From: a virus
IMG/VR virus record: IMGVR_UViG_3300035661_000185
Coordinates: 1-35,801 of that record
Reading direction: 5' to 3' (one strand)
DNA: 35,801 nt
Below are positions 1 through 35,801 of the stretch, one piece after another. Below the pieces are notes generated by a model, which was not told the origin of the DNA, did not search any database, and saw only the letters and a list, made by a program, of their open reading frames with translations. Position 1 is the stretch's first letter; every line of letters begins with the position of its first letter. The position numbers were made by a program, and so were the translations under genes.

Positions 1-102
1 GTAAATTTCGATTTTGATTTCGTGGATGTTGCGGGGTTACGTCGGTTTACTGGGTCATCTGCAGATAGATTTTGGCGGTCAGCCACTCCTCGTCTTGTTC
101 GG
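1..102. repeat. Terminal direct repeat, left copy
   Basis: These 102 bases are identical to the last 102 bases of the window. Identity stops exactly at both window ends. This is what an assembler emits when it closes a circular or circularly permuted molecule. A physical direct terminal repeat is also possible, but T7-type repeats are usually longer. The repeat contains the 3' end of the leftward ORF at 47-199, so it carries no complete gene. Confidence 0.95.
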
Positions 103-199
103 CCAATAGCGCGCTGACCAGGCGCATGAAGCTATCGATGTTGGGAAACAGCGTTGCGACCGTGTGCGGCGTTTTAGGCCCTTCCCCTGCGCCGCGCAT
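47..199 (-). CDS. 50-residue ORF resembling the C-terminus of an IS256-family transposase
   Basis: The ATG at 199 lies 6-7 nt after a GGAGC ribosome site, so I prefer it to the upstream starts. It overlaps the end of the preceding leftward gene by 26 bases. From about residue 8 on, the protein has the pattern TLFPNIDSFMRLVSALL followed by EEW and K-YL. That pattern is familiar from the extreme C-terminus of mutator/IS256-type transposases. The catalytic DDE domain is absent, so it cannot transpose anything. It may be a remnant of an insertion whose body was deleted, or a small phage protein with chance likeness. No IS256 inverted repeat was recognised next to it. Confidence 0.5.
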   Translation of the reverse strand: MRGAGEGPKTPHTVATLFPNIDSFMRLVSALLAEQDEEWLTAKIYLQMTQ

Positions 200-404
200 G
201 GATTCGCTCCATTGCGTCCTTGAGCGCATCAACTGACCCGCGCGCATCATCCCTAGCGGAAATCGCTGCGCGTCTTTCGGCGAGAGGCATCGCCAGCAAA
301 TAGCGCGCCTCGCACTCGATCAGCCAATCCCTGCACCACGTACACACCATGCGGCCATCCGACAGTCGCGCCGATTTATCTCGTTTGCACCCTTCGAACT
401 CCAT
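174..404 (-). CDS. Cys-rich small protein, probably 5'-frameshifted
   Basis: The frame open from the ATG at 404 encodes 76 residues. It has a Cys at residue 6, a CTWC pair near residue 22 and a long charged helix after it, suggesting a small zinc-binding protein. The same frame continues upstream of the ATG with protein-like sequence, including another Cys in RPCKGIG, but has no start codon there. A good start (tandem ATG at 480/477) lies in another frame. The two join if one base is removed from an A6 run at 446-451 (minus strand). The annotated start may therefore be internal to a gene of about 100 codons. Function is unknown. It lies between another Cys-rich gene and the transposase-like fragment. 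Confidence 0.6.
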   Translation of the reverse strand: MEFEGCKRDKSARLSDGRMVCTWCRDWLIECEARYLLAMPLAERRAAISARDDARGSVDALKDAMERIHARRRGRA

Positions 405-518
405 GCCAATGCCTTTGCAAGGCCGTTTATAGGCCCATGGAGCGATTTTTTCGGGACGGTTGGTACGATGGTGGCATCATGGCACGATCTCGGCTTGTAG
501 GCCCTATCTTGAGCTAGG

Positions 519-1004
519 TTATGGCTTGCTCGGAGCGGCTTCCGTCCTTCCGATCCGTCTGCTCAGGCACTCGACCACACGCTGGCCGAGAAAGCACTCA
601 AGGCGGTAGACCCATGCCTGGTAGCTCTCGGGCTGTCCGCTCCGGCTGGTACCGGGCTTGATCTCATCGGCCCAAGTACCTGCTCCCCGCATGACGCGCT
701 GCACGGCCAAGTGGTACTCGTGCTCCAAAACATCGGGCCTAGCGACGTTGGCCGGATCGCAATGCAGGCGACGGCAATGCTCGACCTCCTGGCTCAGGAT
801 GACCCAGTCCAGCAGGGCTTGCGTGATGCGCGGCCAGTCGGTGCCATGGGTGCCGTAGTGGTACGCGCAGACCCCGCTCCAACCCTCTCCAGACACGGAT
901 CCAGGCATTGGGCATTGGTGCGCCGCGCACTGGTAGCGCATGACCGATTTGTGCGGGACTACGTTCGCGCTGGATGTTGTTTTTTCTGGCTTTTCAAAGC
1001 TCAT
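519..1004 (-). CDS. Cys/His-rich phage protein (possible zinc finger)
   Basis: This is a 161-residue protein. The start at 1004 is chosen because its ATG overlaps the stop of the replication-like gene (ATGA), the usual sign of translational coupling; a longer version starting at 1076 would lie inside that gene. Residues about 25-50 carry a C-x4-C then C-x2-H arrangement (CAAHQC and CAYH), consistent with one bound zinc. The C-terminal half is helical and basic. Similar Cys/His proteins often follow phage replication initiators, so a replication-accessory or DNA-binding role is plausible but is inference. Confidence 0.7.
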   Translation of the reverse strand: MSFEKPEKTTSSANVVPHKSVMRYQCAAHQCPMPGSVSGEGWSGVCAYHYGTHGTDWPRITQALLDWVILSQEVEHCRRLHCDPANVARPDVLEHEYHLAVQRVMRGAGTWADEIKPGTSRSGQPESYQAWVYRLECFLGQRVVECLSRRIGRTEAAPSKP

Positions 1005-1978
1005 GATTCGTACTTTCCGTCGATGATTTTCTGGAAGTTGGCTGAGTTGCAAACCCACTCCAGATCGGGGCGCCAAGTGCGACCTTTACCATCGAATCCG
1101 GCAGAGAGCTTGGTGTCGTTGGCGATGTAGCCGAAGAAGCCGTCCCACCAGGCGATGCCCTCGGATTCCGTGCGGTAGCCGTCTGGGCTGTAGGACGATG
1201 GCTTGGCTGCCTGCACCCAACGCGCTCGCATGTTTTGCCGCCTTACGCCTTCCCAAACTCGGGGCTGCTTGAGGTGCGGTAAGTGCTTTCTCCATAGCTC
1301 CAGCAGTTTGGCGTAGGGGCAACCTGGAAATGAGGCTTTTTCGGTTTTCGGATCCGATGGTTGCAGCTGGAAGTCGGCTGAGCCGTCCGGCGAAGTTGAC
1401 AACGCACCGGCAGGTGCGGGAAGTTCTAAATCCTGTTCCTGTTCTTGCTCCTGTTCTTGCTCCTGTTCTTGCTCCTGTTCTTGCTCCTGTTCTTGCTCCT
1501 GTTCTTGCTCCTGGCTTCGTAGGGGCTTCGTAGGGGCTTGTTCTATCTCACAATATCCGCGTTTTTTAGTCATGTGGTAAGCCGACGCATATCGGTCATA
1601 AAACGCGGCTAAAAATGGGTTGTCTGGAAGCCCCTCGTATTCCTTCTGGATGCCCTTGCAGCGCAAGTCCTTAGGAGAGAGAGTGCTATCTATTTGATAA
1701 CGCGCCATTTCGTAAACGAACACAAATTCGGTGTCCTCGTCGTAGTCACAAAATCCGGCTTCGATGCACCATTGAAGCCCCTTCGTGGCCCCTTCGATGC
1801 CTAACCCTGTCTCATGTGCCATGTATAAAATGGGCTGACTGAACAAGCCAAGCATGTTGGAGCTGGGTGAGGTCATCAGGTAAAGCCCCACTAATAGGGC
1901 TTCGGTGCCCCTTCGGCGCAAATCCTTGGCAGTCTTCCCTTGCCACATCTTCGGGCTGACCTTGGAGTAGTCACGCAT
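1001..1978 (-). CDS. Replication initiator-like protein with Glu-Gln tract
   Basis: This 325-residue protein opens with MRDYSKVSPKMWQGKT, followed by a helical domain of about 110 residues. That pattern is seen in phage replication proteins of the lambda O or DnaD-like winged-helix type. Residues about 155-185 are an almost pure (Glu-Gln)n linker encoded by a 12-bp tandem repeat. The C-terminal 110 residues are a second conserved-looking domain ending FQKIIDGKYES. No Walker A motif is present, so it is not a helicase. The start overlaps the upstream 51-residue gene (ATGCGTGA) and the stop overlaps the next gene. Most likely it binds the origin and recruits host helicase; the assignment rests on architecture and position. 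Confidence 0.6.
   Translation of the reverse strand: MRDYSKVSPKMWQGKTAKDLRRRGTEALLVGLYLMTSPSSNMLGLFSQPILYMAHETGLGIEGATKGLQWCIEAGFCDYDEDTEFVFVYEMARYQIDSTLSPKDLRCKGIQKEYEGLPDNPFLAAFYDRYASAYHMTKKRGYCEIEQAPTKPLRSQEQEQEQEQEQEQEQEQEQEQEQEQEQDLELPAPAGALSTSPDGSADFQLQPSDPKTEKASFPGCPYAKLLELWRKHLPHLKQPRVWEGVRRQNMRARWVQAAKPSSYSPDGYRTESEGIAWWDGFFGYIANDTKLSAGFDGKGRTWRPDLEWVCNSANFQKIIDGKYES
1432..1512. repeat. 12-bp tandem repeat encoding (Glu-Gln)n
   Basis: The plus strand carries about six copies of the unit CTGTTCTTGCTC, read on the minus strand as alternating GAG/CAG/GAA/CAA codons. The array stays in frame within the replication-like gene and forms a flexible acidic linker. Being a perfect short tandem repeat it is expected to vary in copy number by slippage without breaking the frame, since the unit is four codons. 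Confidence 0.9.
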
Positions 1979-2126
1979 TGTTCACCCACCCGAATTCGGT
2001 AAGCTCAAAGAACTCTTCCAGAACCACGCGCACCGCTTCGCGCTGTGATTCGGTCTGCGCCATTACAAGTCTGCACATGGCGCGGATCTCCTCAGGGAGC
2101 GGCTTCTCGGTAAGGTAGTAGTTCAT
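1971..2126 (-). CDS. Small conserved-context protein, 51 residues
   Basis: The ATG at 2126 begins MNYYLTEKPLPEEIRAM and the frame closes with TGA at 1971-1973. It overlaps the upstream Cro-like gene (stop at 2123) and the downstream replication-like gene (start 1978) by a few bases, the tight packing expected of a real coupled gene. The protein is helical and acidic, with no membrane segment and no motif I recognise. Its place between a regulator and a replication initiator suggests a replication accessory role, but nothing in the sequence proves it. Confidence 0.65.
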   Translation of the reverse strand: MNYYLTEKPLPEEIRAMCRLVMAQTESQREAVRVVLEEFFELTEFGWVNNA

Positions 2127-2353
2127 TGCGAACCACCTTGCCGCCGCCGCATGTAGCTCCAGTTGATATCAGGGCGCAGTTCCTCGCAATACACCCCTGT
2201 CGCGGCCTCGATCTGCGGGCAAAACTTTGCGGGAATCTGGCGACGATTTGCCCACATCCAAACTCGCTGCCTCGTGCAGCCTATTGCCAATGCAAGTTTC
2301 GTGAGACCGCCTGCCGCCTTGATCGCTCGGTGTAGTCCTAGTGCTTGTTCCAT
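2123..2353 (-). CDS. YdaS/Cro-like HTH regulator
   Basis: This 76-residue protein starts at an ATG preceded by AGGAGAAGGC, which argues against the longer version starting at 2398. The pattern LHRAIKAAGGLTKLALAIG, then CTRQRVWMW, PAKFCPQIEAATG and LRPDINW matches the YdaS antitoxin/Cro family found in phage immunity regions. The HTH covers roughly residues 12-45. It heads the leftward replication operon and faces a palindrome at 2380-2391 that could be its operator. The expected role is repression of early promoters, either Cro-like or as a repressor. Confidence 0.8.
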   Translation of the reverse strand: MEQALGLHRAIKAAGGLTKLALAIGCTRQRVWMWANRRQIPAKFCPQIEAATGVYCEELRPDINWSYMRRRQGGSQ

Positions 2354-2379
2354 GCCTTCTCCTTGGTTGATGAGTTGGA

Positions 2380-2391
2380 ATGGTACACCAT
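2380..2391. promoter_or_regulatory. Palindromic operator candidate upstream of the Cro-like gene
   Basis: ATGGTACACCAT is two 5-bp arms (ATGGT and ACCAT) around AC. It lies 27-38 bases upstream of the start codon at 2353. On the minus strand it overlaps a weak TACCAT -10 element spaced 17 nt from TTGCTG. A dimeric YdaS/Cro protein commonly binds this kind of site to autoregulate. Inference from symmetry and position only. Confidence 0.35.
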
Positions 2392-2446
2392 AACGCATAC
2401 AACAGCAAGCCTAAATCGGTTTGAACCTATCGAGGTCTTTTCCGCT

Positions 2447-2532
2447 TATAATAGCCGCGCTTCCTCGATTGGAATCACCCTTCCTCACTTGCTCCTTGAG
2501 AGTTTATGCCCGCCTTGAGCGGGTATTTTTTT
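2447..2532 (+). ncRNA. Candidate small + strand RNA in the immunity-like region
   Basis: A perfect -10 TATAAT lies at 2447-2452. The nearest TTGAAC at 2421-2426 is 20 nt away, so the -35 is poor. Transcription from there would start near 2459 and stop at the strong terminator at 2506-2532, giving an RNA of about 70-75 nt. No ORF fits it. It is C/U-rich; bases 2489-2497 (TTGCTCCTT) are exactly complementary to the ribosome site of the first rightward gene at 2962-2970. It is also antisense to the mRNA segment joining the two leftward regulator genes, a position like lambda oop or P22 sar RNA. Alternatively it is an attenuated leader of the rightward operon. Confidence 0.45.
2506..2532 (+). terminator. 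Strong rho-independent terminator, + strand
   Basis: The arms ATGCCCGC (2506-2513) and GCGGGTAT (2519-2526) pair over 8 bp with one G-U, around a CTTGA loop, followed by an uninterrupted T run to 2532. On the minus strand the hairpin is preceded by A residues and not followed by T residues, so it acts only on plus-strand transcripts. No annotated plus-strand gene ends here, which is why a small RNA or leader is proposed. Confidence 0.85.
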
Positions 2533-2539
2533 GCCCGCT

Positions 2540-2800
2540 CTACGGAGCATCGTGGGGGACACTGCGCCGCACAGGTGCCAGCTTGTCACTCGGCGGCCAC
2601 GCGGGGTCGTCCAGCAGTGAAGATAGGTGCAATCGCCACGGCATCGCAAGTCGGCGTCGGTAAATCCACTGGTACACACGCATGTGATTCACATCCAGCA
2701 CGCGGGCAAGCGCGCGAACGTTTCCGCCGCAGCGCTCAAGCGCACGCGCCACGATCTGGTCGTCTTGGGTAGTAGGCATAGCATCAAATTTGTTGTTCAT
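2540..2800 (-). CDS. Small HTH regulator (possible repressor)
   Basis: The protein is 86 residues from the ATG at 2800. A longer in-frame version from 2872 has no ribosome site, and the site before 2800 is also weak. Residues about 14-50 read IVARALERCGGNVRALARVL then DVNHMRVYQWIYRR, a clear helix-turn-helix. It lies first on the leftward side of the control region, opposite the rightward operon, where phages keep their repressor or CII-like activator. The sequence at its 5' end (2809-2819) recurs over the -10 of the rightward promoter, which fits a protein binding both sites. It lacks a peptidase domain, so it is not a LexA/CI-type SOS-cleaved repressor. Confidence 0.65.
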   Translation of the reverse strand: MNNKFDAMPTTQDDQIVARALERCGGNVRALARVLDVNHMRVYQWIYRRRLAMPWRLHLSSLLDDPAWPPSDKLAPVRRSVPHDAP

Positions 2801-2808
2801 GCCCGCGA

Positions 2809-2819
2809 GTTTACTACTG
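2809..2819 (+). promoter_or_regulatory. Operator candidate, copy 1
   Basis: GTTTACTACTG sits 9 bases upstream of the HTH gene start codon. It matches GTAAACTACTG at 2923-2933 in 9 of 11 positions, and the two differing bases preserve the GTTTAC/GTAAAC reverse-complement relationship. Two such sites flanking a divergent control region suggest one regulator binding both. Confidence 0.3.
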
Positions 2820-2899
2820 TATTCATCAAACGGCAAACGCACTCCGGGCGCTGCCCGTTTTGAATGCAACACTTTGCTAAAAAATTTATTTCCTGTTGT

Positions 2900-2933
2900 T
2901 TGCTTTTTTGGGCTTTGTTGGTGTAAACTACTG
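2900..2933 (+). promoter_or_regulatory. Probable rightward early promoter with operator copy 2
   Basis: TTGCTT at 2900-2905 and TAAACT at 2924-2929 are spaced 18 nt, in an AT-rich stretch 45-75 bases upstream of the first rightward gene. The -10 is embedded in GTAAACTACTG (2923-2933), the second copy of the candidate operator, so binding there would block the polymerase. It is the best sigma70-like match in the divergent region for driving the 2974-10451 operon. Confidence 0.5.
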
Positions 2934-2937
2934 GCAA

Positions 2938-2954
2938 CGCAGCGGATGGCTGCG
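2938..2954 (+). other. 5'-UTR hairpin before the first rightward gene
   Basis: CGCAGC (2938-2943) pairs perfectly with GCTGCG (2949-2954) around a GGATG loop. It would lie at the very 5' end of an mRNA from the 2900-2929 promoter, 8 bases before the AAGGAG ribosome site. It may stabilise the transcript or tune initiation. No T run follows, so it is not a terminator. Confidence 0.4.
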
Positions 2955-2973
2955 TACTAAGAAGGAGCAATAA

Positions 2974-3189
2974 ATGACACCATACACCACCAAGACAGGC
3001 CTGAAGATCGGGTCGGCATACGAAAAACGCCAGCGCCATGACATGGACAGCGAAGACCTCCTAATCCAGGAAGCGCTACTCAACAAAGACACCTATCGGC
3101 GCGAGATTCTGACTGATGAACGCATGACGGTGCTAATGATCTCCATGATCGTTGTCGTTGTCGGACTCATTGCCTTTGGGGTGCTCTGA
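2974..3189 (+). CDS. Small single-pass membrane protein, first gene of the rightward operon
   Basis: 71 residues, with a good ribosome site (AAGGAGCAAtaa) before the ATG. Residues 1-50 are polar and charged. The last 20 (VLMISMIVVVVGLIAFGVL region) form one transmembrane helix ending at the C-terminus, as in tail-anchored proteins. First-expressed phage membrane proteins often act on the host envelope or in superinfection exclusion, but no family is recognised. Its ribosome site is the one complementary to the candidate small RNA at 2489-2497. Confidence 0.7.
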   Translation: MTPYTTKTGLKIGSAYEKRQRHDMDSEDLLIQEALLNKDTYRREILTDERMTVLMISMIVVVVGLIAFGVL

Positions 3190-3190
3190 T

Positions 3191-3604
3191 ATGAACACCA
3201 CAATAGACATGGCTAGGTTTGCCGCCCAAGTCTTCGGCATGGAACCAACGATTCAAAGTTCACGGGATGGACTTGAACAAGCTAAAAAGCAAGTCAAAAA
3301 AGCAGTGATCAACAGCAACGACACAAAAGGCTTGTACCAATACGACTACATCGGCAGCGAGGGATTGCGGCTTGACTGCTATCTGGAGTATGAGGCTGTT
3401 TATGACGGCGGCACTGGCCCAAATAGCGAAGAAAGCTGGCCAGAAAGAATCACCCTTTTTTACGCATTGCACAAAGGCGAGGACATTGCGGAAGTGCTGT
3501 CCGAAGAAGTTGTCTCGACGATTGAAAAAGAGGCGTTGCGCCAAATGGAGATTGACAAGAGTGATGACGAATTCGACCGCGCAGCAGATCGGTGGGCGGA
3601 ATGA
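3191..3604 (+). CDS. Unknown acidic early protein
   Basis: 137 residues from the ATG at 3191, directly after the stop of the previous gene. The longer version from 3152 would overlap that gene in another frame and is rejected. The sequence is mixed alpha/beta and acidic, with no Cys cluster or membrane segment; the last 40 residues are a charged helix ending DEFDRAADRWAE. Its stop overlaps the start of the next small membrane protein. No family recognised. Confidence 0.7.
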   Translation: MNTTIDMARFAAQVFGMEPTIQSSRDGLEQAKKQVKKAVINSNDTKGLYQYDYIGSEGLRLDCYLEYEAVYDGGTGPNSEESWPERITLFYALHKGEDIAEVLSEEVVSTIEKEALRQMEIDKSDDEFDRAADRWAE

Positions 3605-3723
3605 AAGTCACCCTCTACACAGCCTGCTCAATCGCTTTTTACATCTCAATTGCTATAGCTTGCATAGTAAGCGTGTCAATCATTGCGGGCGCTGCGGTCT
3701 GTATTTACCAAATCTTTTTTTAA
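3601..3723 (+). CDS. 40-residue membrane peptide
   Basis: The ATG at 3601 overlaps the preceding stop (ATGA). The product begins MKVTLYTACSIAFYISIAIA and is hydrophobic over almost its whole length, ending YQIFF. One long or two short membrane spans are possible. Three Cys residues lie within or near the membrane segment. Function is unknown. The coupling and the match of frame length to the gap before the next gene support it being real. Confidence 0.6.
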   Translation: MKVTLYTACSIAFYISIAIACIVSVSIIAGAAVCIYQIFF

Positions 3724-3738
3724 CTGAAGGATAGACAA

Positions 3739-4890
3739 ATGAAAGTTGAACTAATCGAATCGGCCAGCACTGAGATTGCTGAGTACAGCCTAATCGAGGC
3801 TGGGCTTGCTGAACTCAAACGCAAATACGGCAACATTGTTGTCAATGTCAGCACTCCGAAAGAACTCGAAGATGCAAAGCGGGTACGCGCTGAAATCCGA
3901 GAACCTAGGTACGAAACAGAAAAAATCCGCAAGGCTTTAAAGGCACCAGCATTGGCTCACGCCAAACTGATAGACACAGAAGCAGCCAGGATCACCGCCG
4001 AACTGTTGGCTATCGAAACTCCTTGGGATGAAGCCATCAAGGCAGAAGAAGCTCGCAAAGAAGCCGAAAAGGCTTCCCGCGAAGCAGCAGAAAAGGCACG
4101 CATCATAGCCATCAATAAACGCATTTCCGATATCCGCGAGTTTGTAGCCATTGCCGATGGATGCCGCACGGCTGCACGGGTTGACGACCTGCTAACCAAG
4201 CTGTCACAGATCAGCCTGGACGACTTTGCAGAATTCAGCGGCGAAGCTGTGGCTACCCACACCGAAGCCATGCAGAGAGTTCAGGAAATTCTGGTGGAAA
4301 AGCGCCAGATTGAACAAGAGCAGGAGCGCATCAAGGCCGAGCAGGCCGCCGCAGCAGCAAAGCTGGCTGCTGAGCGCGCCGAGTTTGAAGCCGCCAAAGT
4401 AGCCGCCAAGGCAGAGGCTGACCGGATCGCTGCCGAGCACGCCGCCCAAGTTGCCGCTTACAAGGCGAAGGCCGACGCTGAACTTGCCGCCCAGCGCGCA
4501 GCATTTGCTGCATTCAAAGCAGAGCAAGACGCTGAAGCAAAAAAACTAGCCGACGAGCGTGCAGCCTTTGAAAAACAGGTCGCCCAGGCCAAGCGGGTAG
4601 AAGACCTGTCCGCGATTACCCATACAGCGATTGATAAAGCACGGCAAGCCCAATCAATGCCAGTCGAACTGCTGGGCCAGTTGAGCGACACGACCACATT
4701 TATTGCAGCGCCTGAACAAGCTCCGGCCATTACAGAACGTGCGCAAGAGGATATCGAAACAGAAGCGCAAGTCTGGGAACCATCCGACGCTGACTGCATG
4801 TTGGAAGCCATTAAAGCGGTATCTTCAGCTTTCAACATGACAACTGAAAAAGCCGCCGCCCGCCTCGCAGCGGTGAAGTGGACTCTGTAA
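3739..4890 (+). CDS. Long coiled-coil protein upstream of RecT
   Basis: 383 residues. Residues 1-75 form a small domain (SLIEAGLAELKRKYGNIVV). Residues about 80-300 are Ala/Glu/Lys-rich heptads typical of a coiled coil. The last 50 residues carry a separate helical domain (AIKAVSSAFNMTTEKAAARL). It precedes the recombination genes directly. In many phages a coiled-coil or DUF1351-like protein sits immediately before the single-strand annealing protein, so a partner of RecT or the exonuclease is a fair guess. The start is preceded by GAAGGATAGACAA, an acceptable ribosome site. Confidence 0.75.
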   Translation: MKVELIESASTEIAEYSLIEAGLAELKRKYGNIVVNVSTPKELEDAKRVRAEIREPRYETEKIRKALKAPALAHAKLIDTEAARITAELLAIETPWDEAIKAEEARKEAEKASREAAEKARIIAINKRISDIREFVAIADGCRTAARVDDLLTKLSQISLDDFAEFSGEAVATHTEAMQRVQEILVEKRQIEQEQERIKAEQAAAAAKLAAERAEFEAAKVAAKAEADRIAAEHAAQVAAYKAKADAELAAQRAAFAAFKAEQDAEAKKLADERAAFEKQVAQAKRVEDLSAITHTAIDKARQAQSMPVELLGQLSDTTTFIAAPEQAPAITERAQEDIETEAQVWEPSDADCMLEAIKAVSSAFNMTTEKAAARLAAVKWTL

Positions 4891-4909
4891 CACACATCCC
4901 GAGAAAATC

Positions 4910-5938
4910 ATGAACGCACCAACAGAACTTGCCAACGTGGCACAGATGACCCCCGCCACTGTCCAACAAAATGTCAGTAGTACCGCCCTGATACTGGACA
5001 ACGCCAGCATGGACAAGATGATGCGCCTGGCCGAACTGATGGCCAGCGGTAAGAGCACCGTGCCGGCGCACCTACAGAAGAATCCATCCGACTGCATGGC
5101 CGTGTGCATGCAGGCAGCCCAGTGGGGAATGAATCCATTTGCCGTGGCACAGAAAACCCACCTGGTGAATGGCACGCTCGGCTATGAGGCCCAGCTAGTC
5201 AACGCCGTGGTGCAGCAGTCCAACAGCATCAATGGCCGCTTCCACTACGAATACAAGGGAACCAGCCCAAACCTTGAATGCCGCGTGGGGGCAAAGATCA
5301 AGGGAGAGGAGGAAATCACCTGGGGCAATTGGCTGAACGAATCGAAGGTCACAACCAAGAATTCCCCACTGTGGAAGGTTAACCCCGCGCAGCAGCTCGG
5401 ATACCTACAGGTGAAAAACTGGGCACGCCTGTTCTGCCCTGGCGCAATCCTGGGCGTCTACACCCCGGATGAGCTACAGGACATTCCTGTGAACCGCTTC
5501 ATGGGCTCCGCAGATGTGGTGGTCGAAACCATCGACGTTGCCCCTTACTTGGTCGGAGCGCGCGAGACCAAGACAGATGCCGAGGCGCTGGCCTACTGGA
5601 AGGAACACAACGGCAAGTTTGCCAAACAGCTCGACGATCACCAGTCCTTCAAGGATGCCGTGGCTGCGCACCGAAGGGCAATGAAGGCTGCTCAGGCAGC
5701 CACCATCGACCAGGACACAGGAGAGATCAACCAGCAGCAACCAAATGCGAACGCAGCGCCAGCTTCTGCGACAGAAGCTGTCACCTATGAATCGGTGCTC
5801 AAGAAGCTTAACTCCGCCAAGAACGAAGACGCCCTGAACGTCGCCATGGACTGGTCAAGCGAAGTGCGGGACGCCAAACAGGTGAAAGCCCTAGAGGCGC
5901 GCTACGAAGAGCTTCTGGCAAAGATTCGGGGTGAATAA
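4910..5938 (+). CDS. recT: RecT-family single-strand annealing protein
   Basis: 342 residues. The core pattern includes LQKNPSDCMAVCMQAAQWGM, NPFAVAQKTHLVNGTLGYEA, QLVNAVV and the LGYLQVKNWARLFCPGAILGVYTPDEL segment, the signature of RecT/Bet-like annealases. The last 100 residues are a variable tail. RecT binds single-stranded DNA left by the partner exonuclease and anneals it to homologous strands, for recombination-dependent phage replication. Three bases separate it from the exonuclease gene, so the two are co-expressed. Length is at the upper end for the family because of the tail. Confidence 0.95.
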   Translation: MNAPTELANVAQMTPATVQQNVSSTALILDNASMDKMMRLAELMASGKSTVPAHLQKNPSDCMAVCMQAAQWGMNPFAVAQKTHLVNGTLGYEAQLVNAVVQQSNSINGRFHYEYKGTSPNLECRVGAKIKGEEEITWGNWLNESKVTTKNSPLWKVNPAQQLGYLQVKNWARLFCPGAILGVYTPDELQDIPVNRFMGSADVVVETIDVAPYLVGARETKTDAEALAYWKEHNGKFAKQLDDHQSFKDAVAAHRRAMKAAQAATIDQDTGEINQQQPNANAAPASATEAVTYESVLKKLNSAKNEDALNVAMDWSSEVRDAKQVKALEARYEELLAKIRGE

Positions 5939-5941
5939 ATA

Positions 5942-6625
5942 ATGCACTTTATCGAATGCATACAAGGCACGCCGGAGTGGTTGGCTGCCCGCGCTGGCTG
6001 CATCACTGCAAGCAACTTCTCCACAGCCATCAGCACCTTGACTCGCGCCAGCGGAGAGAAGAAGGCCGGAGACCCCACGGATGCGGCTGACAAGTATGCC
6101 GGCACCGTGGCGCTGGAGCGGATCAGCCGACGCCCCTATGGTGAACCGGTAAAGTCCTGGGTGCTTGACCGAGGCCATGAGCTGGAGACGGTTGCGCGCG
6201 TGCGCTGGGAGGCCCGCATGGGCCTGCTTGCCGAGGAGGCCGGTATCTGCAAGACCGATGACGATTGGTTCGGATACTCCACGGACGGACTGGTGGATAA
6301 CGATGGCCTCATCGAGATCAAGTGCCCCATCGATCCAAACAAGATCGCGGCCATGTTCAAGACCGGCGACGTGTCGGAGTACATCCACCAAATCCAGGGC
6401 GGGCTGTGGATTACCGGTCGCCAGTGGTGCGACTTCATCATGTTCGTGCCAGACCTTGAAAGCGTCGGAAATGACCTGTACGTCAAACGGATATACCGCG
6501 ACGACGACTTCATTGATGCTATGGAGGTGCAGCTACTCAAGTTCCGCAGCATTGTGAACATGCGCGAATCCCTGTTCCGCATGCCAATCTCTTCAAACGC
6601 GGCACAGATCAAGGTGGATTGCTGA
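5942..6625 (+). CDS. YqaJ/lambda-type 5'-3' exonuclease
   Basis: 227 residues. Visible motifs are GTPEWLAARAGCITAS at the N-terminus, RGHELETVAR (catalytic Glu), YSTDGLVDNDGLIEIKCP (the D...E-x-K core of PD-(D/E)XK nucleases) and HQIQGGLW (conserved Gln). The length is normal for the family, which includes lambda Exo. It digests one strand of duplex ends to produce substrate for the RecT protein encoded just upstream. All catalytic residues look intact. Confidence 0.93.
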   Translation: MHFIECIQGTPEWLAARAGCITASNFSTAISTLTRASGEKKAGDPTDAADKYAGTVALERISRRPYGEPVKSWVLDRGHELETVARVRWEARMGLLAEEAGICKTDDDWFGYSTDGLVDNDGLIEIKCPIDPNKIAAMFKTGDVSEYIHQIQGGLWITGRQWCDFIMFVPDLESVGNDLYVKRIYRDDDFIDAMEVQLLKFRSIVNMRESLFRMPISSNAAQIKVDC

Positions 6626-6694
6626 GCGCGCCATTGGTAATCCGCTGTAGAACTCCTACATCGCAATGGATGATGCCATAGTCGCATCATCCGC

Positions 6695-6790
6695 ATGAGC
6701 GTCGGAGAAGATCAGCGCCGAATCTCATTCAGAATATCAACATGGGTGGAGTCGGAAACGACCAAGGAATACGACGAAAGTAAATCATGA
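6695..6790 (+). CDS. Possible 31-residue coupled ORF
   Basis: The ATG at 6695 opens a frame beginning MSVGEDQRRISFRISTWVES that ends in a TGA overlapping the ATG of the next gene (TCATGA). The overlap is the main support. It is short, polar and not recognised. It could instead be leader sequence for the downstream gene. Confidence 0.3.
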   Translation: MSVGEDQRRISFRISTWVESETTKEYDESKS

Positions 6791-7626
6791 CAGACCGCTG
6801 GAACAAAGAAGAATTCGAGAGCGAAATTGCAAACATGATCGAAACTTGCTATTCAAAGCCGATTAAGCGTTCAGCCTCGACGATGAAATCGCGCGCATCC
6901 CGCGTGACACCAGGGATCATGCAGGGAATACGCGAGACGATTCCTCACATGCCTGGGAAGGATCGCGTGGCCCTGCCACATCAACATGGCTTCGATCTAA
7001 AAAATGATCCGCTACTCGAAGACCGCACCTGCATTTTTTGCATACCAGACATCCATAGGCAATCTCCGCACTGCTGCTACATGCGTCGGATCAACGGCAA
7101 ATTAACGGCATCTGATCTGCGATTGATTGGCGTCGATCCCATGCCAGTTGACATGCCCCAATATCGTGTGACATGGATTTCTCAGGACTGGAAACACCCA
7201 CGTGGATTGCTGACCGGTATAACGATGTGGTGCTGGATTGATACCGCTGGACAGGTGCGTATGGCCGACTCACCTGGCACAGATTGGTCGAACGCGATAG
7301 AACGTGAAGCTGCACTCGACATGATCTGCACAGTTCTTCAGGCTGACGCAGACCGTCGTTTTTGCTGGGAGATCACGGCGGACGAAGGAGTTGGAAGAGG
7401 TAAGGCGTCCATCGGTTGCACAGCCGAAGAAGTCAAGAGCATGCTTTACGCTCGCCAACTGCCTATTACTGCTACTGGGCGCAAGCGCCCTATCCTGCAT
7501 CTTGTTGCCGCACATCGTCGGCGCATGAATGAAGGACACGATATCGACATCGAACCGTTCTTGCGCGGAGTGCGCGAAGTGATCATGGACGGCACTAAGT
7601 TCTCCGTGCGAGGCCCGTCCGCATGA
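6787..7626 (+). CDS. Unknown early protein with Cys cluster
   Basis: 279 residues. A Cys cluster near residues 78-97 (CIFCIPDIHRQSPHCCYMRR) could bind zinc. The C-terminal 60 residues have the pattern GRKRPILHLVAAHRRRM, then IDIEPFLRGVREVIMDG; this type of ending recurs in hypothetical phage proteins near recombination genes. No catalytic motif is clear. The ribosome site is weak (GAAAG), and coupling to the small ORF upstream may help translation. The stop overlaps another small ORF. Confidence 0.7.
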   Translation: MTDRWNKEEFESEIANMIETCYSKPIKRSASTMKSRASRVTPGIMQGIRETIPHMPGKDRVALPHQHGFDLKNDPLLEDRTCIFCIPDIHRQSPHCCYMRRINGKLTASDLRLIGVDPMPVDMPQYRVTWISQDWKHPRGLLTGITMWCWIDTAGQVRMADSPGTDWSNAIEREAALDMICTVLQADADRRFCWEITADEGVGRGKASIGCTAEEVKSMLYARQLPITATGRKRPILHLVAAHRRRMNEGHDIDIEPFLRGVREVIMDGTKFSVRGPSA

Positions 7627-7706
7627 ACCCGCAAAGGTCTGATGCCATCGTTCGCCTCATCCGAATGCGCGGCGCGGAGCATAGTATGCCGCAGTCAGTC
7701 TGGTAA
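7623..7706 (+). CDS. Possible 27-residue coupled ORF
   Basis: The ATGA overlap with the preceding stop opens a frame beginning MNPQRSDAIVRLIRMRGAEH and ending at a TAA 15 bases before the methyltransferase gene. Basic and helical; the overlap is the only support. It may be a re-initiation peptide. Confidence 0.3.
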   Translation: MNPQRSDAIVRLIRMRGAEHSMPQSVW

Positions 7707-7720
7707 GAGTATGAACCAAA

Positions 7721-8611
7721 ATGACAACGACTAAGTCCAAGCAACTCACTTATTACAACGAGATTGACCCCTACGCGGCCCAGTGGCTGCGTAATCTGAT
7801 TGCAGCCGGACACATTGCGCCCGGTGAAGTAGACGAAAGGAGCATTGAAGATGTCAAACCCGAAGACCTCACAGGATTCACACAGTGCCACTTCTTCGCC
7901 GGAATCGGCGTATGGAGTCACGCGCTGCGAAAGGCCGGATGGCCTGATGATCGTCCCGTGTGGACAGGTTCCTGCCCATGCCAACCTTTCAGCACGGCAG
8001 GCAAAGGCACGGGGTTCGCTGACGAGCGGCACCTGTGGCCAGCATGGTTCCACCTCACCGAGCAGTTACATCCTCCAGTCATCTTTGGTGAGCAAGTTGC
8101 GAGTCCGTACGGCTATGCTTGGCTCGATCTTGTTCAAACTGACATGGAAGCGTCAGGCTACGCCTTCTGTCCGGTCGTTCTACCAGCTGCGGGCTTCGGC
8201 GCGCCGCACGGACGGCATCGGATTTACTTCGTGGCTGACTCCGACAACCAGAGACGGGAAAGATGGATCGGAATGCAAGAACGTGCCAATCGCAAGTTGG
8301 ACTACTCCAATGGCGAACGACGCAACAGGGAGCACGCACTGCTACGGCCCAAGGAAACCAGACGGGGGGCGAACGAAGTATTTGAAACTTCCTGGGCAGG
8401 CGAACCTTGCGCAGCACATCCGACGAACGGCTTCTGGAGAAACGCTGACTTGCTCTTGTGCAAAGACGACAAATGGCGGCCGGTTGAACCCTGCTCATTC
8501 CCGCTGGTTGATGGGGCTGCCGCCAGAGTGGGACGACTGCGCTCCTACGGAAATGCCATCGTCGCGCCGGTCGCAGAGGCGTTCGTTAGAACGTTCATGA
8601 TGGCTGTATAA
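7721..8611 (+). CDS. C5-cytosine DNA methyltransferase (Dcm type)
   Basis: 296 residues. Motif I is FFAGIGVWSHALRKAGW. Motif IV is GSCPCQPFSTAGKG with the catalytic Cys. Motif VI is FGEQVASP, a variant of the usual ENV in which the Glu is kept. Motif VIII is GAPHGRHRIYFVA. Motif X is SYGNAIVAPVAEAF. The order is canonical, but about 65 residues precede motif I, including the sequence YYNEIDPYAAQWLRNLI. The target-recognition region is short (about residues 185-255). A second long reading frame with its own ribosome site runs inside this gene, so this region is under double constraint. Likely role: protecting phage DNA from host restriction. Confidence 0.92.
   Translation: MTTTKSKQLTYYNEIDPYAAQWLRNLIAAGHIAPGEVDERSIEDVKPEDLTGFTQCHFFAGIGVWSHALRKAGWPDDRPVWTGSCPCQPFSTAGKGTGFADERHLWPAWFHLTEQLHPPVIFGEQVASPYGYAWLDLVQTDMEASGYAFCPVVLPAAGFGAPHGRHRIYFVADSDNQRRERWIGMQERANRKLDYSNGERRNREHALLRPKETRRGANEVFETSWAGEPCAAHPTNGFWRNADLLLCKDDKWRPVEPCSFPLVDGAAARVGRLRSYGNAIVAPVAEAFVRTFMMAV
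7851..8600 (+). CDS. Overprinted gene inside the methyltransferase
   Basis: A 249-codon frame starts at ATG 7851, 8 nt after AAAGGAG (7836-7842), and ends 11 bases before the methyltransferase stop, read one base apart from it. The product begins MSNPKTSQDSHSATSSPES. It contains WLTPTTRDGKDG, GSTHCYGPRKPDGGRTKYLK and LNPAHSRWLMGLPPEWDDC. I recognise these motifs from hypothetical phage proteins found at methylase loci in other genomes, so I think both frames are translated. Function unknown; the Trp-Pro-Thr-Pro-like repeats and basic Ser/Arg tail give no enzyme. A long frame alone would not be proof; the ribosome site and motifs are the case. Confidence 0.75.
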   Translation: MSNPKTSQDSHSATSSPESAYGVTRCERPDGLMIVPCGQVPAHANLSARQAKARGSLTSGTCGQHGSTSPSSYILQSSLVSKLRVRTAMLGSILFKLTWKRQATPSVRSFYQLRASARRTDGIGFTSWLTPTTRDGKDGSECKNVPIASWTTPMANDATGSTHCYGPRKPDGGRTKYLKLPGQANLAQHIRRTASGETLTCSCAKTTNGGRLNPAHSRWLMGLPPEWDDCAPTEMPSSRRSQRRSLERS

Positions 8612-8701
8612 GTGAACTACCGTGCACCATTATCCAGTACCCGGAACTCGAAACCTCCTGATTTCCCCTTGACCCATAAGTTAACCCTTGAAAGAAAACA
8701 A

Positions 8702-9652
8702 ATGTCATTTGTCCACGAAACCATCAAGAATCGCGAAGTACAGATTACGCTAGCAGCTCCTGAGATCAAGCAGGAAATCATGCAAGCCATGGACAACAAC
8801 CTCCGAATCACCAAAGAGCGCGTGAAAGCCTGGAGTTCATGCGCCCAGGGCTACCGCTGGTTCCTTGAAAAATTCCCCCAAGGAGGAGAGTTCGCAGAGG
8901 TCTATGCAGCTCTGCAACTAGATAAAAAATATAGGGATTCACGCTGGCTAGCAGACAAAGTATTTGCTGAACTGGATGCACCGGTCAAGGTACAACAGAC
9001 CGCTCTAATTTATGGTGCCGATAAATCCAAGATTGAAAAGTCGGTAGCTGATGGTGCAGAAGGAACCACAACGGGCGACAGGGCTAACGCCGCCACAGCG
9101 GGCGTAGGTGCCCACGCTGCCACAGCGGGCGACTGGGCTAACGCCGCCACAACGGGCGACTGGGCTAACGCCGCCACAACGGGCGACTGGGCTAACGCTG
9201 CAACAACGGGCGAAGGTGCCCACGCTGCCACAACGGGCGACAGGGCTAACGCCGCCACAGCGGGCGAAGGTGCCTACGCTGCCACAGCGGGCGACTGGGC
9301 TAACGCTGCCACAGCGGGCGTAGGTGCCAACGCTGCCACAGCGGGCGACAGGGCCCACGCTGCCACAGCGGGCGACTGGGCTAACGCTGCTACAACGGGC
9401 GACTGGGCTAACGCTGCCACAATGGGCGACAGGGCTAACGCTACCACAACGGGCGAGGGCGCCGTAGCTTCCGCACTTGGGTTTGCTGCTGCGGCAAAAG
9501 CATCTGCTGGTGGTGCCATCGTCCTGGTACATCGCACCGAATGTGGTGAACTGCTGCATATTCGTGCCAGTAAGGTAGGCGAGAACGGTATCAAGCCAAA
9601 TGTGTTTTACAAGCTGAGCGCTGCCGGTGAGTTTGTTGAAGTGGAATTGTGA
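8702..9652 (+). CDS. Repeat-rich beta-roll-like protein
   Basis: 316 residues from the ATG at 8702. A GTG start at 8612 is possible but would add 30 residues of unconvincing sequence. Residues 1-120 form a conserved-looking helical domain (MSFVHETIKNREVQITLAAP). Fifteen 9-residue units of the form G-D-W-A-N-A-A-T-T follow, then a C-terminal domain with GGAIVLVHR, IRASKVGENGIKPN and FYKLSAAGEFVEVEL. Regular Gly/Ala units with small residues inside suggest a left-handed beta-roll as in YadA-type heads, possibly trimeric. Proteins of this build are seen in phage early regions without known function. It has no signal peptide, so it is probably cytoplasmic. Confidence 0.8.
   Translation: MSFVHETIKNREVQITLAAPEIKQEIMQAMDNNLRITKERVKAWSSCAQGYRWFLEKFPQGGEFAEVYAALQLDKKYRDSRWLADKVFAELDAPVKVQQTALIYGADKSKIEKSVADGAEGTTTGDRANAATAGVGAHAATAGDWANAATTGDWANAATTGDWANAATTGEGAHAATTGDRANAATAGEGAYAATAGDWANAATAGVGANAATAGDRAHAATAGDWANAATTGDWANAATMGDRANATTTGEGAVASALGFAAAAKASAGGAIVLVHRTECGELLHIRASKVGENGIKPNVFYKLSAAGEFVEVEL
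9074..9478 (+). repeat. 27-bp coding minisatellite, 15 units
   Basis: Fifteen in-frame 27-bp units encode G-(D/E/V)-(W/R/G)-A-(N/H/Y)-A-A-T-(T/A). Several neighbouring units are identical at the DNA level (for example the GACTGGGCTAACGCC units), pointing to recent duplication. Variation concentrates at unit positions 2, 3 and 5, which would be surface positions of the coil. Confidence 0.9.
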
Positions 9653-9747
9653 ACCAGCCCCGACTCGGATCATTCATTGATGCCTGGATCAACGTGGCAA
9701 TTGGATTTGCGATCAACTTCGTTGCCTGCCACTGCTGGCACCGATGA
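9649..9747 (+). CDS. DUF7220-like small membrane protein, apparently shortened
   Basis: The GTG at 9649 overlaps the preceding stop (GTGA). The product starts MNQPRLGSFIDAWINVAIGF, a pattern I associate with DUF7220, small phage proteins with a conserved QSRLxS...E start and two membrane helices. Here the frame ends after 32 residues (VACHCWHR), part-way through where the second helix would run. The hydrophobic sequence LPLLAP continues in the -1 frame and leads into the next ORF. It may be a truncated or frameshifted copy. Confidence 0.45.
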   Translation: MNQPRLGSFIDAWINVAIGFAINFVACHCWHR

Positions 9748-9893
9748 GCGAGGTTGCCGTGCGCCCCGCCATCCAAGCCGGATGCGTCAAATCTGGAAAT
9801 ATCCACCTATTTGACGCGGTGACTTTCAAAGCCCCAAAAACCACCATTGGCCCCAATCGCCAGCACCCGCTAGTGAGGCCTAAAAGGAGATAA
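9744..9893 (+). CDS. Small basic protein, 49 residues
   Basis: The ATG overlaps the stop of the DUF7220-like ORF (ATGA), and the frame ends at a TAA 3 bases before the next start. The AGGAGA ribosome site of the next gene lies inside its last codons. Product begins MSEVAVRPAIQAGCVKSGN and ends PLVRPKRR. Not recognised. Packing and overlap support it. Confidence 0.5.
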   Translation: MSEVAVRPAIQAGCVKSGNIHLFDAVTFKAPKTTIGPNRQHPLVRPKRR

Positions 9894-9896
9894 GAA

Positions 9897-10451
9897 ATGT
9901 TGATTTTGAGATTTCCCGAAATTAAGCGGATATTGGGGCACCGTTCGGACGCAAGCGTTTACAACGCGATCCGGGCCGGGTTATTCACCACCGGTGTTGC
10001 CATAGGCCAGCGGGCGAAGGCGGGGCAGTCTATGCGGCTGTTGGACATTCCAGCGGCGCAAACCTTTGGCGCTTGGGATGTCCTACACGGTGCCACCAGT
10101 CCGGCGGCATTCTCGGACGCTATCAAGCGGGCAGCGGCGCAGCACCACGGGCAGGCAGGCCGGGCGTTTCTGGAAAAGCTGACTTTTGATGCAAGCGATC
10201 TTTGCGCCATGGTGGAGGAAGTGAAGGCCGCACCGATGTTTGCAACCGATGGCACCGAAGGGCAAGACAAGCGGGCAGCGGCGCGGTTTGCCTTGATTGG
10301 GCTGGCGGGTGAACTTGCCACCGACTACGGCGTGACAGGCTGGCAAGTGGGGGCGGCAGTCGAAGCGGCAGCGCACGGCTTCAAGCTGTGGCAATCCATG
10401 CGCGGCAAAGGCAATGACGAACGGCGGCAGTCGGGTGATGCTCATTTTTGA
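9897..10451 (+). CDS. AlpA-like HTH fused to a DUF927 C-terminal remnant
   Basis: 184 residues with an excellent ribosome site (AAGGAGATAAGAA). Residues 1-40 (LRFPEIKRILG, ASVYNAIRAGLFTTGVAIGQR) look like an AlpA-type excisionase/regulator HTH. From residue 42 on the sequence switches to GQSMRLLDIPA, HHGQAGRAFLEKL, RAAARFALIGLAGELATDYG and SMRGKGNDERRQ, which I recognise as the end of DUF927 primase/helicase-type proteins. The helicase core is absent and the expected tail after DERRQ is replaced by SGDAHF. The simplest reading is an in-frame recombination scar. It could still bind DNA. It ends 10 bases inside the convergent holin gene. Confidence 0.7.
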   Translation: MLILRFPEIKRILGHRSDASVYNAIRAGLFTTGVAIGQRAKAGQSMRLLDIPAAQTFGAWDVLHGATSPAAFSDAIKRAAAQHHGQAGRAFLEKLTFDASDLCAMVEEVKAAPMFATDGTEGQDKRAAARFALIGLAGELATDYGVTGWQVGAAVEAAAHGFKLWQSMRGKGNDERRQSGDAHF

Positions 10452-10454
10452 GCA
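10439..10454. terminator. Hairpin at the convergent gene ends
   Basis: TGCTCA (10439-10444) and TGAGCA (10449-10454) form a perfect 6-bp stem with a TTTT loop, exactly where the rightward (stop 10451) and leftward (stop 10442) operons meet. Neither side has a long T run, so it would be a weak bidirectional terminator at best. Confidence 0.4.
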
Positions 10455-10960
10455 CTATTTGCTAGCATCTCAGTCTTCCGATCGCTTCCGTGGCTGCTTC
10501 CGAACCAAAAACCAAGCACCATAATCAGCGCGCTATCCATCGTGCCAAGTACCCTGCCAATGATGATCGGGTCGGCCCCAGGGGGGACTTGGTTAAACAG
10601 CAACATACCCTCACAAGCCAGCGTCAAAGTGACCACAATCCAAGTAAGTATGGATGGCGTGAGCGACTTGTTAGCCATCTGCATTTCACGAGCAGACTTG
10701 GTGTCCTGGTACTCCAGCTCAGCGTACTTAAAGCCGCGCTCTTTCTCATTCTCACGGTACTGCAATTCGAGTTTTTTGATCTCGCTGATCTGCTCTGGCG
10801 TGAGTTGGCCTGTCCTAATAACATCAGCAATCTTGTCCTGCGTAGCCTCTGACACGCCCAAAACATTTCCAAGCTCGGATACTGCAACCCCTCCAAGAGG
10901 GCCAAGCAAAGCGCTTGCTACGGTTGGGGCAAGACCCTTAATGACTTGTGTCCAGTCCAT
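10442..10960 (-). CDS. Holin-like membrane protein (3-TM type)
   Basis: 172 residues, strong ribosome site (AGGAGGCAGAGC). An N-terminal hydrophobic segment (APTVASALLGPLGGVAV) is followed by a charged helix of about 60 residues with a DTKSAREMQMANKSL stretch. Two membrane helices follow (LTWIVVTLTLACEGMLLF and ALIMVLGFWFGSSHGS). This matches the 3-TM holin family of proteobacterial phages. It would form the membrane lesion that releases or activates the lysozyme encoded just upstream. It is the last gene of the late operon. Confidence 0.8.
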   Translation of the reverse strand: MDWTQVIKGLAPTVASALLGPLGGVAVSELGNVLGVSEATQDKIADVIRTGQLTPEQISEIKKLELQYRENEKERGFKYAELEYQDTKSAREMQMANKSLTPSILTWIVVTLTLACEGMLLFNQVPPGADPIIIGRVLGTMDSALIMVLGFWFGSSHGSDRKTEMLANSAQK

Positions 10961-11129
10961 GCTCTGCCTCCTTGATCAAGCATTCGTAATGTTTATGGAT
11001 ACGCCTGGCCGCGATCTCTGTCTCTGCTTGGCAAAGTAGCTCAAGCTCCGCCCTGTGCTTGGCAAGCTGCTCTTGCAGCGAGTGTGAGGCGCATCGGTCT
11101 CTTGCTTCCTGGGTAATTTTTTGATTCAC
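10938..11129 (-). CDS. Small coiled protein in the lysis cassette
   Basis: 63 residues from a GTG that overlaps the stop of the lysozyme gene (GTGA). Its end overlaps the start of the holin-like gene, whose ribosome site lies inside it. The sequence is a single charged helix (QLAKHRAELELLCQAETEIA) without signal peptide or membrane segment, so it is not an ordinary spanin. Its place in the cassette suggests a lysis-timing role, but this is inference. Confidence 0.6.
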   Translation of the reverse strand: MNQKITQEARDRCASHSLQEQLAKHRAELELLCQAETEIAARRIHKHYECLIKEAEHGLDTSH

Positions 11130-11587
11130 GAAAGCTGCCCCTGAAACAGTTGCATCTCCAAATACCGGCGCTTAACCAGACCAGGCAAGGGTTTACCATT
11201 GGCGTACACCCATTTTCCAAACTCAAGCGCGGCACCCAAAAAATCCACCGCGTTGACTTTTTTAAGCAGCGTGGACATCAACAAGTTTTTTGCTCCACAG
11301 TTATAGGCAAAGTCAACGAGCGCATCAAACTGATGCTGGGCAATTGGCACTGTCACATATCGGTTGACCGCGCTCTCGTACTCAACCAGCGTGGCGCGCA
11401 TGATTGCATCAGCCTGATCTGTGCTGATTGGCGGGTCAGTGAGCTTGACTTGCGTGCCGTCCTCATAACGGGTTGACCCATACCCAATGGTCGGTATACC
11501 GGCTGGACATAGGTAAGGCTTACTTACGAAGCCCTCACACTCTCTGATCAGCTTCAAGCAGCAGTCTGATGCTTTCATTGCCACCAT
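11126..11587 (-). CDS. Endolysin, T4/P22-type lysozyme (GH24)
   Basis: About 153 residues; the ATG at 11587 is used, although a GTG one codon upstream and an ATG three codons downstream are alternatives and the ribosome site is weak. The catalytic pattern is Glu (ECEGF), then Cys nine residues on (PYLCPAG), then Thr six further (IPTIGYG). This is the E-8-(D/C)-5-T arrangement of phage lysozymes, in the Cys version. ALVDFAYNCG and LPGLVKRRYLE are typical of the C-terminal lobe. No signal-anchor is present, so it needs the holin to reach peptidoglycan. Confidence 0.92.
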   Translation of the reverse strand: MVAMKASDCCLKLIRECEGFVSKPYLCPAGIPTIGYGSTRYEDGTQVKLTDPPISTDQADAIMRATLVEYESAVNRYVTVPIAQHQFDALVDFAYNCGAKNLLMSTLLKKVNAVDFLGAALEFGKWVYANGKPLPGLVKRRYLEMQLFQGQLS

Positions 11588-11593
11588 CACAAG

Positions 11594-11720
11594 TCAAGCC
11601 ATAGCAAGTTTAACTCCAGGAACAAACGTAAGCGCTTCAGCTACCGCATAGCTGCCATCATCGTTCAGTCGCTTATACAACGCATCCACCTGGGGCCTAT
11701 ATTTCCTTACTGCTTTTCAT
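11594..11720 (-). pseudogene. Small lysis-region gene interrupted by a one-base frameshift
   Basis: An ATG at 11720 overlaps the previous stop (ATGA), the normal sign of a coupled gene, but its frame stops after seven codons. The next frame encodes protein-like sequence (KAVRKYRPQVDALYKRLNDD, then GSYAVAEALTFVPGVKLAMA) and stops at 11594. Removing one base from the AAAA run at 11714-11717 joins the start to this frame and gives 41 residues. Either a base is extra in the sequence or the gene is inactive. Product not recognised. Confidence 0.55.
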
Positions 11721-11971
11721 TTGTCGACCTTACCGTCGAGTTTTGCTTCGATCTTATCGAGCTTTGTAAACAGTGCAGTGGTGAGCTTATCTAGATCGTC
11801 GCGTTTGACGTAGCTTCCAGCGACAAGAACTTCGATGGACTGCACTTTTGCTCCTAGCAGTTCGCCTGAAGTGTGCAGAGTTTTGATACTGTCTCGAAGG
11901 CTGTTAAGCACCCAACCGCCGAAGAAGGCGACAAGCGATAGGACGATATTGAATTCCGTTTGGGTATCCAT
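11717..11971 (-). CDS. Membrane-anchored coiled-coil protein of the lysis region
   Basis: 84 residues from the ATG at 11971, which overlaps the preceding stop (TGATG). Residues 6-25 (EFNIVLSLVAFFGGWVLNSL) form one membrane helix; the rest is a coiled coil ending in a Lys/Asp-rich tail (KIEAKLDGKVDK). The N-in anchor and long soluble helix could suit a holin regulator or an i-spanin-like role, but no lipoprotein partner is visible. Not recognised as a named family. Confidence 0.65.
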   Translation of the reverse strand: MDTQTEFNIVLSLVAFFGGWVLNSLRDSIKTLHTSGELLGAKVQSIEVLVAGSYVKRDDLDKLTTALFTKLDKIEAKLDGKVDK

Positions 11972-12165
11972 CACTTATCCGCCAATGCTTTATTAGTGAC
12001 AAATCGCAGGAACAAACTAGCTGCACCAATTGCTGTTAAAGCGTAGTTCTGTTGCTCCGCCGTGAGGTTGAACAGTCCGATGTAGCTGTTGTCAAGGCCA
12101 AGTAGAGACAGCGCTGTGCTGAACCACACAGTTTTAGATTTGGCAAGTTGAATTAGTGTTGGCAT
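11971..12165 (-). CDS. Small two-helix membrane protein (holin-like)
   Basis: 64 residues; the ATG at 12165 is used because a longer frame starting at 12342 runs through the tail spike gene. Segments KTVWFSTALSLLGL and NYALTAIGAASLFLRFV look like two membrane or amphipathic helices, and the end KALADK is polar. It follows the tail spike by a few bases and precedes the membrane-anchored coiled-coil gene. A pinholin or holin role is possible, with the 3-TM protein at 10442-10960 as the other candidate. Confidence 0.6.
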   Translation of the reverse strand: MPTLIQLAKSKTVWFSTALSLLGLDNSYIGLFNLTAEQQNYALTAIGAASLFLRFVTNKALADK

Positions 12166-12169
12166 TTGC

Positions 12170-14290
12170 TTATACCGGTGCAATTTGATCGTTGATGAAT
12201 TCAGTAGCTTCTTGCAATGTGCTGCACTCAACAATTGCGAATGCAGCCATGCGCAGAGTAGCTGCAGATGCCCCGCCGCTGAGATACATATAAACAGCAA
12301 GTGGCAATCCTGCTTCGCCAATGGTGTCAGTGATACCACCAATAGTCGTCCACCCTGTTTGATCTAGAGTGATATTGGAAACCAATGTGGTGCTGTAAGT
12401 AATGCTTAAATTTGGAGCAACTCCACCACCAGTAATATTTCTATAGGTAAAGAACCAAGCGTAATATTTGTTTGCACTGATTAGGAAACTGCTGCCAGAA
12501 GGCAATAGATTTTCACCAGGGTTTATTACCAAGTCTTGCACCGTCGATTGGTTATACAAAACACCTTCAGTAGCATTTGTGCTGTTACGTCCAACAGTTC
12601 CAGCGAATGCAATAGGCTCTGCAAAATACTGGGAATACAAAAGCGTCAATGGTGATACCTTTGCCTGAATCCGATGGTGAGGGATCTTTGCCCACGATGC
12701 AAAGTTTCCAGCTTGTCGCTTCATCATCTTGATGGAACGCACCATTCCAACGAAAGTGCTGCAGCTATCCATGACAGCCTCGTCATGGAAACATGTAGAC
12801 GCTGAATCCATCGTCAGCGTCATAAAGTCCAAATTACAGTTTCTGGTGGTGAGGCGTGAATTGACCAGTTGCACTGGCCCCATCGTTGTATCTTCAACGC
12901 GCAAATGAGGTGTGTTTGCGGCATAGATGTGCTTTGGTGAATAGGCAACACCATCAATCGTCACGCTACCCGCTGTGCAGTTGCCCTCATTCCAGGTGGC
13001 CTTGATTACAAACCCTTCACCCAGTGCCGTGTCGTTAAAGTTCTTGATAAAGAACACCATGCCGGGATTTCCCTCCATGATGCAGTTCTCAGTGATGAAT
13101 TGGCCTGTTCCAATTTGCGGAGAATCCACATACACAACAGCCAGTTGCGCACTATCAAAGTGCGAATCCTTGGCAAATGAGCAGCCTCCGTGCATCAACG
13201 TGCTAGTATGACCCTTTGACCACAAGTGGTAGTTTGCATTTGAGAAATAGCAACCATAAAAGTAGACACCTATATTCCCGTACAGGCGAGAAACACACTT
13301 ATCAAGATCAATGAACTTAACCCGATTAAATACTGCACGCCCTGAAAATTCATCATTCGTTGCATATATAGAATGACCAAATTGCACACCGACTTTTGTA
13401 CGAGTGCCCGTGTCTCCCATCAGCGTAAGGTCCTCGACGTACACATAATCCCAGGATCTATTCGCCCCGTACACGATAGGCGAGGCAGCAGCAGTGAACG
13501 ACTTGATGAACGTCTTGTTCATCCCAGCACCCTTGAAGTTAATTCGCGCGCCACCTAGGTCAACATTGAATGCAAAGGTGCCATCTGGTAGCTCAATGGT
13601 TCCAAACGATCCCAGCTTAGCGACTGCAGATTGAATTGCCGTAGTGCTCGACGTTGCGCCGGTTGGATCGCATCCGGTGAAGTCAGTAATTCTCACCGTC
13701 TCACGCATCCACGATTGAACTGACCGAATTAATGCTCCAATACCACCTTGCAGGAAAGTCACAGCATCAGCCGTTGATCCAGCCGCATAGGCCGCCGCAA
13801 CCGCGCTGGCGACCTGCGTGAATGTGAATGTAGAAAGTTCCACATCTCCAGTGCTGGCATTGAACACCGGCATCTTTCCAGCGCGGGTTGCAGCTGCAGC
13901 CAATTGCGTTAGGGTTTCGTTATCCTGCACGCGCAGTACAGACTTTGCACCGTATTGCTGGAGCTGCTGCAGCGCCTGCCAGATCGCATCAAAGTCGGGG
14001 TTCAGTGTCGTGGCCAGCAGATCGCCATTGTTCTGGTAATCGGTCATGCGCTCCAATGGCACCACCCGCTTGATCACGACTGCATCACCTGCCACAGTGG
14101 CCAGCCCGGTGATGGTGCCACCGGCTTGCACGCCCACACCAGTGACTGCGTAATCAGTGCCCAGCGTCTTGGTGATGCCGTTGACGGTCACCACGATGTG
14201 GCTGGATCTCAGCGCTTGAAAGCTGTAGATGAAGGTCGATGTGCCCGCGCTGGTGTAGCTGTTGACAATGGTCTGGAGTGGTACGGTCAT
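12170..14290 (-). CDS. Tail spike/fibre with T7 gp17-like N-terminus and beta-helix
   Basis: 706 residues from the ATG at 14290, which has AGAGG six bases upstream. Residues 1-110 (TSTFIYSFQALRSSHIVVTV, YAVTGVGVQAGGTITGL, VVIKRVVPLERMTDYQNNGD) match the T7 gp17-type domain that attaches a fibre to the tail. From about residue 205 (DFTGCDPTGATSSTTAIQSA) a pectate-lyase-like right-handed beta-helix begins, with the usual (F/T)GCDPTG entry motif. The C-terminal 150 residues form a separate domain (NLSITYSTTLVSNITLDQTG). It binds and perhaps digests a host surface polysaccharide. Host range is likely set here. It lies beside the terminase instead of the tail tube genes. Confidence 0.9.
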   Translation of the reverse strand: MTVPLQTIVNSYTSAGTSTFIYSFQALRSSHIVVTVNGITKTLGTDYAVTGVGVQAGGTITGLATVAGDAVVIKRVVPLERMTDYQNNGDLLATTLNPDFDAIWQALQQLQQYGAKSVLRVQDNETLTQLAAAATRAGKMPVFNASTGDVELSTFTFTQVASAVAAAYAAGSTADAVTFLQGGIGALIRSVQSWMRETVRITDFTGCDPTGATSSTTAIQSAVAKLGSFGTIELPDGTFAFNVDLGGARINFKGAGMNKTFIKSFTAAASPIVYGANRSWDYVYVEDLTLMGDTGTRTKVGVQFGHSIYATNDEFSGRAVFNRVKFIDLDKCVSRLYGNIGVYFYGCYFSNANYHLWSKGHTSTLMHGGCSFAKDSHFDSAQLAVVYVDSPQIGTGQFITENCIMEGNPGMVFFIKNFNDTALGEGFVIKATWNEGNCTAGSVTIDGVAYSPKHIYAANTPHLRVEDTTMGPVQLVNSRLTTRNCNLDFMTLTMDSASTCFHDEAVMDSCSTFVGMVRSIKMMKRQAGNFASWAKIPHHRIQAKVSPLTLLYSQYFAEPIAFAGTVGRNSTNATEGVLYNQSTVQDLVINPGENLLPSGSSFLISANKYYAWFFTYRNITGGGVAPNLSITYSTTLVSNITLDQTGWTTIGGITDTIGEAGLPLAVYMYLSGGASAATLRMAAFAIVECSTLQEATEFINDQIAPV

Positions 14291-14336
14291 ATGTGCCTCT
14301 GGTGAGTGCACAGGCCCGAGTCAAGGGGTTACCGGT

Positions 14337-15983
14337 TCAGTATTCAACTTCAACTTCATGAACGCCTGTGTCTGGGCGCCAATGATGTTGCTGGGTGGAT
14401 GGCGGAATCCAGCCATCAGCCCGTGATATTCGCTCGGGTGTTTCACTCACAGCACCGGCCGATGCGTCCAGATAGTCATCGGCCTGGTTCTTTTGGGCTG
14501 GGTTCCAGTCCTTCATCTGGCCCCACAGCGGGCCCTTGAGCACGTCGACATGGGCCCACAACATGCCGCGCGACATCAGCAAAGGCTCCAGTGACTCAAG
14601 GATGCGCTTTTGTTTGTTCTCGGTGCTTACTACCTCTGTCACGCCACAGATCACACGCTGCTGTTTGAAGCAGGCTTTCAGCACGGCCGGGGCAAAGGTG
14701 CCAATACCGTTGGTTTCTACCGACACGCGCGGCAGGACGAGTTTCTTCACGAGCTCGGTGATCTGCAGCACCTGGCCGCCGGTGATCTTCTTGCCGTCTG
14801 CGTCGAACTCAGCAACTTCGCCGCTCAGGCGCTGGACGTGGTGCAGGTAGCGCCGCCCTGCCTCGTCCTGCAGTACCAGGGCAAGTGCTGACACGTCGCT
14901 CTTGAGTTTGCCGCTTGCCGGATCCCAGCGCAGCGATGCGCCAGCGATACGGGCATTTCCAAGCCACATGCCGATGCCGCCATTGGCAGTGGTTATCTTG
15001 GGCTGCACGTTGTAGGCGATCATGCGTGCCGGGTCTAGCCTGATCTCGGCCACCGGTTTGGCTTCCAGTAGGTACTGGCTGTCCCAGGCATTGAGCGTGC
15101 GGGTTTCCTTGCGGCGTTTCTCAATCTCAGCGCGCGTGAATCGTTCCGGCCATGCGCAGGTGGAACAGATGTCGATCACGCTGTCCGGTGGGGTTGAGAA
15201 AACAACTTCATTGCCTTCAATGCGGTAGTCCACGTTCTCCACCAGAATGCTGGCAAGCGTGGAAATCCCGGCGATCACGTACAGACCATCCTCGGCAATG
15301 GGGAATTCAAAGCGATAGCGGGTCTTGGTGCTGGTTTCGGTGTATCGCTTGACGTGCTCCAGCAGCGGGATTTTCAGCACGGACGCACCGCCAGCAATGC
15401 GCTCAGAGTAGATCGAATCATGGGTGTGGGGTGTTCCTATGTAGGTCTTTTGTGCACCTGGCACCGCAATGTGTGTGGACTCGCTGATGCGTTGGCGCAG
15501 TTTGAGCCGTGCCTCGGTGGTTTCGATATTCCCAGGCACCTCGATGTCATCGAAGTCAATGTCATCAGCGCGTGCGCCGGTAGCGTTGGAACTCACGCCC
15601 ACGGCCCGCATGCTGGCGTTACGGGCATCACGCGCATCGGTCACCCAAAAGCGCTTTGCGCCTGGCTTGGATGGAAGAATTCCCCGGCACAGCGGGTGAT
15701 TGCGCAGCACATTGAGGGTGTCGGCAGTCATCATGCCGGCCGTTTCGTTATCGGCTGACCAGACCAGCGAACGGTGCGACTTGTTTTTGTACAGCTTCCA
15801 CGCTTTATAGATCGCGTAGATGGTGGACTTTGATGCACCTCGGAACACCATCAGCACCCGCTCTGGGCTATCGCAGGTTTCCAACCACTGGCAGATGCGC
15901 ACGTGTAGCAGCGGCACAGTCCAGCCCTGCAGCTGGGCCCACTGTACGAAGAAGACTAGGAACGAGACTTCACGGCTTGCCAT
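14337..15983 (-). CDS. Terminase large subunit (T7 gp19-like)
   Basis: 548 residues. The ATPase P-loop is FRGASKST (about 47-54), the Walker B acidic run DDIDFDDIE about 140-148. The nuclease domain has a first acidic residue in RWDPASG (about 354) and later acids in QADDYLDA near the C-terminus. The arrangement is that of T7-type DNA packaging motors, which translocate and cut DNA at the portal. The start overlaps the small-subunit-like gene by 14 bases and has a weak ribosome site. The C-terminal tail contains one copy of the 16-bp motif repeated elsewhere in the late region. Confidence 0.93.
   Translation of the reverse strand: MASREVSFLVFFVQWAQLQGWTVPLLHVRICQWLETCDSPERVLMVFRGASKSTIYAIYKAWKLYKNKSHRSLVWSADNETAGMMTADTLNVLRNHPLCRGILPSKPGAKRFWVTDARDARNASMRAVGVSSNATGARADDIDFDDIEVPGNIETTEARLKLRQRISESTHIAVPGAQKTYIGTPHTHDSIYSERIAGGASVLKIPLLEHVKRYTETSTKTRYRFEFPIAEDGLYVIAGISTLASILVENVDYRIEGNEVVFSTPPDSVIDICSTCAWPERFTRAEIEKRRKETRTLNAWDSQYLLEAKPVAEIRLDPARMIAYNVQPKITTANGGIGMWLGNARIAGASLRWDPASGKLKSDVSALALVLQDEAGRRYLHHVQRLSGEVAEFDADGKKITGGQVLQITELVKKLVLPRVSVETNGIGTFAPAVLKACFKQQRVICGVTEVVSTENKQKRILESLEPLLMSRGMLWAHVDVLKGPLWGQMKDWNPAQKNQADDYLDASAGAVSETPERISRADGWIPPSTQQHHWRPDTGVHEVEVEY
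14400..14415. repeat. 16-bp late-region motif, copy 1 (in terminase gene)
   Basis: TGGCGGAATCCAGCCA on the plus strand, inside the last codons of the terminase gene. The same 16 bases occur at 29528-29543 region and 33781-33796, where the match extends to 18 bases between the two intergenic copies. Arms TGGC/GCCA give partial dyad symmetry. Confidence 0.8.
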
Positions 15984-16359
15984 GCGTGCGCTGGTCGAAT
16001 TCGGTCTTTCGGCTGTGGCGTTGCAGCTTGTCCAGCAGGCGATTGGCTTCCTTCTCAGCTAAGGCAATCTCACCATCGAGCTGCTTTTCATCCTCTCCAG
16101 CCTGCTGGTCAACGCCAACCAGTGGTGGCACAGCACTGCCAATTTGAATGGTGTGCACCAGCCCACCCACGCGCTGGATCAGCGACAGCGTGGCCACAGC
16201 ATTCTTCTTGCACCAGTAGCGATCCCCTCGGGTTTGCTTGTCCATGGTTCCGGGTTCCAGCGTGTGACCAGGCCACTTGTCGGGCTCGGCCTCACCCAGA
16301 AACACATCAGTCAGCTTTTCCTCAAGGGCTTTCAGCTTGTCGAATTGATCTTGCCTCAT
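15970..16359 (-). CDS. Probable terminase small subunit
   Basis: 129 residues. N-terminal helices (MRQDQFDKLKALEEKLTDVF, then GDRYWCKKNAVATLSLIQRV) precede an acidic and then basic C-terminal helix. The gene lies immediately upstream of the large subunit and overlaps it, and its start overlaps the stop of the previous gene (ATGA). DNA-recognition subunits of this size and helical build usually occupy this place. The assignment rests mostly on context plus the familiar GDRYWCKKNAVATL pattern. Confidence 0.7.
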   Translation of the reverse strand: MRQDQFDKLKALEEKLTDVFLGEAEPDKWPGHTLEPGTMDKQTRGDRYWCKKNAVATLSLIQRVGGLVHTIQIGSAVPPLVGVDQQAGEDEKQLDGEIALAEKEANRLLDKLQRHSRKTEFDQRTHGKP

Positions 16360-18794
16360 TTACCTACCGCCTTTTCCCAGTCAGGTGACCTCATATCAAA
16401 GTTCATTAGTTCCCCCTTTGGTTCCCACCAATAGCCTTGGTTCCAGTCTTTCTGCAGGTTGGCACGCATGCGGCCAAGATAGCCGGGGCTCAACGTCTCC
16501 TGCAGGTCATGCATGAAGGCGTGGTCAACCGCTGCGCGCAAGTACCAGAGGTTCACCAGGGGCATGTTCTGCCGTGCGAAGCGGATTGCCTCACCCCCGG
16601 CGTTGGTCTTCTTGCCCTGCATCGCCTGAGCGATATTGCCCAGTGTCAAATTCATAGCATCCACAGCCGTTCCGAATACTGGCCCCATCAGGCTTGTCCA
16701 GTTGGGTTGTCCCCCCATGTTGTTGCCACCCAGACCGGTGTAGAAGATGTCGCCCATGATGCCCAGACCACCTCCCTTCATGAATGCAGCCGCCCAAAAC
16801 TTCGGCGTGGTCATATCGCGAGGGTCTTTCCCGCTGATCACATCGCCCAGTTGCAGCGCCAGCGCACCAAAGATGGTGAGGCCGGTCATCATGGCCACGC
16901 TGTAGGCAGTCTTCCCGCCAGAGGATTCAATCGACTGGATGCGCCGGAAGTGCTTTTGCATGATGGCAATGGGGAATGACTTGAACAGCATGGCGCTGCG
17001 TGCGATTTCTCCGCCCCAGGTGCCAGCGCGCGAGCCTTGCGTGATTGCGGCGCGCGTCATCAAGTCAGGCGACAGCACTGCTATGTGCGCTTCCTGATCG
17101 ATGAATCCCAGCAGCTTGGCTATGGCTTGGTTCTTGGTGGACTCGTCCAGCCCTTCAATTCCCCGAATGCTGTTCTTGGTCAGCAGGCTGTGACCGTTGA
17201 CTTCTTCGGCTTTGGCCTGTTGCCAAATTTTCCAGTCGCTTTCCAGAATGCCAGCGGCCTTCATTCGGTTCCGGTCATGGGTGGAAAGATCGGCCCAGTC
17301 CGTTTGCCGCATTTTTTCCAGTGTGCTGGATAGCGTGAGCCCGAAGCCACGGCGAAGTGAATGTGTCCAGGCTTCCACCAGTGTAAGCTTCATGGTGGTA
17401 TTAGCCAGTTTGCTTGTCCAGCCTTGTGCTAGGTTATCGGCATGCCACTGCTGCATTTCACCGGCAATGGCTTCGGTTGCCAGCCCAAGGCGCGTGGCCG
17501 CTTCGATAGTGTTACCGCCAAAGGCCTTGAAGGTGTTGCTCATGGTCTCACCCAGCGGCATGCCGTTGTACTTGGCAGTCAGGAAGTGCAGCGGTGCGTC
17601 GGTGATTGAGCTGATCATCACCCCTTGCAGCTTCACGGCAGTTATGAAGTTGCGAATGCCCTGCCCCCACATTGCAAGGGTTGCATCCACTGGGCTTGAG
17701 CTGGTGCCGTTGAGCGTGTCCCACACCATATCCAGTGTGGCCGAGCTTTCGCGTGCACCTGCTTTGTTGTCCAGCTTTTCAGCCGTGTCCTTGAGCAGTC
17801 GGAATGTCGAGTTAGGGTTAGCCCCCAGCTGCTCCATCATGCCAATGCTCTTAGCCATCTGGTTCACGTGGTCATGGATTCCCTGCAACATGCTGCCCCG
17901 GCCATAGTCGGAGATGTATTCCAGATAGCTCTGCGCGTCCTTAAAGTGAATGGTGCGGTGGGCATCATCAAACCGGGCAGCACGTGAGCCACCGGCACGA
18001 GACTGGCCGGGGATCATCTTGTTGCGCCCATCGCTGGCCAGCGTCTCCCAGGCCTTTCCAAGAAAGTCGGTAAGCTCAGCGTCATTCATGGGCGTACCGT
18101 CAGCCTTGATGTAGCGCTCGGTGTTCAGCTTGGGCTTGACGGAAGCCACCCATGTCTCCATGCCAGCGCGGGCAATGCGGCCCACGTCATGAATCTGGGG
18201 CAGGTAGCCGTAATCCAGTTTTCCAATGTCAGCGCCAGCAGCATTCATGCGCAGCCGGGTAGTTTCCATCTGCTCCAGGTAGGCCTTCGCTCCCTTGGCT
18301 GCAATCTCATTGCCGGTCTTCTCGCCCATCACCTCGCGGGCAAAGTCTCGGATGGCGCGGGGGTCTTCCAGCAGGCCCAGAAAACGCGGCTCGGTAGCGT
18401 GGATCGAGTCCATCAGGTTTGCCATCATTTCATGGCGTACCCCTTTTACATAGCTGTCCACCTGCCGAAGCCGCTCGAACAGGGCTTTGTGAACTGGCTG
18501 ACTTCCGGTTTTCTGCTCGGAATTGAGGAGCAGCGCGTTGACTTCGCGCGACTGGGCGACCAGGTTGCTGGCCTTGCGCTGGGCTGCTTTGTTGGCCATA
18601 GCAATGTCTTGCGCTGCCGCACGTTCCGCCGCTGCCTGCAGCCGCTCATTGCCCGACATGCTGCGCCAGTTGGGATCAGTGCGCGCCATGTCCCGCATGT
18701 TGGACACGATCCGCGCCAGCATGGCATCGGACTCGCCGGGTTTGAGAATGCGCCCGATGGCTGCCTGAACTTCTGCGATGCAGTCTGGGTGCAT
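16356..18794 (-). CDS. Large internal virion (ejection) protein
   Basis: 812 residues from the ATG at 18794, which has GGAGG six bases upstream; the longer frame from 18821 lacks a site. Mostly helical. Near residue 640 a hydrophobic stretch (YSVAMMTGLTIFGALALQLG) could insert into a membrane. The part around residues 195-260 (LDYGYLPQIHDVGRIARAGM) recalls large polyvalent-protein-associated domains found in phage ejection proteins. Position after the P5/DdrB-type protein and before terminase corresponds to the last of the T7 gp14-gp16-like ejection set. Expected to be packaged and injected to help DNA cross the envelope. Confidence 0.75.
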   Translation of the reverse strand: MHPDCIAEVQAAIGRILKPGESDAMLARIVSNMRDMARTDPNWRSMSGNERLQAAAERAAAQDIAMANKAAQRKASNLVAQSREVNALLLNSEQKTGSQPVHKALFERLRQVDSYVKGVRHEMMANLMDSIHATEPRFLGLLEDPRAIRDFAREVMGEKTGNEIAAKGAKAYLEQMETTRLRMNAAGADIGKLDYGYLPQIHDVGRIARAGMETWVASVKPKLNTERYIKADGTPMNDAELTDFLGKAWETLASDGRNKMIPGQSRAGGSRAARFDDAHRTIHFKDAQSYLEYISDYGRGSMLQGIHDHVNQMAKSIGMMEQLGANPNSTFRLLKDTAEKLDNKAGARESSATLDMVWDTLNGTSSSPVDATLAMWGQGIRNFITAVKLQGVMISSITDAPLHFLTAKYNGMPLGETMSNTFKAFGGNTIEAATRLGLATEAIAGEMQQWHADNLAQGWTSKLANTTMKLTLVEAWTHSLRRGFGLTLSSTLEKMRQTDWADLSTHDRNRMKAAGILESDWKIWQQAKAEEVNGHSLLTKNSIRGIEGLDESTKNQAIAKLLGFIDQEAHIAVLSPDLMTRAAITQGSRAGTWGGEIARSAMLFKSFPIAIMQKHFRRIQSIESSGGKTAYSVAMMTGLTIFGALALQLGDVISGKDPRDMTTPKFWAAAFMKGGGLGIMGDIFYTGLGGNNMGGQPNWTSLMGPVFGTAVDAMNLTLGNIAQAMQGKKTNAGGEAIRFARQNMPLVNLWYLRAAVDHAFMHDLQETLSPGYLGRMRANLQKDWNQGYWWEPKGELMNFDMRSPDWEKAVGK

Positions 18795-18796
18795 GG

Positions 18797-21664
18797 TTAT
18801 CCTCCACGGCGCAGCAGGCAATTCACCACTGCGCCATACGATTGGGCTTCTTTCAATTGCTCGGTGTGCTCGGCTTCGATATTGGCTGCAGCCTCGCTCA
18901 TTCTGGTGTACACGGGGTTTCCATCAGCGTTATAGCCATCGAGCACCGTGGCGTTCGGGTCTTCCTGAATGATCTTGCGCATGGCCTCAATCTCGGGTGT
19001 GGCTGGCAATGTCGATTTCGGCTCAGTGCGCAGACCTTCCACCAAGTCAGCCATCAGGTCATTGGCAGCTGGTACAGCATCGCCAAACATGCCTTGCTGG
19101 CGCGGGTCACCAAGCGCATGCAGCTTGTCGGTGTAACTGGTGATCAGATCGGCCACCCGCCTGGGTGCGCGGCTGGTTTCCTGCAGGCTGATCAGTAGGT
19201 TATTCACTTCCGGCGACACTGGGCTGTCAATCAGGGAATGCTGTGCCATGTGCTGATCAACCGTACGGCCTTCACTGCGCAGCTTGGAGAACTGGCGAAC
19301 CGCTTGCACCAGGGCGGGGCCAATGTCCAACGGCTGGCGGGCACCGGCTTCGATCAGGTCACGCATGCGGGCTACTTCGGGCGCGGCGCGCATCATGCCG
19401 TTGAGGATGTTTTTCACATTGGCATCGGTGCTCTCGCCCATCATGGCCACGATGTCAGGGTCACCATAGGCCTTGGCAAACACGGCATTGCGAATCCGCC
19501 TCACGCCATCCTGAGACAGATCACCGGAGGCAGTCATCATGCTGCCGCGCTCGGAGGGCGACACCGCATCATTGATGAAGGCCCGCACGAATGGCATGGA
19601 GCTGGCAACGTTGATGCTGCCATCGTCATTGGTGTGCAGATCATGCAGGTCGGGCATGCGCGCGGCATCCGACTGCGCAATCTCTGTGCTGCTCATGTGG
19701 GCCACGCTGGATTCATTGGCCTGCCGTGCGAACTCAGCGCGGTCATAGGACTCAAGCCCTACGCGCGTGAGCACCGGGCGATTCATCTTGGCCAGGGCTT
19801 CCGAGTCCAGACCGAATCGGCCGGCGTTGTCGATCAGCCACTGCTTGTATTCAACCGCCTTGCCGTTGTCATAGGCACGGCGCAGCGCAATAGTGCGGGC
19901 ATTGCCGGACTCCACCACGCCATCGCGGCCAATGATCGGGGCACCGTCTGAGGCTTTTGGGGATTCGGCCAGTAGCTCGGGCTGGATGCCGTTCTCGATC
20001 CGGGTAATCTGGGCCTCACTGGCAGAACGTTCGCGGTCACGTGGCTGCAGTTCAGCGGGGAAATCTGGATTAGGCTTGAGGTTGTTGTCGTGAGAAGTGA
20101 TCAGATCGTTGGCTTCGCTGACCAGATACTGGAGAGCGATCTTCTGACCGCGCTCAGTGATGGCGCTGGTGTCTGCGCCTACGATGCCATTGGGGTACGC
20201 AAGCTCGGGAGTAGTAGCCGTGCGCCCACTGAGGGCCAAATCAACCCCAGCGCGCACTATGTCGTCCCCGTAGGGCTGCACACCATTCTCATGGTGAATG
20301 ATGGCCGTGGTGAGTTTCTGCAGCGTCTCAGGATCGCTCAGGTTCAGGACTGCCGTGGGGTCGAGGCCGGTTTCCTTTGCTACCGCTGCCACATAGGCCG
20401 CAGTGTTGTTTTCCTTGGCGGGGGCCCACCGGTTGATGATGTCGGTGATCGTGTTGTTTCCATGCCGATCCTGCGATGTCAGTAGGTTCTTGGCAAGTGC
20501 ACGGATGCCTAGCTCTGGCGTGGCGAATGTCTCGAAGCGCGGATCAGTCCCATCCACCTTGCCCTGCCATGCCGTAGCACTCTTTTCAATGTTGCCGGGG
20601 TTGTTGTTGCGCACTCCGCGCGGGCCTGACAGGGGCAGCACTGGTGCACCATCTGGCCGCACATCGGCAATGGCTTCACGCACCGCTGTGGCCACATGGG
20701 TTTCACGCATGGCCTCGGGCGGTTTGAGGAAGTCGGCCTCTTGGATGGTGCTGGACAGATCGACCTTCTCTCCTCGCATGAGCTGCAGCATGGCCTGTTC
20801 CATGTTCGCCTGGTGCGCAACGCTGGAGGCCACATCCTTGGGAACGCCGGGGGCTGAGTCCTGCTGAAAGTTCTTTGCGTTGCGGGTGGCCAGTACGGCA
20901 TCACCTTGGCTGACGGTTGGCCGGGGTACTGATGCATGGGTGACGACACCAAAGGCCGCACCCATCAGCACATCGAGTGCGCGGGCTTCGGTGTCGGTCG
21001 GGTCGAACTGCTTGGCCGCTTCGGCGTAGCCGCTTCCTTCGAGCGTCTTGTTTTGCACCAGTGAAGCGCTTGAGTTCACCGCCAGGTTGCCGGATGCGCC
21101 GCTGACCACGCGCGAGGCCAGTGTCTTGCCGAGGAATGGCACCTTGAAGCCCGCAGCATTGCTGGCGCTGTCTGCCAGCCCAACCTTGAGCGCAGTGTCA
21201 GCGTCCACCCCTTCGCGCATCAGGTCGGTGGAGGTTCCGACTTGCGCATTTCCCAACATGGCCGGAACACCTGCGGGGCCCAGTGCCAGTGGTGCGATGC
21301 CTTCCACCAGCCCGCCGACGATCTTTCCAGCCTTGCCAGTCTGCGCAGCGTTTGGAGTCCAGTAGTCCACAGACGGATTGAAGTAATCGTCCACCGCCTT
21401 GAAAATCGGGCCGCTCAGTGGGTTGTCGCTGCCGCTGTAGTTGTCACCTGCGGTCATCTTCTCGATGGCCACAGCGGGTGCTGATGCCAGGATTGCAACA
21501 GTGCGCCCCACATTGGCGGCTGCACGCATGGCATGGTTGCCGACTGCCCCGCCAAAGTTCTGGAATACATCCGGCGTGGGTGCCACGTCTATAGCGTTAA
21601 GCTGCATGCGCTGTGCCTGCGCTGCATTGCCCTCGGGATCAAGGTCAAGTAGTGCGTCACTCAT
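18797..21664 (-). CDS. Polyvalent virion protein with P5-like lysin and DdrB/ParB-like domains
   Basis: 955 residues; the start overlaps the preceding stop (ATGA). Residues about 1-250 are Gly/Ala-rich and hydrophobic in part, suiting membrane insertion. Residues about 349-475 (GVRNNNPGNIEKSATAWQG, FETFATPELGIRALAKNLL, IINRWAPAKENNTAAYV) match the PRD1 P5-like virion lysin domain. Residues about 500-700 (ITERGQKIALQYLV, PIIGRDGVVESGNARTIALR) match the DdrB-like ParB-superfamily domain. Such multi-domain injected proteins are called polyvalent proteins. The first activity would open peptidoglycan; the ParB-like part may act on DNA or host defence after entry. Known family logic, unproven here. 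Confidence 0.85.
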   Translation of the reverse strand: MSDALLDLDPEGNAAQAQRMQLNAIDVAPTPDVFQNFGGAVGNHAMRAAANVGRTVAILASAPAVAIEKMTAGDNYSGSDNPLSGPIFKAVDDYFNPSVDYWTPNAAQTGKAGKIVGGLVEGIAPLALGPAGVPAMLGNAQVGTSTDLMREGVDADTALKVGLADSASNAAGFKVPFLGKTLASRVVSGASGNLAVNSSASLVQNKTLEGSGYAEAAKQFDPTDTEARALDVLMGAAFGVVTHASVPRPTVSQGDAVLATRNAKNFQQDSAPGVPKDVASSVAHQANMEQAMLQLMRGEKVDLSSTIQEADFLKPPEAMRETHVATAVREAIADVRPDGAPVLPLSGPRGVRNNNPGNIEKSATAWQGKVDGTDPRFETFATPELGIRALAKNLLTSQDRHGNNTITDIINRWAPAKENNTAAYVAAVAKETGLDPTAVLNLSDPETLQKLTTAIIHHENGVQPYGDDIVRAGVDLALSGRTATTPELAYPNGIVGADTSAITERGQKIALQYLVSEANDLITSHDNNLKPNPDFPAELQPRDRERSASEAQITRIENGIQPELLAESPKASDGAPIIGRDGVVESGNARTIALRRAYDNGKAVEYKQWLIDNAGRFGLDSEALAKMNRPVLTRVGLESYDRAEFARQANESSVAHMSSTEIAQSDAARMPDLHDLHTNDDGSINVASSMPFVRAFINDAVSPSERGSMMTASGDLSQDGVRRIRNAVFAKAYGDPDIVAMMGESTDANVKNILNGMMRAAPEVARMRDLIEAGARQPLDIGPALVQAVRQFSKLRSEGRTVDQHMAQHSLIDSPVSPEVNNLLISLQETSRAPRRVADLITSYTDKLHALGDPRQQGMFGDAVPAANDLMADLVEGLRTEPKSTLPATPEIEAMRKIIQEDPNATVLDGYNADGNPVYTRMSEAAANIEAEHTEQLKEAQSYGAVVNCLLRRGG

Positions 21665-23649
21665 GGGGCCACCTTGAAGGTCAGGGGCTTGCCATCCTTG
21701 CCCGGTACATAGTTGCGGCCATTTCGGAAGGCGTAACCGTCCGGCGTGCGCTCCAGTGGCAGGCGGCGCAGCTCGTCAGGGGTGAGGCTGCTTTTGTCTT
21801 TCAGCGTGTCGATCTGTTGCTGTACCTTGTCGGTGAACTTGTCACTTTCCATGCCGTAGGGCGGGATCACTTTCGAGCCGTTGTAATCCACGATGCCACC
21901 AGTCACAAACCGAATGGCGCGCTCCAGAATTCCAGTGTCCAGGATGCCATCGTTCTTGCCCTCGTCCTTAGCCAGAACAGCATAGATCGCGCGCACACCT
22001 GCATAGGCAATTTCGTTACTCTTTTCACCACGCGGCAGGGCGTCGCCCACGTACTTGTTGAACGCTGGCGCGATGGCATCTCCGCCTATGCTCTTTTCCT
22101 TTGGCATCAGCGTGGTCTTGTCCTGCAGCAGCTTGCGGCCTTCGAGCAGCAACTGGGCTACAGGTCGACCTTCGGTGGTTTTGTGGCCGTAGGACTCGGA
22201 TGTGCCGGCCAGTTTCATGACCGGATCAGCGCCGATCTGATCCATGGTGGCGCGGAAGGCCTCGCCCGACATGGTTTGCTTGAACATGCCCAGAAGTGCG
22301 CGCTGGTCGGTGGGGGTCATGGGCTCCAGCGCCTTCTTGACCATATCGGCCTCAGCATTGAACAGCAGGCGGGGCTGCACGTCCGGGCCGAACTGCTTCT
22401 TTGCAGCTGCCACAAAGGCCTCTCGGTCTTTCATGATGGCCGGAATCTGGCGCGGGTCTTGAATGGTTTGTGGAGTGAGTGGCTGGAATTCCTGCCCGGT
22501 GCGCAGCGCGACCGCCTGCAAGGGTTCTTCCTGCAGTGTCTTGACGAAACTGTCATGCGCAGCGGTCAGCGTGTCGAGCAGCTTCTTTTCACGCGCGGGA
22601 TAGTCGGCACCCTTGGATGACAGCTCAGCGCGCATGCCATCGATGATCGACTGTTGCTCCACTGGTGACTTGGCCATGATGGACTGCACCGACTTGGCCA
22701 GATCGAGCACATCCTGAAATCGTTTTTCGTAGGCTGTGCCTTTGACCGTGGAGAAGTCCACCGCGATGCGGTTCTCAGACACCGGGATGCCGGTCATCAC
22801 ATCGGCCTCTAACTTGTCGGTGGTCTTCTCTGCCAGGGCGTCGGCTTTGTCAGCCAGCATGTTGGCCTTGTTCTCTAGCCGGATGATGTGGGTGGTGACG
22901 CCGCTCAGGATGGCATTGCGCTTGTTGGTATCGAGCTTGTTGGCATAGAACCCATCAGCATCCGTGAGTTGGTGGCTCAAGTCCTTGAGTCCGTCCAGGT
23001 TGTCGCGGTTCTGCATGGCTGACTGGGTGGCTTGGTTCGTCCAGTTCTGATCCTTGAAGTCCTGCAGCTGCTTGGACACATCGGCATGGTTCAGCCCTGC
23101 CTGATGCGCCAGAGGGGTGAAGGCCTCGGCTTGCGCATTGATCTTCTCGATGTCCGCATTGGGCATACCGCCCAACTTCCCCAGCTTGTCGAGCACCTGC
23201 CCCCATTGGGCCTTGAAGTCGGCGCGCTGTGCTTCCAGTACCGAATGGTCAATGGTGACCTGACCGCCAAAGTCCAGGCGCTTGACACCGCGTTGCAAGT
23301 TTTCAGCAGTGGCCGGGTCAATGCCTTCGATCTTGGGAATCTCGATCTTGCTGACTGCATCGCTGTAGGCCTGCTTTGCCTCGGTGTAGGGAATTTCCCC
23401 GTTTTGCACCTTGGCGTGAATGTCATCGGTGACCGTCTTGACGTTGATCTCATGGTCGAGAATGGCATTTGCCGCTTTGGCCCGCGCCAGCTCGGTATTC
23501 TTCTGGAACATGTCTGTGGCGATGCCCATGCCCGCCTGCGCGATGTTCTGCACCCCGCTGCTGACATCAAACGCACCGGCCGGAATGTTGACCTGTGGGG
23601 CCTGCTGCGGGAGCGCTTGGCCAAAACCAGTATTGACTGGAATTTGCAT
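21661..23649 (-). CDS. Internal virion protein, helical (T7 gp15-like position)
   Basis: 662 residues from the ATG at 23649, chosen because GGAGG lies six bases upstream; the longer frame has none. The N-terminus (MQIPVNTGFGQALPQQAPQV) is flexible and Pro/Gln-rich. Most of the rest is long amphipathic helix with coiled-coil character (NTELARAKAANAILDHEINV). No Cys and no membrane segment are seen. It sits between the small MCDP-type protein and the polyvalent protein, the place of gp15 in T7-like ejection gene sets. Sequence similarity to gp15 itself is not visible. Confidence 0.75.
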   Translation of the reverse strand: MQIPVNTGFGQALPQQAPQVNIPAGAFDVSSGVQNIAQAGMGIATDMFQKNTELARAKAANAILDHEINVKTVTDDIHAKVQNGEIPYTEAKQAYSDAVSKIEIPKIEGIDPATAENLQRGVKRLDFGGQVTIDHSVLEAQRADFKAQWGQVLDKLGKLGGMPNADIEKINAQAEAFTPLAHQAGLNHADVSKQLQDFKDQNWTNQATQSAMQNRDNLDGLKDLSHQLTDADGFYANKLDTNKRNAILSGVTTHIIRLENKANMLADKADALAEKTTDKLEADVMTGIPVSENRIAVDFSTVKGTAYEKRFQDVLDLAKSVQSIMAKSPVEQQSIIDGMRAELSSKGADYPAREKKLLDTLTAAHDSFVKTLQEEPLQAVALRTGQEFQPLTPQTIQDPRQIPAIMKDREAFVAAAKKQFGPDVQPRLLFNAEADMVKKALEPMTPTDQRALLGMFKQTMSGEAFRATMDQIGADPVMKLAGTSESYGHKTTEGRPVAQLLLEGRKLLQDKTTLMPKEKSIGGDAIAPAFNKYVGDALPRGEKSNEIAYAGVRAIYAVLAKDEGKNDGILDTGILERAIRFVTGGIVDYNGSKVIPPYGMESDKFTDKVQQQIDTLKDKSSLTPDELRRLPLERTPDGYAFRNGRNYVPGKDGKPLTFKVAP

Positions 23650-23650
23650 A

Positions 23651-24127
23651 TCAGCCTCCTGCTTTGGGTGTTGTCTTCCAACCGGGTTGGATGGTGATCT
23701 TTCCACCGGCACCCAGCGCGGTGCTGATGCCAGTCAGATAGCCATTCTTTTCAGCGTTGGCCCCCGCCGTGCGTGTCAACGAGGCCTCGATCTCTTGTTC
23801 ACTGGCGCGGCGTTCACCGTTCAGGATGGACATGTAGGCATCGTGCTCGGTGTCTTGGTAAATCTGGCGATTGGCCTCGCCTGCGCTGCCCTCGCCCACC
23901 ACCACACCGGATGCCGCCGCCGCAACGTCTGACGAGGCAATGGCAAAGCGCTGTTGCTTGCGGATCATCTGGGCTTGCGCCAGTGCGTCATCACGCGCAA
24001 CACGTGCGGAGTAGTCCATCTGTGAGGCTTGTGCTTTCGCCATCGCGTTGGAGGCTTCGCCCTGCTGGATGCCGCCCATGACGCTCATACCGGCTGATCC
24101 GGCCATCATTGAAATTGGGTCACACAT
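23651..24127 (-). CDS. Small internal virion protein (gp14-like position, MCDP N-terminus)
   Basis: 158 residues from the ATG at 24127 (GGAG nine bases upstream). It starts MCDPISMMAGSAGMSVMGG, a Cys-Asp-Pro start followed by a hydrophobic helix that is common in small podovirus virion proteins. An Ala/Gln-rich helical body follows (MDYSARVARDDALAQAQMIR). In T7 the corresponding gp14 forms the outer-membrane part of the ejection channel. Another gene at 33099-33383 begins with a similar MCEP signature, suggesting a shared origin or membrane-targeting role. Confidence 0.7.
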   Translation of the reverse strand: MCDPISMMAGSAGMSVMGGIQQGEASNAMAKAQASQMDYSARVARDDALAQAQMIRKQQRFAIASSDVAAAASGVVVGEGSAGEANRQIYQDTEHDAYMSILNGERRASEQEIEASLTRTAGANAEKNGYLTGISTALGAGGKITIQPGWKTTPKAGG

Positions 24128-24129
24128 GG

Positions 24130-24582
24130 TTATCTGCTCCAGTGAAAATAAAAGAAGGCATCGTTGGGCCCTTGGGGTGTTTCGAGTTCGAGGGTGAAGC
24201 CGCACCACGACAGCCAGCGAATGGCAGTCCAGTGCTCGTTGTGCACCAGGTTGTGAAGGTGGTTGAATTTCTCTTGCATCTGGCCGACTACCTTGCGGGA
24301 CAGCGCCATGCCATCGCGCGGGTGCTTTCTAAATTCGGGTGTGGCCACCATCCAGGGGATGCCGGTATTCGGATGGCGCGTGTCAGGCACACAGCCGAAC
24401 AGGGCTACCGGCTCAGCGTCATCCTTGACTACCAGGCCCACGATCACCGAGTTTGATATGCCATCGAGGATGGATTCCATAGGATCCAGTCCTGCAGCCG
24501 CCAGCTCTGCCGCATCTTCTTGGGAGATATTGAGCAGGACGTACAGAACCTGATCGTCATTGATAGGAGAAATGGTCAGCAT
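24130..24582 (-). CDS. T7 gp13-like acetyltransferase-fold protein
   Basis: 150 residues. The order of elements, LVVKDDAEPVALFGCVP, GIPWMVATPEFRKHPRD, then LVHNEHWTAIRWLSWCGFTL, is that of the phage T7 gp13 family, which has a GNAT acetyltransferase-like fold. The WLSWCGF segment is the usual GNAT end. In T7, gp13 is needed for virion assembly around the internal core. It is tightly spaced (2 bases) on both sides within the tail and ejection genes. Whether it acetylates anything is unknown. Confidence 0.8.
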   Translation of the reverse strand: MLTISPINDDQVLYVLLNISQEDAAELAAAGLDPMESILDGISNSVIVGLVVKDDAEPVALFGCVPDTRHPNTGIPWMVATPEFRKHPRDGMALSRKVVGQMQEKFNHLHNLVHNEHWTAIRWLSWCGFTLELETPQGPNDAFFYFHWSR

Positions 24583-24584
24583 GT

Positions 24585-26822
24585 TCAGTCGTTCACAGTG
24601 ATTTTTCGGACAACAGAAAGCAGGTGCATGGGCAGCGGCTGGTCTTGCACGATGGACAGCTCAGAGCGGCCCCGTTCCCAGCCCAGCATTTCAATGCGTA
24701 GCAGGCCGGAATACATGGGGGGCGGTTGATCTAGCACGGCGGGGCCAAAGTGGCGGAATGGCACGTCCTGATCACGGCCTTCGCCATCGATCACCTGCGC
24801 GCCAAGCGTGTTGTAGAAGCGCATCGTCAGCTCGCGCATGCTCATGCTGTTGCCCTGCGCAGTACCGGTGCCGGTGCCGACCTCGGGTGTGAGCAGCTTG
24901 ATGGTGCTCTTGAAGTGCAGGCCAATCAGCGTGCGCTTGGATGACCGGGGCAGTGTGATCTGGCCAGCGGTCACCACCTGCTGCGGCATGGGTGAACCAT
25001 CGGCCACGATATCGACCGTCTTGCCTTCTAGGTGGCCCAGCCCGGTGAATACCGTCTGTCCGGCCACGTTGTCGATCACGATTCCAGCATCCACTGTGCA
25101 ACCGTAGGTCAGGATCGTGGCCAATGGCGGCATGGCCAGGGGATCCACTGCCACCGGATAGATCGGCTGGAAAGTGTTGTCCAGGTACTCCACATAGCGC
25201 TTGGTCACGCCGTTGATGGTGCGGCGCACGATGACCCACAACTGATCCTGCGTCCCAATTGGAATGGTGCTCACCGATTCCACTGCACCATCGGTGTAAT
25301 GCCGTGCCCAGCCGTTCACCTGTTGGTCTCGGTCAAGCGTGCAGCTAATCAGCGTGCCATCGGTCAGCACCATCCAGAGCATTTGGTCTGGGTCTTGCTG
25401 GTAGGCCATGGATACAACGCCAGTAGTGGTGATGTGCTCAGCCAATACAGTCAGGTCGGGCGCTTGGTAGCCATCGATCTGAAAGGAGTACGACATCGCG
25501 CGCACCTTTCGGCCAGAGCGCTGCACAAAGATGCATTCTTTGCCAACCAGCAGCGGGCGCACGATCTTGGAGCCATAGCCAGTTTGTGGCTTGATCTGCA
25601 CGTTTGTGGGGGTGATGGGCTTCTCATTGCCTCCAGCCATGGACAGCTCACCACCATAGGTGTGGATCAGCATGGATCGATTGGAGACAAGATAGCTGAT
25701 CGGGTTGATCTCATCGCTGCTGATCGTGAAGATGCAGGCATCACTGTCCGCCGAACCCTTGGTGAAGTCGTAATACAGAGCGGTGCGGCTTCCCCAGATC
25801 GTTTGCGGGTACTTGGTGGAACCGGCGCACCAAAGCCGCTGCTCATGCAGGGTGCCGGTGCGTGGGTAGCCGTTGGCTGCGCTCCACACCGTTGCTTCCA
25901 GTGACCAGGACAAGGCCGGGGCCAGCGTGGCAGAGGTCAGCACCGTGACCACCGTTGCCGCCACGATGGTGTCAGAGGTGAAGCCGGTGATCTTCGCGAT
26001 GCCTGTGTTCATCCGCACGTACTTGCCAACGTCTCCCGCGCGCCAGCCGGAATCGTCCAGTGTCAGGGTGATGGCAGCACCCACTGGGCCCACCGCGCTT
26101 GGCGTGACTGAGGTCTGTGGCGACAAATCCATGTTCCAGGAACCACTGGCCAGCGAAGTGCTCAGAAACGCATTGGTGACCGTGACGGTGACCACCGTGG
26201 TGGATGTGTAGCCTGTGATGGCGCCAATGCCTGCCAGCGCCGACAGGTTGCGCCCCACATCGCTGGGCAGGAATACCGCCGCTGCAGCCGTGGCAGTGAC
26301 TACACCCGACACTGCCGACAGCGTGAGCGTGGTGGCCGGTGACAGGCCTTGCTCATCAAATGGGGGCACCGTGAAGTTAACCGCCGACAAGTCCCACGAT
26401 GCATTGGTGAACCGGCGCAGGCGCTGCTGTGGCACCAGTGGGTGAAACAGGAACATCGTGTCAGCACCCTGCACGTAATCGATGTCCGGCAGCATGGCCT
26501 CGGTGTACGGAGTGACCAGTTCCACACCCAGATACACCCCGTTGGGCGAATAGATGCGCATGTACAGGTCACCAAACTCCAGCATGTAGGCCAGGTCTTT
26601 GCTGTAGATGAACTCGATCAGGCGGCTCTTTTTGTTGCTGGTCTTGGTTTCCTGAGCAAAGCGGGTTCCAGCGCGGCGCACTGCACCGCCATGGATTACC
26701 GGGTGGGCATTCTCCAGAATCTTGGCGGCGTTGCCGTAGCGGTCTACATCGGTGCGGCCATACATGCGGGGCGACAGCTCGCCCGCGGTGAAGTTGGTCT
26801 GCATTAAGCTCAAGCGAGGCAT
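24585..26822 (-). CDS. Tail tubular protein B (nozzle, T7 gp12-like)
   Basis: 745 residues from the ATG at 26822, preceded by GGAGGTGCT; the longer frame from 26876 overlaps the HNH gene. N-terminus LMQTNFTAGELSPRMYGRTD then AVRRAGTRFA are hallmark segments of podovirus nozzle proteins. The middle (residues about 170-330) is a Val/Thr-rich beta region with repeated DVGRNLSAL/DVGKYVRMN units that look like a duplicated carbohydrate-binding or immunoglobulin-like domain. It forms the distal part of the short tail. Confidence 0.93.
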   Translation of the reverse strand: MPRLSLMQTNFTAGELSPRMYGRTDVDRYGNAAKILENAHPVIHGGAVRRAGTRFAQETKTSNKKSRLIEFIYSKDLAYMLEFGDLYMRIYSPNGVYLGVELVTPYTEAMLPDIDYVQGADTMFLFHPLVPQQRLRRFTNASWDLSAVNFTVPPFDEQGLSPATTLTLSAVSGVVTATAAAAVFLPSDVGRNLSALAGIGAITGYTSTTVVTVTVTNAFLSTSLASGSWNMDLSPQTSVTPSAVGPVGAAITLTLDDSGWRAGDVGKYVRMNTGIAKITGFTSDTIVAATVVTVLTSATLAPALSWSLEATVWSAANGYPRTGTLHEQRLWCAGSTKYPQTIWGSRTALYYDFTKGSADSDACIFTISSDEINPISYLVSNRSMLIHTYGGELSMAGGNEKPITPTNVQIKPQTGYGSKIVRPLLVGKECIFVQRSGRKVRAMSYSFQIDGYQAPDLTVLAEHITTTGVVSMAYQQDPDQMLWMVLTDGTLISCTLDRDQQVNGWARHYTDGAVESVSTIPIGTQDQLWVIVRRTINGVTKRYVEYLDNTFQPIYPVAVDPLAMPPLATILTYGCTVDAGIVIDNVAGQTVFTGLGHLEGKTVDIVADGSPMPQQVVTAGQITLPRSSKRTLIGLHFKSTIKLLTPEVGTGTGTAQGNSMSMRELTMRFYNTLGAQVIDGEGRDQDVPFRHFGPAVLDQPPPMYSGLLRIEMLGWERGRSELSIVQDQPLPMHLLSVVRKITVND

Positions 26823-27256
26823 AGCACCTCCTTTGGATGGGAAAGCAGCATGTGCCGAACTGCCTGTTTTGTGCATCCGTACAGATCACCTATTGACTGC
26901 AGCGTTTCTCCATATGCTCTCTTTTTTGCGATCAATGGAAGGTCCTGCAAAGGTATTTTTCTCTGCAATCGTCCAGCAGCAAACGATGTCTGCATGTTCT
27001 CTCTGCGTGATCCAAGCGCCAAATGCTCTGGGTTGCTGCAAATTGGGTTGTGGCACAGGTGCATAACATCCTTTCCAGCCGGTATTTCACCTTTGTGAAT
27101 CTCATACGAGACACGGTGAGCCAGCTTCACGACTCGTTTCCCATCTGTGGTGATGTGGATCGCACCGTAGCCAGTTGAGACTTTGGCATCACGCCATGAC
27201 CAACATCCATCACCACGGATTACCTTTGCGAGATAGCGCTCTTGATGTTTATCCAT
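26810..27256 (-). CDS. Free-standing HNH endonuclease
   Basis: 148 residues from the ATG at 27256, right after the adaptor gene stop. The core has LAHRVSYEIHKGEIPAGKDV, then MHLCHNPICSNPEHLALGS and ENM, the HNH_3-type pattern with Cys/His zinc ligands. Residues about 110-140 (AYGETLQSIGDLYGCTKQAV) form an HTH for DNA binding. It is inserted between the two tail tube genes, which are normally adjacent, and overlaps the next gene start by 13 bases. This is typical of homing endonuclease genes that spread between related phages by cutting alleles lacking them. Confidence 0.9.
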   Translation of the reverse strand: MDKHQERYLAKVIRGDGCWSWRDAKVSTGYGAIHITTDGKRVVKLAHRVSYEIHKGEIPAGKDVMHLCHNPICSNPEHLALGSRRENMQTSFAAGRLQRKIPLQDLPLIAKKRAYGETLQSIGDLYGCTKQAVRHMLLSHPKEVLCLA

Positions 27257-27257
27257 G

Positions 27258-27845
27258 TCATTCAGCCCCGTTGCTACGCGGCGAGAAGCGTGCATTCAGC
27301 AGGCGGAAGTTACCCAGCGTCTCGGGCGGCTGATCCTGCGAATCAATGGTGCGGGCACGTTTCAGGATGGGCTCAATGGCTGTGTCGATCAGCTGCTCCA
27401 AGCTGGTGCTCTGGGTGATCGGGTAGGCCAGCACCTGACGCATGGCCAGCGTGACTGCCATCACCAGTAGCGGTGTCCACTTCGCTTCATTGTCGTTCTT
27501 GTAGAGGTAGCGCAGATTGACCAGAGAGGCATCGGTCAGTATCTTTCCGTCCTCCAGGTCGTAGTCGTCTTCATTGCCGGCCTCGCCCACCGCAAGGATG
27601 CGCAGGAAATCGGCCGGAAGAGTGAATTGATTAGTCCAGTCGAATGCAGGCTTGGCGGCATCGGGACTGAGTTGCACGCGGCGAATGCAGCAGTTCCATG
27701 GATGGGAACTGAGCACGTAGTCACGCACTGTGGGGTACAGGTTTGAGCACTGTCGCGCCCGGTCTGTGTTGTCGTCAAAGGAGGCGATGGTTTGCGCCCC
27801 GTTCATCAGTAATGCGTTTGAGCAGATTGAGACAGCGCTAGTCAT
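27258..27845 (-). CDS. Tail tubular protein A (adaptor, T7 gp11-like)
   Basis: 195 residues. The start SAVSICSNALLMNGAQTIAS, YPTVRDYVLSSHPWNCCIRR and FDWTNQFTLPADFLRIL are characteristic of the T7 gp11 adaptor family, which joins portal to nozzle. The C-terminal helical part (LVMAVTLAMRQVLAYPITQS) also fits. It lies just downstream of two tandem terminators, so its expression is probably lower than that of the capsid gene. Confidence 0.93.
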   Translation of the reverse strand: MTSAVSICSNALLMNGAQTIASFDDNTDRARQCSNLYPTVRDYVLSSHPWNCCIRRVQLSPDAAKPAFDWTNQFTLPADFLRILAVGEAGNEDDYDLEDGKILTDASLVNLRYLYKNDNEAKWTPLLVMAVTLAMRQVLAYPITQSTSLEQLIDTAIEPILKRARTIDSQDQPPETLGNFRLLNARFSPRSNGAE

Positions 27846-27859
27846 CTTTCGGGCCTTTC

Positions 27860-27891
27860 AAAAAGAACAGGGAGCACTAGGCCCCCTGTTC
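27860..27891 (-). terminator. Intrinsic terminator 2 (leftward), after capsid genes
   Basis: Read leftward: GAACAGGG pairs with CCCTGTTC around an 11-nt loop and is followed by TTTTT. The 8-bp perfect stem and T run make a good rho-independent terminator acting on minus-strand transcripts. Confidence 0.85.
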
Positions 27892-27893
27892 AT

Positions 27894-27916
27894 AAAAATC
27901 CCCAGGGAAGGGGATC
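27894..27916 (-). terminator. Intrinsic terminator 1 (leftward), after capsid genes
   Basis: Read leftward: ATCCCC pairs with GGGGAT around TTCCCT and is followed by TTTTT. It lies 10 bases after the stop of the protein at 27926-28423 and just before terminator 2. Tandem placement implies strong attenuation between head and tail genes. Confidence 0.85.
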
Positions 27917-27925
27917 AAGGAGACA

Positions 27926-28423
27926 TCAGTCAGTGACGTAAGGCATGGTTAGCGTGATCACTTGGCTGGCACCCAGAGCGGCACCAGCCACGGTGGAGAT
28001 CAGCGTGCAATCGTCAGTCGCGCTGGCAAAGTTGTTGCCAAACGAGTTGGAGTCGTCAGAGGTTTCAAACGATGCGCCGTTGGCACTGGCATACGTGGGT
28101 ACAGCGGAACCGGCGGTGGTGACAGCAGTCGCGGCCAAGTGGCGTGCAGCCGAAACGTTGTCACCCAGGTTGAGCGTGGACGATGCAGCGCCAGCCGACC
28201 ATTCCATGCGGCCCAGGTGACCGATGACGCGCGCCTTGACGGGCAGCTTGCCCCAAACGATCTTGTCGCCAATGGCGGGCATGCCGGTAGCCGGAGCGGT
28301 GTAAGTGCTCTGGAACAGGCGCAGGCGACCATTGAACTTGTTCGCCTTGACGCGGTTAGTGAGCGGCTGTCCAAAGGCCGGGCCATTGACTGCTGTTTGC
28401 AGGTCTGAATAAAAGAGTGCCAT
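27926..28423 (-). CDS. Probable head decoration or minor head protein
   Basis: 165 residues with a strong ribosome site (AGGAGAA). Composition is Ala/Thr/Ser/Gly-rich and beta-like (TAPATGMPAIGDKIVWGKL, then NLGDNVSAARHLAATAVTTA), with few charged residues, as in capsid cement proteins. It directly follows the major capsid gene and precedes the terminators, so it is among the most expressed late genes. No specific family is recognised; the call rests on composition and context. Confidence 0.65.
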   Translation of the reverse strand: MALFYSDLQTAVNGPAFGQPLTNRVKANKFNGRLRLFQSTYTAPATGMPAIGDKIVWGKLPVKARVIGHLGRMEWSAGAASSTLNLGDNVSAARHLAATAVTTAGSAVPTYASANGASFETSDDSNSFGNNFASATDDCTLISTVAGAALGASQVITLTMPYVTD

Positions 28424-28458
28424 GGTGTGGTTCTCCTAGAGTTGGGTGATGGAGGTGC

Positions 28459-29355
28459 TTATTCCAAGCAACCGATTTCCACAACGCCTTCGTCTTCCAG
28501 GCGGGTGGCTGCGATGGACATGCGGGCGTAAACCTGCACGCTGTAGTTCTTTCCGGGCAGCACGTCGATGCTGGAAACAATGTCCTTGCCAATGCCCAGG
28601 CCGATACACGACTTGGCGTAGGCAATGCCGAAGCGGGTGCTCACTGTGGAATCGCGGTACAGACGCTCGGAGCGCACGAATTTGAAGCCAAGGAAGGTGT
28701 CGATCTGGCCCTGAGACAGCGCCTTCACGTTGTTGTAGTCCACCGACTTAATTTCAGTCGTGCCGTACAAGTTGGTCAGCATCTTGCTGTTGACCACGAT
28801 CACGCGAGAAGACTGTTCGCTGTTGGACTGGCCATCAGCAGCCATGCTCTGGTCATCGTCCACCTCATTGGCGTCCAAGATTTCCTTGGTAGCCAGCAGC
28901 TTGGCCAAGGTCAGCGAGGTGCCACCCACGGCGATCTTCTGCGCAGCTGGCAGAGCGATCAAACCGGAGTTGGTGCGTGCATTACCGCGAGCAGCTGCAA
29001 TGATGATGTCGTCCTTGGCGCGGTTCAGCGCGGCAACGGCCAACTGGCTGTAAGGCGAGGTGGGATCCGCAAGCATGCGAATCTTGTCCATTTCGTCCAC
29101 CAACTCAGCCCAGCCCTTGTCTTGCAGATCAAGCCAGCGGCGTGAGTGCGGGACTTCGACGTACTTGGTATCAGCGTGTCGGCTGGTGATGTCATAGGCT
29201 TCGGCTTTGCCGACGCGCTCGACGGATTTGGATTGACCGACGATGCCGGATTCGATTTGGCACCATGGCGCAAGGCGACTCTGGCGTTGTTGATACAGCG
29301 TTCGGAAGTTTGTGCCGTACTGCTGCACCATTGCTTCGGTGACTTGAAAGCTCAT
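28459..29355 (-). CDS. Major capsid protein
   Basis: 298 residues with ribosome site AGGAG. The sequence includes MVQQYGTNFRTLYQQRQSRL, YDITSRHADTKYVEVPHSRR and a C-terminal FGIAYAKSCIGLGIGKDIVS segment, a pattern I associate with a capsid protein family of BPP-1-like podoviruses. It would have the HK97 fold. It follows the scaffold gene and a 195-base noncoding stretch that may help set its high expression. Length suits an HK97-type subunit without a fused protease. Confidence 0.85.
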   Translation of the reverse strand: MSFQVTEAMVQQYGTNFRTLYQQRQSRLAPWCQIESGIVGQSKSVERVGKAEAYDITSRHADTKYVEVPHSRRWLDLQDKGWAELVDEMDKIRMLADPTSPYSQLAVAALNRAKDDIIIAAARGNARTNSGLIALPAAQKIAVGGTSLTLAKLLATKEILDANEVDDDQSMAADGQSNSEQSSRVIVVNSKMLTNLYGTTEIKSVDYNNVKALSQGQIDTFLGFKFVRSERLYRDSTVSTRFGIAYAKSCIGLGIGKDIVSSIDVLPGKNYSVQVYARMSIAATRLEDEGVVEIGCLE

Positions 29356-29550
29356 GATCTGGCTCCTGAAAGTTGAACGGGTTTAAGTTCGCCTACTCAG
29401 GTGATCCCTTACGGGGCCTTAGATTACGGCGATGAACACCGGCTACCGTGTGCACCATCGGGCTTCACTTCCGGTGATCTGCATGCCACTGCAGGCCGGG
29501 AATAAAGCGATGGTCTTATGTAGAGGTGGCGGAATCCAGCCAGAAGCAGG
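29356..29550. other. 195-bp noncoding stretch between scaffold and capsid genes
   Basis: No convincing frame. It holds one copy of the repeated late motif (29526-29543) close to the scaffold stop, and GGTGATC twice. I see no clear sigma70 promoter on the minus strand and no terminator. It is the longest gap inside the otherwise tightly packed late operon, so a regulatory, RNA-stability or packaging function is possible. Confidence 0.6.
29526..29543. repeat. 18-bp late-region motif, copy 2 (intergenic)
   Basis: GTGGCGGAATCCAGCCAG on the plus strand, 8 bases past the scaffold stop. It is identical over all 18 bases to 33780-33797 and over 16 bases to 14400-14415. Confidence 0.9.
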
Positions 29551-30480
29551 CTAGACGGTTCCGAAGACCATGGAGCCGGTGGTTTTGGGCTTGCTGCCGT
29601 AGGTGCGTTCGTAGAACGATTGAACCTTTTGCAGAGTGGCAGCATGGTCGGGGTGGTTCTTGTCCCAGTAGGCTGGAGTCTTCTGCAGCGACTCGGCAGT
29701 TTGCTCGGTGATGCCAGCAGCTCCAGCCGGTGCGCTTCGGTCTTCGCCCAACTCCTTGCCAACACTGGCCAGCATCTTTATCAGGCGCGGATCGTTGCCA
29801 TGGTCTTTCAGGATGGCCTCTAAATCTTCACCGCCATAGGCCTTGGCTGCGTTGTAGGCCTGCTGCACGTTCTTGGTGTAGTCTGCATCCGACTTCCACA
29901 CCTCTTTGAGCGTGGCCGTGCATTCGTCAGCGCTGAGCTTGGACAGTGCACCACCGATGGCGGGCAGGCGCTCCAGGTACTGGCCGATCACCATGTCAAC
30001 CTGCTTTTGCGACATGCCTGCGGCGTGCGCATCGGTCATGAAGGACTTGAGCATGGGATCAGCGGACAGGTCTTCCGCCTTGAACTGCTCGGCCAGCTTC
30101 TCGGGGATGTTCACCTTGTACTCATCGGCGCTCTTTGGGGGAATGTCACCAGCACCCAAACGCTTCTCCAGGTGGCTGCGGTGCTCCTCGATCTTGCGGG
30201 CTGAGGCTTCCATGTCCATGGTTCCATCGTCCTTCATGATGCGGAACTTCTCAGGTATCCAGTCATTGGGGACGGGTGCAGCGGCTGCCGGTGGTGTACC
30301 GGCTGGCGGTGTGCCACTGGCCAGAACACTGGCGGGGGTTGCTGGTGCTGCGGGAGGGGTTACACCGGCTGGCGGATCACTTGCGTGTGCAGCAGCAGCT
30401 GGCGCGCCACCGGCTGGTGCATCACCACCACCGGCCGAGCCGGGTTCAGCGTTCAGGAAGGGAAAGCGCTTGCGTTTCAT
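29551..30480 (-). CDS. Scaffolding protein
   Basis: 309 residues from the second of two tandem ATGs (the first, at 30483, is only 3 bases from the GGAG site). Residues 10-75 are a Pro/Ala/Gly-rich disordered region (GGDAPAGGAPAAAAHASDPP). The rest is highly charged helix (NDWIPEKFRIMKDDGTMDME, then HRSHLEKRLGAGDIPPKSAD), typical of podovirus and BPP-1-like assembly scaffolds. It precedes the capsid gene. It would guide procapsid assembly and leave before or during packaging. Confidence 0.85.
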   Translation of the reverse strand: MKRKRFPFLNAEPGSAGGGDAPAGGAPAAAAHASDPPAGVTPPAAPATPASVLASGTPPAGTPPAAAAPVPNDWIPEKFRIMKDDGTMDMEASARKIEEHRSHLEKRLGAGDIPPKSADEYKVNIPEKLAEQFKAEDLSADPMLKSFMTDAHAAGMSQKQVDMVIGQYLERLPAIGGALSKLSADECTATLKEVWKSDADYTKNVQQAYNAAKAYGGEDLEAILKDHGNDPRLIKMLASVGKELGEDRSAPAGAAGITEQTAESLQKTPAYWDKNHPDHAATLQKVQSFYERTYGSKPKTTGSMVFGTV

Positions 30481-30499
30481 CATCTACTCCTTGTCAATG

Positions 30500-30927
30500 T
30501 CATGTTGTGGTTGCGGGAACGTTGTAGCTCTGCTGGCCGTGACCGGCTGAGTTGGTAATGGGGAACGACTGCGGGGCGCGTAGTGCGCCAGAGTTGATTC
30601 GGAATGCGCGCTTCGCCATCACCTTGCGGGCAATGGGGCCTAAGCCAATCGGGCCATAGTTGCCGCCCTTGTCGTAGCTGCCAATCGACTCGATGCGCTC
30701 ACCGGTCAGCGGGTCAGTGCTTGATGCTGACCAGGTGCGACTGGCGCTGATGGCTGGCGCAGTAACGTCTCCAGTTCCGCCGGTGACCGGTGTGTCTTCC
30801 GTTGCGCTCCAGGTGTGCCAGCGCTTGCGGGTTTGATCATGGCGATCTTGTACGTGTCAGCCAGGACGTGCCCGCCATCCATGATCTCCTTGATGTACGC
30901 GTCGCAGACTTCGGTGATGATGCTCAT
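30500..30927 (-). pseudogene. Conserved-looking virion gene with an internal frameshift
   Basis: The ATG at 30927 (GAGGAA upstream, overlapping the previous stop as ATGA) opens MSIITEVCDAYIKEIMDGGH, then DTYKIAMIKPASAGT. After this the annotated frame turns into Arg/Pro/Gln-rich sequence. The -1 frame instead continues with TWSATEDTPVTGGTGDVTAP, STDPLTGERIESIGSYDKGG, PIARKVMAKRAFRINSGALR and stops at 30500, filling the gap to the scaffold gene. The switch is near 30812-30818, in a CACACC stretch. Total length would be about 142 residues. No standard slippery heptamer is present, so an indel is more likely than programmed shifting. Confidence 0.7.
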
Positions 30928-31169
30928 GGTTTAGATTCCTCTTGTGCATTGGGGTCAACTTGCCCCACTTGGGAGAGCTGGGTCAGGATGAAGTGAATGA
31001 CTTCGCGGCGGGCTGCTCGGCGTTCAGTCTCGCGCTGGGCTTCTATGCCACCGGGGACGAACACATTCACGTCATAGAAGCGTCGAGTCAGGTCAGCCAT
31101 GATCAGTGAACCCTCATGGTGCTGCTCGAATACCCGGGAGTACGCCTCGGGTGAAACCTTCTCAGCCAT
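30924..31169 (-). CDS. Bbp19-like virion-region protein
   Basis: 81 residues: YSRVFEQHHEGSLIMADLTR, RFYDVNVFVPGG, then REVIHFILTQLSQVG. This matches the small Bbp19 family named after phage BPP-1, encoded near the portal gene in many podoviruses. Exact role unknown. The stop overlaps the start of the frameshifted gene downstream. Its presence is a main reason for linking this phage with BPP-1-type head modules. Confidence 0.75.
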   Translation of the reverse strand: MAEKVSPEAYSRVFEQHHEGSLIMADLTRRFYDVNVFVPGGIEAQRETERRAARREVIHFILTQLSQVGQVDPNAQEESKP

Positions 31170-31173
31170 CAGA

Positions 31174-31485
31174 TCAGGACTCGCACGACAGCTTGTAGCG
31201 AATGTCCTTGATGGCCTGCTGGGTCACACCCACCACACGCCACTGCTCACCCTCTGCCACCGTGATAGCCACATTGGCCTGGTCGCTGTTGTAGGTGACC
31301 TGATCCACCCAGTCCGTTCCGGGTGCGGTGGTCTTCTGGGTCTTGATGGTGTTGGATGCATCCAGCCCGGTGGTGGTCAGGCGCATGGTTGTGGTGCCGG
31401 TGGGGATCACCACCACATCGGATGCATTTCCGCTGACTGGGTTCGAGCCAGTGGAAAAGGTTTCTTGAACGATTGGGCCAGTCAT
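31174..31485 (-). CDS. Small structural-region protein
   Basis: 103 residues, strong ribosome site (AGGAGTTCCCC). Thr/Val-rich beta sequence (SGNASDVVVIPTGTTTMRLT, then VAITVAEGEQWRVVGVTQQA) ending YKLSCES. It lies between the portal and Bbp19-like genes. The composition suggests a virion surface or adaptor protein. No family recognised. Confidence 0.7.
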   Translation of the reverse strand: MTGPIVQETFSTGSNPVSGNASDVVVIPTGTTTMRLTTTGLDASNTIKTQKTTAPGTDWVDQVTYNSDQANVAITVAEGEQWRVVGVTQQAIKDIRYKLSCES

Positions 31486-31503
31486 GGGGAACTCCTGAGA
31501 GGG

Positions 31504-33099
31504 TTAGGCCGCTTTGGCGGTCTGCTTGAACTTGGCATCGGCTGCCATGGATTGAATGTTTTGCTGCTGTGCCTGAGCTTGTGCGGCCTGCTGCTGCTGA
31601 GTGCGTGCCTCGCGCAAGGCCTGCATGTCGTCGGTAGTGCGCACGGTGGACATGGGCACACCCAGAGAGTCGGCCATTTCGCGGGCCTGCGCGTCGAAGT
31701 CGGCCACGTCCAGCACCTCGGGCTTGAACTCGGCGAAGGTCATCAGGTAGCCATTGAACTGCTGAATGGCGCTGACTTCTTCGAGCTTTTGGGACTTGGC
31801 CAGGGGGCTGATGTACTTGATCGAGAAGCTGCGGCCACGCAGAGACTCAGGCGGTGGGCCAAAGATGCCAGCGCGAAAGGCCAGCATGAACGAGCGGTTT
31901 ATCACGCCCGACAGGTACTCAGCCTGCATGCGACCAAACAAGGGGCCAAGCTGCTGGCGCAGTAGCGCGATGCGCGCGTGCACCTCGGTGGCAGTCATGG
32001 CAGGGCCATCCTGCGGCTGCAGCTGGTCGGCCATCAGAATCTTGCGAATGGATGCCTGCAAGCCTTGGATGCGGTCAGTTGCCAATTGCCAGTTGGAGCC
32101 GGACAACAAGGGCTTCATACTGTCCACGCTGTTGGCCACGATGATCTTGCGAGCGCCCACCTTGATGGTGCGAGGGTTGAGCACGCCATCGTCTTCAGCA
32201 ATCCACATGCCGCTGATCGCAATGTCGGCGCTGGCGTAATCCATGCGCTTTAGTTCGTTGAGCATTCTGGCATCCGGTAGCGCATCGAACATTGGGCCAA
32301 CGGCGTAGCAAGTGTCAGGGATCAGTGACCAGCGCGGCACGATCACCGGAATTTCTTCGTAGCCCGACTCACGCACGATGTGCTGTTGCTGCACCTCGAC
32401 GTGGAACGATGCGAAGGGCATGTTCTTGGCCATCTTCGAGCCCACGGCATACGGGGTGCGCGGATAGATGCAATGCACCATTTCCACCGAGTAATCGGGC
32501 TCCAGCGTGGCCTTCTTCTTGACCAGCTCAGAGCAGGCATCGCCGAACTCTAGAACGGCCTGAGCGGCGCTGATGTTGTAATTCCGGTACACCGTGTCCA
32601 CCATGCCACTGGGCTTGGTGCTGGAGACGAACACCTGCGCAATGGGCCATGCCTCGTAGTGCAGGCCACCATTGTCACGGTCTACATCTACGTACATCGC
32701 AAACCAGCCAGCGCCCACCATGTCGAGCTGGCATTCAAAACCCACGCTATCAAAGTTGGCGTTGTGAATTTCTTGGTGCAGCTGCTCTGATGCGTCGTCC
32801 AGCCAGCGCTTGGCGTCATCATCAGCCCTATTGACCTCAAGCCCGAACCAACGGGCATTGGCTGGGGTCATGCCAGCCTGCAGGGCTGATGCCAGTGTGC
32901 GGCACGCATCGGTGGAGGTAGAGTCAACCAGGCGGGCCTTTCGGTCAAGTGCCTGCTGTGCGGTCAGCGTGTTGGACTGCAGGCCTGATCCACGCATGGG
33001 AAAAGAGTGGTCGAAGCAATCGCGCCACACGAGCTCATGCGGCAAGCGCAACGTCTTGAGCGTGTCCAGCCGTTTGACGATCTCGGCAGCGCTGCTCAT
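31504..33099 (-). CDS. Portal (head-tail connector) protein
   Basis: 531 residues. N-terminal LVWRDCFDHSFPMRGSGLQ and STSTDACRTLASALQAGMTP, middle WSLIPDTCYAVGPMFDALPD with ARMLNELKRMDYASADIAI, and the ALLRQQLGPLFGRMQAEYLS stem region all match T7 gp8-type connectors. The C-terminal 60 residues are Gln/Ala-rich (QQQQAAQAQAQQQNIQSMAA). It forms the dodecameric vertex through which DNA is packaged and ejected. Start overlaps the previous stop (TGATG-like overlap). Confidence 0.95.
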   Translation of the reverse strand: MSSAAEIVKRLDTLKTLRLPHELVWRDCFDHSFPMRGSGLQSNTLTAQQALDRKARLVDSTSTDACRTLASALQAGMTPANARWFGLEVNRADDDAKRWLDDASEQLHQEIHNANFDSVGFECQLDMVGAGWFAMYVDVDRDNGGLHYEAWPIAQVFVSSTKPSGMVDTVYRNYNISAAQAVLEFGDACSELVKKKATLEPDYSVEMVHCIYPRTPYAVGSKMAKNMPFASFHVEVQQQHIVRESGYEEIPVIVPRWSLIPDTCYAVGPMFDALPDARMLNELKRMDYASADIAISGMWIAEDDGVLNPRTIKVGARKIIVANSVDSMKPLLSGSNWQLATDRIQGLQASIRKILMADQLQPQDGPAMTATEVHARIALLRQQLGPLFGRMQAEYLSGVINRSFMLAFRAGIFGPPPESLRGRSFSIKYISPLAKSQKLEEVSAIQQFNGYLMTFAEFKPEVLDVADFDAQAREMADSLGVPMSTVRTTDDMQALREARTQQQQAAQAQAQQQNIQSMAADAKFKQTAKAA

Positions 33100-33383
33100 C
33101 AGGTTGCGCCCCCACCCAGCACGTTGGTAGTGCTTGCGGGTTTCACAGCGGACTGACCAGCGCCCAACGCATCGGTGCTGCCACCAGTGGCCAGAACGTT
33201 GGCACGCTTCACGCGCTTGGATTCGGCCAGTGTGGAGTTGGCGGCATTGGCTGCATCAGCTTCAGCCTGCGCACGTTGGGCGGCTGGGTCGGGCTGGCTG
33301 GGCATTGAAGGCGCTGACGGTGCCAGCATCTTGGATGCCAGCATGCCACCGGCAACGGCCATGATCGTGGTGGGTTCGCACAT
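33099..33383 (-). CDS. Small MCEP-type protein
   Basis: 94 residues starting MCEPTTIMAVAGGMLASKML, the same start style as the internal virion protein at 23651-24127 (MCDP...). One hydrophobic helix is followed by an Ala-rich helix (AQRAQAEADAANAANSTLAE) and a Gly/Ser/Ala tail. Overlaps the portal start. Perhaps a minor virion or membrane-active protein; not recognised. Confidence 0.65.
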   Translation of the reverse strand: MCEPTTIMAVAGGMLASKMLAPSAPSMPSQPDPAAQRAQAEADAANAANSTLAESKRVKRANVLATGGSTDALGAGQSAVKPASTTNVLGGGAT

Positions 33384-33389
33384 GGTCGA

Positions 33390-33722
33390 TCAGCGTCCGG
33401 GAACGTAGTAGCCATCCTTGCACAGCACCGTGGACTTCACGCCCGCTGCTTTGGCCTCATCAGCAGTGCGGTTGCTCCAGTCCTCGCCGATGATGCGGCG
33501 CTCGCCGCCTACCGTGATCGGAGCCGATGGCACCGTGGCTAGGGACTGCAACTGGCCGTTGAGCTTGGAGATCAGCGCGCCCTGCTGTGCCACCATGGCT
33601 TCGAGCTCAGCAATGCGGGCGGCTGAGCCGTCATCGACTGCAGTGGTTGCGCCATAAGCGGCCGGATCGGCAGCGGGATCGCCGGGGGTTTGAACGTTGA
33701 GATCGGGATCAGCGGCAGCCAT
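33390..33722 (-). CDS. Small protein with coiled coil, upstream of portal module
   Basis: 110 residues from the ATG at 33722, which follows GAGGAGACTCCC; the longer frame from 33779 has no site and begins at the repeated motif. The first 35 residues are Asp/Pro/Ala-rich and flexible, then a short coiled coil (ARIAELEAMVAQQGALISKL), then a compact end RTADEAKAAGVKSTVLCKDG. No family recognised. Confidence 0.65.
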   Translation of the reverse strand: MAAADPDLNVQTPGDPAADPAAYGATTAVDDGSAARIAELEAMVAQQGALISKLNGQLQSLATVPSAPITVGGERRIIGEDWSNRTADEAKAAGVKSTVLCKDGYYVPGR

Positions 33723-33779
33723 GGGAGTCTCCTCGGGGGTTTGAATGGGTTGAAAGCAGCTTGAGTGTGGTTTGACCAT

Positions 33780-33797
33780 GTGGCGGAATCCAGCCAG
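33780..33797. repeat. 18-bp late-region motif, copy 3 (intergenic)
   Basis: GTGGCGGAATCCAGCCAG, identical to 29526-29543. It fills the gap between the stop of the HTH gene at 33798 and the next start at 33722, just as copy 2 directly follows a gene stop. Confidence 0.9.
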
Positions 33798-34088
33798 CTA
33801 ACGGCCGCGCACCTTGGATGCCGAGAATATGACATGGGTAGTGGGCAGAAATTCGCGCCCTTTCCCGGCCAGCCTGCACCAGTGCTGGATCAGAATTTCG
33901 CCGTCCTGGTGCTTGGGTTGGCTGCCATCGCGCCAGCCCAGCATCGTCTTGCGTGGCACCTTTAGCCAGTCGGCCAGGGCCTGCGCGCTGATCGGCTTGC
34001 GCACGTAGGGGTTGTTGATGTCGGGCTCACCCAGCAGCCACTCCAGATCGCCCAGCAGCTTGTCCCAGTCCACCACCCGCGAAATCAT
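33798..34088 (-). CDS. Small HTH-type DNA-binding protein
   Basis: 96 residues; start overlaps the resolvase stop (ATGA). DWDKLLGDLEWLLGEPDINN is followed by the HTH-like ISAQALADWLKVPRKTMLGW and a QHWCRLAGKGREFLPTTHVI region. It could be a late-gene regulator or a DNA-packaging accessory. The segment resembles small phage DNA-binding proteins, but no family name is secure. Confidence 0.65.
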   Translation of the reverse strand: MISRVVDWDKLLGDLEWLLGEPDINNPYVRKPISAQALADWLKVPRKTMLGWRDGSQPKHQDGEILIQHWCRLAGKGREFLPTTHVIFSASKVRGR

Positions 34089-34585
34089 TGCAACTCCAGC
34101 ATCAGCCAGTGACCGATCAGGATCGACTCGGCGCGGTTGTGATCCTTTGACCGGGTGACCGGCGCCTCTGGGTAGAGGCTCAGCGCAGCGGCGCGCGATG
34201 CGTCCTTGTCGGAGCCCAGGCCAAAGAACTTTTTCCAGTCGCGCGGGTTGACGATCGTCATGCCTCCCAGCGCCGCCCGGCCACCCACCAGCGCCCGAAT
34301 TACGCCAAACGTATCAAACTGGCTGGCCACCGTCTGGGCTGGAAGCGTGGGCATGGGGATCGGGCGCTCGATGCAGGCGTGCACCGAGTCGATGGCGAAC
34401 TCGAAGTTTTCCGACCAGTTCGCCAATAGTTCCTGCAGCTTGTCAGCATCGATCCAGCGCAACATCTTGCCAGTTGCTTGACCATTGCTGCACACCGGCA
34501 GGTCAACGCAAGCCAGCAGCCCGCGCGTGCTGCACAGCAGCGAAATTGCACCGGTCAGGCCGGGGTCTACTCCGATGATTAACAA
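34085..34585 (-). CDS. RuvC-like Holliday junction resolvase
   Basis: 166 residues starting at TTG (34585), supported by AAAGGAGCCAAAA and by the need to keep IIGVDPGLTGAIS, whose Asp7 is catalytic; the next ATG is 40 codons later. Glu in CIERP (about 73) and the Asp/Asn/Glu of KDHNRAESILIGHW (about 148-153) complete the RuvC-type active site. It would resolve branched replication intermediates before packaging, complementing RecT and the exonuclease. The rare TTG start implies lower translation. Confidence 0.88.
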   Translation of the reverse strand: MLIIGVDPGLTGAISLLCSTRGLLACVDLPVCSNGQATGKMLRWIDADKLQELLANWSENFEFAIDSVHACIERPIPMPTLPAQTVASQFDTFGVIRALVGGRAALGGMTIVNPRDWKKFFGLGSDKDASRAAALSLYPEAPVTRSKDHNRAESILIGHWLMLELQ

Positions 34586-34735
34586 TTTTGGCTCCTTTCG
34601 TATCCGTTCAAAATCCGGCTGAGGTAGTCGCGTTGAATGCCGTAATCGTTGGCAATGTCGATGACACGCCTACCAGCTGCGCGCTCAGCACGCATGCGTT
34701 GCACTGATCATCGAGCTTCTGGGGTCAGGGCGCAT
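34579..34735 (-). pseudogene. Broken small HTH gene
   Basis: An ATG at 34735 overlaps the preceding stop (TAATG) but its frame ends after 16 codons. A neighbouring frame reads LTPEAR, then a TGA, then SVQRMRAERAAGRRVIDIAN and DYGIQRDYLSRILNGYERSQ, stopping at 34579 inside the resolvase start. This is a convincing HTH protein of about 51 residues with one extra base (in the CCC at the start, giving MRLTPEAR if removed) and a TGA where Arg would fit. An intact 38-residue product from the ATG at 34695 is possible but lacks a ribosome site. Confidence 0.55.
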
Positions 34736-35100
34736 TACTCACCCGATTGCTTTAGCGCCCTGCGGATGCCGTCACTGACGTTGCCGTTGCCGAGACGCGT
34801 GGCAATAGCGATGCTGTCGGCGTCGAGGTAGGTATTAACCCTCCTCGCGTCAGCCATCTCAGACGGACGCCCAGCGGTGCCCAGTGCTGCAGCAACCTTG
34901 CGGCCATCCAGAGAGCGGATCGCTGACGCATTGACCTGGACGTAAGCGCCATTCGACTCAATGCGCACCAATGCACCGGTATCAGTTGCGCCCCTGGTCA
35001 CTGTGCCGAGAGCAATCGAGTTGGTAGGGAGTGTGGTTGTGTAGAGCCGCCAATTACCGCCTGTGTTGACGGTAATCCGGCCACGATTGTCGCTTGTCAT
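34735..35100 (-). CDS. Ribbon-helix-helix-like DNA-binding protein
   Basis: 121 residues with GAGG upstream of the ATG. N-terminal beta-rich domain (GALVRIESNGAYVQVNASAI, then RSLDGRKVAAALG). The C-terminal 40 residues, RRVNTYLDADSIAIATRLGN with SDGIRRALKQ, match the strand-helix-helix of RHH regulators. Second gene after the late promoter, so it may autoregulate late transcription. Confidence 0.65.
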   Translation of the reverse strand: MTSDNRGRITVNTGGNWRLYTTTLPTNSIALGTVTRGATDTGALVRIESNGAYVQVNASAIRSLDGRKVAAALGTAGRPSEMADARRVNTYLDADSIAIATRLGNGNVSDGIRRALKQSGE

Positions 35101-35107
35101 GGCCTCA

Positions 35108-35410
35108 TCAAATCATAGCTAGGCATTCGCATGCACCCATATATACCAGGCGTCCTCCATACACGCCGTAATAATCCCCATCTATGTCGATGATGCGGTG
35201 GCTGTAGTCCCTGTGGCGGCGACTAGCCGAAATAGCTGCCTCCGCGGTCTTATGGGTGGTATAACCTTTGCCGCCGTAGTAGCTGGAAAGAACAACAGCG
35301 TACTTGCATCCGGGGGCAAAAACTATGCGACGGTCAAACATGTCGCTGGCGATGTCGTGGATCGATCCTGTCCCAGACATCTTTCTTGGGATGGTGTAAG
35401 TGGTGGTCAT
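35108..35410 (-). CDS. First gene of the late operon, unknown
   Basis: 100 residues, good ribosome site (TAGGAGACCAAA). Tyr/Gly/His-rich alpha/beta sequence (FAPGCKYAVVLSSYYGGKGY, HRDYSHRIIDIDGDYYGVYG). No membrane segment or catalytic motif seen. It is the gene nearest the leftward promoter at 35475-35502. No family recognised. Confidence 0.65.
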   Translation of the reverse strand: MTTTYTIPRKMSGTGSIHDIASDMFDRRIVFAPGCKYAVVLSSYYGGKGYTTHKTAEAAISASRRHRDYSHRIIDIDGDYYGVYGGRLVYMGACECLAMI

Positions 35411-35699
35411 TTTGGTCTCCTACCCCTGATTTCCCGAGGTGCGGCTGGTTGGCGCTGTTGCCGCCCATGAGGTCTTTATATACACAAAAAACTTAATTGC
35501 AAGTGTTTTTGCGTAAATATCAATTTTTTTCCCACGCCTGATACTGCAGATGATCCTGTATCCGTGATTTGGTTGTAGATCACCTCTATCATCCGCACCA
35601 CTGTGAAAATGCGTGCGCGTGATGTGTGGCGATAGACAGCATCTTGCACGGGATGTCCGTGCGAGTAGGCGCCAAATTTGATAAAGCAACCGTTGTTCT
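35411..35699. promoter_or_regulatory. Noncoding region before the late operon
   Basis: On the circle this joins bases 1-46, making about 335 bp with no convincing gene. A frame at 35420-35785 on the minus strand exists but lacks a ribosome site and crosses the promoter. The AT-rich part at 35470-35540 holds the late promoter. No attP-like core, integrase or IS inverted repeat was recognised. Confidence 0.6.
35475..35502 (-). promoter_or_regulatory. Sigma70-like promoter for the leftward late operon
   Basis: On the minus strand TTGCAA (35502-35497) is separated by 16 bases from TATAAA (35480-35475), in an AT-rich stretch with a T6 run in the spacer. It points at the gene starting at 35410, giving a leader of about 60 bases. 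It is the best promoter match seen for the 25-kb late block. Confidence 0.6.
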
Positions 35700-35801
35700 G
35701 TAAATTTCGATTTTGATTTCGTGGATGTTGCGGGGTTACGTCGGTTTACTGGGTCATCTGCAGATAGATTTTGGCGGTCAGCCACTCCTCGTCTTGTTCG
35801 G
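35700..35801. repeat. Terminal direct repeat, right copy
   Basis: Exact copy of bases 1-102. Removing it leaves a 35,699-bp circular unit. Confidence 0.95.

Follow-up and report, generated by a model that had tools for sequence, protein, structure and literature searches.

The window analysed here is a stretch of viral DNA of 35,801 nucleotides (positions 1 to 35,801 of IMG/VR record IMGVR_UViG_3300035661_000185). It harbors a C5-methyltransferase gene (7721-8611, plus strand, 296 aa; hereafter alpha) within which lies a second open reading frame of 249 codons (7851-8600, plus strand; hereafter beta), starting with ATG, in phase +1 relative to alpha and wholly embedded in it. This arrangement raises the question of whether beta is a gene at all and, if so, what its product contributes to the methylase. 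A preliminary description of this DNA had proposed a second gene that starts from its own ATG, with AAAGGAG eight bases upstream; this layout is confirmed in the sequence (AAAGGAG at 7836-7842). Its product had been imagined as a partner or a regulator of the methylase.

Among the neighboring genes of the 35.8 kb record are those for a RecT-like annealing protein and a RecE-type exonuclease, along with tail and head genes; on the basis of this neighborhood, the enzyme looks like an orphan methylase of a tailed phage, and a scan of ten window ORFs revealed no restriction enzyme. The next gene (8612-9652, 346 aa) belongs to PHROG 4433, of unknown function, and has a long series of ANAATTGDW-type repeats, from which a long ORF on the opposite strand (9005-9673) probably results. 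The features of the locus are the following:

7721-8611, plus strand: alpha, large polypeptide of a C5-cytosine methyltransferase (PF00145, E 2.9e-17; PHROG 363, E 2.4e-87; AlphaFold model matching the M.HhaI large domain, Z 11.5)
7836-7842, plus strand: AAAGGAG, ribosome-binding site of beta, 8 bases before its ATG and within the alpha E-R-S codons (seen in the sequence; GGAG kept upstream in 51/70 relatives; alpha codon choice)
7851-8600, plus strand: beta, polypeptide of 249 aa overprinted in frame +1, proposed subunit for target recognition and motif IX (no stop in 70/70 non-redundant relatives; PHROG 1008, E 3.6e-29; constraint on alpha synonymous sites)
7851-7853, plus strand: ATG of beta, formed by alpha GAT G (Asp-Val) (alpha Asp codon choice)
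7892-7909, plus strand: alpha motif I, FFAGIG (alignment of relatives; weak alignment with the M.HhaI motif I region)
7976-7993, plus strand: alpha motif IV with the catalytic Cys, PCQPFS (invariant in 46-48 relatives)
8087-8098, plus strand: alpha motif VI, GEQV, usually ENV (invariant in the alignment; aligned to M.HhaI ENV)
8198-8224, plus strand: alpha motif VIII, GAPHGRHRI (near-invariant; aligned to M.HhaI GIPQKRERI)
8241-8420, plus strand: variable region, under constraint chiefly in the beta frame and proposed to be the target-recognition domain (codon-position rates in 23/24 independent pairs, replicated in two other sets)
8484-8531, plus strand: putative motif IX of beta, LNPAHSRWLMGLPPEW, beta residues 212-227 (near-invariant; the single-chain enzyme of phage Magnar has this pattern in frame, immediately ahead of its motif X; shared profile PHROG 1008)
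8546-8572, plus strand: alpha motif X, YGNAIVAPV (YGNA invariant; C-terminal helix of the large domain in the model)

Conservation of the overprinted frame

The beta frame was checked in 70 non-redundant relatives in which both frames are intact, most of them picked via beta. No stop codon interrupts it in 19,851 codons, whereas the other four frames (three antisense and the remaining sense one) contain stops in 69-70 of the 70 loci. When alpha was recoded synonymously, using either its own codon usage or that of its neighbors, beta stayed open in 0.07% of the trials, with 4.6-5.7 stops expected over its 249 codons; under such recoding about 0.6 of the 70 relatives would have an open beta, compared with the 70 observed.

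In order to lessen the selection bias, a second set of 78 non-redundant loci was gathered through alpha alone. A beta frame in phase +1 is present in all 78, and in 71 of them it is open throughout the match; none of the seven flagged loci is clearly broken. In five of these, the ancestral ATG runs immediately into a TGA, and a new ATG in the same frame lies three codons further on; L150 meets its stop only at the far end of the match, and L154 and L067 are one contig, on which beta forms an intact frame of 239 codons. Stops in beta next to an intact methylase were what the preliminary description had set against its own proposal, which survives this comparison. The only clear case of a genuine internal beta stop with an intact alpha among the loci examined was found in a beta-selected locus (L035, position 2244), which could represent a decayed copy or a sequencing error.

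The sequence ATGTGA is found at the ancestral beta start of L054, L061, L088, L102, L108, L109, and L139; a new ATG in frame lies three codons downstream, as if the start of beta had moved in these relatives. In another locus (L059, 1980-3398), the beta frame extends to 472 codons, beyond the end of alpha, possibly by fusion with a downstream gene.

Moreover, alpha codon choice favors the ATG and the GGAG of beta. The alpha Asp codon that forms the beta start is GAT in 178 cases and GAC in 16, the corresponding numbers elsewhere in non-overlapped alpha being 253 and 328, and the alpha Arg codon at the ribosome-binding site ends in GG in 124/194 cases vs. 306/1144 elsewhere; these sequences are related, so that the counts are not independent. 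The integrity of beta in 70/70 relatives, the stops in the other frames, the outcome of the recoding, and the constraint on alpha synonymous sites over the overlap (see below) together establish that beta is a real, conserved, and selected second gene.

Frame-specific selection along the gene

In the overlap, the third codon position of alpha corresponds to the second position of beta, and the wobble position of beta corresponds to the first position of alpha. The synonymous-site analysis in both frames, which had been recommended in the preliminary description, revealed that alpha synonymous sites are constrained wherever beta overlaps. Over 26 independent pairs, alpha third positions diverge by 0.29 upstream of beta and by 0.17 across alpha motifs I-VIII; the value is 0.08 in the stretch encoding motif IX of beta and 0.25 from motif X on.

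The variable region, extending from motif VIII to the conserved stretch before motif X, has a different behavior: here, the divergence is 0.33 at alpha position 1 vs. 0.18 at position 3, and position 1 exceeds position 3 in 23 of 24 independent pairs (p = 3e-6). The same switch was obtained in two other sets. Among prophage loci from bacterial genomes, position 1 is ahead in 10/12 pairs within the variable region, and upstream of it position 3 is ahead in 12/12; among strongly diverged viral loci, the figures are 15/16 and 16/16, respectively. According to these data, the dominant coding frame along the gene is that of alpha, then that of beta, and again that of alpha from motif X on. The region between motifs VIII and IX is coded mainly by beta, since its changes fall at the beta wobble position. 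This, in turn, would imply that the target-recognition region most likely resides in beta, unlike what had been assumed in the preliminary description, in which alpha holds this region and beta merely constrains it, and unlike what was predicted for M.EcoHK31I, where it was likewise placed in alpha.

The variable region of beta (residues 131-190, alignment A1) is lengthened by repetition of W-P-T-P modules, of which some relatives have few and others several; these may be exchangeable recognition modules.

A methylase probably divided between two polypeptides

Alpha belongs to the C5-methylase superfamily, as indicated by the match to PF00145, the catalytic PCQ motif, and the presence of a class I methyltransferase fold. 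Its AlphaFold model superposes on the M.HhaI large domain over 165 residues (rmsd 3.2) and is confident over most of residues 8-180 approximately (except for the loop 88-99) and over the motif X helix (281-295); residues 181-278, with alpha modelled alone, have a pLDDT below 50 and are unfolded in the model. Motifs I-VIII and X are conserved among the relatives, and motif IX is absent. Its pattern is found in the alpha frame of one out of 230 distinct alpha ORFs, which is the single-chain control from Mycobacterium phage Magnar, and in the +1 frame of 202 of the 230. Thus, alpha does not correspond to a complete single-chain enzyme, as motif IX is missing and the 181-278 region is unfolded in the model.

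The PHROG 1008 profile that matches beta in the window also matches the overprinted frames of Paenibacillus, Mycobacterium, Vequintavirus, and Porphyromonas phages and, with an E-value of 4e-30, the C-terminal residues 187-274 of the Magnar single-chain methylase. In a BLASTP comparison, beta residues 211-227 align with residues 225-241 of the Magnar enzyme, which harbors the same pattern (RVSAEFYEWLMGLPRGW) in-frame just before its motif X. On the basis of this shared profile and position, LNPAHSRWLMGLPPEW is taken to be motif IX. Two motifs of beta had been singled out in the preliminary description: both are present, and LNPAHSRWLMGLPPEWDDC is nearly invariant in the relatives, whereas CYGPRKPDGGRTKYLK falls in a poorly conserved part. 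The best motif had also been thought to share its bases with the target-recognition region of the methylase; it is encoded instead by the bases of a conserved alpha stretch (..WRPVEPCSFPLVDGAAARVGR..) just before motif X, where alpha conserves the pattern FW..RPVEP..FPL.

No match to beta was retrieved from Pfam or NCBIfam, and its profile did not retrieve any sequence of a solved structure even at E 10. The AlphaFold model of beta alone (mean pLDDT 57) has no recognisable domain and was not used for fold searches; being so poor, it gives no structural support to a C5-methylase small-domain fold.

Both frames are selected, the motifs are divided between them, and the coding frame switches along the gene. 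Very probably, then, as far as sequence comparison can tell, the locus specifies one C5-cytosine DNA methyltransferase encoded as two polypeptides by the same DNA. Alpha (frame 0) would provide the AdoMet-binding catalytic domain with motifs I-VIII and the closing motif X helix; beta (frame +1), translated from a second, internal start with its own ribosome-binding site inside alpha, would supply the small domain, i.e., motif IX together with the variable region for target recognition. Alpha and beta would associate into the active enzyme, as the M.EcoHK31I subunits do, each needing the other for activity and with beta setting the specificity; such an orphan methylase would protect the phage DNA from host restriction. 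Against this reading stand the poor model of beta, its failure to match Pfam or solved structures, the published placement of the M.EcoHK31I target-recognition domain in alpha, and the constraint on the N-terminal half of beta (residues 1-130), to which this reading gives no role.

Other explanations have to be weighed against a two-polypeptide enzyme whose recognition subunit is beta. Strong codon bias in +1 overlaps can lengthen open frames, and beta might in this way be an untranslated by-product of the codon bias and the conserved protein sequence of alpha; but the rarity of open frames after same-usage synonymous recoding compared with their presence in all 70 relatives, the depletion of alpha synonymous change over beta and not outside it, and the codon choice favoring the beta start and GGAG leave this idea with hardly any probability. 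A separate regulatory or accessory protein, such as an inhibitor or a transcriptional regulator acting outside the catalytic complex, would agree with the conservation of beta alongside alpha, with its own start, and with the lack of a recognisable domain in its model. It is nonetheless improbable, because motif IX is found in beta and is missing from alpha, the beta profile is common to the C-terminus of a single-chain methylase, and the variable region between motifs VIII and IX is constrained in the beta frame. Beta is therefore most likely, from these sequence features, the second subunit of the methylase and not its regulator, so that of the two roles first imagined for the second gene that of partner is retained and that of regulator is dropped.

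Along the DNA, motifs I-VIII (alpha), IX (beta), and X (alpha) follow each other as in a single chain, as would be the case if programmed frameshifting joined alpha to beta after motif VIII. A single shift would lose motif X, however, so that two shifts would be needed; moreover, beta has its own conserved ATG and GGAG, and the five alpha-selected loci with a stop after the old ATG and a new ATG fit independent initiation. Such frameshifting appears very improbable, and it was rejected, as were a chance open frame and a regulator. A further possibility is that the enzyme does consist of two polypeptides with the specificity residing in the middle region of alpha, and that beta gives only motif IX as a structural piece. 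This would agree with the published description of M.EcoHK31I (PMC3404938) and with the conservation of the alpha stretch before motif X, but the higher rate at alpha position 1 than at position 3 in the variable region, seen again in two sets, and the lack of a fold in alpha 181-278 in the model make it unlikely.

The alpha-beta-alpha order of the dominant coding frame along the gene is also the domain order of a single-chain enzyme. This colinearity suggests a single-chain ancestor whose recognition region was put out of frame by paired shifts.

Distribution, annotation, and comparison with known systems

Among 93 scored non-redundant and diverged viral C5-methylase loci, motif IX is overprinted in the +1 frame in 66, in a survey that relied on fixed motif patterns, included loci of shared lineages, and in two out of three diverged viral searches began from an overprinted enzyme. 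Of the remaining loci, two have motif IX in the alpha frame, one has it only beyond the alpha stop, and 24, some of which are truncated, have no match to the motif IX pattern; 56 further viral loci, lacking a match to the motif VIII pattern, were left unscored. The overprinted form is commoner than the single-chain form in the diverged viral sets examined. Given the 66 loci, the overprinted layout, as recognised by its motif patterns, is widespread among phages, and it is mostly unannotated. Many records name only alpha or label beta as hypothetical, and only alpha is listed in phage PVN06 and in the plasmid hits. The reverse omission was observed in Porphyromonas phage018a (L251, 1475-2089), where the beta frame is annotated and the methylase alpha frame is left out. 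No report of widespread overprinted phage methylases was found in the open-access papers searched.

These data might be read jointly: overprinted two-polypeptide enzymes would be the prevailing form of phage C5-methylases, with one fold threaded alpha-beta-alpha and the frame of beta being the original one over the recognition region, having arisen from a pair of frame shifts in a single-chain gene and not from the invention of a new protein, and with the specificity subunit missing from most annotations. We give this reading as a whole an even chance. The half that most likely sets specificity, on the sequence evidence, is left unannotated in many records; if this is true, the annotated gene cloned alone would yield an inactive enzyme, and specificity predictions based on alpha alone would fail. 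The locus would also offer an exceptionally clear natural example of a single protein fold specified by two overlapping frames, the dominance of which changes from one part of the gene to the next.

The overprinted gene is real, as had been proposed, but its product is not new, given PHROG 1008, the annotation in phage K1G, and the tested two-polypeptide enzyme M.EcoHK31I (PMC3404938). ORF30 of E. coli phage K1G ("Mte8-like protein") is homologous to beta and occupies the same overprinted position inside a C5-methylase gene; the record annotates it by name only, with no function assigned. The single-chain enzyme of Mycobacterium phage Magnar (gp43) has the same motifs in the same order, sharing PHROG 363 with alpha and, at its C-terminus, PHROG 1008 with beta; unlike in the window, all motifs lie in one frame, and the frame corresponding to beta is broken by stops. 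A search for close relatives of this enzyme gave only one near-copy.

Another naturally split C5 enzyme, M.AquI, also consists of two polypeptides (PMC3404938). Unlike in the window locus, its second polypeptide has motif IX as well as motif X; as motif X (YGNAIVAPV) stays on alpha, an AquI-type split was rejected for the window. Genes 38/39 of Gordonia phage Camerico (L249, 1447-2293) look AquI-like, with motifs IX and X on a second, slightly overlapping polypeptide.

The beta polypeptide of M.EcoHK31I, according to Lee, Kam and Shaw 1995, is reportedly encoded in another frame within alpha. This enzyme, which methylates YGGCCR and whose natural split has been put to use (PMC3439449), consists of a large polypeptide with motifs I-VIII and X and a small one with motif IX; its target-recognition domain was placed in alpha by prediction and not by assay (PMC3404938). 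None of the plasmid records retrieved in our searches was annotated as EcoHK31I, and the enzymes were compared through the published description, according to which the division of motifs between the polypeptides is the same as in the window. Here, too, the second frame lies within the large-subunit gene (+1, in the same phase in all relatives), the large subunit has motifs I-VIII and X without IX, and the small one has the putative motif IX (8484-8531). The window differs in being a phage locus and in the variable region being selected in beta, in contrast to the published prediction. Judged from its sequence, the locus is of the M.EcoHK31I type by every defining feature that could be tested.
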